From NCBI RefSeq assembly GCF_009604375.1, contig NZ_WEGH01000001.1, positions 1 through 64,000 of the forward strand: a stretch of DNA of 64,000 nt. The letters are read 5' to 3'. Of this stretch, positions 1 to 64,000 are shown piece by piece. Below the pieces are notes generated by a model that was given only the letters and a program-made list of their open reading frames with translations, was not told the origin of the DNA and ran no database searches. Numbering within the stretch: position 1 is the first letter of the stretch; the number at the start of each line of letters is the position of its first letter. Both the position numbers and the translations under genes were made by a program. The stretch comes from Actinomadura macrotermitis. Lineage in GTDB: Bacteria; Actinomycetota; Actinomycetes; Streptosporangiales; Streptosporangiaceae.

Positions 1-120
1 GCTCACGTGTTACTCACCCGTTCGCCGCTCGAGTACCCCCGAAGGGGCCTTTCCGCTCGACTTGCATGTGTTAAGCACGCCGCCAGCGTTCGTCCTGAGC
101 CAGGATCAAACTCTCCATTA
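1..120 (-). rRNA. rrs: 16S ribosomal RNA, 5' end only
   Basis: The reverse complement of the first ~118 bases holds the universal 16S start GAGTTTGATCCTGGCTCAG, then the conserved GAACGCTGGCGGCGTGC and ACATGCAAGTCGAGCGG blocks and GAACGGGTGAGTAACACGTG. The gene runs leftward out of the window, so only the first ~8% is present. The V1 loop (GGAAAGGCCCCTTCGGGGGT) resembles Actinomadura-type sequences from memory; this was not searched. The exact mature 5' end (about 115-121) cannot be fixed from sequence alone. Confidence 0.97.
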
Positions 121-307
121 AGGTCCATCGCGACGACCCCAGGGGGCGAACCCCGGAACCGCCAAACCTTGAAAGGATCGAAATCCCAGCAAATGCGACC
201 ACCGATATGGTGGCCGACTTGCCTCAAAGAAATCCCCACCGACACCCGAAAGCGTCGGCACGGGGTGATCGAGTCTGTGCTCGATCGTTAAAGGCACTGG
301 CTTTTAA

Positions 308-336
308 CACGCTGTTGAGTTCTCAAGAAACGGACA
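308..336 (-). promoter_or_regulatory. conserved rrn leader element
   Basis: The minus strand reads TTTCTTGAGAACTCAACAGC within the 16S leader, about 190 nt upstream of the mature 5' end. This block is strongly conserved in actinobacterial rrn leaders, where it is associated with antitermination or processing of the pre-rRNA. The function is taken from family knowledge, not shown by the sequence. Confidence 0.7.
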
Positions 337-388
337 CCCACCGCGCCTGTTCCGCTTACGCGGCCCCAGGCTCCGGGGCAACCCTTCT

Positions 389-416
389 AACTTACCTGCT
401 TCACCGTGCTTGTCAA
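389..416 (-). promoter_or_regulatory. rrn promoter, proximal (-35 TTGACA, -10 TAAGTT)
   Basis: On the minus strand a perfect -35 TTGACA (411-416) is followed after 16 nt by TAAGTT (389-394); TTAGAA (385-390) is an alternative -10 at 20 nt. It lies ~270 nt upstream of the 16S start and just before the conserved leader element. It fits a housekeeping (HrdB-type) sigma promoter. Confidence 0.65.
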
Positions 417-519
417 GTCGATCTACTAGAGATCGTTTCGACGATGACGGTTCGACCGGTTCCCACGACTCTGCGGCCGGCACGGCCTGACGGCCATCGG
501 CTGAGATTCGTTGGGAGCG

Positions 520-660
520 CCCTCCGGGCCGGCCGCCTTGCGGCGTCCTGCATCCCGTCTCGGGCTGACCTGACCATCGTACAACAGTCCGAGTGAAGCT
601 CGGTCCGTTTTCTGGTCGGTCTCCCCCGGAGGCCGGCCGCCTCGTCGGCGTCCCGCATCC
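520..660 (-). repeat. duplicated initially transcribed segment in the rrn leader (520-555 and 624-660)
   Basis: Two ~36-bp copies lie in the same orientation, each starting on the minus strand with GGATGC(G/A)GGACGCCG and continuing through GGCGGCCGGCC. Each copy begins about 20 nt downstream of a -10 box (TAATGT at 677-682 and TACGAT at 576-581). It appears that a promoter plus its first transcribed stretch was duplicated in tandem. Confidence 0.6.
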
Positions 661-676
661 CCTTGGGGCATCGAGA

Positions 677-705
677 ACATTAGGGGCGGTCTCGAAGAGC
701 GTCAA
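677..705 (-). promoter_or_regulatory. rrn promoter, distal (-35 TTGACG, -10 TAATGT)
   Basis: On the minus strand TTGACG (700-705), 17-nt spacer, TAATGT (677-682) form the best-scoring sigma-70 promoter of the leader, reading toward the 16S gene. A third likely start has a -10 TACGAT at 576-581 with no good -35 box. Stacked promoters are typical of actinobacterial rrn operons. Confidence 0.65.
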
Positions 706-927
706 ATCGGGAGCACCCGGTTCCCAGGGGCCGCGGCCGGGGTCTCCGTTTCCCTTGCCAGAAGGGCATAGCGGCACAGAAGGCGTGCTACGTGCCTCAG
801 CTCACATTGCGGTACGGTTCGCACCAGTCGCGTCCCACCATGCACGGACGAGGTGATCTCGCCTCGTCGGGACGCCGGCCGTGGACCGCCCGGATCGATG
901 CCGGGCGAGGTCAGGAGAGGACGCCTC

Positions 928-1665
928 GTGAGCGCATCGGTGACCGGGCATTCGGCGGAGCGGCTGGTCGTGGCGGGGACCATCGGCCCGGCGATCCATG
1001 ACGTGCACGCCTGGCGTTTCAAGGTGGTGTCCGGGGCGATCGAGGTGCACGCCGATCCGGCGAGGTTCCAGGCGCCGCACGATCCGGCCGGGCGCGGTCT
1101 GCATCTGAGCTGCGGCGCCGCGCTGGTCAATCTGCGCCTGGCCGCCGCGCTGCTCGGGCGCGGGGCCGTGGTGCGGCTGCTGCCCGACCCGTCCCGTCCG
1201 ACCGTGCTGGCCGCCGTGCGGCTGGCGGGGCGGCACCGGGTCAGCCGGTCCGAGCGGCTGCTCTACGCCGCGACGCTGCGTCCCTTCCCCCCGCGCATGA
1301 CGGCTGCGGGAGACGCTCCGCCCCTTCCCGTCGTGAACGAGCTCGCCGAGGCCGCCCGGCTGGAGGGTGCGACGCTGCACCGGCTTCCCGGGGAGGGTGT
1401 CCAGAAGGCGGTGCTGACGACCAGGGGCAACTCCCCCGCCGAGTGGCTGCGGGCGGGCCAGGCGCTGCAGCGGGTGCTCCTCGCCGGCACGATCCGCTCG
1501 GTCGCCACGTCGTTCCTGTACGAGCTGGTCGACGTCCCCGGGATCGGGAGGCTGTTCGAGGCCGGTGACGTGCCGCAGGTGATGCTGGAACTGTGCCAGG
1601 CGCCGCGGCCGCTAGCGGTAGACCGACAGCACGAAGGACAGCGGCACCGGGAACGGGTCGGGTAG
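928..1665 (+). CDS. Acg-like nitroreductase family protein, internally shortened (245 aa)
   Basis: The N-terminal half carries the signature of the Acg/Rv2032-type FMN-binding nitroreductase family: an H-x-x-x-W-R-F motif, then HLSCGAALVNLRLA and a G-x-V-x-LLPDP stretch. The C-terminal half has WLRAGQALQRVLL and a final PQVMLELC. Family members are usually ~320-340 aa; here about 80 residues between EGATLHRLPG and the WLRAGQ block appear to be missing while the frame stays open. GTG 928 was chosen for its AGGAGAGG ribosome site 8 nt upstream. The last 54 bp overlap the convergent methyltransferase gene. A reduced or non-catalytic (FMN-sequestering) role, as suggested for Acg, is possible. Confidence 0.75.
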   Translation: MSASVTGHSAERLVVAGTIGPAIHDVHAWRFKVVSGAIEVHADPARFQAPHDPAGRGLHLSCGAALVNLRLAAALLGRGAVVRLLPDPSRPTVLAAVRLAGRHRVSRSERLLYAATLRPFPPRMTAAGDAPPLPVVNELAEAARLEGATLHRLPGEGVQKAVLTTRGNSPAEWLRAGQALQRVLLAGTIRSVATSFLYELVDVPGIGRLFEAGDVPQVMLELCQAPRPLAVDRQHEGQRHRERVG

Positions 1666-2448
1666 CTTCGCGATCCGCCGCCGCAGTTCGTCCGGCGGTA
1701 CGTGGTGCGCGCTCGGTCCCATGCCGACGAGTGTCTCGATCTCCTCGTGGCCGAGCGGCGCCTCGGTCTCCAGGTCGTGCCTGCGGTCCAGGGTGAAGTG
1801 CCCGGCGAGGGCCTTGTCGGTGCGTTCGGTCTTCTGCCCGTCCACGGAGATGAGCCCGAGTTCGCCGATGAGCGGGCCGAAGTGGCGCGGTGAGGGCGTC
1901 ACCGTGTAGAGCGCGCCGCCCGGGGACAGCACCCGGCGGTATTCGGCGGGGTTACGCGGCGCGAAGACGTTCAGGATCGCGTCCATCGCACCGCTGCGCA
2001 CCGGCAGGGGGCGCCACAGGTCCGCGACGACGGCGCCGATGCGCGGGTGGGCGCGGGCGGCGCGGCGCGCGGCGTGCTTGGAGATGTCCAGGGCGAGGCC
2101 GGTGGCGTCCGGGGCGGCGTCGAGCACGGCCTTCAGGTAGTGGCCGGTGCCCGCGCCGGCGTCCAGGACGTGGGTCCGGTCCGCCAGGGTCTCGGCGATG
2201 AGGCCGGTCAGCGCGGCGAAGCGGCCGGCGCCGAGGAAGCGGTCGCGGGCCGCGACCATCTCGGGGGTGTCGGCCGTGCCGGGCCTTGCATCGCCCGGCA
2301 GGAGGTTGGCGTACCCCTGCCGGGCGATGTCGAAGGCGTGGCCGGCCGGGCAGCGCAGGCCGCGGCCGGTGAGCGCGAGGTCCCCGGTGCAGACCGGGCA
2401 CACCAGGTGGTCGACGACGTCGGACAGCATCGGTCCATCATCGGCCAT
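1612..2448 (-). CDS. RlmA/TlrB-type 23S rRNA (guanine-N1)-methyltransferase (278 aa)
   Basis: The N-terminus has the zinc-binding C-x2-C...C-x3-H arrangement (VCPVC, then RCPAGHAFDIARQGY) that defines the RlmA family, followed by a Rossmann SAM-binding motif (VLDAGAGTGHYL) near residue 97. These enzymes methylate G745/G748 of 23S rRNA helix 35; some members (TlrB) give tylosin resistance. The length matches the family. The gene starts 12 nt after the thioredoxin stop, so the two are probably cotranscribed. No strong ribosome site is seen; ATG 2430 is an alternative start. Which guanine is modified cannot be read from sequence. Confidence 0.85.
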   Translation of the reverse strand: MADDGPMLSDVVDHLVCPVCTGDLALTGRGLRCPAGHAFDIARQGYANLLPGDARPGTADTPEMVAARDRFLGAGRFAALTGLIAETLADRTHVLDAGAGTGHYLKAVLDAAPDATGLALDISKHAARRAARAHPRIGAVVADLWRPLPVRSGAMDAILNVFAPRNPAEYRRVLSPGGALYTVTPSPRHFGPLIGELGLISVDGQKTERTDKALAGHFTLDRRHDLETEAPLGHEEIETLVGMGPSAHHVPPDELRRRIAKLPDPFPVPLSFVLSVYR

Positions 2449-2460
2449 CGGCGGGACGGG

Positions 2461-2817
2461 TCAGGACTTCTTCATCCGGCGCCGCACGTCGTCCATGTCC
2501 AGCTCGCGGACCTGGCCGATGACGTTCTCCAGGACGGCCTCGGGCAGCGCGCCCGGCTCGGCGAAGACGATCACGCCGTCGCGGACGGCCATCAGCGTCG
2601 GGATCGAGGAGATCCCGAAGCGCTCGGACAGCTCCGGCTCGGCCTCGGTGTCGACCTTGCCGAACACGATGTCCTCGTGCTTCTGCGAGGACTGCTCGAA
2701 GACGGGGGCGAACCGGCGGCACGGGCCGCACCACTCGGCCCAGAAGTCCACCAGGACGATGCCGCCGCTCTTGGCGACCTCGTCGAAGTTCTCCGTGGTC
2801 AGTGTGACCGTCGCCAT
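2461..2817 (-). CDS. trxA: thioredoxin (118 aa)
   Basis: A classic thioredoxin fold with the redox-active WCGPC motif near residue 30 inside VDFWAEWCGPC, and the cis-proline loop SSIPTLM near residue 72. It reduces disulfides in cytosolic proteins using thioredoxin reductase. The start is supported by GGAG 8 nt upstream. It is the first gene of a minus-strand pair with the rRNA methyltransferase and is divergent from the sigma factor gene, with which it shares a 131-bp promoter region. Confidence 0.95.
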   Translation of the reverse strand: MATVTLTTENFDEVAKSGGIVLVDFWAEWCGPCRRFAPVFEQSSQKHEDIVFGKVDTEAEPELSERFGISSIPTLMAVRDGVIVFAEPGALPEAVLENVIGQVRELDMDDVRRRMKKS

Positions 2818-2874
2818 GTCGTTTTCTCCTCGGTGTGGGTATCAGGTCGGTAGAGCCGCTTCGGAGGCCGCAGT

Positions 2875-2891
2875 ATTCCCGAACCGGGAAT
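2875..2891. promoter_or_regulatory. operator-like inverted repeat ATTCCCG-N3-CGGGAAT
   Basis: Perfect 7-bp arms (2875-2881 and 2885-2891) with a 3-nt centre lie in the 131-bp region between divergent trxA and the sigma factor gene, 58 nt upstream of each start. It may bind a dimeric regulator controlling both; none is identified. Confidence 0.4.
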
Positions 2892-2948
2892 CACAGAGGG
2901 GTAATTAGCGTTGTCGTCTTAGGGAGATCGCACCGGAGAAGGGTCAGG

Positions 2949-3956
2949 ATGGCTGCAACCCGTACCAAGGGCACCAGGATCGACACGCCGGACAAGGATC
3001 TCGTCGGGGCGTACCTCGACCGGATCGGCCGTTCCCCTCTGCTGGACGCGGAGGAGGAGGTCGATCTGGCGAAGGCGATCGAGGGGGGCCTGTATGCCGA
3101 ACAGTTGCTGGAGGAGGGCCGGCTCCCCGCAGGGGCCACCCGGGACGAGCTTGAAGAGGTCATGGCGGCGGGGCTGCGCGCCAAGCAGCGTTTCGTCGAG
3201 GCCAACCTGCGGCTCGTCGTCTCCATAGCCCGTAAGTACCCAACCGATTCGCTTCCACTGATCGACCTCATTCAGGAGGGGAATCTGGGGTTGATGCGGG
3301 CGGTGGAGAAGTTCGACTACCGCCGTGGTTTCAAGTTCTCGACCTATGCGACGTGGTGGATCCGCCAGGCGATCGGGCGTGGGCTCAGCCACACGGCCCG
3401 CACGATCCGGTTGCCGGTCCATGTGGAAGAGGAACTGTCGCGGTTGCGCCGTGCCGAGCGGCAGCTGAGCCGTGAGCTCGGCCGGGAGCCGAGCCGCGAG
3501 GAGCTGGCCGAGGTCGTGGGCGCCGCGCCCGAGCATGTGGACGAGCTGCTGCGCTGGCGGCGCGACCCGGCGAGCCTGGACGCGACGGTCGACGACGCCG
3601 GTGAGACGCCGATGGGCGACCTGCTGGAGGATCCCGACGCGGTGACGCCGGAGGCGGAGATCCTGGCGCTGGACGATCTGGAGGGTCTCGGCCGGCTGCT
3701 GCAGCGCCTGCCCGACCGTGAGGCGGCGATCCTGCGCGCCCGGTTCGGGATGGACAGCGGGCAGCCCCTGTCGTACGCGCAGATCGGCGCCCGGTACGGG
3801 CTGAGCCACAACCGGGTGCGGCAGATCACCGACCGGTCGCTGCGGCGGTTGCGCCAGCTGGCGGCCGAGACCGACCTGTCCGGCCGGTGGACGCTGGCCG
3901 CGGCCGAGCCGCTGGAGCCGGCGGCCCGTGAGACGGCCGGGCGCCGGGCGGCGTAG
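2949..3956 (+). CDS. group 2 RNA polymerase sigma-70 factor (335 aa)
   Basis: Contains region 1.2 (DLVGAYLDRIGRSPLL, ~res 17-33), region 2 with RFVEANLRLVVSIA, DLIQEGNLGLMRAVEKFDY and the -10 recognition/melting segment FSTYATWWIRQAI, region 3, and region 4.2 helix-turn-helix LSYAQIGARYGLSHNRVRQI near the C-terminus. It lacks the long N-terminal extension of HrdB, so it is a non-essential HrdA/C/D or SigB(Mtb)-like group 2 factor rather than the primary sigma. ATG 2949 is preceded by GAGAAGGG. The partner-switching genes 2 kb downstream usually act on SigF-type group 3 factors, so a direct link is unproven. Confidence 0.93.
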   Translation: MAATRTKGTRIDTPDKDLVGAYLDRIGRSPLLDAEEEVDLAKAIEGGLYAEQLLEEGRLPAGATRDELEEVMAAGLRAKQRFVEANLRLVVSIARKYPTDSLPLIDLIQEGNLGLMRAVEKFDYRRGFKFSTYATWWIRQAIGRGLSHTARTIRLPVHVEEELSRLRRAERQLSRELGREPSREELAEVVGAAPEHVDELLRWRRDPASLDATVDDAGETPMGDLLEDPDAVTPEAEILALDDLEGLGRLLQRLPDREAAILRARFGMDSGQPLSYAQIGARYGLSHNRVRQITDRSLRRLRQLAAETDLSGRWTLAAAEPLEPAARETAGRRAA

Positions 3957-4115
3957 CCGGCGGTGGTGCCCGGACGGCCGGGCGGTCCTCCCGAGGGGCC
4001 GCCCGGCCGTCGCATGCCGGGCGTCCCGTGTTCTTCCGGGCGCTTTGGAACGGACCCGAGCCGATGGGTCACACCCGGGTGCCGTCGGCCGCACAGTGCC
4101 ATAGCCTTGGGAACC

Positions 4116-5465
4116 GTGAGTACTTCAAGCGTCACGGGGGCGCTCGACGCCTGGCGCGACCTCCCCGCCGTTCAGCAGCCAGACTGGGAAGACCCCGCCG
4201 AGGTGCGGGCCGCGGTGAGCGAGCTGGCCAAGCAGCCGCCGCTGGTGTTCGCCGGCGAGTGCGACCAGCTCAAGGAGCGGCTCGCCGAGGTGGCCCGCGG
4301 TGAGGCCTTCGTGCTTCAGGGCGGCGACTGCGCGGAGACCTTCGAGGGGTCCAACGCCGACGCGGTCAAGAACAAGCTGAAGACCCTGCTGCAGATGGCG
4401 GTCGTGCTCACCTACGCGGCCAGCGTCCCGGTGGTGAAGATCGGCCGGATGGCGGGGCAGTTCGCCAAGCCGCGGTCCAAGCCGACCGAGACGCGCGGCG
4501 GCGTGGAGCTGCCCGCCTACCGCGGCGACGCGGTGAACGGCTTCGACTTCGACGCGGGGTCGCGGCGCAACGACCCGCGCCGGCTGCTGCAGGCCTACCA
4601 CTGCTCGGCGGTCACGCTGAACCTGTGCCGGGCGTTCACCAAGGGCGGCTACGCCGACCTGCGGCAGGTGCACGCCTGGAACCAGGACTTCGTGGCGCAG
4701 TCGCCGGCGGGCCGCCGCTACGAGCAGCTGGCCGGGGAGATCGACCGGGCGCTGACGTTCATGAAGGCGTGCGGCGCCAACCCCGACGAGTTCCACGGGG
4801 TGGAGTTCTACTCCAGCCACGAGGCGCTGCTGCTGGAGTACGAGCGGGCGCTGACCCGGATCGACAGCCTGAGCGGGCTGCCCTACGACGTGTCGGCGCA
4901 CTTCCTGTGGATCGGCGAGCGCACCCGGCAGATCGACGGCGCGCACGTGGACTTCCTCAGCCGGATCCGCAACCCGATCGGGGTGAAGCTCGGCCCGACG
5001 ACGACCGCCGACGACGCGCTGGCGCTGATCGACAAGCTGAACCCGGCCGGTGAGCCGGGCCGGCTGACGTTCGTCACCCGGATGGGCGCGGACAAGATCC
5101 GGGACGCGCTGCCGCCGCTGATCGAGAAGGTGCACCGCAGCGGCGCGCCGGTCGCGTGGATCTGCGACCCGATGCACGGCAACACCTTCGAGGCGCCGAG
5201 CGGGCACAAGACGCGCCGGGTCGACGACGTGCTGGACGAGGTGGCCGGGTTCTTCGAGGTGCACCGCTCCCTCGGCACCCACCCGGGCGGCATCCACATC
5301 GAGTTCACCGGCGACGACGTGACCGAGTGCGTCGGCGGCGGGCACGAGATCGTCGAGGGCGACCTGCACCAGCGCTACGAGACCGCGTGCGACCCGCGGC
5401 TGAACCGGGGCCAGTCCCTGGACCTGGCGTTCATGGTCGCCGAGCTGTACCGCAAGAACGGCTGA
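4116..5465 (+). CDS. aroG: class II 3-deoxy-7-phosphoheptulonate (DAHP) synthase (449 aa)
   Basis: Catalyses phosphoenolpyruvate + erythrose-4-phosphate to DAHP, the first step of the shikimate pathway. Plant/actinobacterial type II motifs are all present: GGDCAETF with the metal-binding Cys, RMAGQFAKPRS, YRGDAVNGF, SSHEALLLEYE, LWIGERTRQ and CDPMHGNTF. Length is close to the ~460 aa of the mycobacterial enzyme. GTG 4116 gives the expected N-terminus; TAGCCT at 4102-4107 sits 8 nt before it and no ribosome site is visible, so the mRNA may be leaderless. A strong hairpin follows. Confidence 0.95.
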   Translation: MSTSSVTGALDAWRDLPAVQQPDWEDPAEVRAAVSELAKQPPLVFAGECDQLKERLAEVARGEAFVLQGGDCAETFEGSNADAVKNKLKTLLQMAVVLTYAASVPVVKIGRMAGQFAKPRSKPTETRGGVELPAYRGDAVNGFDFDAGSRRNDPRRLLQAYHCSAVTLNLCRAFTKGGYADLRQVHAWNQDFVAQSPAGRRYEQLAGEIDRALTFMKACGANPDEFHGVEFYSSHEALLLEYERALTRIDSLSGLPYDVSAHFLWIGERTRQIDGAHVDFLSRIRNPIGVKLGPTTTADDALALIDKLNPAGEPGRLTFVTRMGADKIRDALPPLIEKVHRSGAPVAWICDPMHGNTFEAPSGHKTRRVDDVLDEVAGFFEVHRSLGTHPGGIHIEFTGDDVTECVGGGHEIVEGDLHQRYETACDPRLNRGQSLDLAFMVAELYRKNG

Positions 5466-5476
5466 CGGCACGCCGC

Positions 5477-5506
5477 AGGGGCCCCGCGCGATCGCGCGGG
5501 GCCCTT
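5477..5506. terminator. long GC-rich hairpin terminator between convergent genes
   Basis: A near-perfect ~28-bp palindrome centred on GCGCGATCGCGC (around 5491-5492), extended by CCCC/GGGG and GGG/CCC arms, lies 12 nt after the aroG stop and 30 nt before the end of the convergent anti-sigma gene. There is only a short T run, as is usual in high-GC actinobacteria. It can act in both directions. Confidence 0.75.
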
Positions 5507-5535
5507 CGCGTGTGCGCGCCGGCGGGCGGCGCGCG

Positions 5536-5916
5536 TCAGATGCTGACCTCGGCCCAGACGACCTTGCCGCCGGTCACCGGGTCGGCGCCCCACCGGGAGG
5601 CGAACCGGTCGACGATGAACAGGCCGCGGTGCGACTCGTCCAGCGGGCCGGGGACGGTGAGCCGGGGCATCTGCGCGGCGCGATCACGGACCTCGACCCG
5701 GATCCGCCCGGCGCCGCGCAGCAGGCGCAGCTCCAGCGCGGTGCCGGCGTGCCGGACCGCGTTGGCGACGAGCTCGGCGACGATCGCGGTCACCAGCTCC
5801 TCCCGGTCCAGCAGGGACCAGGTGCGCATGGTGCGGGCCGCGAGCCGGCGCGCGTACTCGACCGCCTCGGTCTGGGGGGCCGCGCGGAGCGTGGTCTCGG
5901 TCATCGGATCGGTCAC
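5536..5916 (-). CDS. RsbW-like HATPase anti-sigma factor/serine kinase (126 aa)
   Basis: A single GHKL-type HATPase_c_2 domain: N box VAELVANAVRHAG (~res 47-59) and the G box HRGLFIVDRFASRWG (~res 96-110). Proteins of this kind bind a sigma factor and phosphorylate a STAS antagonist. It is the last gene of a three-gene minus-strand set after the PP2C phosphatase and the STAS protein, completing a partner-switching module. The cognate sigma factor is not encoded next to it. ATG 5904 is an alternative start. Confidence 0.88.
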   Translation of the reverse strand: MTDPMTETTLRAAPQTEAVEYARRLAARTMRTWSLLDREELVTAIVAELVANAVRHAGTALELRLLRGAGRIRVEVRDRAAQMPRLTVPGPLDESHRGLFIVDRFASRWGADPVTGGKVVWAEVSI

Positions 5917-5953
5917 CAGGCTGCGCGGGGTCGCGGCCCCGCGTGTGCGTCGG

Positions 5954-6286
5954 TCATGTTCCCACCCCTTCTCCGGCTGCGCCTCCGATGAGGAAGCGGT
6001 CGAGCCCGGTGGTGCGCAGTACGTTCTCGACCCGGCCGTAAGCCCCGGTGACGGTGAGCGTCGCGTTCTGTGCCCGTGCGTGCTTGTAGGCGCGCACGAG
6101 GACGTTCAAGCCGGAGGAGTCGCAGAAGTCGACCGCGGTGAGGTCGACGACCACCTCCCGCTCGCCCGCGTCCACCAGCTCGGTGAGCCGCGACCGCAGC
6201 TCGTCCGAGGAGTGCAGGTCAATGGAACCGCGCGCGGCTATCGTCGCGCGGCCGTCCTGTCGTGTCGTGTGCAAGGCCAGCCCCAC
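5954..6286 (-). CDS. STAS-domain anti-anti-sigma factor (110 aa)
   Basis: RsbV/SpoIIAA-like fold: IAARGSIDLHSSDELRSRL, then VVVDLTAVDFCDSSGLNVLV, in which the Ser of DSSGLN is the expected phosphorylation site (~res 57). Unphosphorylated protein would sequester the neighbouring HATPase anti-sigma factor. GTG 6286 was chosen because it follows AAGGTGGGG and begins just before the first conserved strand; the open frame extends far upstream into the phosphatase gene. It is 31 bp from the phosphatase stop and 37 bp from the kinase start. Confidence 0.88.
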   Translation of the reverse strand: MGLALHTTRQDGRATIAARGSIDLHSSDELRSRLTELVDAGEREVVVDLTAVDFCDSSGLNVLVRAYKHARAQNATLTVTGAYGRVENVLRTTGLDRFLIGGAAGEGVGT

Positions 6287-6317
6287 GCCACCCCACCTTA
6301 CCGATTGTTGAGCTTCA

Positions 6318-8465
6318 TCATGACGCCCGTAGAACGATGAGGGCAACGTCGTCGTTCGAGGGTTCGGGCCCGAAGTCGCGCACGGCCCGCTGGACGCGGG
6401 CGGCGACCGCGCCGGCCGACAGGCCGGTGCAGTCGGCCAGGATGCTCTCCAGGCCGTGCCCGTCACCGAGCAGCCGGGCACCGGCTCTCCGCTCGGTGAC
6501 GCCGTCGGTCACGCACAGCATCACCTGTCCGCGCCGCAGTTCAAGGGTGTCGGTGTGGAACTGCACACCGTCGAAGACGCCGAGGAGGGGCTGCGGGGTC
6601 GCGGCCTCGTGCACCTCGCCGTCGGGGTCCAGGACCAGCGGCAGGGGGTGCCCCGCGCTGGTGAGCTCGATGGTCACGCCGTCGCGGCGGGGCCGCGTGG
6701 TGATCTCGCCGTGCAGCAGGGTGAGCAGGCGGGCCCGCTCCCCCTCGGCGAGGATGAGGCGGTTCAGCCGGTTCAGCACGTCCGGGACGGACATGTCCTC
6801 GGCGGCCAGGATGCGCAGCGCGTGCCGGGCGAGGCCGGTGACGGCGGCGGCCTGGGGGCCGGTGCCGCACACGTCGCCGATGGCGAACCGCCAGCGGGAG
6901 GAGCCGGTGGGGGTGTTCGCGCCGGCGCTGGCGAAGACGTCGTAGAAGTCGCCGCCGACCTCGCTGCCCTCGCCGGCCGGCTCGTACACCACCGCGACCT
7001 CCAGGCCGGGGATGTCGGGGATGGCGGGCGGCAGCAGGCTGCGCTGCAGGGCGCTGCTCATCGTGGTCTGCGCGGAGTACAGGCGGGCGTTGTCGACGGC
7101 GAGCGCGGCGCGGCGGCTCAGCTCCTCGGCGAGCTCGATCGCGCTGCGCGGGAAGCGGTCGCCCTCGGGGCGGCCGATGATCAGGGAGCCGATGCGCCGG
7201 CCGCGGGCGATCAGCGGGAAGGCGTAGGCCTGGTCGGCGGCGGTGTCGCCGGCCGCGGCGCGCACGTCGCCGGGGGCGGCGGCGAGGCCGCCCCAGGGGC
7301 CGGGGGCCTCGGTGGGCGGGACGGCGCCGGCGCGCTCCAGCAGGTCGCGCAGCGCGTCGGCGCGGTTCTCGTCGGCGTGCCAGACGTAGGCCAGGCGGGC
7401 GCTGTCGCCCTCGCCGTCGGTGTAGACGGCGCACCAGGTCGCCAGGCGCGGCACGACGAGCTGGGCGACCAGCGCCATCGTGCGCTCCTGGTCCAGGGTG
7501 CCGGCGAGCAGGTCGCTGGCCTCGGCGACGAAGCTCAGCCAGCCGCGCCAGGAGCGTTCCAGCTCGCCGATGCGGGCCTTCTCCAGCGACAGCGACATCT
7601 CGTCGGCGAGCCGGCCGAGGCGGGCGCCGTCGGCCTCCTCGAAGCGGCCGGGCACCGCGGCGACCGCGACGACCAGGCCGGTGAGCCGGCCCTGGGCCTC
7701 CAGCGGCGCGGCGGCCAGGGAGCGGGCGTGCAGCGCGGCGGCGACGGGGTCGGAGGAGTCGGAGGACACCCAGGGCACGCCGGCGCGGGCGTCAGGGCCG
7801 AGGCTCACCACCGACAGGTCGCCGAGCGGCAGGCCCTCGGGCAGCCCGGCCGACGCGCCGAGGACGAGCCGGCCGTCGCGTTCGGTGAGGAGCACGGCGG
7901 CGGCGTCGGCCTCCAGCAGGTCCCGGGCGGTGGTGACGGTGTTCTGCAGGGTCTCGCGGGCGGCGGGCGAGCGCAGCAGCCGGTCGCCCGTCGCGGGGAC
8001 GGCGGCGTCGGCGGCGGGGACGGCGGGCGCGGCGCGGGCGCCGGCCGGGGCGGCGGCCGGCTCGTCGTCGTGGACGCGGCCGGTGGTGTCGCCGGGGCGC
8101 GGCAGGCGGAACCACACGCCCTTGGCGCCGTGCTCGTAGGTGATGCCCCAGGACGCGGCGAGCCGGGCGACCGACGGCAGGCCCCGGCCGCTGGAGGCGT
8201 ACATGCCGGGCATCGCGATGGCGCGGGTCGGGTGCAGGTCGCGGACCTCGATCTGGACCTCGCCGTCGGCCAGGTGGCAGACGACCTCGAAGGAGGTCCC
8301 GGCATAGGTGACCGCGTTGGTGGCCAGCTCACTGGTGGCCAGCACCGCGTCGTCGGTGCAGGCCTCCATGTCCCAGTCGGCCAGGACGCGCCGGACGAAG
8401 CGGCGCGCCTCCGCCACCGAGGACGCGGCGGACGGGAAGGTGCCCGACACCGTCTGCCGATCCAA
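6318..8465 (-). CDS. HATPase-GAF-PP2C (SpoIIE-type) phosphatase (715 aa)
   Basis: Three modules in one protein: an N-terminal RsbW-like HATPase (ATSELATNAVTYAG and SSGRGLPSVARLAASWG, ~res 10-125), an Ala/Pro-rich linker, two GAF-like sensor segments (~160-280 and ~310-450), and a SpoIIE/PP2C-SIG domain (EVGGDFYDVF, FAIGDVCGTGPQAAAVTGLA, CVTDGVTERR, ~480-715) with metal-binding aspartates. It should dephosphorylate the STAS protein encoded next and so release the sigma factor. TTG 8465 is preceded by GAGGGAAAG; TTG 8492 would add nine residues. It is divergent from the hybrid kinase gene. Confidence 0.88.
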   Translation of the reverse strand: MDRQTVSGTFPSAASSVAEARRFVRRVLADWDMEACTDDAVLATSELATNAVTYAGTSFEVVCHLADGEVQIEVRDLHPTRAIAMPGMYASSGRGLPSVARLAASWGITYEHGAKGVWFRLPRPGDTTGRVHDDEPAAAPAGARAAPAVPAADAAVPATGDRLLRSPAARETLQNTVTTARDLLEADAAAVLLTERDGRLVLGASAGLPEGLPLGDLSVVSLGPDARAGVPWVSSDSSDPVAAALHARSLAAAPLEAQGRLTGLVVAVAAVPGRFEEADGARLGRLADEMSLSLEKARIGELERSWRGWLSFVAEASDLLAGTLDQERTMALVAQLVVPRLATWCAVYTDGEGDSARLAYVWHADENRADALRDLLERAGAVPPTEAPGPWGGLAAAPGDVRAAAGDTAADQAYAFPLIARGRRIGSLIIGRPEGDRFPRSAIELAEELSRRAALAVDNARLYSAQTTMSSALQRSLLPPAIPDIPGLEVAVVYEPAGEGSEVGGDFYDVFASAGANTPTGSSRWRFAIGDVCGTGPQAAAVTGLARHALRILAAEDMSVPDVLNRLNRLILAEGERARLLTLLHGEITTRPRRDGVTIELTSAGHPLPLVLDPDGEVHEAATPQPLLGVFDGVQFHTDTLELRRGQVMLCVTDGVTERRAGARLLGDGHGLESILADCTGLSAGAVAARVQRAVRDFGPEPSNDDVALIVLRAS

Positions 8466-8794
8466 CAGTCTTTCCCTCGTTCGATGCTTCAACTACCGGG
8501 CCTGGCTATCGTGACAGACGGGGCTGACGTTCTGCCACGCAGGGCATGACCGCGCGTGGGCCGGTCCGGGGTGGGGCCTGCTCGCGGCGCCCGCAGTGGC
8601 GCGCGGGCGGTTCCGCTGCCATGTCACGACCGACCGTAACACGAAGGCTACCGAGGACGGACTACAGAGAACGGACCGCATGCGCGTACCACCGGGTGCC
8701 GGTACACCCGGCGACGTAGAGTACTGGTGCGGCCCGAAAGGAGGTGTCCGTCGTTTCCGGGTACCCCGCACCGCGGGCCAGGAGGATGAAGAGC

Positions 8795-12991
<4,197 letters not shown>

Positions 12992-13048
12992 GCGGCGGGC
13001 CGCGGCGGAGGCCGGCACGGACGGGGACAGGGAGCGGAAAGGGCGCGC

Positions 13049-13696
13049 GTGGACGACAAGGCGAAGATCCTGCTCGTGGACGATCGCGAGGAGAACCTCA
13101 TCGCGTTGGAGGCGATCCTCAGCTCGCTCGACCAGGACCTGGTCCGGGCCAGGTCCGGTGAGGAGGCGCTGAAGGCGCTGCTCACCGACGAGTACGCGGT
13201 CATCCTGCTGGACGTCGTCATGCCCGGGATGGACGGGTTCGAGACGGCCCGCGACGTCAAGCGGCGCAAGAAGACCCGCGACCTGCCGATCATCTTCCTG
13301 ACGGCGGTGGACAGCGATCCCGACTACGCCTTCCGCGGGTACGCGGCGGGCGCGGTGGACTTCATCTCCAAGCCGTTCGACCCGTGGGTGCTGCGCGCCA
13401 AGGTGTCGGTGTTCGTGGAGCTGCACAAGAAGAACAAGCAGCTGCGCGACCAGACGGCGCTCCTCACCCAGCAGGCCGCTCTGCTGCGCGAGCAGGCGGC
13501 GCTGCTGCAGGCGCGGTCCGGTGCGGACGGCGAGGCGTCCGCGAGCGTCCTGGAGCGGCTGAGCGCCGTGGAGGAGCAACTGGACGTGGTGGGCAAGCGG
13601 ATCCAGCCCGGGGTGGAGGACGACTTCGCCGAGCTGGACCGCCGGATGTCCGCGCTGCGGGCGGCGCTGACCAGCGACGAGGGGTCGCAGGAGTGA
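13049..13696 (+). CDS. response regulator with C-terminal coiled coil (215 aa)
   Basis: Receiver domain (res 5-125) with the acidic pair DD (res 11-12), phospho-acceptor Asp55 in VILLDVVMPGMDG, T/S in FLTAVDS and the conserved Lys in SKPFDP. Instead of a DNA-binding output it ends in a heptad-rich helix (LLTQQAALLREQAALLQAR) and a helical tail, so output is likely through protein contact. GTG 13049 has GGAAAGGG upstream. It sits 57 bp downstream of the poly-HAMP kinase, its likely partner. Confidence 0.9.
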   Translation: MDDKAKILLVDDREENLIALEAILSSLDQDLVRARSGEEALKALLTDEYAVILLDVVMPGMDGFETARDVKRRKKTRDLPIIFLTAVDSDPDYAFRGYAAGAVDFISKPFDPWVLRAKVSVFVELHKKNKQLRDQTALLTQQAALLREQAALLQARSGADGEASASVLERLSAVEEQLDVVGKRIQPGVEDDFAELDRRMSALRAALTSDEGSQE

Positions 13697-13810
13697 CCGC
13701 CATGCCCTCGCGGGCGTGATCGGCAGGGCGATGCGGTGACGTCCTGCTCACCTCCGGTGACGCTTGGCGTCCGGCGTGGCCGGAAACGGTCTCGCTGCGG
13801 AGGTGGGGCC

Positions 13811-14809
13811 ATGGACGCCGCCGGGCTGCTGGCCGCCGGTGCCGGCGCCGGATTGCTGGCCGGGGCCACGTCGTGCGCGGCCGTGCAGCTGGGCCTGCTC
13901 ACCGGGGCGGTGCGGGGCGCGTCCCGCCCGGGGGCGCCGGTCGCGGCGTTCCTGTCGGCCAGGCTCGCCGTGCACGCCGCCCTCGGCGCGGTGCTCGGGC
14001 TGACCGGCGGCGCCGTGCAGCCGGGCCCCCGGGCGCGCGGCGTGCTGCTCGCCCTGGCCGCGGTGGTCCTGGCCCTGTTCGCGCTGGATCTGCTGGGGCT
14101 GCGCCCCGCGCGCCGGCTGCTGCGCCGCGGCGCCGATGGCGCCCCGCACTGCGCACCGGCCCCCGCGCCGGATCTTCGGCCGGACCGTGCGCCGCCGCGC
14201 GTCCGCCGTCCCGCCGTGCTGGGCGCGGCGACGGTGCTGGTGCCGTGCGGGCTGACGCTGTCGGCGGAGCTGCTGGCGGTGACGTCCCGGTCGCCGCTCG
14301 GCGGCGCCGCCGTCATGACGGGGTTCGTCCTCGGCACCGCGCCGCTGTCGGCCCTGGCCGGCGTCGCCCTCGGGCGGACGATGGCGCTGCTGCGCGGCCG
14401 GCTGACGGCCCTGCTCGGCGTCGCGCTGCTGGCGGTGTCGGCCTGGACGCTGCTGTCGGGTCTGCGCCTCGGCGGCTGGCTCCCCGACGGGAGCGGCTCG
14501 GCGTCGGCGGACGCGGCCCGGTTCGTGCGGACCGACTCCGCGGGCACCCAGGTCGTGACCGTGTGGGCCCTGGACCAGGGCTACCGGCCGTCGCTCGTCG
14601 AGGCGCGCGCGGGCCGGCACACGGTGCTGGAGCTGCGCACCCGCGGGACGCGCGGCCACACCCGGGCGTTCACCGTCCCCGCCCGGAACCTGGACGTGGT
14701 GCTGCCCGCCGACGGGGTGACCCGGATCGACCTCGGCGCCCCGGGGCCGGGCCGGCTGCGCTTCGTGTGCGCGTCCGGCCACTACCCCGGGGCGATCACT
14801 TTCAGGTGA
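13811..14809 (+). CDS. SafE/DsbD-like membrane protein with C-terminal cupredoxin-like domain (332 aa)
   Basis: Six or so hydrophobic segments in the first ~220 residues, with a Cys pair region GATSCAA near the first helix and [15 protein letters not shown] in the middle, as in sulfite-exporter/DsbD-like (TauE/SafE) transporters linked to copper and cytochrome assembly. After a short linker the C-terminus (~235-332) reads like a small cupredoxin ending in [12 protein letters not shown], with Cys and His in the positions of type 1 copper ligands. ATG 13811 follows GGAGGTGGGG. The last 8 bp overlap the convergent gltX. Substrate unknown; a copper role is inferred. Confidence 0.7.
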
Positions 14810-16193
14810 GGCGGGCGCGGGCGGCGGCGAGGCGGGCCAGGGTGCGCTCGCGGCCGAGGATCTCCAGCGACTCGAACAGCGGCAGGCCCACGGTGCGGCC
14901 GGTGGTCGCGACGCGGACCGGGGCCTGGGTCTTGCCGAGCTTCAGGCCGCGCTCGGCGCCGACGGCCTCCAGCCGGGTCTTCAGCTCCTCGGTCTCCCAC
15001 GGGGCGTCGCGGTAGGCCTCCTCGGTGGCGGCCAGGATGTCGGCCGCGCCCTCCTTCATGGCCTTGTTCCAGGACTGCTCGTCGGCGACCGGCTCGTCCA
15101 GGAAGGCGAAGTCGATCATGTCCACGATCTCCGACAGCAGCGCGACGCGGGTCTGGGCGAGCGGCGCGAGGCGGTCGAACACCACCATGTCGACCTCGAA
15201 GGGCGCCTGCTCCAGGAACGGCAGGCACTCGGCGACGAACTTGGCGGCCGGCAGCGCCCGGATGTAGTCGCCGTTGATCGCGCGCAGCTTCTTGACGTCG
15301 AAGAACGCGGGCGAGGAGTTGACGTCCTCGATCCGGAACTCCGCGACCATGTCCTCCCACGGCACGATCTCGCGGTCGCCCGAGGGCGCCCAGCCGAGCA
15401 GCATCAGGTAGTTGCGCATCGCCTCGGCCAGGTAGCCCTCGGCGCGGTAGTCCTCCAGCGCGACCTTGTCGCGGCGCTTGGACAGCTTCTGCCGCTTCTC
15501 GTTGACGATCACCGGGACGTGCGCCCAGACCGGCGGGGTGCCGCCGAGGGCCTCCCACAGCAGCTGCTGCTTCGGCGCGTTGGACAGGTGCTCCTCGCCG
15601 CGCACCACGTGGGTGATGCCCTGGCTCATGTCGTCGACCGCGTTGGCCAGCAGGAACGTCACCGAGCCGTCGGCGCGGGCGATGACGAAGTCCTCCAGCA
15701 CCGCGTTCTCGAAGGCCGGCTTGCCGCGCAGCAGGTCGACCACGATGGTCTGGCCCTCGTCGGGGGTGCGGAAGCGCAGCGCGCGGCCGGGCCCGGCCTC
15801 CAGGCCGCGGTCGCGGCAGAAGCCGTCGTAGCCCTTGTGCTGGTCGCCGGTGCGGGCGATCACGGCGTCGCGGGTGCAGTCGCAGTAGTAGGCGCGGCCC
15901 TGCTCGCGCAGGGTGGCGGCGGCCTCGGCGTGCTTGCCGGCGTTGGCGGACTGGAAGTAGGGGCCCTCGTACTCCCCGCCGTCCATGCCGAGCCAGGCGA
16001 GGGCGCGGATGATGCCCTCGGTCCACTCGGGGCTGTTGCGCGAGGCGTCGGTGTCCTCGATCCGCAGCACGAGCGTGCCGCCCGACTGCTTGGCCATCAC
16101 CCAGTTGAACAGGGCGGACCGGGCGCCGCCGACGTGGAACATGCCGGTGGGGGACGGCGCGAATCGTACTCGGATCGAAGACGTGGAAGACAT
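14802..16193 (-). CDS. gltX: glutamyl-tRNA synthetase (463 aa)
   Basis: Class I aminoacyl-tRNA synthetase of the non-GlnRS bacterial type: [19 protein letters not shown] (HIGH-equivalent HVGG, ~res 8-26) and the KLSKRRDK signature (~res 240). It charges tRNA-Glu, and in actinobacteria also tRNA-Gln for later amidation. Length is normal. The 3' end overlaps the convergent SafE-like gene by 8 bp. Confidence 0.96.
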
Positions 16194-16241
16194 GTTCCAA
16201 GCGTAGAGCGCCCCGCCCCCCGCTTGTACCGGATTAAACCC

Positions 16242-16820
16242 TCAGGCCGCCCGGTGCGGATCGCGTCCCGACAGGCCGAGCAGCCGGTCCAGCAGCGGGG
16301 CGTCCGCCGGGACGGGCACCTCGGGCCCGAAGGCGCCGTACTCGCGGGCCATCGCGGCGATGGGGGCGAGCGCGTCGTAGGCGGCCTGGACGAGCTCGGG
16401 CGCGAAGTCGTGCGGCTGCCGGGTGGCGACGGCCAGGTCCCAGCCGTGCGTGATCCACTCACCGAAGATCATCCCGCCGATGACGGCGGCGGGCATGCCC
16501 GGCCCGGTGCCCGACAGGCTGGTGTCGCCCGTCCAGGCGGCCGGGTCGGCCCACGCCTCGGCGGTGCGCCGGGCCTGCGCGGCGAAGTCCTCGGCCCAGC
16601 CGGCGTCCGCGGTGAAGTCGTGGTCCTGCCCCGGTCCGGCGGGGTGCCGCTTGCGGGCGGCGCCCTCACCGCGGCCGGTCCAGTAGACCAGGTGGTTGAC
16701 CAGGGCGCGCACGTCCCAGTCGGGGCAGGGCGTCGGCCCGTCCAGGGCGTCGCTCGGCACGCTGCGCACGATGCGCGCCGCGGCGTCGGCGGCCTGCGGC
16801 ATCAGCTCCCTGAGTTCCAT
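16242..16820 (-). CDS. TIGR03086-type metal-binding, DinB/MDMPI-like protein (192 aa)
   Basis: Helical-bundle protein of the mycothiol-dependent maleylpyruvate isomerase/DinB superfamily: PTPCPDWDVRALVNHLVYW holds the first metal ligand His, and GEWITHGWDLA supplies the Glu and the last His of the triad. Members of this actinobacterial family often use mycothiol, but the substrate here is unknown. GGAGGGAG 4 nt upstream supports ATG 16820. It lies downstream of nothing obvious and is convergent with no gene; gltX starts 49 bp beyond it on the other side. Confidence 0.85.
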   Translation of the reverse strand: MELRELMPQAADAAARIVRSVPSDALDGPTPCPDWDVRALVNHLVYWTGRGEGAARKRHPAGPGQDHDFTADAGWAEDFAAQARRTAEAWADPAAWTGDTSLSGTGPGMPAAVIGGMIFGEWITHGWDLAVATRQPHDFAPELVQAAYDALAPIAAMAREYGAFGPEVPVPADAPLLDRLLGLSGRDPHRAA

Positions 16821-16930
16821 GATCTCCCTCCAGCGGGCGTCGGCTCGAATGTGTTTTCGATCTTATGGGGAGAGGCCGCCCCCGTTCTTGAAGAAACGCG
16901 ACGCGGGCGGCTCCTGAGAGGATGCGGCAC

Positions 16931-17557
16931 ATGACCGACCCGCTGCGGGACCTGCCCGCCTTCCGCGAGCTCGCCGCCGCCCGGCTGGCGGCGTTCCCCC
17001 GCGCCCGGATCGCCGACTCCCCCGGGACGCGCCGGGCGGGCGTGGTGATCTGCGTGACCGGGCACGAGGGCGAGCTCTCGGTGACCTTGATCAGGCGGGC
17101 GTACCGGGGGCGCAACGCGGGCCAGTGGGGGCTGCCGGGCGGACGCGCGGACCCCGGCGAGTCCCCTGAGCAGGCCGCGCTGCGCGAGCTGGAGGAGGAG
17201 CTCGGGCTGCGCGCCGGGCCCGCCGAGGTGCTCGGCGGGCTCGACGACTTCCCCGCCTCGTCCGGGTTCTCGATCACCCCGGTCGTGGTGGCCCTGGCCG
17301 CGCCGGGGCCGCTGCGCCCGAGCCCCGACGAGGTCCACTCGGTGCACCGCGTGACGCTGCGGCGCCTCGCCGACGACGACACGCCGCGCTGGGTGCCGCA
17401 GCTGGACGGCGGCCGCCTGCTGCAGATGCGCCTCCGCCCGGACTGGGTCGTGCACGCCCCGACCGGCGCCATGCTGTGGCAGTTCCGCGAGGTCGTGCTG
17501 CTCGGCCGGCACGTGCGGGTGGCCGATTTCCTGCAGCCGGACTGGACCCGTAGCTAG
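16931..17557 (+). CDS. NUDIX hydrolase, CoA-pyrophosphatase-like (208 aa)
   Basis: A complete Nudix box G-x5-E-x7-REL-x-EE-x-GL spans roughly residues 73-95 (GRADPGES...RELEEELGL), preceded by GQWGLPGG. Such enzymes hydrolyse nucleoside diphosphate derivatives; the overall layout resembles CoA diphosphatases (NudL). ATG 16931 was preferred to ATG 16922 because GAGAGG at 16916-16921 is properly spaced only from the former. The stop overlaps the stop of the convergent SDR gene. Confidence 0.85.
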   Translation: MTDPLRDLPAFRELAAARLAAFPRARIADSPGTRRAGVVICVTGHEGELSVTLIRRAYRGRNAGQWGLPGGRADPGESPEQAALRELEEELGLRAGPAEVLGGLDDFPASSGFSITPVVVALAAPGPLRPSPDEVHSVHRVTLRRLADDDTPRWVPQLDGGRLLQMRLRPDWVVHAPTGAMLWQFREVVLLGRHVRVADFLQPDWTRS

Positions 17558-18315
17558 AACGTGCCGCCGTCGATGACGATCCGCTGGTCGGTGACGTAGG
17601 AGGCAGCGTCCGAGACCAGGAAGCGCACCACGTCGGCGACCTCCTCGGGTGAGCACACGTGCCCGTAGGGGGACGCCGCGTCCTGCTGCCGGATGTCGTC
17701 CACGCCGAGGGTGGCGCGCACCAGGCGCCGTCCCATGTCGGTGTCGACCACGCCGGGCGCGACGATGTTGACGTGCAGGCCGTTGCCGCGCTCCTCCTTG
17801 GCCAGGGTGTGCGCGAGCGCCTCCATCGCGGCCTTGCCCATCGCGTAGGGGGCGCTGAACGGCGGGTACATGTCGGTGATCACGCTGGACACGAACACGA
17901 TGTCGCCGCGTCCGGCCCGCCGCAGCAGCGGCAGCAGCGCCTGGGTGAGCTGGTGCGGCCCGAAGGCGTGTACACCGAGGACGCGGGCGAGCTCGCCCGG
18001 ATCGGTATCGGCGACGCTCTGCCCGCGGCTGGCGATCCCGGCGCTGTGCACGAGGATGTCCAGCCGGCCGTGCTCGCCGCCGATGCGGGCGGCGAGCGCG
18101 CGGCACTGCTCCAGGTCGTCCACCGACGCCTGATAGGCGTGCGCCCGGCCGCCCGCGGCCGCGATGTCGGCGACGGTCTTGCGGGCGGCCTCCTCGTCGC
18201 GGCGGTAGGCGATGGCGACCTCGGCGCCGTCGGCGGCCAGGCCGCGCGCGACGGCCCGGCCGATCCCCCGGCCGCCGCCGGTCACGAGGGCGAGACGACC
18301 CGCGAGAGAACTCAT
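17554..18315 (-). CDS. short-chain dehydrogenase/reductase (253 aa)
   Basis: Rossmann NAD(P) motif TGGGRGIG near the start, HSAG (NAG equivalent), catalytic Ser in FVSSV and the YAMGK pair (Y-x3-K), all in the usual order for classical SDRs such as FabG. ATG 18315 is preceded by AAGGAGTG; the open frame extends 13 codons further without a ribosome site. The substrate cannot be assigned. Confidence 0.9.
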   Translation of the reverse strand: MSSLAGRLALVTGGGRGIGRAVARGLAADGAEVAIAYRRDEEAARKTVADIAAAGGRAHAYQASVDDLEQCRALAARIGGEHGRLDILVHSAGIASRGQSVADTDPGELARVLGVHAFGPHQLTQALLPLLRRAGRGDIVFVSSVITDMYPPFSAPYAMGKAAMEALAHTLAKEERGNGLHVNIVAPGVVDTDMGRRLVRATLGVDDIRQQDAASPYGHVCSPEEVADVVRFLVSDAASYVTDQRIVIDGGTF

Positions 18316-18399
18316 CGGACACTCCTTGGTGAGGGTTGTGCGGTGCCCGATCATCCTGCCGCGCGCCCCGCCCCGCCGGTAAGTACCCCCTGACGAAGA

Positions 18400-19410
18400 T
18401 CAGCGGGGCGTCGCCTCGATCACCCGGTAGCCGGACGGCGGCAAGGGGCCGGTCATCCCGGCGAGGGCGAATCCGGCGCCGGTGAGCAGTTCGGCGAACT
18501 CCTGCTCGGAGCGCTCCCGGCCGCCGGTGGCCAGCAGCATGTTGATGTCGCTCATGACGTGCCCGCGGTCCGCGGGGGCGACCACCTCGGGCAGGACGGT
18601 CTCCACGAGCAGCAGCCGCGCGTCCGGCGCCATGGCGGCCCGGCAGGCGCGCAGGATCGCCGCGGCCCGCTCGTCGTCCCAGTCGTGGATCACGCTCTTC
18701 ATGACGTAGGCGTCGGCGCCGCCGGGGACGGACTCGAAGAAGTCGCCGGGCACGATCTCGCAGCGGCCGGCGACGCCCGCCTCGGCCAGCACCCGGTCGG
18801 CCGTCTTGAGGCCGGCGGGCAGGTCGAACAGCACGCCGCGGGTCTCCGGTGCGGACCGCAGGATCTCCGCCAGCAGGATGCCCTCGCCGCCGCCGAGGTC
18901 GGCGACCGTGCCGAACCGCCCGAAATCGACGGCCCGCGCGACCTCCGGCGCCACCTCCCGGGTGTGCTCGGCCATCGCCCGGTGGAAGGTGGCGCCGAGT
19001 TCGGGGTTCTGGTCGAAGAACTCGAACGAGGTCGTGCCGGTCACCTTCTGCCAGGCGGTCTCGCCGGTCCGCAGCGTGGCGGGCAGCTCGCCCCAGGTGC
19101 GCCACATCTCGGGGCCGGCGAACAGCAGGATCAGCGCCCGGATCGACCGGGGGTGGTCGGCGCGCAGCCGCCGCCCTTCCGCGGTGAGCGCGAACAGGCC
19201 GGGCCCGCGCTGCTCGGCGGCGCCGAGGGTCGTCAGCGCGCCCAGCAGGCGGCGCAGGGACGGCTCGTGCGCGCCGGTCCGCTCGGCGAGGTCGGCGCTG
19301 GTGTGCGCGCCGTCGCCGAACGCGTCGGCCAGCCCCAGCTCGGCCGCCGTGTAGACGATCTGGGCGGGCATGTAGCCATAGGTCATGTCCAGCAGTGGCG
19401 ATTGCGCCAT
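18400..19410 (-). CDS. SAM-dependent O-methyltransferase, plant OMT/TcmO-like (336 aa)
   Basis: Two-domain layout: an N-terminal dimerisation/winged-helix region (~1-95) and a C-terminal SAM-binding domain with VADLGGGEGILLAEIL (~res 172-187) and SVIHDWDDERA, whose His is the usual catalytic base in this family. Relatives methylate phenolic hydroxyls of polyketides. ATG 19410 has AAAGGAG upstream. No polyketide genes lie nearby, so its target is unknown. Confidence 0.87.
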   Translation of the reverse strand: MAQSPLLDMTYGYMPAQIVYTAAELGLADAFGDGAHTSADLAERTGAHEPSLRRLLGALTTLGAAEQRGPGLFALTAEGRRLRADHPRSIRALILLFAGPEMWRTWGELPATLRTGETAWQKVTGTTSFEFFDQNPELGATFHRAMAEHTREVAPEVARAVDFGRFGTVADLGGGEGILLAEILRSAPETRGVLFDLPAGLKTADRVLAEAGVAGRCEIVPGDFFESVPGGADAYVMKSVIHDWDDERAAAILRACRAAMAPDARLLLVETVLPEVVAPADRGHVMSDINMLLATGGRERSEQEFAELLTGAGFALAGMTGPLPPSGYRVIEATPR

Positions 19411-19490
19411 GGTCGGCTCCTTTCGTCCTGAGGCGACGCTAGGAGCCGGGCGGGGCGGCGGTCTTGGACGAATGGGAACCGGCGGGCGGG

Positions 19491-19991
19491 TCAGCGGCCG
19501 AGCGCGGCGAACCAGTCCGCGGCGCGCTCGATGTGCCGTTCGGTGAGCCCCTCCAGCGGGTCCACGGCCACCAGCAGGTGCTCGCCGACGCCGGGCTCGG
19601 CGGCGATGCACTCGGTGGCGTCGGGCTCGTCCTCGAACCAGACGAACGGCCGCCCGCCGGTCCAGGCGGCCACGTGCCGGGCCTTCCACGCGCCGAGGGT
19701 GCGGCCCTGCTCGATGCCGGGGAACCCCGGGATCGGCACGAACGGCAGCTCGGGCAGCCCGACGCGCGGCGCGATCCACTCGTTGGCGCTGTCGCACCAG
19801 TAGCTGGCCCAGGCGATCTCGGCGCCGGCGGCCTCGGCCAGGTCGAGCAGCAGGCGGCCGTGTCCGGGGTTCAGCCAGAGCTTGTAGGTGACGCCGTTGG
19901 GCGAACAACGGTGGCGCTGGAAACCGCGGTGCGGGCGCTCGAACGGATTGAGCACGCCGTCGACGTCGAGCAGTACCAGCGGCGACCCCAT
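19491..19991 (-). CDS. HAD-like hydrolase (166 aa)
   Basis: Begins with the HAD motif I, LVLLDVDGVLNPF (DxDG), the nucleophile and acid aspartates; a later WFEDEPD fits motif III/IV acidic residues, and ASYWCDSAN follows the motif II position. The short length and lack of a cap domain suggest a small phosphatase. No strong ribosome site is visible. Substrate unknown. Confidence 0.75.
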   Translation of the reverse strand: MGSPLVLLDVDGVLNPFERPHRGFQRHRCSPNGVTYKLWLNPGHGRLLLDLAEAAGAEIAWASYWCDSANEWIAPRVGLPELPFVPIPGFPGIEQGRTLGAWKARHVAAWTGGRPFVWFEDEPDATECIAAEPGVGEHLLVAVDPLEGLTERHIERAADWFAALGR

Positions 19992-20214
19992 GAAGCGGAC
20001 GGTACGTCATGAAGAGGCCCCGCAGAAGACCCAGCGTCCGTCGGGCGGCCGGGCCTGCGCCTTTCCCGCCCGTTACCTGCGCAACTCGAGGTGACAAAGA
20101 ACACCGGCGTTACAAAGAGATGTTTCTGGGCAGCGTTTTGACACCTTTGGGATAGATGACCGAAACTGCATCGGCTCTTGACCCGAACGAACCGTAGAGA
20201 GGCGGTAACGAGGC

Positions 20215-21684
20215 GTGAGCGAAGAGCAGCTCAGGACGGCGACGCCGCCGGCCGGATCCGCCCATGTCGACACCGGCGACCAGGGGTACGCCAAGTCCCT
20301 GAAGTCCCGGCACGTCAACATGATCGCCATCGGCGGGGCCATCGGCACCGGCCTGTTCCTCGGCGCCGGCGGGCGCCTGGCCAAGGCGGGCCCGTCCCTG
20401 GCGATCGCCTACGCGGTGTGCGGCCTGTTCGCCTTCCTGGTGGTGCGGGCCCTCGGCGAACTGGTCCTGCACCGGCCGTCCTCGGGCTCGTTCGTGTCCT
20501 ACTCGCGCGAGTTCATGGGCGAGAAGGGCGCCTACGTCGCCGGCTGGATGCACTTCCTCAACTGGTCGACGACCGGGATCGTGGACATCACCGCGATCGC
20601 GCTGTACGTCCACTACTGGAAGATGTTCACCGACATCCCGCAGTGGACGCTGGCGCTGATCGCGCTGGCGGTGGTGCTGGCGGTCAACCTGATCTCGGTG
20701 AAGATCTTCGGCGAGCTGGAGTTCTGGTTCTCCATCGTCAAGGTCGGCGCGCTGGTGGCGTTCATGTGCGTCGGGATCTTCCTGCTGGTCACCGGCCACC
20801 GCGTCGGCGGCGGGACGCCGAGCCCGATGCTGATGTTCGAGCACGGCGGGATCTTCCCGCACGGCGCGCTGCCGATGCTGCTGGTCGTGCAGGGCGTGGT
20901 GTTCGCCTACGCCTCCACCGAGCTGGTCGGCGTCGCGGCCGGCGAGACCGCCGACCCCGAGCGGGTCATGCCGAAGGCCATCAACTCGATCGTCTACCGG
21001 ATCCTGGTCTTCTACGTCGGCTCGGTCGTGCTGCTCACCATGCTGCTGCCGTGGACGGCCTACAAGGAGGGCGAGAGCCCCTTCGTCACCGTGCTGTCAG
21101 GGCTCGGCGTGCCCGCCGCGGGCGACGTGATGAACCTGATCGTGCTCACCGCCGCGCTGTCCAGCCTGAACTCGGGGCTGTACTCCACCGGCCGCATCCT
21201 GCGCTCGCTCGGCTCGGCCGGGTCGGCGCCGAGGTTCACCACCCGGATGAGCCGCACCCAGGTCCCCTACGGCGGGATCCTGCTGACCTCGCTGGTCTGC
21301 GTGTTCGGCGTCGGGCTGAACGCCGTGGTGCCCGACAAGGCGTTCGAGATCGTGCTGAACCTGGCCGCGATCGGCATCCTCGGCACCTGGACCATGATCA
21401 TGCTCTCGCACCTGCTGTTCGTCCGCCGCAGCAAGGAGGGCGTGCTCGCCCGGCCGAAGTACCGGCTGCCGCTGTCGCCCTACTCGGAGATCGCCACGCT
21501 GCTGTTCCTCGGCGCGGTGGTCGTGCTGATGTGGTTCGACTACGACGGCGAGGGCCACAAGACCGTGCTGGCCGTCCCGGCGATCCTCCTCGCGCTGGTC
21601 GTCGGCTGGTTCTGCGTGCGGCGGCGGGTGCGGGCCGTCCAGCAGGCCGGGCCCGACGGCCCGGCGGCGGGCACGCTCGACTGA
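20215..21684 (+). CDS. APC-family amino acid permease, AnsP-like (489 aa)
   Basis: Twelve hydrophobic segments and the AAT-family N-terminal signature [15 protein letters not shown] at ~res 36-50, with [13 protein letters not shown] following. The [15 protein letters not shown] region and overall layout resemble L-asparagine permeases (AnsP) and CycA. It imports a neutral amino acid by proton symport in the cytoplasmic membrane. GTG 20215 follows GAGGCGGTAACGAGG. A strong hairpin follows the gene. Substrate specificity is inferred only. Confidence 0.88.
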
Positions 21685-21701
21685 AACCGGAGCGTTCCGT
21701 G

Positions 21702-21735
21702 ACGCGCCGGGGGCTGACGCGCCCCCGGCGCGTTT
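21702..21735 (+). terminator. rho-independent-type hairpin after the permease
   Basis: Perfect 13-bp arms (21702-21714 and 21721-21733) with a 6-nt loop TGACGC, followed by TTT. It lies 17 nt after the permease stop and ends 15 nt before the next start, so it should separate the two transcription units. Confidence 0.85.
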
Positions 21736-21749
21736 GCCATGGTGGGGGG

Positions 21750-22607
21750 ATGTGCCGACTCTTCGGGATGACCACCGGCGGGCCCCGTGTACGCGCCACC
21801 TTCTGGCTGCTGGACGCGCCGCAGAGCCTGCGCTCGCAGAGCCACCGGATGCCCGACGGCACCGGCCTCGGCTGGTTCTCCCTCGGCGACGAGCCGGTCC
21901 GCGACCGCGCGCCCGTCGCGGCGTTCGAGAACGGCGACTTCGACTCCGAGGCCCGCAACGTGGTGTCGCACACCTTCGTGTCGCACGTGCGGTACGCCTC
22001 GACCGGCGCGGTCGACGTGCACAACTCCCACCCCTTCGACATGAACGACCGGCTGTTCGCGCACAACGGCGTCGTGCAGGGCCTGGACGTGCTGGACTCC
22101 TGGCTGAGCGACGTGGACCGCGCGCTGATGGAGGGCCAGACCGACTCCGAGCTGGTGTTCGCCTACATCACCGCCGAGATCCGCCGGCACGGCGGCGACA
22201 CCACCGCGGGCCTGGTCGCGGCGGTCCGCCGGATCGCCGCCGAACTGCCGGTCTACGCGCTGAACCTGCTGCTCGCCGAGCCGCGCCGGCTGTGGGCGCT
22301 GCGCTACCCCGACCCGAACGAGCTGTGGGTGCTCTCGCCCGACCTCGGCGGGCGCGGCATCCGGCACCTGGGGGCCGGGCACGAGCCCGGCAGCCTGGAC
22401 GTGGCGTGCGCCGACGGCGACCACGTGCCCGCCTGGGTGATCGCCAGCGAGCCGATGGACGACGACCCCGACTGGCGGCTGCTCGCGCCGGGCGAGCTGC
22501 TCGTCGTCGACGGGCTGGAGGCGGTCTCGCTGTTCCCCTTCGAGGCGCCCGCGCACCCCCTCACCACCGCCGACCTGTCCCTGGCCGAGGCCACCTCGCA
22601 GGTCTGA
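21750..22607 (+). CDS. class II glutamine amidotransferase, YafJ/EgtC-like (285 aa)
   Basis: Starts MCRLFGM, so removal of Met exposes the N-terminal nucleophile Cys of an Ntn hydrolase; SHVRYAS and NSHPF, FAHNGVV complete the glutaminase site. Stand-alone members include the EgtC and YafJ groups. ATG 21750 has GGTGGGGGG directly upstream and is the only start giving Cys2. A paralogue sharing most of its length is at 39833-40723 on the other strand. No ergothioneine genes lie beside it, so the pathway is open. Confidence 0.85.
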   Translation: MCRLFGMTTGGPRVRATFWLLDAPQSLRSQSHRMPDGTGLGWFSLGDEPVRDRAPVAAFENGDFDSEARNVVSHTFVSHVRYASTGAVDVHNSHPFDMNDRLFAHNGVVQGLDVLDSWLSDVDRALMEGQTDSELVFAYITAEIRRHGGDTTAGLVAAVRRIAAELPVYALNLLLAEPRRLWALRYPDPNELWVLSPDLGGRGIRHLGAGHEPGSLDVACADGDHVPAWVIASEPMDDDPDWRLLAPGELLVVDGLEAVSLFPFEAPAHPLTTADLSLAEATSQV

Positions 22608-22634
22608 ACGACCGTCGGTCCCGGCACGTAAAGT
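22605..22634 (+). promoter_or_regulatory. candidate leaderless promoter of the PIG-L gene
   Basis: TGAACG (22605-22610), 18-nt spacer, TAAAGT (22629-22634), then 7 nt to ATG 22642. The start of transcription would fall at the start codon. The -35 match is weak. Confidence 0.45.
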
Positions 22635-22641
22635 GAGCCCA

Positions 22642-23457
22642 ATGGAGACACCCCTGACCCTGATGGCCGTGCACGCCCACCCCGACGACGAGGTCCTCGG
22701 CACCGGCGGCCTGTTCGCCCGCTGCGCCGCGGAGGGCGTCCGCACGGTCCTGGTGACCTGTACCAACGGCGAGCAGGGCGACGACCACGGCGGGATCAAG
22801 CCCGGCGAGCCCGGGCACGACGCGCAGGGCGTGGCCCGGCGCCGGCTGGCCGAGCTGCGCGAGTCGGCGGGGCTGCTCGGCATCGAGACCGTCGAGCTGC
22901 TCGGCTACCGCGACTCCGGCATGGACGGCTGGGAGGGCAACGACGACCCCGAGGCGTTCGCCAACGTGCCGGTGGACGACGCCGCCGCCCGCCTCGCCGA
23001 GCTGATCGAGCGGTACCGGCCGCAGGTCGTGGTGACCTACGACGAGAACGGCGGGTACGGGCACCCCGACCACATCCAGGCGCACCGGATCGCGGCCGCC
23101 GCCGTCGAGCGGACGGGCATCGCGCGCAAGTTCTACTACACCGCGGTGGCGCGCAGCGGCATCGAGCGGCTGTTCGAGCATGCCAAGGAGGCCGGCATGG
23201 ACGTCGGCGGCTTCGAGCTGCCCGACGACTTCGGCGTCTCCGACGACAAGATCCACGCCGTGGTGGACGTCGCCTCCTACGCCGACCGCAAGCGCAAGGC
23301 GCTGCTGGCGCACGCCAGCCAGGGCGAGAGCATCTTCCTGCTCCAGCTGCCCGAGGAGGTGCAGAACGTCGTGTTCTCCACCGAGAACTTCACCCGCGTC
23401 TTCAGCCAGGTCGACGTCCCCGACCACGAGGACGACCTGTTCACCGGGCTGCGGTAG
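22642..23457 (+). CDS. PIG-L family deacetylase (LmbE/mycothiol amidase-like, 271 aa)
   Basis: The zinc-binding AHPDDE motif is at ~res 12-17 (VHAHPDDEVLGTGG), followed by VLVTCTNGEQGD and GHPDHIQAH, which supplies the third ligand. The family includes MshB and Mca, which act on mycothiol precursors and conjugates; this protein is not clearly either. ATG 22642 was chosen because TAAAGT (22629-22634) lies 7 nt before it, a leaderless arrangement; GTG 22633 would add three residues. The 3' end overlaps the convergent gene by 17 bp. Confidence 0.83.
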   Translation: METPLTLMAVHAHPDDEVLGTGGLFARCAAEGVRTVLVTCTNGEQGDDHGGIKPGEPGHDAQGVARRRLAELRESAGLLGIETVELLGYRDSGMDGWEGNDDPEAFANVPVDDAAARLAELIERYRPQVVVTYDENGGYGHPDHIQAHRIAAAAVERTGIARKFYYTAVARSGIERLFEHAKEAGMDVGGFELPDDFGVSDDKIHAVVDVASYADRKRKALLAHASQGESIFLLQLPEEVQNVVFSTENFTRVFSQVDVPDHEDDLFTGLR

Positions 23458-24619
23458 GCCGCTCCGCGGTGCCGCGCCGGGCCTGCGCCCGGTAGTGGTC
23501 CAGGACGTCCTGCCGCAGCAGGAATTCGAAGCCCGCGCGCTCCATCCGCAGCCCGAACGCCGCCGCCTCCATCCCGAGCGAGGCGGCGGTGTCGCCGATA
23601 TGCCAGTCGTGCGCGGCGAGGCGCGTGAGCAGGTATCCGCGCCGCACCTGGGCGTCCGACAGGCGGAAGCTCTTGAGATAGGCGACCCGGGCGTCCGCGC
23701 CGACGATGGCCTCGGTGATGTGGTTCTCCTGCCGGAGCTCGAACGAGGGCAGCCCGCGGACCAGCTCGAAGTCCTCCAGATACTGGACGGTCTGGTGCGA
23801 CCGCTCCCCCGCGAACAGCCCTGCCGCCATGACCTCGTCGTGGAAGTCGGCCCATTCGCGGCTCAGCCGGGCCGCCTGCGCGCGCAGGTCGGCCAGGGAC
23901 CGCACGGAGGCGTCGTCGATCCGGCCCGACAGGTCGGCGGCCGGCGCGCCCAGTAGCCCGTGCTGGTAGATCAGCTCCCCGAACAGGTCCTCCAGCAGCG
24001 TGGCGTGCAGCGCCCGGTAGTCGTCGGGGTGCGGGACGACGAACGCGCTGGCCAGGGCGTCGGCGACGTAGACGAGCACGCCGCACTGCCCCGGATGGAT
24101 CTCGAAGATCCGCAGCGCGTCCTCCAGCCCGCGCACCTGAAAGCCGAGGTAGGCCTCCTCGCAGCGCGGCGACAGGCCGTGCGCGACGGCCCGCCGCGAC
24201 CACTCCTCCCACACGATCTCGGGCCCGCCGAAGTGCAGCGCGAGGTAGCCCTCGACGGCCAGGTGCAGCGGCAGGAAGCGCAGCCGGTCCTTGGCCGTCC
24301 GGCGGGCCATGCGGCGCGCGGTCCGCACCGGCACGCGCGGCGGCGGCTCCGGCTGCTCGTCCTCCAGGCCGATCAGGCGGGTGCCGTAGGACGCGGCGGG
24401 CAGCTGGTCGCCCGACCATGTCGCCACGAAGGCATGCGGGATGTAGGAGACGTAGGCCGACCCGTCGCCGATGTCCACGATCGTGTAGTCGGCGTCGTAG
24501 ACCTTGCGGTGCAGCCGCAGGCCCGGGACCGGCTCGTCGCGCAGCAGCGGGACCAGGCGGACCGAGCCCCAGGTCTGCGCGGGACCGGTGGTCAGCCCGT
24601 CCAGCCGGAACGGCGTCAT
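23441..24619 (-). CDS. uncharacterised partner protein of the vWA gene (392 aa)
   Basis: I do not recognise the family. The N-terminal ~90 residues (YTIVDIGDGSAYVSYIPHAF) look like a beta-rich domain; from ~105 on it is mainly helical with several aromatic segments (LALHFGGPEIVWEEWSRRA, GQCGVLVYVADALASAFVV, DWHIGDTAASLGMEAAAFGL, the last reminiscent of an HTH). No membrane segment. Its ATG overlaps the stop of the upstream vWA-like gene as ATGA, so the two are translationally coupled and probably work together. The 3' end overlaps the PIG-L gene by 17 bp. Confidence 0.6.
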   Translation of the reverse strand: MTPFRLDGLTTGPAQTWGSVRLVPLLRDEPVPGLRLHRKVYDADYTIVDIGDGSAYVSYIPHAFVATWSGDQLPAASYGTRLIGLEDEQPEPPPRVPVRTARRMARRTAKDRLRFLPLHLAVEGYLALHFGGPEIVWEEWSRRAVAHGLSPRCEEAYLGFQVRGLEDALRIFEIHPGQCGVLVYVADALASAFVVPHPDDYRALHATLLEDLFGELIYQHGLLGAPAADLSGRIDDASVRSLADLRAQAARLSREWADFHDEVMAAGLFAGERSHQTVQYLEDFELVRGLPSFELRQENHITEAIVGADARVAYLKSFRLSDAQVRRGYLLTRLAAHDWHIGDTAASLGMEAAAFGLRMERAGFEFLLRQDVLDHYRAQARRGTAERPTAAR

Positions 24620-26055
24620 CGCGGGGCCTCCAGGAAGCGGGCGGTCTGCTCGTCCAGATGGGCGCGCAGCTCGGACAGGCCGACCCGGCCCTCGGCGAAG
24701 CGGGCCAGCTCGACCAGGGCGGTGAGGTCCTCGGCGTCGCGGATGCCGGCGGTCGGCACGGTCGGCGCGAGGCGCCGCACGTCGAAGTCGTCGGCGTCGT
24801 AGACCGGGTTCAGATGGGTGATCGCCACGGTGCGGCCGGGATCCAGGCGGGTCCGCCAGAGGCGCAGCACGTCCGCGGCGAGGCCGCGCGGGGCGTTGTC
24901 CCAGCCGTCCGAGATGATGATCAGGCGGTCGGGGGCGGTGTCCAGCGCGTCCAGCACGCGCTCGCCGAGCGGCGTCGGCCCGTAGGGGTACAGCAGCAGC
25001 TCGTCGGCGCGGCCGGAGACCCACAGCGGGGTGTAGCCGCCGGGCGCGGCGAGCGCCTCCAGCAGGTAGCTGGAAGCGAGCGCGACCGCCAGGGGGCGGC
25101 GGCGCTTCTGCCCGGACCCGTAGCTGGAGTGGCTGTCGTCCAGGACGGCGGTGACCTTCCCCCACCGGCCCGCCGACGCGCCCGCCAGCCGGAGCGCGGC
25201 GGTGCGCAGCGCGCCGGTCAGCTCGGCGCGGCGCGCGGCGCGGTCGTCCAGGGACAGGCCGAGGACGTAGGAGGCGAGCCGGGTCAGCCCGGCCCCGGCG
25301 AGGTCGGCGCGCTCGTTGACCGAGGTGACCTTCTTCATCACGCGGGCGCTCTCCTGGAGGCGCAGCCGCTCCAGCCGGGTCATCCGCGGCTCGATGCGCT
25401 CCAGGAACACCTCGCGGGGGACGCCGTGCTTGGCGGCGAAGCCCTCGGCGACGGTGTAGGGCAGCTCGTAGATCGAGGCATGCTCGTAGTGGGCGCGCCG
25501 CCACGTCTCGAAGATCGGGGTCTCGAAGTCCTTCCGGCTCATCGGGCGGAACAGGAAGTCGCCGAGCTCGTCGTCGAGGGGGATGTGGGCGTGCCGCACG
25601 GCGGCCTTCACCGCGCTGCGGTACTTGACGGCGTCGAACGCCTGGTCGCGGCGCGCGGCGTGCCACTGGCGCATGATCGCGCGGGTGCGCCGGTTGTTGA
25701 CCTTGGCGCGGCGCAGGTCGCGGAACAGCCGGTACACCCGGTGCTGCGGGAGCAGCTCCAGACGGCGGGCGATCAGCGCGCCCTCGGCGCGGCGGCGGTG
25801 CAGCGGGACGTCGGCGGCGTGCCGCAGCAGCCCGCTGATGATCATAGCCGCGTTGTGGTCGTTGATGTTCAGCGCGAGCGCCGCCGCGTACAGCTCCCGG
25901 TAGTTCTCCCGCATGTACTCGTGCAGGAACTCCAGGGACAGGCGCTGGTCGCCGTAGTAGTGGTGGAACTCGCGCTGGCCCGTGCTGGTGATCGCGGCGT
26001 TGACGAACATCAGCACGTCCTCGCAGGCGATGAGGTCCGCGAACGTCTCGGTCAT
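24616..26055 (-). CDS. helical repeat + vWA/MIDAS domain protein, Ro60-like architecture (479 aa)
   Basis: The N-terminal ~290 residues are predicted to be nearly all helical and rich in Arg and His. The C-terminal part has a von Willebrand A-type metal site: VLDDSHSS (DxSxS, res 305-311) and LIIISDGWDN (res 378-387), which supplies the distal MIDAS Asp. A helical RNA-binding part followed by a MIDAS domain is the layout of TROVE/Ro60 proteins, but I see no certain TROVE motif, so this is a guess. It is the first gene of an ATGA-overlapping pair. No good ribosome site precedes ATG 26055. Confidence 0.6.
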   Translation of the reverse strand: MTETFADLIACEDVLMFVNAAITSTGQREFHHYYGDQRLSLEFLHEYMRENYRELYAAALALNINDHNAAMIISGLLRHAADVPLHRRRAEGALIARRLELLPQHRVYRLFRDLRRAKVNNRRTRAIMRQWHAARRDQAFDAVKYRSAVKAAVRHAHIPLDDELGDFLFRPMSRKDFETPIFETWRRAHYEHASIYELPYTVAEGFAAKHGVPREVFLERIEPRMTRLERLRLQESARVMKKVTSVNERADLAGAGLTRLASYVLGLSLDDRAARRAELTGALRTAALRLAGASAGRWGKVTAVLDDSHSSYGSGQKRRRPLAVALASSYLLEALAAPGGYTPLWVSGRADELLLYPYGPTPLGERVLDALDTAPDRLIIISDGWDNAPRGLAADVLRLWRTRLDPGRTVAITHLNPVYDADDFDVRRLAPTVPTAGIRDAEDLTALVELARFAEGRVGLSELRAHLDEQTARFLEAPR

Positions 26056-26292
26056 CTCGGTCCAGCGGTCGGAGGGAAGTAAGGTGCCGGCCGGGGAGAG
26101 GTGAACGCGAACGGCGAATCATCGCATTACAGGCGGGTTCCGGAAGTCGCGCCGAAGTCCCGCGGCCGGCTCTCGCACGGTAGCACCGGTGATCGTCGCG
26201 TTTCCTCCGATTATCGGGCGTTCCACGGCGGCCGGTCCCCTCGCGCCTGCCGCCCGTGGCGGCTTCCCGGGCAGGTTCCCCCACCTGAGTAT

Positions 26293-26328
26293 TTGACGCG
26301 GCCACCGCACTGTTACTGTCCGGAACAG
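26293..26328 (+). promoter_or_regulatory. candidate promoter/operator of the APH-like gene
   Basis: TTGACG (26293-26298) with TACTGT 15 nt later overlaps an inverted repeat CTGTT-N9-AACAG (26310-26328), 26 nt before GTG 26354. The short spacer makes the promoter uncertain; the inverted repeat may be a repressor site. Apart from this, 26056-26290 shows nothing recognisable. Confidence 0.3.
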
Positions 26329-26353
26329 ACCTGTATCTGAGGGGGGACCCGCC

Positions 26354-27421
26354 GTGCCGCAGCCCGCATCGATCGACCCGGCGCTCGTGGACTTCGACGC
26401 GCTCACCGCGTGGATGGACCGGGAGGGCCTGCCCGGTGGCCCGTTCGAGGACGTCGCGCCGCTCGCCGGCGGCACCCAGAACGTGCTGGTCCGCTTCCGC
26501 CGCGGCGGCGTCGACTACGTGCTGCGGCGCGGCCCGCGGCACCTGCGCACCCGCACCAACGACGTGCTGCGCCGCGAGGCCCGGGTGCTCGCCGCGCTGG
26601 ACGGCACCGACGTGCCCGCGCCGCGGATCATCGCCGCCTGCCCCGACGAGGAGGTCATGCACGGCGCGGTGTTCTACCTGATGACCCCCATCAACGGCTT
26701 CAACGCCACGGTCACCCTGCCCGAGCCGCACGCCTCCGACCCGGTGCTGCGCCGCTCGATGGGCCTGCACGCCGCCACCGCGCTGTCGGCGCTCGGCGCG
26801 GTCGACCACGAGGCCGCCGGGCTGGCCGACTTCGGCAAGCCCGAGGGGTTCCTGGAGCGGCAGGTCGGCCGCTGGACGTCCGAACTGGAGTCCTACAACG
26901 CCCTGGAGGGCTACCCCGGCCCCGATATCCCGGGCCTGGACAAGGTCGCGGGCTGGCTGGAGGACAACCGCCCGGCGACCTGGCGGCCCGGCGTCATGCA
27001 CGGCGACTACCACCTGGCCAACCTGATGTACTCCTTCGACGGCCCGCAGGTCGCCGCGATCGTCGACTGGGAGATGTGCACGATCGGCGACCCCCTGCTC
27101 GACCTCGGCTGGCTGCTGGCCACCTGGCCGGGCGAGGACGCCGAGAGCTCGATGCTCGCCGGGCCGCTCGGCACCGCCGGGAACCTGCCGCCCGCCGGCG
27201 ACCTCGTCCGCGCCTACGCCGAGCGGCCCGAGGCCGTCGCGGGCCGCGACCTGTCGGCGATCGACTGGTACGCGGTGCTCGCCTGTTTCAAGCTCGGCAT
27301 CGTGCTGGAGGGCACGCACGCCCGCGCCTGCGCGGGCAAGGCGCCGAAGGAGACCGGCGACCTGCTGCACACCATCACCCTCGGCCTGTTCCAGCGCGCC
27401 CTCGCCTTCATCGCCGCCTGA
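26354..27421 (+). CDS. aminoglycoside phosphotransferase-fold kinase (355 aa)
   Basis: APH/choline-kinase fold: ATP-binding N-lobe with LAGGTQNVLVRF, the Brenner motif VMHGDYHLANLMY (catalytic HGD...N) at ~res 217-229 and the metal-binding IVDWEMCTIGDP. Such stand-alone proteins in actinobacteria are close to the kinase domain linked to acyl-CoA dehydrogenases (FadE36/ACAD10-like) and probably phosphorylate a small hydroxylated metabolite, not an antibiotic. GTG 26354 follows GGGGGGACC. Confidence 0.85.
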   Translation: MPQPASIDPALVDFDALTAWMDREGLPGGPFEDVAPLAGGTQNVLVRFRRGGVDYVLRRGPRHLRTRTNDVLRREARVLAALDGTDVPAPRIIAACPDEEVMHGAVFYLMTPINGFNATVTLPEPHASDPVLRRSMGLHAATALSALGAVDHEAAGLADFGKPEGFLERQVGRWTSELESYNALEGYPGPDIPGLDKVAGWLEDNRPATWRPGVMHGDYHLANLMYSFDGPQVAAIVDWEMCTIGDPLLDLGWLLATWPGEDAESSMLAGPLGTAGNLPPAGDLVRAYAERPEAVAGRDLSAIDWYAVLACFKLGIVLEGTHARACAGKAPKETGDLLHTITLGLFQRALAFIAA

Positions 27422-27524
27422 CCCTGCCCCGTCCCGCATCTCTACGGGATTTCCCGGATGTGCCGGGGCACCCGTGACGCCATCATCTAAGGACGTCGCG
27501 CCGCGGGTGCGTGGAAGGGCAGTG

Positions 27525-28115
27525 ATGGACGGCAGGGCGGTACGGCTTCGCAGGGCGGCGCAGGCGTGCGTGGCCGCGGGCGCGGCGCTGCTGCTCGCCC
27601 TGTCCGGCTTCGGGGTGGAGGCCGGCGCGTCCGGCCGGCGCCCGGCGGCCGCGCACCACGACCCCGCACAGGCGCGGCGCCCGCTGGCCTACCCGCTCGC
27701 CGGGACGCTCACCGCGCGGCGGATCGGGCCGGACGCCGGATGCGATCACGGCACCTGGCTGAACGGCCGCGGCCCGCTCGGCGACCCGTCCCTGGCCGGG
27801 GCCCGCTCGGTCCGCCGCTACCACTGCCTCCAGGACGAGGGTGCGGCCGCGCCCGACGACGAGCCGCAGGCGCTCTTCCTCACCTTCCGCGGCGCCGCGC
27901 AGGCGCGCGCCTACGTCAGGGCGCAGACCAGCCAGGCGTGGCAGGCCGCCGGCTACCTGCAGGACGGGCCGTACGTCCTGGAGATCGATGAGGGCCGGCC
28001 GCGCCTGGACCGGCCGGCCCTGCTGCGCGACGCCCAGGCCGCCTGCGGCGGCTGCGGCGCCCTCACCCTGACCTGGCAGGCGGCGGGCGAGGGCCGCGGC
28101 AGCCTCGACGGCTGA
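27525..28115 (+). CDS. secreted hypothetical protein (196 aa)
   Basis: ATG 27525 is preceded by GGAAGGG and gives a typical signal peptide: basic GRAVRLRR, a hydrophobic core ACVAAGAALLLALSGFGV and a likely cleavage near AGA-SG. The mature part has four cysteines (one each in DAGCDHG and YHCLQ, two in ACGGCGA), so disulfides outside the cell are likely. No known domain. The codon frame is open to 27474 but no ribosome site supports that start. Confidence 0.65.
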   Translation: MDGRAVRLRRAAQACVAAGAALLLALSGFGVEAGASGRRPAAAHHDPAQARRPLAYPLAGTLTARRIGPDAGCDHGTWLNGRGPLGDPSLAGARSVRRYHCLQDEGAAAPDDEPQALFLTFRGAAQARAYVRAQTSQAWQAAGYLQDGPYVLEIDEGRPRLDRPALLRDAQAACGGCGALTLTWQAAGEGRGSLDG

Positions 28116-28119
28116 CCGG

Positions 28120-29835
28120 CTACGGCAGCAGCCGCAGCGCCGCCGGGGCGTTCGCCGGGACGGCCGGGGCCTTCGGCGCGACCGGCTGCAGCCGCTGGTA
28201 GGCCTCGCCGAGCGCGGGCCGGGCGTCCGGCTCGCCGAGGTTCGGCCAGAACGACATGGCGCGCTCGGCCTGCGCGGTGATGGTCAGCGACGGGTTGACG
28301 CCGAGGTTGGCGGTGACCGCCGAGCCGTCCACGATGTGCAGGCCGGGGTGCCCGTACACGCGGTGGTAGGGGTCGATGACGCCGGTCCGCGGGGAGTCGC
28401 CGATCACGCAGCCGCCGAGGAAGTGCGCGGTGGTCGGGATGTCGAACAGGTCGAACCAGGTGCCGCCGGGCGTGGCGTCCAGCTCCTCGGCGAGCATCCG
28501 CACCGCGTCGTGCGCGACCGGGATCCAGGTCGGGTTCGGCTCGCCCTCGCCCGGCGCGGCGGTCAGCCGCTTGCCGAACAGGCCGCGCTTGCGGCGCACC
28601 GTGATGGAGTTGTCGGCGGTCTGCATGACCAGCGCGATGACGGTGCGCTTGGCCCAGTCGCGCAGCGACAGCCCGCGCAGGATGATCGTGGGGTGCTTGG
28701 CCGACTCCACCAGGAACTTGGCCCACCGGGGCGCGCCGCCGCCGTCGATGAGCAGGGTGCGGATCATGCCCATCGTGTTGTTGCCGGCGCCGTAGCGGGT
28801 CGGCTCGATGTGGGTCTTCTCGTCGGGGTGGAAGGAGGAGGTGATGGCGAGGCCGGTGCTGTGGTCCACGTCGCCCTTGCGGTGCCAGCCGGTCATCCGC
28901 TCCACGCCGAGCAGCGCCTCGGAGTTGGTGCGGGTCAGCTCGCCGAGACGCGGCGAGAGCCGGTCCAGGCGGCCCGATTCGCGCATGTCGTGCAGCAGCT
29001 GCTGGGTGCCGTAGGTCCCGGCGGCCAGCACGACCTGCCCGGCGCTGAACCGGCGCCGGCGGCGGCGCAGCCAGGCCCCGGGGCGGACGGTGTCGACGTC
29101 GTAGCCGCCGTCCGCGCGGGGCGTGAGCCCGGTGACGGTGGTGTCGGGGATCACCTGCACCCCGGCCTGCTCGGCCAGGTAGAGGTAGTTCTTGGTGAGG
29201 GTGTTCTTCGCGCCGACCTTGCAGCCGATCATGCAGGAGCCGCAGGCGGTGCACGTCGTGCGCCGCGGCCCGGCGCCGCCGAAGAACGGGTCCTCGGTGT
29301 CGGTGCCGCGCGAGCCGTCGCCGAAGAAGACCCCGACCGGGGTGGCGTGGTAGGTGTCGCCGACGCCCATCCGGTCGGCGACCTTCTTCATCGCCTCGTC
29401 GGCCGGGGTGACCAGCGGGTTGACGGTGACGCCGAGCATCCGCTTGGCCTGGGCGTAGAACGGGGCCAGCTCGTCCTGCCAGTCGGTGATGTGGCCCCAC
29501 TGCCGGTCGGTGAAGAACGGGCGCGGTGGCACGTACAGGGTGTTGGCGTAGACGAGGGACCCGCCGCCGACGCCCGCGCCCGCGAGCACCAGCACGCCCG
29601 CCTTGCCGCGTACCAGGTGGATCCGCTGGATGCCGCGCAGGCCGAGGCGCGGCGCCCAGACGTACTTGCGCAACCGCCACGAGGTCTTCGGCAGGGTCTC
29701 CTCGGTGAACCGCCGCCCGGCCTCCAGTACCGCGACCCGGTACCCCTTCTCCGCCAGGCGGAGCGCCGAGACGCTTCCGCCGAATCCCGAACCGACCACG
29801 ATCACATCGAAGTCGTGGGCCTCGCTACCGGCCAT
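28120..29835 (-). CDS. GMC-type FAD oxidoreductase, ChoD/cholesterol-oxidase-like (571 aa)
   Basis: FAD-binding GSGFGGSVSALRLAE at the N-terminus, LAGAGVGGGSLVYAN, and C-terminal HFLGGCVIGDSP and HIVDGSAVTANLGVNPSLTI as in GMC oxidoreductases. A Cys-rich insertion TCTACGSCMIGCKVGAKNT (~res 194-212) matches the mycobacterial ChoD-like group and could hold an Fe-S cluster. Members are annotated as cholesterol or 3-beta-hydroxysteroid oxidases; activity on sterols is not proven. ATG 29835 follows GGTGGAGGTGG. The Cys motif lacks the usual signal peptide of secreted cholesterol oxidases. Confidence 0.85.
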   Translation of the reverse strand: MAGSEAHDFDVIVVGSGFGGSVSALRLAEKGYRVAVLEAGRRFTEETLPKTSWRLRKYVWAPRLGLRGIQRIHLVRGKAGVLVLAGAGVGGGSLVYANTLYVPPRPFFTDRQWGHITDWQDELAPFYAQAKRMLGVTVNPLVTPADEAMKKVADRMGVGDTYHATPVGVFFGDGSRGTDTEDPFFGGAGPRRTTCTACGSCMIGCKVGAKNTLTKNYLYLAEQAGVQVIPDTTVTGLTPRADGGYDVDTVRPGAWLRRRRRRFSAGQVVLAAGTYGTQQLLHDMRESGRLDRLSPRLGELTRTNSEALLGVERMTGWHRKGDVDHSTGLAITSSFHPDEKTHIEPTRYGAGNNTMGMIRTLLIDGGGAPRWAKFLVESAKHPTIILRGLSLRDWAKRTVIALVMQTADNSITVRRKRGLFGKRLTAAPGEGEPNPTWIPVAHDAVRMLAEELDATPGGTWFDLFDIPTTAHFLGGCVIGDSPRTGVIDPYHRVYGHPGLHIVDGSAVTANLGVNPSLTITAQAERAMSFWPNLGEPDARPALGEAYQRLQPVAPKAPAVPANAPAALRLLP

Positions 29836-29966
29836 CCGGCCACCTCCACCTCACCGCCGCGGGGAACCGACGATGGGCGCAAGCCCTCGGAGCGGGCAAT
29901 GCGTTCAAGCGAGCACTTACGCACACCGATTGTCATCCGGTTCACAACGGCGCGCGAACCCGCAGG

Positions 29967-31385
29967 TCAGACGGCCATGGGCGGGCGCGCGGCGACGGGG
30001 CGGGCGGGCCGGTCGTAGGCCCGCCACGCCTCGGCCAGGCGGCGGACGGCCTCGGTGAGCCGTTCGGGCGGCGCGAGGAAGTGCAGGCGCAGCCGGTCGG
30101 TGCTGCCGCCGGTCACGTCCAGGCCGCCGCCGGCGATGACGGCGACGCCGTGCCGCAGGGCCGCCTGCGCGAACGAGGCGCCGTCGCCGTGCGGCAGCCG
30201 CACCCACAGGGTGTTCCCGCCGCGGACCGGCGGCGCCTCCCAGTCCGGCAGGTGCCGGGCCAGTTCGGCGCGCAGATGGTCGTGGCAGGCCCGCCGCTCC
30301 CCCAGCCGCCGGCGCAGGCCGTCCACCTGGGGCACCAGTTCGGCCGCGGCGAGCTGGGCGGGCACGTCGCCGCCGAGGTCGTGGACGACGCGCAGCCGGG
30401 CCAGCCGCGCGGCGAGCGGGAGCGGCGCGCGCACCCAGCCGATCCGCAGGCCGCCCCAGGCCAGCTTGCTGAGCGAGCCGACCGAGACGACCCGGTCGCT
30501 GTAGCGGGCCAGCGGCGGCGGGACGTCCTCGCCGGGGAAGCCGAGGTCGGCCAGGACCTCGTCGTCGATCAGCGGCACCCCGGCCGCGGCGGCCGTCTCG
30601 GCGAGGCGCCGCCGGGCGAGCGGCGGCATGACGGCACCGGTCGGGTTGTGGAAGGAGGGCACCGCGTAGGCCAGCACGGGCCGGTGCTCGCGGACCGCGG
30701 CCGCGAACCCCTCCAGCCCGCGCGGCAGCCCGACCAGCTTGGCCGACTCCTCGTGGAACGCCTCCAGCGCGCCCGGATAGGTCGGCGCCTCCACCAGCAC
30801 CCGCTCCCCCGGCCGGACGAACGCGCGGGCCAGCAGCGACAGCGCCTGCTGCCCGCCGTTGGTGACGACGATCTGGTCCGGATCGGTCGGCGCGCCGCGC
30901 CGGGTGTAGCGGTCGGCGACCGCGCGGCGCAGCGCGGGGTGGCCGGCCGGGTGGTAGCCGATGTCGCCGCTGATCCCGGCGAGCGCCGGCGCCACGCGCG
31001 CGTAGGCCGCGGCGAGCTCGGGCGGCGGGGCGCCGGGGGCCGCGCAGGCGAGCATGATCACATCGTCGATCGGCTCCATCAGGTGCAGGAACACCGGCGC
31101 GCCGGTGACGCCCGGCCCGGCGGCGGCCGTCCCGGCGACGCGGGTGCCGCTGCCCTGGCGGCGGACGATCCGCCCCTCGTCGCCCAGCAGGGCGTAGGCG
31201 GCCACGACGGTACCCCGGCCGACCGCGAGCGCGGCGGCGAGCGCCCGGTCGGGCGGCAGCCGCAGGCCGGGCGGCAGCTCACCGTCGTCGATCATGCGGC
31301 GCAGCCGGGCGGCGAGCAGCACGTACAGCGGGCCGCGCCCGGACGACCAGCGGCCGATCCGCTCGGCCAGTTCGATTGGCTCCAT
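29967..31385 (-). CDS. MocR/PdxR-type GntR regulator with aminotransferase domain (472 aa)
   Basis: An N-terminal GntR winged helix ([21 protein letters not shown]... [12 protein letters not shown], ~res 19-80) is fused to a fold-type I aminotransferase-like domain containing the PLP lysine in [18 protein letters not shown] and FHNPTG. MocR proteins bind PLP and regulate genes of B6, GABA or amino acid metabolism. It is divergent from a small cupin gene 64 bp away, with direct-repeat operators in between, so it probably controls itself and the cupin. Confidence 0.92.
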
Positions 31386-31413
31386 ATGCGGACCAATTCT
31401 GCCCGATTGGCTC
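31375..31413. promoter_or_regulatory. MocR-type operator: direct repeat ATTGGCTC with inverted CCAAT between
   Basis: ATTGGCTC occurs at 31375-31382 and again at 31406-31413, 31 bp apart (three helical turns), with CCAAT (inverted ATTGG) at 31393-31397. Direct repeats with this sort of spacing are the known binding mode of MocR/PdxR dimers. The first copy overlaps the start codon region of the MocR gene itself, which suggests autorepression. Confidence 0.65.
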
Positions 31414-31449
31414 TGTGCCCGGCTCCGGGCCCGGAGCAAGATCGACCGC

Positions 31450-31788
31450 ATGACGACCCGCAACGCGACCGGCAAGGTGTCGGTCACCGAGACCATCGCC
31501 GCGCTGCCCGGCCCCTGGCAGCCCCGTGACCTGGCGTTCCCGAACGACACCGTCGTCCGCGCCGCCCGCCTGGAGGGCGAGTTCCCCTGGCACCACCACG
31601 ACGAGGACGAGCTGTTCCTGTGCTGGGACGGCTCGGTCCGCATCGAACTGGAGGGCCTGGACGACGTCACGCTGGAGGCGGGCGAACTGTTCGTCGTGCC
31701 GCGCGGCGTCCGGCACCGGCCGGTGGCCGAGCGGACCGCGCACGTCCTGCTGATCGAGAAGCCCGAGACCGCGCAGTACGGAAACTGA
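31450..31788 (+). CDS. cupin-domain protein (112 aa)
   Basis: Single small cupin: motif 1 [15 protein letters not shown] (G-x5-HxH-x3-4-E) and motif 2 PRGVRHRP (metal-binding His) with beta-rich spacing between. It probably binds a divalent metal and a small ligand. ATG 31450 lies next to a 16-bp palindrome (31422-31437) and the MocR operator; no clear ribosome site, so the mRNA may be very short-leadered. It is likely a MocR target. Confidence 0.85.
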
Positions 31789-31809
31789 GCGGCGCCCGGC
31801 GGAGAACGC

Positions 31810-31849
31810 GAAGAGGGGCGTTCCGGCCGCTGCCGGAACGCCCCTCTTC
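31810..31849. terminator. 18-bp perfect hairpin terminator between convergent genes
   Basis: Arms 31810-31827 and 31832-31849 are perfectly complementary with a 4-nt loop CGCT; each outer end is rich in A/T (GAAGAG / CTCTTC). It lies 21 nt after the cupin stop and 26 nt beyond the end of the convergent secreted-protein gene, so it can serve both. Confidence 0.9.
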
Positions 31850-31875
31850 ACGGGGTCGAACTCAGAAGGTCATCT

Positions 31876-32457
31876 TTAGAAGGGGGCGGGGTTGCCGCGC
31901 TTGCCGGCGCCCGAGCCCCACTGGAGGACCTCCCACTTCACGCCCTGGAGGTGGCCCTCGCCGCCCCCGGCGTTGTACTTGCTGGCCGGCTTCTTGCCGT
32001 CGAGCAGGTAACGGAAGGTGTAGGTGTCCAGGTCCAGCATCACACCGCGGTGCGACGGCTCGCCCGGGCCGCGGTCGCCGACGAAGCCGGTGACGCTGCG
32101 GCCGTTGTAGGTGACCCGCACCTTGGTGTGCATCGGCCAGCTGGGGCTGGCGAAGAGCCCCTTCTGCATCGGCTTGCCGCCGGCGGGGGCGCCGGTGTCG
32201 CCGTTGACGCCGGAGCCGTCGTCCCAGAAGTAGGACGCGGTGGTCTTGCCCGCCAGCAGCGCGGCCTTCTTGGCCGGGGCCTTCTTGGCCTTCTTGTGGG
32301 CCGCGTCCTTCTTGGCGGCCGCAGCGGGCTGGTAGGAGGGCATGTTGCGCTTGGGAGCGTCCTCGCTGGAGGCGGCCGCCACACCGGCCACCATGATCCC
32401 GGCCAGGGCGGTGCCGGAGGCCGCGGTCAGCATGACGTTCATCGCGCGCTTGTGCAT
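31876..32457 (-). CDS. secreted RlpA-like double-psi beta-barrel protein (193 aa)
   Basis: Signal peptide: KRAMN, then a hydrophobic stretch and AGVAAA-SS. A Lys/Ala-rich linker (KKAKKAPAKKAALLAGK, ~50-70) follows, then a domain reading ASYFWDDGSG... VRVTYNGRSVTGFVGDRGP... GVMLDLDTYTF with the DRGP core of RlpA/expansin-like barrels. Likely acts at the cell wall. GAAGGA 6 nt upstream supports ATG 32457. The predicted promoter is ~370 nt upstream, leaving a very long 5' leader. Confidence 0.7.
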   Translation of the reverse strand: MHKRAMNVMLTAASGTALAGIMVAGVAAASSEDAPKRNMPSYQPAAAAKKDAAHKKAKKAPAKKAALLAGKTTASYFWDDGSGVNGDTGAPAGGKPMQKGLFASPSWPMHTKVRVTYNGRSVTGFVGDRGPGEPSHRGVMLDLDTYTFRYLLDGKKPASKYNAGGGEGHLQGVKWEVLQWGSGAGKRGNPAPF

Positions 32458-32599
32458 GTAAATCCTTCGTTCGGGGAACAGGGGCTGCCGTTCCGAGCCG
32501 GAGGTCTCCGGGCACCGCGGAAAGGCTCCGAGGCATGGGCGCTCGGAATGGCCGTCGTGACAGAACCCGCGCGGAGGTTGCCCACTAGGCAGGGCGGAT

Positions 32600-32661
32600 C
32601 GCGTTCACGTCCGGGGGGCGGGGATCGCAGGGGCGATCGCACGCCCGATGGCGTGAACGCG
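32600..32661 (-). repeat. inverted repeat in the long leader of the RlpA-like gene
   Basis: CGCGTTCACG (32600-32609) pairs with CGTGAACGCG (32652-32661), enclosing 42 nt that contain a second hairpin-prone GCGATCGC region. It lies ~145-200 nt upstream of ATG 32457 inside the predicted transcript and could be part of a regulatory RNA structure. Confidence 0.4.
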
Positions 32662-32824
32662 TCAGAGCGGGATGAACGCCGACCGGGGGCTCAAGGGCCC
32701 GACCCGGGGCGGCCGATGCATGGTCGGCCGCGTTCGGCGGAGAGGTGGCCCCGCCTGGCGGGCGGGACACGACGGCTCTACAGGAGGCCGGTCAATGGTT
32801 CTTTGACCAGGACCTGACGCCGAG

Positions 32825-32853
32825 TGTATGCGCTTTTACCATGACAATGCCAA
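32825..32853 (-). promoter_or_regulatory. candidate promoter of the RlpA-like gene (TTGGCA-N17-CATACA)
   Basis: On the minus strand TTGGCA (32848-32853), 17-nt spacer, CATACA (32825-32830). It reads toward ATG 32457. A 7-bp-arm inverted repeat TACCTTT-N2-AAAGGTA (32868-32883) sits just upstream of the -35 box and could be an activator or repressor site. The whole stretch 32830-32900 is unusually AT-rich for this genome. Confidence 0.45.
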
Positions 32854-32897
32854 ATCCCGGCGTTCTTTACCTTTTGAAAGGTAGATCTTTTTAGCGG

Positions 32898-32938
32898 AAG
32901 GCCCCGAAACCCCTATCTCATAAGGGTTACGGGGCTTT
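32898..32938 (+). terminator. imperfect hairpin of unknown role in the AT-rich intergenic region
   Basis: GCCCCG (32901-32906) and AACCC pair with GGGTT and CGGGGC (32930-32935), one A-A mismatch, ending in CTTT on the plus strand. No plus-strand gene ends here, so it may end an unseen small RNA or act on minus-strand read-through. Confidence 0.35.
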
Positions 32939-33044
32939 ACCCAAGGCGCCGGACAAGGGCCGGACATGGCAAAGCCGCGTGGACGACGAAGGTCCACGCG
33001 GCGGCGATCAGCAGGTCAGCGGGGGGCGCGAGGGCACGGCGAAG

Positions 33045-33078
33045 GCCGGAAAGCCCTTACAGGAAAGGGCTTTCCGGC
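33045..33078 (-). terminator. 14-bp perfect hairpin after the Pro-rich protein gene
   Basis: Arms 33045-33058 and 33065-33078 are perfectly complementary with a 6-nt loop. It starts 2 nt beyond the stop codon (33080) of the minus-strand gene, so it is its terminator; a CTT run follows on that strand. Confidence 0.85.
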
Positions 33079-33079
33079 G

Positions 33080-33478
33080 TCAGCGCCCGGGGAACGGAGC
33101 GGGGATCAGTGACTGCGGGCCGGTGTGGCCGACCGGTCCTGTGACATGCGGCATAGGCGGCATGGCCGTCACATGGGGGCCGGAGTCGTAAGGACCGCCA
33201 CCCGGAACCGGGGGCCGCGGCGGGGGCGGCATCATGCCGCCCGCCGGCCCCGGAGCCGGGGCTGCCGGCGCGGCGCGGTGCCCGCCGAGCACGGCCATGA
33301 GGGCCTGCGCGGTCTCGGCGTCCATGCGCATGAGGACGGCGGGCCGTCCGGCAGGGTCGACGAAGGGCGAGACGGAGGGAGCCGCCGCCTGCTGCGGCAG
33401 CGCGCGCCGCAGTTCTTCGCGGAGGTCGTGGGCGAGGCGCAGCGCCTGTCGGTCGCTGTCGCTCAGGTGTGCGGTCAT
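33080..33478 (-). CDS. hypothetical protein with Pro-rich tail (132 aa)
   Basis: ATG 33478 is preceded by GGAG. The first ~70 residues are helical (DSDRQALRLAHDLREELRRAL... LMRMDAETAQALMAVLGG); the rest is low-complexity Pro/Gly/Ala with MMPPPPRPPVPGGG and PHVT repeats, as in flexible surface or scaffold tails. No signal peptide or known domain. It has its own terminator and probably forms a single-gene unit. Confidence 0.65.
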   Translation of the reverse strand: MTAHLSDSDRQALRLAHDLREELRRALPQQAAAPSVSPFVDPAGRPAVLMRMDAETAQALMAVLGGHRAAPAAPAPGPAGGMMPPPPRPPVPGGGPYDSGPHVTAMPPMPHVTGPVGHTGPQSLIPAPFPGR

Positions 33479-33623
33479 CGCGATCTCCGGGGAGTTCACG
33501 TGCGGGGAAGGTGCGGGGGTCCCGGCAATCCTGCTAAAGATGTCGTGCAGGTGCAAGAGCCGATGCACGTGCATTTCGAAGAAAGATCCACCGGCATCGG
33601 CCCGCACATCGCCCGTTCCACCG

Positions 33624-35117
33624 CTATTCGGTGTTTTTCGGCCCGAAACCGGACAGGGCACCGGCCGCCAGGACCAGCACGATCAGCGCGACCACCCGGT
33701 AACCGACCGTCATCGCGTCGGTGAAGGCGCGGACGACCTGCGCCCGGGCCGCGGCGTCCCCGCCCGCGGCCGCCAGCGCCCCGCCCACCGAGTGCGCGCG
33801 CCCGGCGAGGGCGGGCGGCAGCCCGGCGGTCAGCCGGGCGCCGAGGACGGTGCCGAGCGTCGCCACGCCGAGGGCGCTGCCGATCTCGCGGGCCGCGCCG
33901 TTCAGCCCGGACCCGAGGCCCGCCCGGCCGGGCGGCAGCGCGCCCATCACCCCGATCGACAGCGTCGGCACGCACAGCCCCATGCCCACCGACACGATCA
34001 CCAGGAAGAGCGCGTAAAGGGGATAGGGCGTGCCGGCGTCCGCGGTGGAGAGCAGGCCGAGGCCACCGGCGATCAGCAGCAGGCCGGGCGCGAGCACCGC
34101 CCGTTCACCGAACCGGCGGGCCGGCGCGACGCTTCTCCTGGACACCAGGACCATCCCGGTGACCAGCGGCAGGATGGCGATCCCGGTGACCAGCGGCGAG
34201 CAGCCTTTGGCGTACTGCAGGTACTGGGCGTTGACGAAGAACAGGGCGAACAGCCCGAAGAACGCCGCCGTTACGCCGAGCACCCCGCCGCGCAGCCGGG
34301 CGCCGGCGAAGATCCGCGGGTCCAGCAGCGGATGCGCGGCGCGCAGCGCGTGCCAGGTGAACGCGGCGAGCAACAGCGCGGCCCCGGCGAATCCGCCGAG
34401 CACCGGGATCGAGCCCCAGCCCCGCTCCGGCCCCTCGATGATGCCGAACAGCAGCGCGAACAGGGCGAGGGTGAGCAGGAGCGCGCCGACCAGGTCCAGG
34501 GCGGCGTCGTGGCGTTCGCCGCGCGGGGCCAGGCGCGCCACCAGGGCGGCGAGCAGCAGCGCGGCGGGCGCGCCCGTCAGGAACAGCCCCTGCCAGGGCA
34601 GCCACTGCAGGATCACGCCCCCGGCGACGTTGCCGACCGCGCCGGCGACGCCGGTGGCGGCCGTCCAGACGGCGATGGCCTGCGGACGGCGCGCGGGCTC
34701 GGTCACCTGGAGCAGCAGCGACAGCGTGGCCGGCATGATCATCGCGGCGGCGGCGCCGGTGACCAGCCGGCCGGCGAGCATGACCGGGACGGCGGGGGCG
34801 GCCGCCGACAGCAGGCAGCCGCCCGCGAAGGTCAGCAGGCCCGTCAGCAGCACGCCCTTGCGGCCGTACCGGTCGCCGAGGGCGCCCGCGGGGATCAGCA
34901 GGCACCCGAACGTCAGCACATAGGCGTCCACGATCCACAGGAGCCCGGTCGCCGAGGGGTGCAGGTTCCCGGCCGCGAGCTTGGGGACGGCCAGGTTGGT
35001 CGCGGCGACCATCGCCACGACGAGCACGACGCACGCCGACATCAGCGGCGTCATCGTGCGTCGCGGCGCCGGGCCCGGGCGGGGCGTCGCGGGTTCACGG
35101 ACAGCGTTGAGCGTCAT
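33624..35117 (-). CDS. MFS drug-export-type transporter, DHA2 family (497 aa)
   Basis: About fourteen hydrophobic segments; motif A-like GALGDRYGRKGVLLTGLLTF after the second, and motif C-like ATGVAGAVGNVAGGVILQ, the antiporter signature. DHA2 proteins expel drugs or toxic metabolites with proton antiport. ATG 35117 follows GAGGTCGAACCC. It is divergent from a LysR regulator 138 bp away, which likely controls it. Confidence 0.9.
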   Translation of the reverse strand: MTLNAVREPATPRPGPAPRRTMTPLMSACVVLVVAMVAATNLAVPKLAAGNLHPSATGLLWIVDAYVLTFGCLLIPAGALGDRYGRKGVLLTGLLTFAGGCLLSAAAPAVPVMLAGRLVTGAAAAMIMPATLSLLLQVTEPARRPQAIAVWTAATGVAGAVGNVAGGVILQWLPWQGLFLTGAPAALLLAALVARLAPRGERHDAALDLVGALLLTLALFALLFGIIEGPERGWGSIPVLGGFAGAALLLAAFTWHALRAAHPLLDPRIFAGARLRGGVLGVTAAFFGLFALFFVNAQYLQYAKGCSPLVTGIAILPLVTGMVLVSRRSVAPARRFGERAVLAPGLLLIAGGLGLLSTADAGTPYPLYALFLVIVSVGMGLCVPTLSIGVMGALPPGRAGLGSGLNGAAREIGSALGVATLGTVLGARLTAGLPPALAGRAHSVGGALAAAGGDAAARAQVVRAFTDAMTVGYRVVALIVLVLAAGALSGFGPKNTE

Positions 35118-35255
35118 GAGGGTTCGACCTCGTTCCACTGGGCTTCAGGAAGGCGGAGGGGGGATCCGGGCCGCGCGCGCCGCCTCCGTGCCCTCAACGT
35201 AGGCTGGCCATGACTTGCTTTCAAATGCATCTTTTGCAGCTGAGGAATGCGTTCC

Positions 35256-36221
35256 ATGCAATCCAAACTGGACCTGAACCTGCTGGTCGCGCTGGACGCG
35301 CTGCTGGAAGAGGGCAGCGTCACCGGCGCCGCCGACCGGCTGCACCTGTCCGGCCCGGCGATGAGCCGCACTCTCGGCCGGATCCGCAAAGCCCTCGGCG
35401 ATCCGGTCCTGGTGCGCTCGGGCCGGGCCATGGCGCCGACGCCGCGCGCGCTGGCGATCCGCGCCGAGGTGCACGAGCTCGTCCAGCGCGCGCACGGCCT
35501 GTTCGCGTCGGCCGAGGAGCTCGATCCGGCCTCGCTGACCGGTTCGTTCACCCTGCAGGCAGAGGAGGGCACCGTCGCGACGATCGGCGGGCGGCTGCTG
35601 GAGTGGGTGTCCCGCGAGGCGCCCGGCGTCACCCTGCGCTTCCTCGGCGAGGGGCCCCTGGACGATCACCGGCTGCGCCGCGACACCGTCGACCTGGAAC
35701 TCGGGGTGATCGACCGGCGGTCCCCCGAGACGCGGATCGAGCCGCTGCCGGAGGACCGGATGGTGACGGTGGTGCGGCCCGGCCACCCGCTCGCCGAGGG
35801 GCGGGCGACGCTTTCGGACTGGGCCGCGTCCTCCCAGCTCGTCTTCTCCCGGCGCGGCCGGCTCACCGGGCCGGTGGACGAACTGCTGGCCGGCCTCGGC
35901 CTGTCCCGGCGGACGATCGGGTCGGCGCCGACCGTCACCGCGTCCCTGCTGATCGCCATGGAGACCGATCTGGTGGCGTTCGCCGCCGGGCGGATGCACC
36001 GCGGGCTGATCGAGCGGCTCGGGCTGATCGCCCTCCCCGTCCCGCTGGAACTGCCGCCGCTGCGCTACGCGCTCGCCTGGCACGCCCGCTACGACGCCGA
36101 CGCCGCGCACGCCTGGCTGCGCCGCCTGGTCCGGGAGATCGTGGCCGAGACCGCCGGAGAGCGGGCCGTGCTGGCACAATCCCCGCTAGCCACCGATCCG
36201 GAAAGCAGACAGCGCACATGA
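35256..36221 (+). CDS. LysR-family transcriptional regulator (321 aa)
   Basis: N-terminal winged helix LDLNLLVALDALLEEGSVTGAADRLHLSGPAMSRTLGRIR (key residues A..L..S.pa.S..l..LE-type) followed by a periplasmic-binding-like effector domain. ATG 35256 is preferred to 35247 because GAGGA (35242-35246) is correctly spaced from it. The divergent MFS gene is the probable target; the gap contains TTGC-N6-8-GCA type half-sites (35216-35238). Its stop overlaps the next start as ATGA. Confidence 0.9.
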   Translation: MQSKLDLNLLVALDALLEEGSVTGAADRLHLSGPAMSRTLGRIRKALGDPVLVRSGRAMAPTPRALAIRAEVHELVQRAHGLFASAEELDPASLTGSFTLQAEEGTVATIGGRLLEWVSREAPGVTLRFLGEGPLDDHRLRRDTVDLELGVIDRRSPETRIEPLPEDRMVTVVRPGHPLAEGRATLSDWAASSQLVFSRRGRLTGPVDELLAGLGLSRRTIGSAPTVTASLLIAMETDLVAFAAGRMHRGLIERLGLIALPVPLELPPLRYALAWHARYDADAAHAWLRRLVREIVAETAGERAVLAQSPLATDPESRQRT

Positions 36222-37303
36222 CGGACGTCCTCTCCCTTCGCGACCTCAACCGGGCGACGCTGGCGCGCCAGATGCTGCTGGCTCGCGAGGCCGTCCCCGT
36301 CACCGACGCCGTGCGGCGCCTCGCCGGGCTGCAGGCGCAGGAGCCGAAGCCGCCCTTCCTCGGCCTGTGGACGCGGCTGGCGGACTTCGCGGTCCCTGAC
36401 CTGCACGCCGCGCTGCACGACCGGACGCTCGTCCGGGCGACGATGATGCGCGGCACACTGCACCTGGTGACGGCGGAGGACTACACGGCCCTCCGCAGCG
36501 CGCTCCAGCCGGTACTGGACTCTGGCCTGAAAGCCCTCGGCGACCGCGCGAAGGGGCTGGAACGGGACCGGGTGCTGACCGTCGCCCGCGACCTTCTGCT
36601 GGAGAAGCCGCGCACCTTCAACGAGCTGCGCGCCCTGCTCCAGGAGGCGTTCCCCGAGGTCAACGAGCGCGCGCTCGGCTTCGTGGTGCGGATGTGCACC
36701 CCGCTGGTGATGGTCCCCACGCAGGACCGCTGGGGTTTCCCGCGCACGGCCGAGTTCGCCCTGGCCGACGGCTGGCTCGGCTCGGCCCCGGACCCCGAGA
36801 GCCATGTGGACGCGCTGGTGCTGCGCTACCTCGCCGCGTTCGGCCCGGCGACGGCCGCCGACGCGCAGGCGTGGTCGGGGCTTCCGGCGGCCGAGGCGCT
36901 GGAGCGGCTGCGACCCGAACTCGCGGTCTTCGCCGACGAGAAGGGCCGGGAGCTGTTCGACCTGCCGGACGCGCCGCGTCCGGGCGGCGACGTCCCGGCT
37001 CCGCCGCGGTTCCTGCCCGAGTTCGACAACCTCGTCCTCGCGCACGCCGACCGTAGGCGCGTCATCTCCGACGCGCACCGGCCCGGGCTGACCACCAGGA
37101 ACCTGCGGGTCCGCGCGACCTTCCTGTGGGACGGGTTCGCCGCCGGCACCTGGGAGACCGAGCGCAAGCGCAAGGTCGCCACGCTCCGGCTGCACCCGTT
37201 CGAGGAGCTCCCGGACGCGGCGGTGGCCGGGCTGACCGCCGAGGGCGAGGCGCTGCTGCGCTTCGCCGAGCCGGACGCCGCCGAGTTCGCCGTGCGGATC
37301 TGA
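36218..37303 (+). CDS. winged-helix AlkZ-like (HTH_42) protein (361 aa)
   Basis: Matches the actinobacterial winged-helix DNA-binding family that includes the DNA glycosylase AlkZ: RRLAGLQAQEPKPPFLGLW carries the QxQ motif used for catalysis in AlkZ, then MMRGTLHLVTAEDY. In AlkZ the protein unhooks interstrand crosslinks; here the substrate is unknown. Its ATG overlaps the LysR stop, implying coupling to the regulator of the exporter. A paralogue lies at 51356-52468 with the same motifs. Confidence 0.82.
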   Translation: MTDVLSLRDLNRATLARQMLLAREAVPVTDAVRRLAGLQAQEPKPPFLGLWTRLADFAVPDLHAALHDRTLVRATMMRGTLHLVTAEDYTALRSALQPVLDSGLKALGDRAKGLERDRVLTVARDLLLEKPRTFNELRALLQEAFPEVNERALGFVVRMCTPLVMVPTQDRWGFPRTAEFALADGWLGSAPDPESHVDALVLRYLAAFGPATAADAQAWSGLPAAEALERLRPELAVFADEKGRELFDLPDAPRPGGDVPAPPRFLPEFDNLVLAHADRRRVISDAHRPGLTTRNLRVRATFLWDGFAAGTWETERKRKVATLRLHPFEELPDAAVAGLTAEGEALLRFAEPDAAEFAVRI

Positions 37304-37447
37304 GGCCATGACTGCGCGCGCGTGATCGGCTCCGAATGGTGATCCATCCGAGACCTGAAGCGATTGAAAGATCCACCAAATCAGCGCAAGCTGTCTCAGA
37401 CGCCCGCGAAGCCGAGAAATCCGCCGACCGCCGACAGGACACGGACC

Positions 37448-37714
37448 ATGTTCGAGATCTGGGAGACGAGCGACCCCGCCAGGCTGATCAGTGACGCCGG
37501 CAGCCTGAAGATCGCGCTGGAGAAGGTCGACACGATGTGCCGGCTGCGGCACGACCAGGCGTCCGCGCACATCGAGTCCCCGGGCGGCGGCTACCACTTC
37601 GAGATCCGCGACGAGGGCGGCCGGGCGCTCGCCCGGCTCACCTACGTGCCCGACACCACCCGCGCGTACCGCAGCGTGGTGAACGCCGAACTACGCGGCG
37701 AAGTCCGGGCCTGA
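37448..37714 (+). CDS. hypothetical protein (88 aa)
   Basis: Small acidic soluble protein, FEIWETSDPARLISDAGSL at the start and YHFEIRDEGGRALARLTYV in the middle. AGGA precedes ATG 37448. No domain recognised; it follows a comparatively AT-rich 144-bp gap that probably holds its promoter. Confidence 0.55.
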   Translation: MFEIWETSDPARLISDAGSLKIALEKVDTMCRLRHDQASAHIESPGGGYHFEIRDEGGRALARLTYVPDTTRAYRSVVNAELRGEVRA

Positions 37715-37964
37715 CCCGCCCCTGACGGGCGCATCCGCGACCCACCGCGGCGAGAACATCCCCGGCGACTGCCCCCCTGGCACGAACACCCGCGGCGGAA
37801 GCACCCCTGCTGGAGCGCCTGCGACAAGCCCAGCCGTGGCAGGAACGCAGCAGCCAGAGCGCTTGGCGCACACACGCGGCAAGCGCGCTGGGGTGCATGT
37901 CCAAGCGCGAACGACCGCCGAGGAACGCTACGAGGAGCCACCTGCGATGAGAACTCCCACGGTG

Positions 37965-38002
37965 TGATCGTCTGCGGCGCGACATCCCGCCGCAGACGAT
38001 CA
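37965..38002. terminator. 14-bp perfect hairpin in the structured intergenic region
   Basis: Arms 37965-37978 and 37989-38002 (TGATCGTCTGCGGC and its complement) with a 10-nt loop. It lies 250 nt after the small hypothetical gene. Could terminate that gene's transcript or belong to a structured RNA with the hairpin at 38029-38058. Confidence 0.5.
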
Positions 38003-38028
38003 TGATGACGAGATCACCCGCAGCGAAG

Positions 38029-38058
38029 CACTTGCGGTGGCGACGGCCACGCCAAGTG
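38029..38058. repeat. second hairpin (CACTTG...CAAGTG) in the same region
   Basis: CACTTG, two mismatched bases, GTGGC, a 4-nt loop GACG, GCCAC, two bases, CAAGTG: 11 of 13 pairs. It is followed at 38058-38078 and 38102-38122 by two copies of GCATCTGCGGTGA(A/G)GCCG. The whole 37715-38292 stretch has no convincing gene. Confidence 0.45.
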
Positions 38059-38292
38059 CATCTGCGGTGAAGCCGTGCCAGGAGAGACCGGACACGTGGC
38101 GGCATCTGCGGTGAGGCCGGGCACGATGGGGCATCCATGGCAAGGATGTGCGCGGTGACGCCCGGCGCGAGAAGACGGGCACGCACGGGCGTCCTCGGTG
38201 GGAACATGCACGCTGGGAACGTCCGGGATGGTCGCGGTCACCGTGGAGGCGGTCGCGCCGAGGACGAGGGTGACCGCCATGGGGAGGCACGG

Positions 38293-39435
38293 GTGCAGCA
38301 GGGATCGGCCGGCGATCTGATCGACGCGGAGCTGCGCTCCCCCGGCCTGGTGACCTCATGGCCCGAAGGCGCCGACCGCGTCGCGATGGGCCGGCTGCGG
38401 GCGGCGGTCACGGCGGCGTGGGAGCGCGGCTGGCAACCTGCCGACCTGGTCGCCTACGCCACCCGCCGGCACGGCGCGCGGCACCGTCGTCTGCTCCTGG
38501 AAGCGATCGCCGACGAGATCCGTGCCTACGCGACCCTCGACGTCCGCTGGCATGAGCAGCTCGCCGCCCTTGGCGTCGGGACGCGGCGGAACGGCGACCA
38601 GCCGCGGGCCTGGGGTGGTTCCGGCCGAACCGCGCTGCTCGCCTGCGCGGTGGATCTGCTGCGCCTGCTCGGGCCGCTCCCCCGGCTGGCCCCGATCGGG
38701 CCGCCGCCAGGTGTCGCGGCGCCGGCCGCTGGCGGCGGCGACGTCGACCAGCGGATGCTCGGCAAGGTCAGGGCACTGCTGGCCAAGGCGGAGTCGACCG
38801 AGTTCCCCGAGGAGGCCGAGGCGCTCAGCGCGCGAGCGCAGGAGCTGATGTCCCGGCACAGCATCGACCGGGCGCTGCTCGCGGCGCGGTCGGGCGCCGG
38901 CGACGCTCCATCGGGTCGCCGGCTGGCCGTGGACAGCCCCTATGAGGCCCCGAAGGCCGTCCTGTTGACGGTGGTGGCCGAGGCGAACCGGTGCCGGGCC
39001 GTGTGGCACCGGGAGCTGGGGCTGGTCACCGTCCTCGGGTTCCCCGCCGATCTGGCCGCGGTGGAGATGCTGTTCACCTCGCTGCTCGTCCAGGCCATGG
39101 CCGCGATGCTGCGTGCGGGATCACGGCGCGACGCCGTCGGGCGCTCGCGGACCAGGTCGTTCCGGTACGCGTTCCTGAACGCCTACGCGGCGCGCGTCGG
39201 GGAGCGGTTGCGGGAGGCCGCGGGAGCCGCCGTCGCCGGGGCCGGCGGGAAGGATCTGCTTCCCGTGCTGGCGCGGCGCGACGAGGCCGTGAGCCGGGCC
39301 GTGGACTCGTTGTTCCCGAATCTGGTCAAGGGCCGGGCCAGGGCGGTCTCCAATGGCGAAGGCTGGGCGGCCGGGCGGGCTGCTGCCGACCTCGCCAGCC
39401 TGGACGGCCGATCGGCGGTCGCCGGGCCGTCCTAG
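38293..39435 (+). CDS. DUF2786-domain protein (380 aa)
   Basis: The DUF2786 signature KVRALLAKAESTEFPEEAEA...ARAQELMSRHSID lies around residue 155-190. A helical N-terminus and a C-terminal half of unknown fold flank it. The domain is found in phage-related and toprim-associated proteins but its role is not established. GTG 38293 has GGGGAGG 5 nt upstream; the frame is open to 38137 but without support. Confidence 0.75.
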   Translation: MQQGSAGDLIDAELRSPGLVTSWPEGADRVAMGRLRAAVTAAWERGWQPADLVAYATRRHGARHRRLLLEAIADEIRAYATLDVRWHEQLAALGVGTRRNGDQPRAWGGSGRTALLACAVDLLRLLGPLPRLAPIGPPPGVAAPAAGGGDVDQRMLGKVRALLAKAESTEFPEEAEALSARAQELMSRHSIDRALLAARSGAGDAPSGRRLAVDSPYEAPKAVLLTVVAEANRCRAVWHRELGLVTVLGFPADLAAVEMLFTSLLVQAMAAMLRAGSRRDAVGRSRTRSFRYAFLNAYAARVGERLREAAGAAVAGAGGKDLLPVLARRDEAVSRAVDSLFPNLVKGRARAVSNGEGWAAGRAAADLASLDGRSAVAGPS

Positions 39436-39464
39436 GGTCCCCCCGGGGGGCGAGGGGGACGCCC

Positions 39465-39677
39465 TCAGTCCTTCTTCCGGCGCGTGTTGCCGCCGCGGCC
39501 GCGCAGCGGGACCCCCGCCTCCTTCAGCACGTTGTAGATGAAGCCGTAGGAGCGCCCGGTCTCGGCGGCCAGGTCCCGGATGCTCTCGCCCGAGGCGTAC
39601 CGCGGTGCGAGCTCCGCGGCCAGCCGGGTGCGTTCGGCCCCGGTCACCCGGGTGCCCCTCGCCAGTGTGCGGCTCAC
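39465..39677 (-). CDS. small helix-turn-helix protein (70 aa)
   Basis: GTG 39677 has an ideal AGGAGG 7 nt upstream. The protein is one HTH: YASGESIRDLAAETGRSYGF with the recognition helix after GRS, then VLKEAGVPLRGRGGNTRRKK, a basic tail. Such 70-residue proteins are widespread in actinobacteria and of unknown function; the shape suggests DNA binding as a dimer or with a partner. A promoter precedes it. Confidence 0.75.
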   Translation of the reverse strand: MSRTLARGTRVTGAERTRLAAELAPRYASGESIRDLAAETGRSYGFIYNVLKEAGVPLRGRGGNTRRKKD

Positions 39678-39732
39678 GTGTACCTCCTGAGGTCGGCCGG
39701 GCTGCGGCGATGCCGCAGCTCACAGCGCTGTT

Positions 39733-39761
39733 GATCTACCCAACGTACACATTGCCCGCAA
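39733..39761 (-). promoter_or_regulatory. promoter of the small HTH gene (TTGCGG-N17-TAGATC)
   Basis: On the minus strand TTGCGG (39756-39761), 17-nt spacer, TAGATC (39733-39738), about 56 nt upstream of GTG 39677. Confidence 0.5.
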
Positions 39762-39832
39762 ATACCCCCGCACTACCACGAGAAACGACACAAGATCGGC
39801 CGAAGTCGGTCTTTTTCATGGTCTACGGCGTG

Positions 39833-40723
39833 TCAACACTGGACAGACGGCTCCGATGCTGCAGGGGTCAGCGCGACGGCCTCGGGAAGCGGCTCCACGG
39901 CCGTTTCCTGTGAGGCCGCTTCACGTGCGGACAGGTCGGAGCGGCGCAGCGGGAAGCGCGGCGGGTCGAAGGGGAAGAGCGAGGTCTCCTCCAGGCCGTG
40001 CACGACCAGCAGTTCGCCGGGCTCCAGGAGCCGCCAGCCGGGATCGCCGTCCATCGGCTCGCTGGCGACCACCACCGCGGGGACCGGGCCGCCGGCGCCC
40101 CTGGCCTGCCCCGGCCCGCTGACCCCGCCGCGGCGGGGCGAGAGCACCCACAGCTCGTTGGACTCGGGGTAGCGCAGCGCCCAGAGCCGTCCGGCCTCGG
40201 CGATGAGCAGGTTGAGGGCGAACAGCGGCAGTTCCCGCCCGATGCGGCCCACCGCCTCGATGATGCCCCGCGTGGTGTCGCCGGCCCGCCGGATCTCGGC
40301 GGTCACGTAGGCGAACACCAGCTCGGAGTCGGTCTCCCCCGCCACGTGGGCCCGGTCGACGTCGGTCAGCCAGGAGCGCACGCTCTCCAGCCCCTTGACG
40401 ACCCCGTTGTGCGCGAAGAGCCGGTCGTTCATGACGAACGGATGGCAATTATGCACCGTCAGGCCGCCGACCGAGGCGTCCCGCACGTGCGCGACGAAGG
40501 TGTGCGACACCACGTTGCGGGCGTGCAGCGAGAAGTCGGGGCTCTGGAAGGCCGCCAGCGGCGCCCGGTCGCGGACCGGCTCACCACCGAGCGAGAACCA
40601 GCCGAGGCCCGCCCCGTGCGACATCCGATGGCTCTGCGCCCGCAGGCTCTGCGGCGCGTCCAGCAGCCAGTAGGCCGCACGCACGCGGGGACCCCCGGTG
40701 CTCATCCCGAAAAGCCGGCACAT
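39833..40723 (-). CDS. class II glutamine amidotransferase, second copy (296 aa)
   Basis: Starts MCRLFGMSTGGPRVRAAYWL and shares most of its length with the protein at 21750-22607, including HTFVAHVR, NCHPF and FAHNGVVKG. Met removal would expose the catalytic Cys. ATG 40723 was chosen over 40732 for that reason and because GAGGTGG precedes it. Differences: NSHPF becomes NCHPF and the C-terminal third diverges, so the copies may act on different substrates. No pathway genes lie next to it. Confidence 0.85.
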   Translation of the reverse strand: MCRLFGMSTGGPRVRAAYWLLDAPQSLRAQSHRMSHGAGLGWFSLGGEPVRDRAPLAAFQSPDFSLHARNVVSHTFVAHVRDASVGGLTVHNCHPFVMNDRLFAHNGVVKGLESVRSWLTDVDRAHVAGETDSELVFAYVTAEIRRAGDTTRGIIEAVGRIGRELPLFALNLLIAEAGRLWALRYPESNELWVLSPRRGGVSGPGQARGAGGPVPAVVVASEPMDGDPGWRLLEPGELLVVHGLEETSLFPFDPPRFPLRRSDLSAREAASQETAVEPLPEAVALTPAASEPSVQC

Positions 40724-40842
40724 GCAGGCCACCTCGCTCGTTCCTTGAAGTCGTATGCCCCGGCCCGGGATCGCGGGAAGGCACCGGGCGCGGGCGGTTC
40801 ACCGCCGGCGGCCCCGGTCCCGCCACAGGCAGGCGGTCACCC

Positions 40843-40860
40843 CGCGTTATCGACAACGCG
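40843..40860. promoter_or_regulatory. inverted repeat CGCGTT-N6-AACGCG upstream of two divergent genes
   Basis: Lies in the 345-bp gap between the amidotransferase (40723, minus) and the repeat-containing membrane protein (41069, plus). May be a regulator site. A second element AGCCATGATGGCT (41009-41021), directly followed by TAGGAT (41021-41026), may form the promoter of the plus-strand gene. Confidence 0.3.
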
Positions 40861-41068
40861 TGATGGGCACTTTACCCACCGTTGCCAACGCTGTCCCGTG
40901 CTTTCGTCAGAACCCACCGGGATCGGCTTGCGGATACGGCGTTTCCCCCAGAGCGGGACGAGTGGGCACGGCACCCGGCGCAACTGTGACCAATGTTCAA
41001 CGCTCCGTAGCCATGATGGCTAGGATCGGCACCCTGACGGTGACCACCGCGATCCCCCCGGGGCGTTG

Positions 41069-42937
41069 ATGAACCCTTATCCCAGGCTCGCCGGCCCGGT
41101 CGGCGGCGCCCTTCGCCGTGTGCGCGGAGCGCTGGGCTGCATGGCCATGGCCGGCGCCATGTCGCTCGGCATGATCGACATGGCGGAGGCCGCGCCGGCC
41201 CAGCCGGAACCGCGCGGCTCCGTGCCCGCCGCCTGCAGGAAGACCGCCCCTTGGGACGACTGGTACCTGACGCGCGTGTGCGAAGAGGCATGGCGGACGC
41301 TGCACGGCGCGCCCGCCCGGGCGGACCGGCGGCACCAGGGCGCGCGCCGCGCCCCCCGCGCCCGGCGCGGCTCCCACGGTGAGCACGGCGGCAAGAGGAC
41401 GGACCCGCGAAGGCGGCCATCGCCGCGACCGGCGTCCCCCGGGCCGAAGGCGTCACCTTCCGTCGTCCCGCCGACGACCGCATCGCCCGGGCAGGCCGCC
41501 CAGTCCCGCGACCCGATGGCCGGGCGCGCCAAGGCCGAGGGGGTCAGCGACCAGACGCGTTCCCTGCAGGCCCTGTTGCTGTTCGGCCTCCTTCCCGCGG
41601 CCATCCTCGCCGCCTATCCCTTCCGGCGCCGCATCTTCGCGGTGGCCGGCGCGGCGTCGCTCTCCTCCACCCCGCCCGCCGAGGAGAAGAACGGCGCCGC
41701 GCCCTTCGCTCACCGGCCGGCCTTCGACCCGTTCGTCCTCCCCCTCCTCGGCCTGTCGGGCCCTGGAGCGGCCGCGGCGGCGCGCGCGTTCGCCTTGGCG
41801 GCCCTGGAGGAGTGCGGCGACAGCGCCCTGGTGGTGATCGCCCGTCCTGACGCGATGGCATTGTTCGAGCTGACCGATGACGAACTGCTCGACGAGGTCG
41901 ACGGCGGCCTGTTCATCCCCGGCAACATCGACGCGGCGCTCGCCTCCGTCGAGACCGAACTGGCGGCGCGCCACCGGACCGGCGGTGCCCGCACCTGCCG
42001 CATCCTGCTGATCGCCGCCTGCCCCTCCGAACCCGTCCAGCCCTCCGGCCCCGCCGGAGAGCCAGGGCGGACCATCCCCTCCAGGGACGCCTCCGCCGCC
42101 GGAGATGAGGCCGCCACGGCAGACGCCCCCGCTTCTGGGCGCGCATCCGCTTCCCAGGACACGCCCACCGCCGGCAAGGCACCTACCGCCACAGGTGTGC
42201 CTGCTCCACGAAAGGCATCCGTCTTCGAAGACCTACCTGTTTCCGAGGGTGTACTCGCCTCCGCGGATGCGCGCCCCTCACAGCACACGCCTAGCTCGAC
42301 AGGTGCGCCCACCTCCACGGACGCGCGCTCCTCCGGGGAGACACCCGCCTCGGGATGCGTCCCCCTCCCCGAAAACGTGCATGCCTTGGAGAACGCACCC
42401 GCCTCCACAGACGAGCGCTTCTCCGAAGAAACACCTACTTCGGAGGATGCTCCCCTCCCTGCAGACGTACACGCCACGGAGAATGTGCCCACCTTCATGG
42501 ACGCGCGTCCCTCCGGAGAAACGCCCACTTCAGGAGGCCCCTGCTTCCCTGCAGACGTGCACGCCATGGGGAATGTGCCTGCCTGCACGGACGCGTCCGC
42601 CTCTGGGAAGGCGCCCGGGGCGGGGAGCACACCCGCTTCCGCGGGCACGTCTGCCTCCGTGGAGACGCTGTCCGCGGATTCCGATGCCGAGATGGCGGAC
42701 CGGATCGCCCGGTTGGTCGTGCGGCATCCGAACGACGTCTCGGTGCTCCTGCTGGGCGACCGCCCCGGGGAGCCGGTTCTGGTCGACGCCGAGGGGCGCG
42801 TCCAGGCCCCGGCCCCCCTGGGTGGCGGGCTGCCCGGGCGCCTGCCGGTGTTGTCGGGGGCCGAGGCCCTCGATCGCCTGCACAGTGCCCTGGCCCGGCA
42901 CCGGCCCAAGAAGGCCGGCAGGCGCAGGAGAGCCTGA
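41069..42937 (+). CDS. membrane protein with 30-residue repeat expansion (622 aa)
   Basis: Hydrophobic segment near the N-terminus (MAMAGAMSLGMIDMAEAAPA, signal-like), a basic disordered stretch (~85-165), a single membrane helix LLLFGLLPAAILAAYPF, and then a domain (PFVLPLLGLSGPGAAAAARA... GGLFIPGNIDAALASVETEL... RILLIAACP) that recalls the middle part of actinobacterial LysM/BTAD regulatory proteins. Between this and a matching C-terminal piece (RIARLVVRHPNDVSVLLLGD) sits ~210 residues of Ser/Thr/Pro/Ala repeats. The family match is from memory; the BTAD DNA-binding part is absent. Confidence 0.6.
   Translation: MNPYPRLAGPVGGALRRVRGALGCMAMAGAMSLGMIDMAEAAPAQPEPRGSVPAACRKTAPWDDWYLTRVCEEAWRTLHGAPARADRRHQGARRAPRARRGSHGEHGGKRTDPRRRPSPRPASPGPKASPSVVPPTTASPGQAAQSRDPMAGRAKAEGVSDQTRSLQALLLFGLLPAAILAAYPFRRRIFAVAGAASLSSTPPAEEKNGAAPFAHRPAFDPFVLPLLGLSGPGAAAAARAFALAALEECGDSALVVIARPDAMALFELTDDELLDEVDGGLFIPGNIDAALASVETELAARHRTGGARTCRILLIAACPSEPVQPSGPAGEPGRTIPSRDASAAGDEAATADAPASGRASASQDTPTAGKAPTATGVPAPRKASVFEDLPVSEGVLASADARPSQHTPSSTGAPTSTDARSSGETPASGCVPLPENVHALENAPASTDERFSEETPTSEDAPLPADVHATENVPTFMDARPSGETPTSGGPCFPADVHAMGNVPACTDASASGKAPGAGSTPASAGTSASVETLSADSDAEMADRIARLVVRHPNDVSVLLLGDRPGEPVLVDAEGRVQAPAPLGGGLPGRLPVLSGAEALDRLHSALARHRPKKAGRRRRA
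42302..42600 (+). repeat. 90-bp tandem repeats inside the membrane protein gene
   Basis: Three or more copies of a 30-codon unit of the form S-T-D-x-R-x-S-x-E-T-P-x-S-x...PLP-x-(D/N)-VHA-x-x-N, e.g. around residues 415-505. Flanking sequence back to 42060 looks like older, eroded copies. The copies are diverged, so this is not a recent slippage. Confidence 0.75.
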
Positions 42938-43001
42938 GCGAGGCGGCACGGTGCCCGCGCACCAGGCGCGGAGGATCCGTGCCGTCCTCTGCCATCGGGG
43001 A

Positions 43002-43781
43002 TCACCGGTCGGCCCGAGGCTCGGTCGAGCAGAGTTCCACCTCGGCTCGCGCGGCGGCCAGGGCGCGGAGGGCCCGGCGGCCGACCGCGATGTCGGGCGG
43101 TTCGCCGGAGTTCTGCTCCACATAGGCCGTGCAGCCCGCCAGCCATGCGCGCAGGGCCTCCGCGCATCGTTCCTCGCGGTCGCGCGCCTTGCGGACAACG
43201 GCGCGGTGCCGCTCGACGCCGATGCGCTCCATGAGCCCGGTGTCGGCGGCCAGCGCGCGGATGTCGCCGAGGGCGTAGCGGCCGAGCCGGTCGGTGGCCA
43301 GGGCTCGTTCGGCGGCGATCCGGTCGAACAGCGGCTTCGGCCAGCCGAGGGCGCGTGCCGCGCCGTGCGCGCTGACGCTCTCCATCAGCGGCCCCTTGCG
43401 GGCGGCCACGACCTCGGTGACCGTCTCGGGGGCCAGCGCGTCGAGGTCGCGCAGGAGGTAGATGGGGTTGCCCTGGTAGCGGCCGGCCATCGTGAGGTCG
43501 TCGCGGGCGACCAGGACCTCGATGTCGGGCTTGTCCACGTCCAGGCCGACCCGCTCGGCCAGCCGGGCGGCCGCCTTCTCCGCGCCCACCGGCGGCCGGG
43601 GCCCGAACTCGGCGATGATCTTCTCGGCCTCCCCGGCGCAGCGGCCGGCGAGCTCGCGGGACCAGCGCCCCGGCGCGACGTCGGGGGGCGGCAGCATCTC
43701 GTTCTCCCTGGCCAGCCGGAGCTGCCAGGCGGTGATCCCCAGATGTGCGGCGAACTGCCGGGCGCCGTAGGCCTCGCTCAT
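43002..43781 (-). CDS. uncharacterised HTH-like protein (259 aa)
   Basis: ATG 43781 has AAGGAG 8 nt upstream. The N-terminus (ARQFAAHLGITAWQLRLARENEMLP) reads like a MerR/excisionase-type winged helix; the middle repeats the same kind of fold (SVSAHGAARALGWPKPLFDRIAAERAL... YALGDIRALAADTGL), suggesting two or more DNA-binding units. The C-terminus is helical. No named family recognised; likely DNA-binding. Confidence 0.6.
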   Translation of the reverse strand: MSEAYGARQFAAHLGITAWQLRLARENEMLPPPDVAPGRWSRELAGRCAGEAEKIIAEFGPRPPVGAEKAAARLAERVGLDVDKPDIEVLVARDDLTMAGRYQGNPIYLLRDLDALAPETVTEVVAARKGPLMESVSAHGAARALGWPKPLFDRIAAERALATDRLGRYALGDIRALAADTGLMERIGVERHRAVVRKARDREERCAEALRAWLAGCTAYVEQNSGEPPDIAVGRRALRALAAARAEVELCSTEPRADR

Positions 43782-43891
43782 GGTCGCTGTCTCCTTCGGG
43801 TCGGGCGGTGACGACCTCGCCAGCATCGGCCGCGGCGCACGGCCCCGAAAGTGGAATCGCGTTCTGTGGAAAACGTCGTCAGGGTGAGGGC

Positions 43892-44812
43892 ATGACGGAA
43901 CTGGGGCTCGGGCTGGCCGCGCTGGGGCGGCCCGCGTACATCACCGTGGGCCGGGCCGGCGCGCTGCCGGCCGAGCGGAGTGTGGCCGCGATGCGCGCGG
44001 CGACCTGGCGGGTGCTCGACGCGGCCTACGCGGCGGGCGTCCGGTGGGTGGACGCCGCCCGTTCCTACGGCCTGTCGGAAGACTTCCTCGCGGGGTGGCT
44101 GGCCGAGCGGGGGCACCGGGACGTCACCGTGTCCAGCAAGTGGGGCTACGCCTACGTCGGCGGCTGGCGCATGGACGCCGAGGTCCATGAGGTCAAGGAG
44201 CATTCCCTCGCCCGCTATGTGGCCCAGTACGCCGAGAGCCGCGCCCTGCTCGGAAGCCACCTCGCGATCTACCAGGTGCACTCGCTGACCGCCGACAGCC
44301 CGCTGTTCGAGGACCGGGCCCTGCAGGCCGCGCTCGCGGAGCAGGAGGTCAGGGCGGGTTTCTCCACCACCGGCCCGCGCCAGGCCGACACGGTGCGCAG
44401 GGCCCTGGAGTTGACCGCCGGCGGGCGGCCGCTCTTCGCCAGTGTCCAGGCGACGTGGAACGTGCTGGAACCGTCGGCGGGAGAGGCGCTGGCCGAGGCG
44501 CGTGAGGCCGGGCTTCACGTCCTGGTCAAGGAGACGCTGGCCAACGGCCTCCTCGCCGTACGGCCTCCGGCGGAGGTGGCACGGGTCGCCGCACGGCACG
44601 GCGTGGGTGCGGACGCGGTCGCCCTGGCCGCCGTGGCGGCCCAGCCGTGGGCCGGCACGGTGCTGGTGGGCGCGGTGGACGAGCGGCAGCTGACCGCCAA
44701 CCTGGAGGCGACGAAGATCCGCCTGGACGCCGCCGACCTGGCGGAACTGGCGGATGCGGCGGTCCCGGCGGAGCGCTACTGGCCGGCGCGCGGCGCCCTG
44801 CCCTGGACCTGA
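43892..44812 (+). CDS. aldo/keto reductase (306 aa)
   Basis: TIM-barrel AKR with the catalytic tetrad visible: Asp and Tyr in WVDAARSYGLSE, Lys in VSSKWGYAYVGG, His in IYQVHSLTAD. NADPH binding is expected at the C-terminal side (VLVGAVDERQL). ATG 43892 follows AGGGTGAGGG. The substrate is unknown; the protein is shorter than the usual ~330 aa but complete. Confidence 0.9.
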   Translation: MTELGLGLAALGRPAYITVGRAGALPAERSVAAMRAATWRVLDAAYAAGVRWVDAARSYGLSEDFLAGWLAERGHRDVTVSSKWGYAYVGGWRMDAEVHEVKEHSLARYVAQYAESRALLGSHLAIYQVHSLTADSPLFEDRALQAALAEQEVRAGFSTTGPRQADTVRRALELTAGGRPLFASVQATWNVLEPSAGEALAEAREAGLHVLVKETLANGLLAVRPPAEVARVAARHGVGADAVALAAVAAQPWAGTVLVGAVDERQLTANLEATKIRLDAADLAELADAAVPAERYWPARGALPWT

Positions 44813-44823
44813 GCCGCGGGCGG

Positions 44824-45495
44824 TCAGATGCCGATGGCCAGCGAGTCCCAGAAGTCGGTCTCGTAGGCGTGCAGCATCCGTGCGGCGCGAAGGAGGTCGT
44901 GCGGGTCGTCCCCCGCCTCCAGTGCCGCCGCGATGACCTCCGTGGCCTGTGCGGCGAACCCGGGCGGCGATTCGGCGAAGAAGCGGAAGAAGGCGACCGC
45001 CTTCTCGTCCATGTCGTAGTGGACGCGCAGGGCCTCGGCGGCGCGGCCGCAGTAGGCGCCCCACTCCTCGAGGTTGGCCAGCATCGCCAGCGCCACCTCG
45101 CCGGCCCGCCCGAACGCCGCCCGCTGGGCCAGGTAGGCGGGGTAGGTCTGGGCCTGCGGGCGGGGCTCGTAGGCACTGAGATCCTTCTCACTCATTCCGA
45201 GGGCGGCCGCGAAGTCCATGAGCAGCACGAGCGCCTGTCCTTCACCGAGCGCGAGGGTGAGGAACATGTCCCCGGCGGGTGCCTCCGGGTAACGAGAGGC
45301 GAGAAGGGCGAAGCTGCGCCGGTCGCTGCCGATGATCCGGTATTCCTCCCCGGCCAAGCGGCGTAGGCGCTCCTGCGGCACCTGCCCTGTTTCGAGCAGT
45401 TCCAGGAAGCGGTTCCCGGCCGAGGCGGTCGTGGCCTCCGCGCGCGCCCGGGCGACCAGCCCGGCCGCGTCGTGATCGAACTCGTCGTCGAACAT
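44824..45495 (-). CDS. TenA/PqqC-like heme-oxygenase-fold protein (223 aa)
   Basis: All-helical protein with FLELLETGQVPQERLRRLAGEEYRII near the start and GEGQALVLLMDFAAALG, HYDMDEKAVAFFRFFAE, HAYETDFWDSL later, similar to the TenA/thiaminase II and PqqC group of the heme-oxygenase-like fold. The Cys of TenA (active site) is not obvious, so thiamine salvage is not assured. ATG 45495 was chosen; TTG-type upstream starts lack a ribosome site. Convergent with the AKR gene, 12 bp apart. Confidence 0.65.
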   Translation of the reverse strand: MFDDEFDHDAAGLVARARAEATTASAGNRFLELLETGQVPQERLRRLAGEEYRIIGSDRRSFALLASRYPEAPAGDMFLTLALGEGQALVLLMDFAAALGMSEKDLSAYEPRPQAQTYPAYLAQRAAFGRAGEVALAMLANLEEWGAYCGRAAEALRVHYDMDEKAVAFFRFFAESPPGFAAQATEVIAAALEAGDDPHDLLRAARMLHAYETDFWDSLAIGI

Positions 45496-45567
45496 GTCAC
45501 TCAGCGCAACATCTATGGCGCCCGTCGTCAACGGGTAGGCCCGAAACAACCCACATGATCGCCTGGA

Positions 45568-45573
45568 TACGAT
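45568..45573 (+). promoter_or_regulatory. candidate -10 (TACGAT) of citrate synthase
   Basis: TACGAT lies 50 nt upstream of ATG 45623 in the gap to the divergent TenA-like gene. No clear -35 box accompanies it. Confidence 0.35.
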
Positions 45574-45622
45574 GAGGGCCGGAACGTCTACGCGACGTGG
45601 ACGGAGTTGGGAGCGAGCGAGT

Positions 45623-46906
<1,284 letters not shown>

Positions 46907-46921
46907 CCGAAGCGTTCGCGA

Positions 46922-46953
46922 AGGGCCGGGCACCGAACACGGTGCCCGGCCCT
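46922..46953 (+). terminator. 13-bp perfect hairpin after citrate synthase
   Basis: Arms 46922-46934 and 46941-46953 perfectly complementary, loop GAACAC, 15 nt after the stop. Confidence 0.88.
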
Positions 46954-47011
46954 CGTGGCTTCACCGGGACCCGCCGGGTTAGCCTGAGGGCCGTCGACGG
47001 AGGGCTCCCGC

Positions 47012-48235
47012 GTGTCGCCGATCGTGGAACCGAGGCTGGCCGACCTGGACTTCTGGGCCCGCCCGCAGGCCGAGCGCGACGAACTGTTCGCCGCGCTGCG
47101 CGCCGCGCCCGCCCCGGTGTTCTGCCCGCGGCCGGACGGGCCCGGCTTCTACGCGCTGACCCGTTACGACCAGGTCGCCGAGGCCAGCCGGCATCCCGAG
47201 ATCTTCAGTTCCGAGCCGACCGCGGTGGGCCTGGACGACCCGCCTCCCTCGTCCGTCCGCCCCGCCGGCTCGATGATCAGCCTGGACGATCCGCGGCACG
47301 CCCGGCTGCGCCGGATCGTGTCGCGCTCGTTCACGCCGCGGACCGTCCGGCGGCTCGCCGGGGACGTGGCGGCGCTGGCCGCCGGCATCGTGGACGGCCT
47401 CGCCGAGCGCGGCCCCTGCGACTTCGTCGAGCACGTCGCGACGCCGATGCCGCTGCGCGTCATCTGCACCATGATGGGGATCCCCGAGTCCGAGTACGCC
47501 GCCGTGGTCGACGCCACCGAGGTGATCCTGGCGCTCGGCGACCCCGGTTACGTCGACGCGGGCGGCAGGGACAGGGCGACCGCGCTGAAGGAGAAGTTCG
47601 CCTATCTGCATTCGCTGGTGTCGGAGCTGGCGCGGCTGCGCCGGGTGCGGCCGGCGGACGACCTGGTCACGGCGCTGACGCAGGCCGACGTGGACGGCGA
47701 GGCGCTCACCGACGTCGAGCTCGCCCGCTTCTTCGCCCTGCTGGTCGTCGCCGGCAACGAGACGACGCGCAACGCGCTGTCCCACGCGCTGGTCCTGCTC
47801 ACCGGGCACCCCGATCAGCGCTCGGTCCTGATGTCCGATCTGGAGGGGCGGCTGCCGGGGGCGGTCGAGGAGATCGTCCGCCTCGCCACGCCGGTGATCT
47901 GGATGCGCCGCACCCTGGTCCGCGACCACGAGCTCGGCGGCCACCCGTACCGCGCCGGGGACCGGGTGATCATGTACTACGCCTCGGCCAACCGCGACGA
48001 GGCCGTGTTCGGCGATCCGTGCGCGTTCGACATCACCCGGACCCCGAACCCCCATGTCGGCTTCGGCGCGCCGGGCCCGCACTTCTGCCTGGGCGCCCAT
48101 CTGGCCCGCCGGGAGGTCACCGTACTGCTCCGTGAGCTGTTCACCCGGCTGCCGGACCTGCACGCGACCGCTCCCCCGGTCCGGCAGCGCTCGTCCTTCA
48201 TCAACGGCGTCAGGTCGCTGGCCTGCGCCTTCTGA
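47012..48235 (+). CDS. cytochrome P450 (407 aa)
   Basis: I-helix VVAGNETTRNALSHAL with the acid-Thr pair, ExxR in VEEIVRLATPVIWMRR, and heme-ligand loop FGAPGPHFCLGAHLARRE with the Cys thiolate near residue 355. The sequence style resembles CYP125/CYP142-like sterol or steroid P450s of actinobacteria, but that is a guess. GTG 47012 has GGAGGG 6 nt upstream. The redox partner is not next to it; a hypothetical gene follows 97 bp later. Confidence 0.92.
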   Translation: MSPIVEPRLADLDFWARPQAERDELFAALRAAPAPVFCPRPDGPGFYALTRYDQVAEASRHPEIFSSEPTAVGLDDPPPSSVRPAGSMISLDDPRHARLRRIVSRSFTPRTVRRLAGDVAALAAGIVDGLAERGPCDFVEHVATPMPLRVICTMMGIPESEYAAVVDATEVILALGDPGYVDAGGRDRATALKEKFAYLHSLVSELARLRRVRPADDLVTALTQADVDGEALTDVELARFFALLVVAGNETTRNALSHALVLLTGHPDQRSVLMSDLEGRLPGAVEEIVRLATPVIWMRRTLVRDHELGGHPYRAGDRVIMYYASANRDEAVFGDPCAFDITRTPNPHVGFGAPGPHFCLGAHLARREVTVLLRELFTRLPDLHATAPPVRQRSSFINGVRSLACAF

Positions 48236-48332
48236 TCCCGGCCGCGAAGTTGTCCACAGAACGCCGTTCCACTTCTGTTCCGCCTCGGCGCGCCGCAGCC
48301 TGGACTGCGAACCGCTTCCCGAGGAGGAACCC

Positions 48333-49205
48333 ATGCCGGCCACCGTCAGCTTCATCGTCCCCGAGCAGGTCACGGCGTCCTTCGTGGTCGCGACCGGCCA
48401 GCCGGACGTGCCCGCCGCGATCCTGTCGGCGCTCGCCCCCGACCTCGCCGCCGAGGCCGCCCGGCGGCTCGGCACGCCCCGCCTGACGATCACGTCCCAC
48501 CCGGTGGACCGCTCCCCCTGGTGCCCGCCTCCCGGCGGCGCGGCGGGGACGCTCCGCCACATCGGGGTCGGCGCGACCCTGCCCGCCGGCGACCAGCCGC
48601 TCGGCGCCCGTCTGGCCCGCGCCCTGGCCCGCGTGATCGCCGAGCACTCGGCCGGGGTCGCGGTCGACCTCGACAACGCCCGGATCCTGCCGGACCGCCC
48701 CGAGCCGCGCCGCTTCGCCCTCGCCGACGGCTGGCTCGGCGCCCGCCGGCCGCCCGGGCGCGGCCCGGAGCACTGCACGGCCGGCGCGGAGGAGGTCGAC
48801 GGTTGCGCCTGCGTCGAGCTCACCACCCAGGGCCTGCACCGGTTCGGCCTCCCCGAACTGCGCATCTCGGGCGTCGCCTGCGCGCACGACCTCGCCGCCC
48901 TGAACATCCTGCGCGCGACGGCGCAGCGGCTGCTGCCGCTCGGCGCCCGCCCCGGCGTCCATGTGATCCCGCGTGAGCTCCCGCTGACCGGCACCGACTT
49001 CGCCGCTTACTGGGGCGACCGCGAACCGCTGTGGGACGACGATCCGGTCCCTGTGCGTCTCACCTCGCTGTCACCGCGGCTGCTCAGTGTGTCTTCCCCG
49101 TCCCGGTTCCCTGGCACGCTCAACCAGTGGCTGTGGGACGAACTCCCGCCGCCCCTCTATGACACCGGCCCTCAGGACGGCGTCCTCGCCCCGGCGCCGG
49201 CCTGA
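48333..49205 (+). CDS. uncharacterised protein, 290 aa
   Basis: ATG 48333 has GAGGAGG 5 nt upstream. No family recognised. It has a hydrophobic but not transmembrane start (VSFIVPEQVTASFVVATGQP), a Cys-rich middle (EHCTAGAEEVDGCACVELTT) and a C-terminus with WGDREPLWDDDPVPVRL and LNQWLWDELPPPLYDTG. Same strand as the P450 gene, 97 bp downstream, possibly one unit. Confidence 0.6.
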   Translation: MPATVSFIVPEQVTASFVVATGQPDVPAAILSALAPDLAAEAARRLGTPRLTITSHPVDRSPWCPPPGGAAGTLRHIGVGATLPAGDQPLGARLARALARVIAEHSAGVAVDLDNARILPDRPEPRRFALADGWLGARRPPGRGPEHCTAGAEEVDGCACVELTTQGLHRFGLPELRISGVACAHDLAALNILRATAQRLLPLGARPGVHVIPRELPLTGTDFAAYWGDREPLWDDDPVPVRLTSLSPRLLSVSSPSRFPGTLNQWLWDELPPPLYDTGPQDGVLAPAPA

Positions 49206-49211
49206 CCACCG

Positions 49212-49694
49212 TCAGCGAGCGGCGCGGGACTCGGCATGGGCCTTGAGCCGCTCCAGGGTGGTGGCGATGTTCGCGGCGTTGTGGCCCGGCCGGTTGATCA
49301 CACCGGTGACGAGCATGGCGAAGGGGATGAACCACACCGGGACGCGCGCCCAGTTGCTCTCGGTCACGATGCAGGTCCCGTCGCCGGCCGGCTCGATCTT
49401 GTACTGCCACCGGGAGATGGGCACCTTGAGGACGGGAACGCTGACGTCGTAGGCGAAGCGGCGCCCTTGCTCCAGGGCGATGATGCGGCAGTGGGTCTGC
49501 CAGCGGCGCCACCCGTTGCGGTTGAAGCCGACGAACCTCGCCCCGAGGGCGGCGCGGGTGGCGCCGTCCAGCCAGCGTGCGGCCATGGCCTCCTCGGCGA
49601 AGCCCGCCATGGTCACCGGATCGCTGACGAGCTCGAAGAGCTCATCGGCCGGCGCGTCGACCGTGATCGACTTGGCAGCGAAAAGCCTGTTCAC
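49212..49694 (-). CDS. SRPBCC/polyketide-cyclase-fold protein (160 aa)
   Basis: Helix-grip fold: ITVDAPADELFELVSDPVTMAGF at the start, then alternating beta-strands (GARFVGFNRNGWRRWQTHCRIIAL, ISRWQYKIEPAGDGTCIVTESNW) and a long C-terminal helix (NIATTLERLKAHAES). Ligand-binding or coenzyme Q/lipid-transport type roles are known for such proteins. GTG 49694 has an ideal AGGAGG upstream. Confidence 0.82.
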   Translation of the reverse strand: MNRLFAAKSITVDAPADELFELVSDPVTMAGFAEEAMAARWLDGATRAALGARFVGFNRNGWRRWQTHCRIIALEQGRRFAYDVSVPVLKVPISRWQYKIEPAGDGTCIVTESNWARVPVWFIPFAMLVTGVINRPGHNAANIATTLERLKAHAESRAAR

Positions 49695-49910
49695 AGATAC
49701 CTCCTGGGGGGGGCTGCGATGCATCGGCGCTCGAACAGGGCGACCGGATACCAGAAAGCCGGGCGTTCACCACCGTGGCGTTCGCCGGGCCGCCGACGGA
49801 GCGAAGCGCTGTGGGGGGATGCCGATACGACGGGCGCACCTCGGCCCGCCCCGGGGCGCCAAGGCCCGGAAGCGCCGGCCATGCCAGAAGGCGCCCCTCC
49901 CGGAAACCGG

Positions 49911-49988
49911 TCACAGCGCGCCCTCCCGCACCGCGAAGGCCACGGGCAGCCTGCGGAACAAGGCGGGCAGAGCCATGACACCGACCAT
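49911..49988 (-). CDS. small hydrophobic ORF, 25 aa
   Basis: ATG 49988 follows AGGAG at 7 nt and codes for MVGVMALPALFRRLPVAFAV and five more residues (REGAL) before a stop. It lies 40-50 nt downstream of the palindrome ACAGTACTGT. It may be a real short peptide or the first codons of a gene that has since decayed; nothing downstream to 49695 continues it convincingly. Confidence 0.25.
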   Translation of the reverse strand: MVGVMALPALFRRLPVAFAVREGAL

Positions 49989-50034
49989 CGAACGCTCCTG
50001 AGAGAGGCGGCATCGGGCACCTCACAATCCAGAG

Positions 50035-50044
50035 ACAGTACTGT
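50035..50044. promoter_or_regulatory. operator-like palindrome ACAGTACTGT
   Basis: A perfect 10-bp palindrome, extended to (G)AACAGTACTGT(C/T)TC on one strand, the style of TetR-family sites. It lies between the 25-codon ORF (minus) and the hydrolase pseudogene (plus), so it looks like the remnant of a divergent, repressor-controlled promoter. Confidence 0.4.
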
Positions 50045-50065
50045 TCCTTGAACTCCTTGGGAACG

Positions 50066-50695
50066 CCACAGCGGCCTCTCACCGAACGCGCCGGTCACGC
50101 CGAGGTGGTGACCGTCCAGCCACCGGCCGGTGACGGCCCGGCCGAGCTTGCCGAGCGCGCCGATGCCATGGCGAAGACGGCCGGGAACCGCGAAGAGGTG
50201 CGCTGGTGGCGCAGACCATGGCGGGGTCCACCACGTCGCTGGTGTGCGGGCGCGTGAAGGCAAGGAAGGTCGTCATGCTGAACGCCATGCTCCCCGCGCC
50301 CGGGGAGTCACCCGGAGAGCGGTGGGACAACATACGCCGCCCGGAGCACGCCGCCCGGAGCACGCCCAGCGGAACGGCAGGGTGGTCGGATTCGGCTTCT
50401 CCGCCGATTTTGTTCATGGCGTTCCCGGGGACGTCTCGGACGGCCTGTCGGCCCAGGGTGGGCAACGGCAGTCGGACACCCCTTTTCGCGGCCCTGTGGT
50501 CGCTGGGCGGGTGGCCCAAAGTGGACACAGTCTTCCTGCAGGGGCGCGACGACCGTTTCTTCCCGCTGGAGTTCCAGCGCCGGCTCGTGAGCGAGCGGCT
50601 GGGGATCGAGCCGGACGAGATGCCCGGCGGCCAGCTGGCCGCCCTCAGCCTGCCCGCGGAGCCGGCGGACCGGCCGGCCGGTTACGCGTCCGCGC
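50066..50695 (+). pseudogene. alpha/beta hydrolase pseudogene with at least three frameshifts
   Basis: Pieces of one alpha/beta hydrolase are found in changing frames: EVVTVQPPAGDGPAELAERA (to ~50205), then MLNAMLPAPGESPGERWDN (50275-50331) one frame over, then DFVHGVPGDVSDGLSAQGGQ and RQSDTPF (~50400-50490) in the third frame, then FLQGRDDRFFPLEFQRRLV and MPGGQLAALSLPAEPADR (50530-50680) back in the second. The order matches the esterase-like family that ends in DDRFFP...RERLG...MPGGH. The nucleophile His-Ser elbow is lost (AQTMAG in place of G-x-S-x-G). The 3' end overlaps the DUF4291 gene. Confidence 0.85.
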
Positions 50696-51272
50696 CGATG
50701 CGCCGGGCCAGTTCCGGGGAGAGGGGGTAGGGGCGTTCCTTCGGCAGGAAGGTCCTGGCCTTGGCGGCCTGGCCGTCCTGGAGCAGGCGGTGGATCTTGC
50801 GGACCAGAGGGGTGCGGTCCTCGATACCGAGGATCCACTCGTCCACGTAGTCGCCGATGACCTGGCGGCTCAGCCCGACCTGGATGCTGCGGTCCGCCAG
50901 TTTCTCGCCGCGCAGGGAGCGTTCGGGGTCCCATTGGACGTGGACGGCGGCGTGCCGGAGGGCCGCGCGCCACTCGTCGCTGTCGCGGAAGACGCGGCGG
51001 TCCGCGTGGGTCGGTACGGCCTGGGAGAGCGCCCGCTCCCAGCCGGTCCTGCTGATCCGGACGGCCAGCACCCGCTCCTGCCCCGGCTTGCGCGCCCAGC
51101 CGCTGCGCGCCATGAGCCAGAGGAAGGACGGCTTGATCCAGGTCATCCGGCCCCGCGAGAACGGCGGCACGAAGCGCCCGGCGGCGAGGGCGGGCTCGGC
51201 GATCAGGGGGCTGTAGGCCTGGTAGACGGTGATCGAGTCACGGTCGTGCAGGGCACGGATACGGTAGGTCAT
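50682..51272 (-). CDS. DUF4291 family protein (196 aa)
   Basis: Matches the DUF4291 pattern: YRIRALHDRDSITVYQAYSP, then RMTWIKPSFLWLMARSGWA and QERVLAVRISRTGWE. The family is widespread and of unknown function. ATG 51272 was chosen because it places the conserved YRIRA block at the start; TTG 51311 would add 13 residues. It is divergent from the AlkZ-like gene 83 bp away. Confidence 0.82.
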   Translation of the reverse strand: MTYRIRALHDRDSITVYQAYSPLIAEPALAAGRFVPPFSRGRMTWIKPSFLWLMARSGWARKPGQERVLAVRISRTGWERALSQAVPTHADRRVFRDSDEWRAALRHAAVHVQWDPERSLRGEKLADRSIQVGLSRQVIGDYVDEWILGIEDRTPLVRKIHRLLQDGQAAKARTFLPKERPYPLSPELARRIGADA

Positions 51273-51355
51273 CTCGGGGACGATCTTTTCCGGCACCCGC
51301 CGGACCGGCAACGGGTTTTCGGGCGGATTCGGAGGAGTTCGGGCAGAGTGTGCCC

Positions 51356-52468
51356 ATGACTCCTCCCTTGATCGGGCGCCGCGCCCTCAACCGGGCCACG
51401 CTCGACCGCCAGCTGCTGCTCCGGCGCGCCGGCCTCACCGTGCCCGAAGCCCTGGAACGGCTGGCGGGCCTGCAGGCGCAGAGCACGCACAGCTGGTACC
51501 TGGGTCTCTGGTCGCGCCTGGAGGGGTACCGGCCCGAGCCGACGGGCGAGCTGCTGAAGCAGCGCGAGATCGTGCGGATGGCGCTGATGCGCTCGACCAT
51601 CCACCTGGTGACGGCACGCGACTGCCTGTGGCTGCGGCCGCTGACGCAGCCGGTCATCGAGCGCACGACCCGGTCCAGCTTCGCCCGGGGCATCGTGGGT
51701 CTGGACGCCGCCGAGCTGACCGCGGCGGCGCGGCGCCTGATGGCCGAGGGGCCGCTGACGTTCAGCGCGCTCGGCCACCGCCTCGCCGAGCGTTGGCCGG
51801 AGCACGACCCGATGTCGATGGCGCAGACCGTCCGGGCGCTCGTCCCGCTGGTGCAGGTCCCGCCGCGCGGCGTCTGGGGCGAGAGCGGTCAGGCCGCGCA
51901 TGTGCCGGTCGAGGACTGGCTCGGCCGGCCGGTGGATCCCGGCGCGTCGTTGGAGACGCTGGTGCTGCGCTACCTGGCGGCGTTCGGCCCCGCCTCGGTC
52001 CGGGACGTGCAGCACTGGTGCGGCCTGACCCGCCTGAACGAGGTCGTGGACGGCCTGCGCCCGCACCTGGAGGTGTTCCGCGACGAGTCTGGCCGTGAGC
52101 TGTTCGACCTGCCGGATGCGCCCCGCCCTGACCCGGACACCCCGGCGCCCGCCCGTTATCTGTACGAGTGCGACAACCTGCTGCGTTCGTTCGCCGATGT
52201 CAGCCGGGTCACAACGGCGGACTATAGCGCTCAGGGCTTCGGCGGGAAGAACGAGGAGCCCTCGACGATCCTGGTGGACGGCGAGGTCGCCGCGACGTGG
52301 CGCATCACGACGACGCGCGGGAGCGCGACGCTACGGATCCGCCCGTTCCGCGAGTTGACCAGCGCCGAGGAGGAGGACGTCCGCACCGAAGGCGCCGCCA
52401 TGCTGGAGTTCTCCGCCGCCGGAGCCAGGGAGCGCACGCTGGTGGTGGACGCGCCGGTCCCCGGGTGA
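51356..52468 (+). CDS. winged-helix AlkZ-like (HTH_42) protein, second copy (370 aa)
   Basis: Same family as 36218-37303: NRATLDRQLLLRRAGLTVPE, RLAGLQAQSTHSWYLGLW with the QxQ motif, LMRSTIHLVTARD, GRELFDLPDAPRP. The two share perhaps half of their residues by eye and the same GRELFDLPDAPRP block. Possible DNA glycosylase; activity unproven. GGAGGAG is 12 nt before GTG 51350 and 18 nt before ATG 51356, so GTG 51350 (two residues longer) is also possible. Confidence 0.82.
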   Translation: MTPPLIGRRALNRATLDRQLLLRRAGLTVPEALERLAGLQAQSTHSWYLGLWSRLEGYRPEPTGELLKQREIVRMALMRSTIHLVTARDCLWLRPLTQPVIERTTRSSFARGIVGLDAAELTAAARRLMAEGPLTFSALGHRLAERWPEHDPMSMAQTVRALVPLVQVPPRGVWGESGQAAHVPVEDWLGRPVDPGASLETLVLRYLAAFGPASVRDVQHWCGLTRLNEVVDGLRPHLEVFRDESGRELFDLPDAPRPDPDTPAPARYLYECDNLLRSFADVSRVTTADYSAQGFGGKNEEPSTILVDGEVAATWRITTTRGSATLRIRPFRELTSAEEEDVRTEGAAMLEFSAAGARERTLVVDAPVPG

Positions 52469-52800
52469 CCGGCGCCTTCCTGGCCCCGGCCATCCCGACC
52501 TCGCACCGGTATCCAGGGACTGACGTCTTTTCCGGCCCGGGCCATTCCGGCCTCACGCCGATACTCAGGTAGCCGGGGTCTGGCGTCTTTCTCGGTCCAG
52601 GTCACCCCCGGTCTCGCGCCGATATTCAGGTAGCCGGGTCCAGTGCCTTTCCTAATCTGGACCATCCGGCTTCGCACCGGTAGCCAGACAGCCAGGAGCC
52701 GACGCCTTCCCGGTCCGGGCCATTCCGGCTTCTCGCCGGTAGCCAGACAGGCAGGGGTCGGCTCCTTTTTCGGGCCGGGTCCTTTCGGTCTCGCGCAGGT
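52469..52800. repeat. degenerate ~60-bp tandem repeat, about six units
   Basis: Units at 52469-52517 (partial), 52518-52577, 52578-52638, 52639-52696, 52697-52755, 52756-~52800. Common core on the plus strand: CCTTTCC(C)GG(T/C)CCGGGCCATTCCGGC...TCGC(A)CCGGTA(G/T)(C)CAG. Neighbouring units are more alike (52518/52578; 52639/52697) than distant ones, so growth was stepwise. It keeps the minus strand open for ~200 codons, but no gene is convincing. No spacers, so not CRISPR. Confidence 0.8.
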
Positions 52801-52856
52801 TCCGGCCTTGCCCAGATTCCGGCCCTGCACAGGCTCCGGCTCCGCGCGGGTTCCGG

Positions 52857-52888
52857 GGCGGGCGGGTGCCTTCCGGCACCCGCCCGCC
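52857..52888 (-). terminator. 14-bp perfect hairpin after the HPF-like gene
   Basis: Arms 52857-52870 and 52875-52888 with loop TTCC. It begins 5 nt beyond the stop (52894) of the minus-strand gene and ends the transcript before the tandem repeats. Confidence 0.88.
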
Positions 52889-52893
52889 GCTGA

Positions 52894-53193
52894 TCAGGCC
52901 GCGCGTACCGCGAGCCGGTCGCGCAGCAGGTCGATGGCCTCGGTCAGGTCCGGCGCCGCGGCCTGGGCGCGCAGGCGCCGGCCGGCGAGCTCGACGACGG
53001 CCTGGGCCAGCGCCGGGCGCGGCAGGTCGGCGCCGGTCACCTTGCTGAGGGTGACCCGGACCGAGGTGATCTCGCCCTGCGCGCCGTCCAGCGCACTGCG
53101 CACGGCGCGCTCGGCCACCTCACGCTCGGCGTCGCTCACCTGCCCGGAGGTCTGGAAGCCGATGGCGGGAAGGGTGCGGTCGATGGTGTTCAT
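52894..53193 (-). CDS. short HPF/RaiA-like ribosome-associated protein (99 aa)
   Basis: Has the pattern of ribosome hibernation factors: helix SDAEREVAERAVRSAL, strand EITSVRVTLSKV, then LAQAVVELAGRRLRAQAAAP and EAIDLLRDRL. Only one S30AE-type domain is present and there is no C-terminal dimerisation domain as in long HPF. Probably tunes translation in stationary phase. AGGGGGA before ATG 53193. Distant; other small alpha-beta folds are possible. Confidence 0.6.
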   Translation of the reverse strand: MNTIDRTLPAIGFQTSGQVSDAEREVAERAVRSALDGAQGEITSVRVTLSKVTGADLPRPALAQAVVELAGRRLRAQAAAPDLTEAIDLLRDRLAVRAA

Positions 53194-53482
53194 GGTTCCC
53201 CCTAACGAATGCGGTGGGTGTGGTTCACCTTGGGGACGGGTTGTCAGGCGGGCGCCGCCACCGCGCGGCGTGACGCCCTACAGACAGGACTGGCGAGGGC
53301 GCCCGGGAGTTCACCGGATTCGGGGAGAGGTCCGTCACGAGGCCCGGATCACAGTGCTTTATCACGCCGGACCCCGCCCGCAGCGGATGATCTTTTCAGT
53401 CTTCCCAAAACCATGGCGTGATCCTCTAGCATGGACCGTGCCGTTCCGCCCCATGGCGGTCCCACCGACTGGCTGGTGAACC

Positions 53483-54415
53483 TTGCCCCAGGATGCAGCT
53501 GTCCCGACACCTCCGGCCGATGACGAGCCGGACGGCGGTCGGCTCATCGGTTACCCCCGGCGCGGTGGCCCCACCGTGCTGCGCATCCTGCTGGGCGCCC
53601 AGCTGCGCCGGCTGCGCGAGCAGCGCGGCATCTCCACCGAGCAGGCCGGCTACGAGATCCGCGGCTCGCACTCCAAGATCAGCCGGATGGAGCTGGGCCG
53701 GGTCGGCTTCAAGGAACGCGACGTCAGCGACCTGCTCACGCTGTACGGGGTGACGGGCAACGGCGAGCGCGCGGCGCTGCTGGAGCTCGCCCGCGAGGCC
53801 AACACCCCCGGCTGGTGGCACCAGTACGGCGACGTGCTGCCGCAGTGGTTCGAGACCTTCCTCGGCTTGGAGGAGGCGGCCTCGCTGCTGCGCAACTACG
53901 AGCTGCAGTTCGTGCCGGGCCTGCTGCAGACCGAGGACTACGCGCGCGCCTGCGTGCGCCTGGGCTTCCCCGACGCCGGGGACGAGGAGGACGTCGAGCG
54001 CCGCGTGAGCGTGCGGCTGACCCGCCAGGAGCGGTTCACCTCCCCCGGTGCGCCGACGCTGTGGGCGGTGATCGACGAGGGCGTGGTGCGGCGCCCGCTC
54101 GGCGGCCCCGCGGTGATGCGCCGCCAGCTCGAGCACCTGATCGAGATGGCCGAGCTGCCGAACGTGACGCTGCAGATCGTGCCGTTCGGCGCGGGCGGGC
54201 ACGCCGCGGCGGGCGGTCCGTTCACGATCCTGCGGTTCGCCGAGCCGGGCCTGTCGGACGTGGTGTTCCTGGAGCAGCTGACCAGCGCGCTCTACCTGGA
54301 CAAGCCGACCGACGTCGACACCTACATGCGGGCGATGAACAACCTGTGCATCACCGCCGCGCGCCCCGACGACACGATCGCGTTCCTGCGCGACATCCTG
54401 CGCGAGGACTACTAG
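53483..54415 (+). CDS. XRE-family regulator with DUF5753 domain (310 aa)
   Basis: N-terminal HTH (LGAQLRRLREQRGISTEQAG... HSKISRMELGRVGF, ~res 37-75) followed by the DUF5753 C-terminal half (YELQFVPGLLQTEDYARA, LPNVTLQIVPFGAG, VVFLEQLTSALYLDKP). Such actinobacterial regulators are commonly paired with a small DUF397 partner, which I do not find here. The start TTG 53483 gives the expected N-terminal extension and has GGTGA upstream. It overlaps the convergent thioesterase gene by 4 bp. Confidence 0.88.
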   Translation: MPQDAAVPTPPADDEPDGGRLIGYPRRGGPTVLRILLGAQLRRLREQRGISTEQAGYEIRGSHSKISRMELGRVGFKERDVSDLLTLYGVTGNGERAALLELAREANTPGWWHQYGDVLPQWFETFLGLEEAASLLRNYELQFVPGLLQTEDYARACVRLGFPDAGDEEDVERRVSVRLTRQERFTSPGAPTLWAVIDEGVVRRPLGGPAVMRRQLEHLIEMAELPNVTLQIVPFGAGGHAAAGGPFTILRFAEPGLSDVVFLEQLTSALYLDKPTDVDTYMRAMNNLCITAARPDDTIAFLRDILREDY

Positions 54416-54843
54416 CCCGGCAGGACGCGCTCGTCCCTGCTGCGCCCGGTGCCGCGGAACTCGGCGATGACCGCTCCGTCGGCGACCCGCCGCACCGTCA
54501 CGTCGTAGACGCCACCGCGGCGCATGCGGACGCGTTCGGCGGCGACCGCCTCCAGCACGTCGCCCTCGTGCGCGGGCGCCACGAACACCACGTCGGCCGC
54601 CGCGGCCACGGTGACGCTGTCGCGGCTGTTGCAGGCGTAGGCGAAGGCGGTGTCGGCGAGCAGGAACAGGTAGCCGCCGTGCGCCAGCCCGAACCCGTTG
54701 ACCATGGCGCGGGTCACCGTCATGACGGCCCGGGCCCGTCCCGGCCCGGCATCGGTGATCTCGATGCCCAGGTGCCGGGTTGCGTGGTCGCGTCCGTACA
54801 TCGTCTCGGCGCATCGCCGCGCCGTCTCCGCCGCATCGCTCAC
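54412..54843 (-). CDS. PaaI-like hotdog thioesterase (143 aa)
   Basis: Hotdog-fold thioesterase: NGFGLAHGGYLFLLADTAFAYACN contains the HGG...D signature, with GIEITDAGPGRARAVMTVT before it. Likely hydrolyses (hydroxy)phenylacetyl-CoA or a related acyl-CoA. GTG 54843 is preceded at 6 nt by TACGCT, so it may be leaderless. No paa genes are nearby. Confidence 0.88.
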   Translation of the reverse strand: MSDAAETARRCAETMYGRDHATRHLGIEITDAGPGRARAVMTVTRAMVNGFGLAHGGYLFLLADTAFAYACNSRDSVTVAAAADVVFVAPAHEGDVLEAVAAERVRMRRGGVYDVTVRRVADGAVIAEFRGTGRSRDERVLPG

Positions 54844-54912
54844 CCGCCCAGCGTATTGATCGCCGGGCGCCGGGGAAGGTCCATCGCAGGACCGCACACC
54901 GATGGAGGAAGC

Positions 54913-55314
54913 ATGCTGTTCGGCAAGGAGCACGTCCAGCGCTACCAGGAGACCGGCGGCCGGGAGGGCCACGACTGGCAGGGCACGGTGACGCTGCTGC
55001 TCACCACGACCGGCCGCAAGAGCGGCGAGTCCCGCACCACACCGCTGATCTACCAGAAGGCCGGCGACGATTATGTGATCGTGGCGTCCAAGGGCGGGGC
55101 CGACGAGCACCCGCTGTGGTACCTGAACCTGCAGGCGGACCCGAACGTGACGGTGCAGGTGCGCGACGAGGTGTTCAAGGCACGGGCCCGCACCGCGACC
55201 GCGCAGGAGCGGCCGGAGCTCTGGGCGAAGATGGCGGCCACCTGGCCGCAGTACGACGATTACCAGCGCAAGACCGACCGGGAGATCCCGCTGGTGGTGC
55301 TCGAGCGCGTCTGA
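54913..55314 (+). CDS. deazaflavin (F420)-dependent nitroreductase family protein, Ddn-like (133 aa)
   Basis: Split beta-barrel of the Ddn family: LLLTTTGRKSGESRTTPL, YVIVASKGGADEHPLWYLNL, QVRDEVFKARARTATAQE and WPQYDDYQRKTDREIPLVVL. F420H2 is the expected cofactor and quinones or nitro compounds the substrates. ATG 54913 follows GGAGGAAGC. Confidence 0.93.
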   Translation: MLFGKEHVQRYQETGGREGHDWQGTVTLLLTTTGRKSGESRTTPLIYQKAGDDYVIVASKGGADEHPLWYLNLQADPNVTVQVRDEVFKARARTATAQERPELWAKMAATWPQYDDYQRKTDREIPLVVLERV

Positions 55315-55367
55315 GCACCCGGCGGGGCTCTTTCGCGGGCGCGCCGCGGGCGGGTAGCGTCGTGTGG

Positions 55368-55379
55368 GAACATTCGTTC
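55368..55379. promoter_or_regulatory. LexA-type SOS box GAAC-ATTC-GTTC
   Basis: GAACN4GTTC matches the mycobacterial/actinobacterial SOS consensus (TCGAACN4GTTCGA); the right flank G is present, the left flank is not. It lies 34 nt upstream of GTG 55414 of the pseudokinase gene (4 nt before ATG 55384), where it could block transcription. Confidence 0.5.
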
Positions 55380-55413
55380 GACGATGTCCGTTCGAGGCCA
55401 CCGAGGTGCTGAG

Positions 55414-56448
55414 GTGCCGACGTCACAGAACGCACGCGACACCGAACCGCCCCCGTCCGCGCTGCCCCGGCGCTGGGACCTGGACGGCCCGGCGACGCCG
55501 GTCGCCGCGGACGGCTGGCGGGTCGACACCGCCGCCGGGCCGTTCTTCCTGCGGCGGTACCGGGCGCCCGACCGGCGCGGCATCGCGTTCCGGCACACGC
55601 TGACCGCCGCGCTCGACGAGGCGGGGCTGCCGGTGCTCGCCCCGGTCCCGGCGCGCTCGGGGCGCACCCTGGTCACCGCGGGCGGGCACGGCTACGCGCT
55701 GTACCCGTGGGTGTCGGGCCGCCGGCGCGGCGGGCTGGAGCTCACCTACGGCCAGTGCGAGCGATTAGGAGAGCTGCTCGGGCTGCTGCACGCCGGGCTG
55801 GACCGGCACACCCCGCCGGTGCAGCAGAGCATGCTCGTCGCGACGCCCCGCGCCGCCGACGCGGTCGCCGAGATCGACCGGGCGCTCGCGGCGGTCGCCG
55901 GCGAGGGCACCGATTTCGCCGCGCTGACCGAGCGGCGGCTGCTGGAGCGGCGCGCGCTGCTGGCCGAGTACGCCGACTTCCGGCCGCCGGAGCTGGACGC
56001 GAGCCTGGTGGGGCACCTGCACGGCGCGTTCCACGCGGGCCATCTGCGCTACGGCGGTTCGGGCAACGTCACCGCCGTGCTCGGCTGGGACGCGCTCACC
56101 GTCGGCCCGGTCGCCGGCGAGCTGGTCCGCGCCGCGGCGTCGCTGTTCGCCTGTGAGGACGAGCGCGGCCTGGACCTGGACCGGGTGCAGGCGTTCGTGC
56201 GCGGCCACCGGGCGGCGTTCCCGCTGGACGCCGAGCAGATCCAGTCGGCGGTGCACCGCACCTGGTGGGAGCTGCTCTGCGACGTGCGCCCGCTGCGGCA
56301 CCGCTATCTCGGCGACGAGACGGGCGGGCGCGGCTCGGCGGGCGCGGCGGCGCTGGTGACGTGGTGGTCGGCGCAGCTGGACCGCACCCTGGACGCCGTC
56401 CCCGCCCCCTACACCGAGCCGCCCGCGGAGAGCCCGGCCTACGGCTGA
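55414..56448 (+). CDS. APH-fold pseudokinase (344 aa)
   Basis: The APH/choline-kinase fold is clear from the N-lobe (GWRVDTAAGPFFLRRYRAP) through VPARSGRTLV..., but the Brenner motif HGDxxxxN reads GHLHGAFHAGHLRYG (catalytic Asp replaced by Ala, no Asn) and the metal-binding DWE is replaced by GWDAL. So phosphotransfer is unlikely. GTG 55414 has CCGAGG upstream; ATG 55384 adds ten residues. A LexA-type box lies in the promoter. Confidence 0.7.
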   Translation: MPTSQNARDTEPPPSALPRRWDLDGPATPVAADGWRVDTAAGPFFLRRYRAPDRRGIAFRHTLTAALDEAGLPVLAPVPARSGRTLVTAGGHGYALYPWVSGRRRGGLELTYGQCERLGELLGLLHAGLDRHTPPVQQSMLVATPRAADAVAEIDRALAAVAGEGTDFAALTERRLLERRALLAEYADFRPPELDASLVGHLHGAFHAGHLRYGGSGNVTAVLGWDALTVGPVAGELVRAAASLFACEDERGLDLDRVQAFVRGHRAAFPLDAEQIQSAVHRTWWELLCDVRPLRHRYLGDETGGRGSAGAAALVTWWSAQLDRTLDAVPAPYTEPPAESPAYG

Positions 56449-56453
56449 ACCTA

Positions 56454-56476
56454 TCTTGACCGCTCGTTACAGATAA
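56454..56476 (-). promoter_or_regulatory. TetR operator, copy 1
   Basis: Read on the minus strand, this 23-nt element begins TTATCTGTAA and ends GTCAAGA; an element with the same ends, matching at ~18 of 23 positions, is at 57119-57141 on the plus strand. It overlaps the -35 box of the tetR promoter. Confidence 0.65.
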
Positions 56477-56485
56477 GCGTAGAGT
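56456..56485 (+). promoter_or_regulatory. TetR gene promoter TTGACC-N18-TAGAGT, leaderless
   Basis: TTGACC (56456-56461), 18-nt spacer, TAGAGT (56480-56485); ATG 56493 is 8 nt after the -10, so transcription should start at the start codon. The spacer contains the TetR operator copy, so binding would occlude RNA polymerase. Confidence 0.6.
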
Positions 56486-56492
56486 CGCGGCC

Positions 56493-57083
56493 ATGGCGCG
56501 CACCAGGGAGTTCGACACCGACGCCGTGGTGGACGCGGCGATGGAGGTCTTCTGGAGCCGCGGCTACGAGGCGACCTCCGTCCAGGACCTGGTGGAGGCC
56601 ACCGGTATCGGGCGCGGTTCGCTGTACGCCGCGTTCGGCAGCAAGGACGGCCTGTACGAGGCCGCCCTCACCCGCTACTCGGCCCGCTCCACGGCCAAGA
56701 TGAGCGCGCGGCTGGAGCGGGACGAGCCGGTCCGCGAGGTCCTGCGCCACCTGCTGCTGTCCCTGATCGACGACATCGTCACCGATCCGGGGCGGCGCGG
56801 CTGCATGGTGACCAACAGCGCCGTCGAGCGGCTGCCGCATGACGCCGTCGCTGGCCGCATCGTCGGCGATGCCTTCGACCGCATCGCCGAATCGGTCGTC
56901 GATGTCCTGCGCAAGGCCCGTTCCCATGGCGAGCTGCCGCCGGACACCGATGTGACGGCGCTCGGCGACTTCATCGTGACCACCATCCAGGGCCTGCGCG
57001 TGCAGGGCAAGACCGGGGCCGACCGGCGCCGGCTCGCCGCCATCGCCGAGACCGCCCTGCGCGCCCTGCCCGATCCGGGCTAG
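56493..57083 (+). CDS. TetR-family transcriptional regulator (196 aa)
   Basis: N-terminal HTH: FDTDAVVDAAMEVFWSRGYE, SVQDLVEATGIGRGSLYAAFGSKDGL (~res 30-55), then a helical ligand domain with GCMVTNSAVERL. It likely represses itself and the downstream dehydrogenase through the paired operators; such regulators respond to small toxic molecules. The mRNA looks leaderless. Confidence 0.92.
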   Translation: MARTREFDTDAVVDAAMEVFWSRGYEATSVQDLVEATGIGRGSLYAAFGSKDGLYEAALTRYSARSTAKMSARLERDEPVREVLRHLLLSLIDDIVTDPGRRGCMVTNSAVERLPHDAVAGRIVGDAFDRIAESVVDVLRKARSHGELPPDTDVTALGDFIVTTIQGLRVQGKTGADRRRLAAIAETALRALPDPG

Positions 57084-57118
57084 GAGCACCGGCGCCCGCC
57101 GGACCCGCCGCACGCCCT

Positions 57119-57141
57119 TTATCTGTAATGGACAGTCAAGA
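57119..57141 (+). promoter_or_regulatory. TetR operator, copy 2
   Basis: TTATCTGTAA at the left end and GTCAAGA at the right end; inside is CTGT-N5-ACAG. It sits 15 nt upstream of ATG 57157 and carries the same sequence as the copy in front of tetR, in opposite orientation. Confidence 0.65.
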
Positions 57142-57156
57142 AAAGGACAGGAAACC

Positions 57157-58026
57157 ATGACCACTGTCGCCCTGCTCGGCACCGGCATCCTCGGCACCGC
57201 GATGACCCCCAATCTGCTGAAGGCGGGCCACGCGGTGACCGTCTGGAACCGGACCCGGTCCCGCGCCGAGCCGCTCGCCGCGCACGGCGCCACCGTCGCG
57301 GACTCCCCCGCCGAGGCCGTGCGCGGCGCCGACGTCGTCATCACGATCCTCAACGACGGCGACACCGTCCTGCGCACGATGGCCGACGCCGCGCCGGGCC
57401 TCCGGGAGGGCCAGATCTGGGCGCAGATGAGCACGGTCGGCGTCGCCGCGGTCGAGCCGCTGGCCGCGCTCGCCGCCGAGCACGGCGTCACGTTCGTCGA
57501 CGCCCCGGTGCAGGGCACCAAGGCCCCCGCCGAGCAGGGCAAGCTGGTCGTGCTCGCGGCCGGCCCGCAGGAGGCGCGCGGGCCGCTGGAGCCGGTGTTC
57601 GGCGCGGTCGGCCAGAAGACGCTCTGGCTCGGCGAGGACGGCGCGGCGGGCACCGCCTCGCGGCTGAAGCTGGCGGGCATCGCCTACGCGATCTCGCTGA
57701 CCGCCGTCATCGGCGAGGCCGTCGCGATCACCGAGGGGCTCGGCCTGGACCCGGCGCTGTTCGCCGAGCTCGTCACCGGCGGCCCGATGGACAGCGGCTA
57801 CCTGCAGGCGAAGATGAAGGCCATCACCACCGGCGACCTCGCGCCGAGCTTCACCGTGCACAACGCCGAGAAGGACACCCGGCTCATCGCCGAGGCCGCC
57901 GCGGCCGCCGGGATCAGGGTGGACATGGCCGAGGCCGCCCGCGAGCGGCTGCGCCGCGCCGAGGCGCAGGGCCACGGCGGCGAGGACATGGCCGCCGCCT
58001 ACTTCGCCAGCCGCTCGGAGGGCTGA
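57157..58026 (+). CDS. NAD(P)-dependent beta-hydroxyacid dehydrogenase family protein (289 aa)
   Basis: Rossmann motif LGTGILGTAMTPNLLKAGH (GxGxxG with NLLKAGH typical of the 6PGDH/3-HIBADH group), VWNRTRSRAEPL for NADP preference, and the catalytic Lys region RLKLAGIAYAIS (~res 170). AGGACAGG precedes ATG 57157. It lies behind a TetR site, so it is probably a detoxifying imine/aldehyde reductase controlled by the regulator. The 3' end overlaps the convergent phosphatase gene by 28 bp. Confidence 0.88.
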   Translation: MTTVALLGTGILGTAMTPNLLKAGHAVTVWNRTRSRAEPLAAHGATVADSPAEAVRGADVVITILNDGDTVLRTMADAAPGLREGQIWAQMSTVGVAAVEPLAALAAEHGVTFVDAPVQGTKAPAEQGKLVVLAAGPQEARGPLEPVFGAVGQKTLWLGEDGAAGTASRLKLAGIAYAISLTAVIGEAVAITEGLGLDPALFAELVTGGPMDSGYLQAKMKAITTGDLAPSFTVHNAEKDTRLIAEAAAAAGIRVDMAEAARERLRRAEAQGHGGEDMAAAYFASRSEG

Positions 58027-58667
58027 ACGGGCCCGCCGGCGACGACCGCGAACCCGTACGGGCCGCCGAGCCGCAGCTCCACGATCGTCCCGTTGGGGAC
58101 GATCGTGGAGCCGGTGTAGCGGTGGAACGCGCGCATCGCGTCGCTGTCGGGGGCGGTGATCCCGGTGGTCAGCGTCCACAGCACCGCGCGGATGAACAGG
58201 GCGTGGGTGAACACCGCGGTCAGGCCGTCATCGGGGCGCGCCGCCAGGCGGTCCAGGAAGGCGCGGGCCCGGTCGATGAGGTCCTGGAACGACTCGCCGT
58301 TCCCGCCGTTGACGTAGCGGGGGTCGGCGCGCCGCCAGTACGCCTCGGCGTGGGGGCGGCGCTCGGCGTTCGTCGTCCGCGGGCCGTGCAGGGCGCCGAG
58401 GTAGGTGAACTCCTCCACCGGCCACTCCTCGCACGGCACGTCCGGGAACCGCGCCATGGTGGGCAGCGCCGTCTCGCGCGCCCGCACGAACGCGGACGCG
58501 ACGATCAGGTCCGGCGCGGCGGCGAAGGCCCCCGCGGCCGCCTCGGCCTCAGCCCGCCCGCGCGGCGTGAGCGGCGCCGCGCCCGGCCCGTTGGTGGGCA
58601 GCCCCGCGTTCGACTCGCTCTCGCCGTGCCGGATCAGCCACGCCCGCGCGCCCGTCGTCTCGATCAT
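57999..58667 (-). CDS. histidine phosphatase (phosphoglycerate mutase-like, 222 aa)
   Basis: RHG motif in AWLIRHGESESN (phosphohistidine site, ~res 12-20) and the second His in AVFTHALFIRAV. EEFTYLG gives the acid residue. Substrate unknown. ATG 58667 begins the conserved part; longer frames upstream overlap the VOC gene without support. Confidence 0.88.
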   Translation of the reverse strand: MIETTGARAWLIRHGESESNAGLPTNGPGAAPLTPRGRAEAEAAAGAFAAAPDLIVASAFVRARETALPTMARFPDVPCEEWPVEEFTYLGALHGPRTTNAERRPHAEAYWRRADPRYVNGGNGESFQDLIDRARAFLDRLAARPDDGLTAVFTHALFIRAVLWTLTTGITAPDSDAMRAFHRYTGSTIVPNGTIVELRLGGPYGFAVVAGGPVQPSERLAK

Positions 58668-58733
58668 GGTGATCAGGCTGGCACGCGGACGCGGTGCTGG
58701 GAAACCCCCGCGGGCCGGGCGAGGATGGCGGGC

Positions 58734-59120
58734 ATGGAGGTACTGAGCAGCCGCATCCTGCTGCGTCCGGCCGATCCCGGGCCCAGCCGCCGCTTCTACC
58801 GGGACGTGCTCGGTCTCGCGGTGTACCGCGAGTTCGGGCCGCCGGACGCCCCGGGCACGGTGTTCTTCCTCGGCGGCGGGTTCCTGGAGGTCTCCGGGCA
58901 CGGCGGCCCGGCCGCCGGGGCACCGATGATCTGGCTCCAGGTCCGCGACGTGCGCGCCGAGCACGAACGGCTCGCCGCCGCCGGGGTGCCGGTCCTGCGG
59001 GAGCCGCGGACCGAGCCGTGGGGGCTGGTGGAGATGTGGATCACCGACCCCGAGGGCGTGCGGATCGTTATGGTCGAGATCCCCGACGACCATCCGCTGC
59101 GCCGCGACCAGCGGACCTGA
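58734..59120 (+). CDS. glyoxalase/VOC-fold protein (128 aa)
   Basis: Two beta-alpha-beta-beta-beta modules: SRRFYRDVLGLAVYREFG at the start and AEHERLAAAGVPVLREP, WITDPEGVRIVMVE with the final metal-binding Glu. GAGGA precedes ATG 58734. Could detoxify a small aldehyde or thiol adduct; no substrate can be assigned. The methyltransferase starts 10 bp downstream. Confidence 0.85.
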   Translation: MEVLSSRILLRPADPGPSRRFYRDVLGLAVYREFGPPDAPGTVFFLGGGFLEVSGHGGPAAGAPMIWLQVRDVRAEHERLAAAGVPVLREPRTEPWGLVEMWITDPEGVRIVMVEIPDDHPLRRDQRT

Positions 59121-59130
59121 AGGAGCCGCC

Positions 59131-59757
59131 ATGAGACGCCCGCCGCCCGCCGTCGACGGCAGCGACTACTGGAACCACAACACCCACTACCACGGGCTCG
59201 TCCTCGCCGGCATGCCGCGCGGCTGCCGGGAGGCGCTCGACGTCGGCTGCGGCGACGGGCTGCTGGTGCGCAAGATGGCCGGGCGCGCCCAGCACGTCAC
59301 CGGCCTCGACCACTCGCCGGAGATGGTCGCCAAGGCGCGGCGGCTCAGCCGCGGCGTGCCGAACGCCGAGTTCGTCCAGGCCGACTTCCTGGAGTTCGAG
59401 CCGCCCGGCGACGGCTACGACTTCGTGTGCAGCGTCACCGCCGTCCACCACATGGACTTCACCGCGGCGATCACGGCCATGCGCGCGGCCCTGCGCCCCG
59501 GCGGCACCCTGGTGGTCATCAGCCTGGCCAACCCCGACTCCTTCGGCGACCGGCTGGTCACCGCGCGCGGCGTCCCGGTGCACTACCTCAACCGGGTGCG
59601 GCACCGCCGCCGCCTCGGGGACCCCGGGGCGCCGATCGCCGACCCCGGCATGACCTGGACGCAGGTGCGCGAGCGGGCGCTGGAGCTGCTGCCGGGCGCG
59701 CGGTTCCGCCGGCACGCCCTGTGGCGCTACTCGATCGTCTGGCACCGGCCGAGGTGA
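59131..59757 (+). CDS. class I SAM-dependent methyltransferase (208 aa)
   Basis: SAM-binding ALDVGCGDGLLVRKM (~res 35-48), motif II acidic residue in VTGLDHSPEMV and post-I VCSVTAVHHMD. GAAGGAG precedes ATG 59131. It is 10 bp after the VOC gene, so probably the second gene of an operon. Substrate unknown. Confidence 0.92.
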   Translation: MRRPPPAVDGSDYWNHNTHYHGLVLAGMPRGCREALDVGCGDGLLVRKMAGRAQHVTGLDHSPEMVAKARRLSRGVPNAEFVQADFLEFEPPGDGYDFVCSVTAVHHMDFTAAITAMRAALRPGGTLVVISLANPDSFGDRLVTARGVPVHYLNRVRHRRRLGDPGAPIADPGMTWTQVRERALELLPGARFRRHALWRYSIVWHRPR

Positions 59758-59792
59758 GGACGCGAGGCCGGGGAACTGTCGGGCGGCTGCGC

Positions 59793-59798
59793 TAGCCT
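59793..59798 (+). promoter_or_regulatory. -10 box TAGCCT of the nuclease-helicase operon
   Basis: TAGCCT lies 7 nt before ATG 59806, so the transcript would start at the ATG (leaderless). No convincing -35 box; GGAACT (59772-59777) lies 15 nt upstream of it. The gene has no ribosome site in front. Confidence 0.45.
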
Positions 59799-59805
59799 CC
59801 TCGCC

Positions 59806-60630
59806 ATGTCCTCGGGCCCCGACGAGCTGGAGGCCCGCATCGGCGAGCTGCGGGCCGCGGTCCGCCGTGCGATGGCGGCCGGCGACCGCGCCGCCGCCCG
59901 GCGGCTGCGGGCCGGGCTGCGCGAGGCCGAGCGCGCCTGGGACGAGGCGGTGCTCGGAGCCGACGAGCCTTCACACGGGCCCTCACACGGGCCCTCGCAC
60001 GGGCGCGTCCGGCCGCCGGCGCGCGACCAGGCGCACCGGGCGCTGACGCTGCTCGGCGTCCCCGCCGCGCCCAAGCTCGTCGCGTCGGTGCACGCGGCGT
60101 TCTTCCCCGCCGAGCCCGCCGCCTCCCTGGCCAACCTGCGCCGCGACGAGGAGCGCTCGTTCCGCAGCGCGCCCCACGCCCGCCCCTACTACCTGTGCGC
60201 CGCGCTCACCGCCGACCTGCTCGCCCCCGCGCGCGGTCTGCTCACCATCAGCACTTGGTCGCTGGAGCGCCGGGTCGTCGGGCGGCTCAGCGCGCGCGCC
60301 GACTTCCTGGCGGCCGCGATCAACGTGGCCGGGCACGTCCGGCGTGACACACCGGACGTGCAGCGGCTGCTGTGGCGTTTCGCGGCCAACATTCCGGACG
60401 CGTCCGGTGGTGCGATCGGTACAGTCGACCCGGTGGCCCTCGCCGGGGCCGCGCGGGCCGAGCTGGCCGTCCACCGCGACGCCGACCGGCGCGAGCGGGC
60501 CGCGGCGGCCGCCCGCGCCGCGGCCGGGCTCGGCGAGGCCGAGCGGCTGTTCGGCAGCCGGCTGCGGTCGCTGCGCGCCGCGTCCGGCGAGTCCCACCGG
60601 CCACGCCCCACCGACGGAGAAGACCGATGA
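59806..60630 (+). CDS. uncharacterised first gene of the nuclease-helicase cassette (274 aa)
   Basis: No family recognised. The N-terminus is a coiled coil (LEARIGELRAAVRRAM... GLREAERAWDEAV), then a triple repeat of PSHG (12-bp units at 59967-60003), then a domain with ALTLLGVPAAPKLVASVHAA, LRRDEERSF and STWSLERRVVGRL, which looks like a winged helix. The C-terminus is helical. Its stop overlaps the next start as ATGA, so it is cotranslated with the nuclease and probably part of the same complex. Confidence 0.55.
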   Translation: MSSGPDELEARIGELRAAVRRAMAAGDRAAARRLRAGLREAERAWDEAVLGADEPSHGPSHGPSHGRVRPPARDQAHRALTLLGVPAAPKLVASVHAAFFPAEPAASLANLRRDEERSFRSAPHARPYYLCAALTADLLAPARGLLTISTWSLERRVVGRLSARADFLAAAINVAGHVRRDTPDVQRLLWRFAANIPDASGGAIGTVDPVALAGAARAELAVHRDADRRERAAAAARAAAGLGEAERLFGSRLRSLRAASGESHRPRPTDGEDR

Positions 60631-61721
60631 CCGAGACCGCGCCGGACCTGGACCGGCTGCGCGGCGGCGCTCCCCCGCGCAACCACGACGCCCGCACGAT
60701 CGCGGCGCTCACCGCCAACCCCGGCTGCGCCCGGCGCGGCGTGATGGACGCCGCCGGGGTCGACAAGGACGCGGTGGCGCGGCAGCTGGGCTTCCCCGCG
60801 CCCTACGGCCAGTCCCAGTTCGCCATCACCCGCGGGAACGTGTTCGAGCAGCAGGTGAAGGCCGACGGCTGCGCCGAGCTGCTCACGCTGCTGCGCGACC
60901 GGCTCGGCCTCACCGTCCCCGAGGCCCGCTACGACGACCTGGAGGAGGTCGCGGGCAGCGAGAGCCGCGAGATGCGGCACGCCCGCACCCGGCGGCTGCT
61001 CGCGCGTGCCCTGGAGACGGGCGAGGGCACCCTGTTCGACCATCCGCTGCTGCGGCTGGAGATCGGCGGGCGGGCCGTCTACCTGGAGCCGGACGTCATC
61101 GCCTTCCAGCTCGCCGGCCGCTTCCACGTCGTGGAGATCAAGTCGTTCGCGGTGATCGACGGGCAGGCCGAGCCCGAGCAGGTCGCCGCCGCCGCGCGGC
61201 AGTCGGCGGTGTACGTGCTGGCGCTGCGCCGGCTGGTCGCCGAGCTCGGGCACGACCCGGCGCGGGTGGCGCACGAGGTGTTCCTGGTCTGCCCGGAGAA
61301 CTTCACCAACCGGCCGACGGCGACGCCGGTGGACGTCCGCCCGCAGCTGGCGGTGGTGGAGCGGCAGCTGGCCCGGCTCACCCGGGTCGACGAGATCGTC
61401 GCGGCGCTGCCCGCGGACCTGACGTTCGCGCCCGGCGCGGCGCTGCCGGAGTCGGTGCGGGCGGTGCAGGCGCGCTACGCGCCCGAGTGCATGGCCAGCT
61501 GCGAGATGGCGTTCTTCTGCCGGGACGAGGCGCGGGCGTGCGGGGCGACCGGCGCGCTCGGCCGGTCGGTGCGCGACGACCTCGGCGGGGTCGACTCGAT
61601 CGCGATGGCGCTCGCGCTGGCCGAGGGCACGCTGGAACCGGCCGCGGAGCTGGCCGAGACCGCCGCCCAGCTGCGCACCGCCACCCGGCTGCGCCGCGAG
61701 GCCCTGGGCGGTCTCCATTGA
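60627..61721 (+). CDS. Cas4/RecB-like PD-(D/E)XK nuclease with Fe-S cluster (364 aa)
   Basis: PD-(D/E)XK core: Asp156 (LEPDVIAF), Glu170-x-Lys172 (FHVVEIKSF), and RecB motif IV QxxxY at Gln192-Tyr196. Four cysteines match the iron-staple of Cas4/AddB/Dna2: Cys34 (PGCARRGVMD) and Cys288, Cys292, Cys298 (ECMASCEMAFFC). This should be an iron-sulfur exonuclease or endonuclease. ATG 60627 overlaps the previous stop. No cas1/cas2 genes or CRISPR array lie in view, so it is not a CRISPR adaptation nuclease here. Confidence 0.82.
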   Translation: MTETAPDLDRLRGGAPPRNHDARTIAALTANPGCARRGVMDAAGVDKDAVARQLGFPAPYGQSQFAITRGNVFEQQVKADGCAELLTLLRDRLGLTVPEARYDDLEEVAGSESREMRHARTRRLLARALETGEGTLFDHPLLRLEIGGRAVYLEPDVIAFQLAGRFHVVEIKSFAVIDGQAEPEQVAAAARQSAVYVLALRRLVAELGHDPARVAHEVFLVCPENFTNRPTATPVDVRPQLAVVERQLARLTRVDEIVAALPADLTFAPGAALPESVRAVQARYAPECMASCEMAFFCRDEARACGATGALGRSVRDDLGGVDSIAMALALAEGTLEPAAELAETAAQLRTATRLRREALGGLH

Positions 61722-63178
61722 GCGTGCTGTCCTCGCTGGCGCGGCTGGAGGCGGCGGCGACGGGGCGGGCGCAGCCCGTGGCGACCGTCCGGCACTGCCA
61801 TCTGGCCGGGGCGCCGCTGGTGATGATCCCGCTGAAGCTGGCGGGCGAGGCGGCGGCGCCGCTGGCGGTCATGCTCGGCCGGGACCGGGCCGAGCCCGCG
61901 TTGCTGGTCGTGCCGCAGCCGCGCAACCGGGACCTGCGGTTCGCGTTCGCGGCGGACCTCGCCAAGATCGTGCTGGAGCACATCGAGGCGAGCCGGGGCG
62001 CCGCCGAGGCGCTGGCGCCGGGTAAGGACGGCGAGGAGCGTTTCCGGTACACCGACGCCCCGCAGATCCTGCTGCCCAATCCGGGCGGGGTGGGGTTCCT
62101 GGCGCGGCTCGGGCGCTCCACCCGGTTCCGCAGCACCGAGGGCCCCTACGCGGTGGAGCCCGGTGTGCCGGCGCTCGGCCGCTGGCTGACCTGGTTCGCC
62201 GACCGGCACGATCACCCCGGGTCGTCGCTGCTGCTGACGGTGACCGAGGCGCTGCGGCTGCACTGGGCCACGGGCCAGAGCTCGCTGGAGGACGGCAATC
62301 TGGCCGCGCTGATGGGCTGGATCGATCCGCCGGACGGCCTGGACGGCGCGGCGGCTGCCGCCCGCGCCGAGGACCCCGTGGTCTGCCCGCCCGCCGGGCC
62401 CGCGACGGACCCGACGTTCGACAACGAGGTGCTCGCCCCGGCGATCGCCTCCTATGACGAGACCGGACACGAGCAGCGCGTCCGCACCGCGCTGGAGGGC
62501 CAGCTCGCCCCGACCTGGGATCTGATGTGGCGGGCGGTGGACCTGCTGCGTGCGCTGCCCGAGGGTGCGAGCGTGGCCAAGCGCTGGGAGCGCGACCGCG
62601 ACGGTTTCACCTGGTTCCACCGCAACTTCGACGAGGGCGTGCCGCAGCCGCGCCGCGACACCGCCGTCCGGGCGGCGCGGCGGCTGCACGACCTGGAGCG
62701 CGCGCAGGACGCCTACGAGGCGCAGCGGGCCTTCGACGACCCGTTGATCATGGCCGAGCACCGGCTGAACGGGCAGGCGTTCGGCGGCGTGGTCGCCGGC
62801 GGCGACCCGGCCCGGCTGGACGAGTCCGGCAAACGCCCCAAACTGCGCCCGCATCTGCTGATCGCCACCGCCGACCCGGTGCGGCTGGACACCGGGACGG
62901 CCGTCTGCAACGCCGCCCGCCCCGGCCTCAAAGGCAAGATCGTCGACATCGGCCCGGACGGGGTCACGGTGGAGCTGACCGGCGGCATGGGCAACCGGCT
63001 CACCCCCGCCCCCGGCTCCGTGCCCGAACTCGGCGATCGGGTGGTGTTCACCTCGCTGACCGGCGGGTCGTTCGGCCCGGCCCGGTTCCCCGACCGCGAG
63101 AGCACGCCGTGGACGCACGGCGGCCCGCCGCCCGAGTACGTCCCGGCCGACGAGGACGCGCAGGAGGAGTGGTCATGA
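61718..63178 (+). CDS. uncharacterised middle gene of the nuclease-helicase cassette (486 aa)
   Basis: No family recognised. It starts at TTG 61718, overlapping the nuclease stop (TTGA); GTG 61724 is an alternative. The first 140 residues look like a beta-rich fold (VATVRHCHLAGAPLVMIPLKL... PALLVVPQPRNRDLRFAF). The middle is helical (LLRALPEGASVAKRWERDRD), and the end has KGKIVDIGPDGVTVELTGGM followed by GDRVVFTSL, which resembles an OB/SH3-type beta-barrel of the kind fused to helicases. Its stop overlaps the helicase start (ATGA). Confidence 0.55.
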   Translation: MSVLSSLARLEAAATGRAQPVATVRHCHLAGAPLVMIPLKLAGEAAAPLAVMLGRDRAEPALLVVPQPRNRDLRFAFAADLAKIVLEHIEASRGAAEALAPGKDGEERFRYTDAPQILLPNPGGVGFLARLGRSTRFRSTEGPYAVEPGVPALGRWLTWFADRHDHPGSSLLLTVTEALRLHWATGQSSLEDGNLAALMGWIDPPDGLDGAAAAARAEDPVVCPPAGPATDPTFDNEVLAPAIASYDETGHEQRVRTALEGQLAPTWDLMWRAVDLLRALPEGASVAKRWERDRDGFTWFHRNFDEGVPQPRRDTAVRAARRLHDLERAQDAYEAQRAFDDPLIMAEHRLNGQAFGGVVAGGDPARLDESGKRPKLRPHLLIATADPVRLDTGTAVCNAARPGLKGKIVDIGPDGVTVELTGGMGNRLTPAPGSVPELGDRVVFTSLTGGSFGPARFPDRESTPWTHGGPPPEYVPADEDAQEEWS

Positions 63179-64000
63179 CCCTGGACGCGCTGCCGCCCGC
63201 CGAGGCCGCGGGCCGGGTCGTGGACGCGGTGCTGGCCGACCTGGCCCGCGACCACCGCGGCGTGATCGTCGACTCGCCCCCGGGGGCCGGCAAGTCCACC
63301 CTGGTGGTGCGGGCGACCGCGCACCTGGCCGCCGCGGGCGAGCGCATGATGATCGTGGCGCAGACCAACGAGCAGGTCGACGACCTCATCGAGCGGATCG
63401 CCGCCAAGCATCCCGATATCGAGGTCGGGCGGCTGTCGGCGTCGGGGTACGTCCCGTCGGAGCGGGTGCTGGCGGCGCCGTCGGTGAAGGTGGCGCAGAA
63501 GGCCGACGACGTCGCCGAACGGCCCGTGGTGATCGCGACGGCGGCCAAGTGGGCGACGCTGTCGGAGGGGTCGTGGCCGTGGGCGATCGTCGACGAGGCG
63601 TACCAGATGCGCTCGGACATGCTGCTGCGCATCGCGGGCCGGTTCGAGCGGGCGCTGTTCGTGGGTGACCCGGGCCAGCTCGACCCGTTCTCCACCGTCG
63701 AGGTGGAGCGCTGGGCGGGCCTGTCGTGGGACCCGATGCGCAGCGCGGTGTCGGTGCTGCTCGCGCACAACCCCGATCTGCCGGTGCACCGGCTGCCGGT
63801 GTCGTGGCGGCTGCCCGCCTCGGCCGCGCCGGTGGTGTCGCGGGCGTTCTACCCCTTCACCGGGTTCCGGGCGGGCACCGGGCCCGGCGACCGGCGGCTG
63901 GAGTTCGGCGCGCGGGGCATGGGCACCGCGCACGACCGGGCGCTGGACGAGGCGGCGGCGTCCGGCTGGGCCCTGTACGAGCTGCCCGCCCGGCACACCC
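63175..64000 (+). CDS. SF1 helicase, N-terminal part, cut by the window end
   Basis: ATG 63175 overlaps the previous stop and the frame stays open to the end (275 codons). Walker A SPPGAGKST (res 34-42), motif Ia VAQTNEQVDD, Walker B IVDEAYQM (res 138-145) and motif III LFVGDPGQLDPF give a superfamily 1 helicase of the UPF1/RecD/Cas4-associated type. The C-terminal RecA domain is outside. It would unwind DNA (or RNA) for the partner nuclease. The window does not show whether more genes follow. Confidence 0.85.
   Translation, partial: MTLDALPPAEAAGRVVDAVLADLARDHRGVIVDSPPGAGKSTLVVRATAHLAAAGERMMIVAQTNEQVDDLIERIAAKHPDIEVGRLSASGYVPSERVLAAPSVKVAQKADDVAERPVVIATAAKWATLSEGSWPWAIVDEAYQMRSDMLLRIAGRFERALFVGDPGQLDPFSTVEVERWAGLSWDPMRSAVSVLLAHNPDLPVHRLPVSWRLPASAAPVVSRAFYPFTGFRAGTGPGDRRLEFGARGMGTAHDRALDEAAASGWALYELPARHT

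What the first reader, a model, noticed from the sequence alone, without database searches (positions are those of the whole stretch)
59806..64000. Tightly coupled four-gene nuclease-helicase cassette without CRISPR
Seen: four genes joined by ATGA/TTGA/ATGA overlaps, with a leaderless-style -10 in front; a Cas4-like PD-(D/E)XK nuclease with the full Fe-S cysteine set and a SF1 helicase, plus two proteins I cannot place. Known: nuclease plus helicase pairs with Fe-S staples carry out end resection (AddAB, AdnAB) or anti-phage defence. Inference: this may be a stand-alone DNA-processing or defence complex. It may equally be a conserved actinobacterial repair operon not familiar to me.
Basis: partly seen in the sequence, partly recalled or inferred. 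Interest (0 to 1): 0.75.

Follow-up and report, generated by a model that had tools for sequence, protein, structure and literature searches.

The report
Bacterial DNA-processing operon beside defence systems
A tightly packed set of four bacterial genes, probably a DNA-cutting and DNA-unwinding machine switched on by DNA damage, has sister copies in other genomes that sit inside anti-plasmid and anti-virus gene islands, which links DNA repair to bacterial immunity.

Summary
Genes A-B-C-D overlap by 4 bases. D, cut by the window edge, is a 439-aa UPF1/SMUBP-2/DNA2-type helicase. B has four conserved cysteines and a PD-(D/E)XK-like motif, degenerate in 14 of 154 rows. A, B and C have no significant curated-family match. 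In the host genus (probably Actinomadura, 11 of 11 sampled) and in a genus I take for Streptomyces (141 of 150) it is a conserved chromosomal operon, not a sporadic defence locus. Its start region fits the RecA-independent (PafBC-type) damage promoter strongly in 9 of 9 Streptomyces core loci, moderately in the window, and not in most other genera. Further copies sit in defence islands: 20 fetched loci lie beside SbcCD, and 14 of these carry Wadjet genes of type I, II or III. Two cassettes with 96-99% identical proteins carry different Wadjet types. Five other loci lie beside pPIWI-RE island genes, with B's active site lost. I read ABCD as a DNA-end or damaged-strand processing nuclease-helicase, damage-induced as the core copy and reused as an immune partner module. 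Biochemistry is untested, C has no significant structural match, and R-loop work remains a live rival.

The parts
59776..59798 (+). RecA-NDp (PafBC-type) promoter-like site CTGTCGGGC-N8-TAGCCT, -10 element 59793-59798, ends 7 nt before the start of A (leaderless geometry)
   Evidence: 9 of 12 consensus positions at offset 7 (12 of 882 background genes reach 9 at offset 6-8); without the offset a score of 9 is common (87 of 921 background regions); consensus letters recalled
59806..60630 (+). Gene A, 274 aa, unknown; conserved LRRDEERSF...RPYYLCAAL core; not detected in 42 loci that have C, among them the 9 Streptomyces core loci and many Micromonospora loci
60627..61721 (+). Gene B, 364 aa, Cas4/RecB-like PD-(D/E)XK protein with four cysteines: C34 (60726-60728), D156 (61092-61094), E170 (61134-61136), K172 (61140-61142), C288/C292/C298 (61488-61490, 61500-61502, 61518-61520)
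61718..63178 (+). Gene C, 486 aa, unknown; model has an N-terminal alpha/beta part, long helices within 232-350 (62411-62767) and a C-terminal run of strands, read as a beta barrel, 354-445 (62777-63052)
63175..64000 (+). Gene D, SF1 helicase of the UPF1/SMUBP-2/DNA2 type, 439 aa; continues outside the window to contig position 64494

Best explanation
ABCD encodes a DNA-processing nuclease-helicase complex. B is an Fe-S-stapled PD-(D/E)XK nuclease, D a small SF1B-type motor, C a constant partner of B that may supply a stalk-and-barrel part which D lacks, and A an accessory, perhaps DNA-binding, subunit. In the host chromosome the operon is expressed on DNA damage (PafBC-type promoter) and trims or degrades broken or damaged strands with other repair factors. 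Copies of the same complex were taken up more than once by defence islands, where they work beside SbcCD (Mre11-Rad50) and Wadjet, most likely by degrading or resecting DNA that Wadjet has cut open, and beside pPIWI-RE genes with an inactive B. Shown: gene order, conservation, promoter match, island associations, Wadjet swaps. Inferred: physical complex, Fe-S cluster, substrate, damage induction, division of labour.
For: Conserved order and overlaps. B accompanies C in every locus except L116, where C lies 90 bases from a contig end. Helicase motifs invariant in 27 of 27; DNA2, SMUBP-2 and UPF1 are the nearest solved relatives of D. Cysteine and active-site conservation, AlphaFold topology of B. 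Promoter at offset 6-8: score >=8 of 12 in 31 of 35 Actinomadura-group rows and >=10 in 9 of 9 Streptomyces core loci, against 31 of 882 and 5 of 882 background genes; the same pattern occurs 26 times in this genome against 2 for the reversed control, 11 of the 26 with a start 6-8 nt behind, among them uvrC-, radA- and ung-like genes, and one 61 nt before a recA-like gene (gene names by my reading). Islands: SbcCD beside ABCD in 20 fetched loci, of which 6 have Wadjet genes of type I, 4 type II, 4 type III. L084 (type II) and L085 (type I) have 96-99% identical A-D proteins.
Against: No enzyme activity is shown. B is degenerate in 14 of 154 rows. D was not found within the fetched stretch in 18 loci that keep B and C and do not end at a contig edge, 17 of them Micromonospora or Verrucosispora, so the helicase is not indispensable. 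The promoter match is absent in most other core genera: 4 of 83 rows score >=8 at offset 6-8, and in the wider-window scan the window's score is ordinary. Foldseek finds no significant fold for C: 0 of 684 matches at E<=0.001. Four of 20 SbcCD loci show no Wadjet gene, and 14 of 21 JetD_C places in the Streptomyces sample and 34 of 38 in the host family have no cassette beside them.
Confidence: 0.6

Rival explanations
1. R-loop or RNA-DNA hybrid processing machine: D unwinds hybrids like senataxin/SMUBP-2 and B cuts the displaced strand, so the complex guards against transcription-replication conflict and, in islands, attacks actively transcribed foreign DNA.
For: Relatives of D include SMUBP-2, UPF1, senataxin and DNA2; senataxin is among the weak structural matches of C (rank 11, E 0.076); copies sit beside pPIWI-RE island genes, a system proposed to act on R-loops (PMC3702460, passages incl. 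abstract); an out-of-class BCD operon has a PD-(D/E)XK/RNase H-like neighbour gene.
Against: Helicases of this family include DNA enzymes; SbcCD and Wadjet act on DNA; the promoter points to DNA damage in general.
Confidence: 0.17
2. Stand-alone anti-phage or anti-plasmid defence system, for the window copy itself.
For: Other copies lie in defence islands and on two Streptomyces plasmids.
Against: The window copy has ordinary neighbours such as methyltransferase and ABC-transporter genes, is present in 11 of 11 sampled genus members, shares flanking genes with them and carries a damage-type promoter; the genome has no JetD_C match. No B match in phages and no C match in viral contigs.
Confidence: 0.12
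3. A divergent AddAB/AdnAB/RecBCD-type end-resection enzyme.
For: Nuclease with four cysteines plus SF1 motor; same broad task.
Against: D belongs to the UPF1/DNA2 side of SF1 and carries no nuclease domain; B is not recognised by PF12705, while the genome has four PF12705 places elsewhere.
Confidence: 0.06
4. B-C is mainly a structural or DNA-binding module; nuclease activity is vestigial and D and A are optional.
For: Cysteines are kept while the active site is lost in 14 of 154 rows; D and A are lost in some lineages.
Against: 140 of 154 rows keep the active site, and none of the 14 degenerate rows is a Wadjet-island copy.
Confidence: 0.05

Closest known systems
DNA2 (Fe-S PD-(D/E)XK nuclease plus SF1B helicase in one chain; description recalled)
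   Same: Same two kinds of part; the D profile matches DNA2 at 1.2e-10; a genomic link to SbcCD (Mre11-Rad50) in islands would fit end resection
   Different: Nuclease and helicase are separate genes, D lacks the roughly 200 residues that precede the match in SMUBP-2, cysteines are spaced CX3CX5C in the window protein, and a third protein C without a known fold accompanies B
Cas4
   Same: Small RecB-like nuclease with four cysteines (recalled)
   Different: No profile match, other partner genes; CRISPR link not searched
AddAB / AdnAB / RecBCD
   Same: Nuclease-motor pairs that resect DNA ends (recalled)
   Different: UvrD-type motors fused to nuclease; not seen here
Wadjet (JetABCD types I-III)
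   Same: Copies of ABCD lie next to genes of all three types
   Different: ABCD contains no Jet subunit and the core copies occur without Wadjet beside them
pPIWI-RE three-gene islands
   Same: Five Streptomyces-type ABCD copies lie divergently beside their Z and Y/REase genes
   Different: The passages seen of PMC3702460 do not mention this cassette; B there has lost its active site

Membership tests
RecB/Cas4-like PD-(D/E)XK nuclease | ExD...ExK active site on neighbouring strands of the nuclease core | tested here: met
   D156, E/Q170, K172 together in 140 of 154 rows; AlphaFold model pLDDT 86.9 puts D156 just before strand 157-162, E170 in strand 165-171 and K172 just behind it; no fold search of B was run
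RecB/Cas4-like PD-(D/E)XK nuclease with Fe-S staple | four cysteines, one N-terminal and three C-terminal | tested here: met
   C34 in 153 of 154, C288, C292, C298 in 154 of 154; the cluster itself is not shown
Cas4 | match to a curated Cas4 profile | tested here: not met
   no Pfam, NCBIfam or PADLOC match for B; one PHROG of unknown function at 0.015
Cas4 | link to CRISPR adaptation genes | not tested
   no search for arrays or cas genes
SF1 UPF1/DNA2-like helicase | AAA_11/AAA_12 domains and helicase motifs | tested here: met
DNA2 | nuclease and helicase in one polypeptide | tested here: not met
   separate genes; C matches DNA2 and senataxin structures only weakly
AddAB/AdnAB/RecBCD | UvrD-type motor fused to the nuclease | tested here: not met
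Wadjet | JetA, JetB, JetC, JetD genes | tested here: not met
   none among A-D; no JetD_C match in the genome
PafBC / RecA-NDp regulon | TTGTCRGTG-N8-TANNNT near the transcription start | tested here: inconclusive
   window copy 9 of 12; Streptomyces core 10-11 of 12 in 9 of 9 (other in-frame starts allowed); consensus recalled
PafBC / RecA-NDp regulon | induction by DNA damage through PafBC | not testable with these tools
   needs an experiment

The most novel reading that the evidence does not exclude
SbcCD plus ABCD is a type-independent partner chassis of Wadjet: Wadjet opens circular foreign DNA, SbcCD and ABCD then destroy every uncapped end, and only capped linear replicons, near whose ends several of these islands lie in Streptomyces, are spared. 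The host's damage-induced ABCD is the repair ancestor or twin of this immune disposal machine.
Probability: 0.3. Interest if true: 0.86.

Novelty: new variant of a known kind. Interest (0 to 1): 0.7.

Why it matters
It would give actinobacteria a conserved nuclease-helicase, for which I found no name, of DNA2-like parts with a new subunit, and show the same machine used in the damage response and as an interchangeable partner of Wadjet types I, II and III. What happens to plasmid DNA after Wadjet cuts it, and why Wadjet tends to sit at the ends of linear Streptomyces chromosomes, would become directly testable.

Tried and rejected
Known-family naming: Pfam, PADLOC, NCBIfam and PHROGs gave nothing usable for A, B and C of the window, nor PADLOC for an island copy. 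PDB sequence profiles of A, B and C gave no credible match. Homology of A, B, C and D to one another: none by hhalign. Idea that C holds the missing 1B stalk and barrel of D: kept only as a possibility. Foldseek gave 0 of 684 matches at E<=0.001; the better-ranked matches are mostly flavin reductases, F1-ATPases and other barrels, with senataxin at rank 11 (E 0.076) and DNA2 at rank 48 (E 0.38), and C persists without D. One clade of island copies: not supported; the SbcCD label needs 5 changes on the C tree, while the five pPIWI copies form one clade (quick tree, no bootstrap; D tree). Phage origin: no match of B in phages or of C in viral contigs (limited to two peptide patterns). Literature: searches listed no paper whose title or abstract start concerns this cassette or Wadjet beside SbcCD; full texts were not read. 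Seen: passages of PMC10586767, PMC3702460, PMC5087735, PMC6789036, PMC8223512, PMC10482375; all others as listings only.

Limits of the counts. Six named loci are the same contigs as unnamed ones, judged by equal contig lengths (L022/L127, L023/L146, L024/L144, L025/L153, L027/L147, L029/L168), so rows contain at least six duplicates, one of them (L027/L147) counted twice among the 14 degenerate rows. One search used B rows over 250 aa; one search used loci with enough upstream sequence. Loci were picked by me for diversity and second copies, so the 20-locus tally is no random sample. The list of C places is capped. For the second ends of G602 and G676 I judged from coordinates only. Type II JetA was not searched in the host family. 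Family loci L033, L035, L036, L051 and L054 sit beside assorted genes (ankyrin, WD40, CHAT, Schlafen-type helicase) and were not classed.
Full report
What is there. D was cut by the window edge; in the contig it ends at 64494 and is followed after two bases by a convergent ABC-transporter ATPase gene. The window is the first 64 kb of a 2.5-Mb contig of an 8.53-Mb genome. The nearest named relatives are almost all Actinomadura, which I take as the host genus.

The parts. D is a compact SF1 helicase: AAA_11, AAA_12 and related Pfam families; as a profile it matches SMUBP-2 (2.6e-13), DNA2 (1.2e-10) and UPF1 (1.6e-10) in the PDB. P35, G37-K40, D140-E141, G164-D165, Q168, R212, Q347-G348 and R382 are invariant in 27 of 27 rows. 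B has no usable profile match, but in 154 rows the three C-terminal cysteines never vary, C34 varies only by one gap, D156 is kept in 149, E170 as E or Q in 144 and K172 in 149. Its AlphaFold model (pLDDT 86.9, pTM 0.82) shows a long helix, strands that bear or border these residues, a helix and two more strands, then a helical region with the cysteines, as expected of a RecB-like PD-(D/E)XK fold; I ran no fold search on it. C has a confident model (pLDDT 88.7, pTM 0.86) with an N-terminal alpha/beta part, a helical part, long helices between 232 and 350 and strands 354-445 that I read as a barrel. Nothing in the PDB matches it significantly. A is unknown.

Conservation. C occurs in 11 of 11 genus members among the genomes sampled (whose capped lists run by kinship), 110 of 200 genomes of the family (32 of 68 genera), 70 of 394 of the class (15 of 137 genera) and 12 of 296 of the phylum. 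One of those 12 lies outside the class: a B-C-D operon with a PD-(D/E)XK/RNase H-like gene behind it. In the genus I take as Streptomyces C is in 141 of 150 genomes. Plasmids: 3 records, one of them a chromosome-sized Nonomuraea record. Phages (B) and viral contigs (C): none found. B-C is the constant pair: C lacks B only in L116, at a contig end. The nine Streptomyces core loci fetched have no recognisable A, and of 23 loci without D, 5 end at a contig edge and 17 of the other 18 are Micromonospora or Verrucosispora. Flanking genes are shared in the 5 genus loci tested.

Promoter. Upstream of A, Actinomadura loci share a block that mostly ends in TACTGT or similar about 7 nt before the ATG. 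I scored the RecA-NDp consensus TTGTCRGTG-N8-TANNNT. Its letters are recalled; the passages seen name the motif and its regulator PafBC without printing it. At offset 6-8 from a possible in-frame start, 31 of 35 Actinomadura-group rows reach 8 or more of 12 and 9 of 9 Streptomyces core loci reach 10-11, against 31 of 882 and 5 of 882 other genes; island copies reach 8 in 0 of 20, pPIWI copies in 0 of 5, other core rows in 4 of 83. The rows are related and partly duplicated, so they are not independent. The window copy scores 9, reached by 12 of 882 background genes at that offset but by 87 of 921 in a scan of 250-base upstream windows, so its case rests on position and on its relatives. In this genome the pattern with up to one mismatch occurs 26 times against 2 for the reversed control; 11 of the 26 have a start 6-8 nt behind, among them genes that look like uvrC, radA and uracil-DNA glycosylase by my reading, and one lies 61 nt before a recA-like gene. 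Hence the core operon probably belongs to the RecA-independent damage regulon in Actinomadura and Streptomyces.

Islands. On two Streptomyces plasmids the cassette is followed by JetABCD, and SbcDC matches lie divergently before it, in several pieces in L059. In all, 20 fetched loci have SbcCD next to ABCD, in L161 on the same strand downstream. By at least one Jet gene, 6 are Wadjet type I (L041, L042, L059, L060, L065, L085), 4 type II (L072 at about 9 kb from C, L077, L078/L183, L083) and 4 type III (L034, L055, L086/L094, L087/L095); 2 show only a JetD_C-like protein (L091, L093) and 4 none in the stretch seen (L071, L082, L092, L161). L084 has type II without SbcCD in the stretch fetched. 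Five loci (L066, L068, L088, L089, L090) lie beside Z and Y/REase genes of pPIWI-RE islands with a PF12705 nuclease gene, and an HmaA-like helicase follows D in at least three; in all five B has lost E170 and K172. The least biased figure is the Streptomyces sample: the A profile, absent from the core loci, finds 16 loci in 14 of 150 genomes. Of these 16, 10 lie within 15 kb of a JetD_C or type II JetA match, 4 lie beside pPIWI-RE genes and 2 beside neither; 9 of the 14 loci fetched have SbcCD. Conversely, 7 of 21 JetD_C places in that sample lie next to the cassette, as do type II JetA genes of 3 genomes (G575, G586, G294) of 53 that have one, and 4 of 38 JetD_C places in the host family. So Wadjet usually occurs without the cassette, but in this sample non-core ABCD seldom occurs away from defence genes.

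Swaps. L084 and L085 have 96-99% identical A-D proteins yet carry Wadjet II and I; L083 (II) is 91-95% identical to L059 (I). The C tree agrees. Exchange of the Wadjet type behind a constant cassette argues for a functional partnership, although repeated insertion at a hot spot is not excluded.

Chromosome ends. In genomes of few contigs, island copies lie about 5 kb (G642), 24 kb at both ends (G602, G676) and 15 kb (G513) from the contig end, and about 11-16 kb from the end of a linear plasmid. G657 lies 0.5 Mb inside, and the pPIWI copies of G563 and G589 lie far inside. Contig ends need not be telomeres. Published work reports Wadjet and Lamassu enriched toward Streptomyces chromosome ends (PMC10482375, passages), so position alone is not new; a find for SbcC in its text gave 0.

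Mechanism. I commit to DNA-end or damaged-strand processing: D opens DNA, B cuts a strand, C holds B and perhaps D, A adds binding. The Wadjet partnership suggests disposal of DNA that Wadjet has opened (that linear plasmids evade Wadjet is said in PMC10586767, passages). The host's own SbcD gene lies on another contig and it has no JetD_C match. None of the biochemistry is shown. The chief rival is R-loop work.

Noticed in passing
L066, L068, L088, L089, L090: pPIWI-RE island genes of Streptomyces-type genomes stand divergently beside ABCD, with B's E170 and K172 changed in all five and HmaA-like helicases behind D in at least three.
   Followed up: partly
L182 (out-of-class genome), 6059-11604: B-C-D operon outside the class with a 564-aa PD-(D/E)XK/RNase H-like gene overlapping the end of D.
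   Followed up: partly
Micromonospora loci such as L136, L145, and L074: D is missing or lies about 2.4 kb further down; in L074 a GGDEF-EAL gene follows C directly.
   Followed up: no
L027, L030, L031, L032, L040, L043, L050: Core copies of the host's family that have lost D156 or E170 of B while keeping all four cysteines.
   Followed up: partly
L091, L092, L093: SbcCD-ABCD beside large unknown proteins; in L091 and L093 also a JetD_C-domain protein without JetABC in the fetched stretch; Mu-type transposase and AAA genes are near in L093.
   Followed up: no
Actinomadura loci L102-L130, upstream of A: Repeated CTGGAA-like words at about 10-base spacing upstream of the -10 in many of these loci, decayed in the window copy; possibly an operator.
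   Followed up: no
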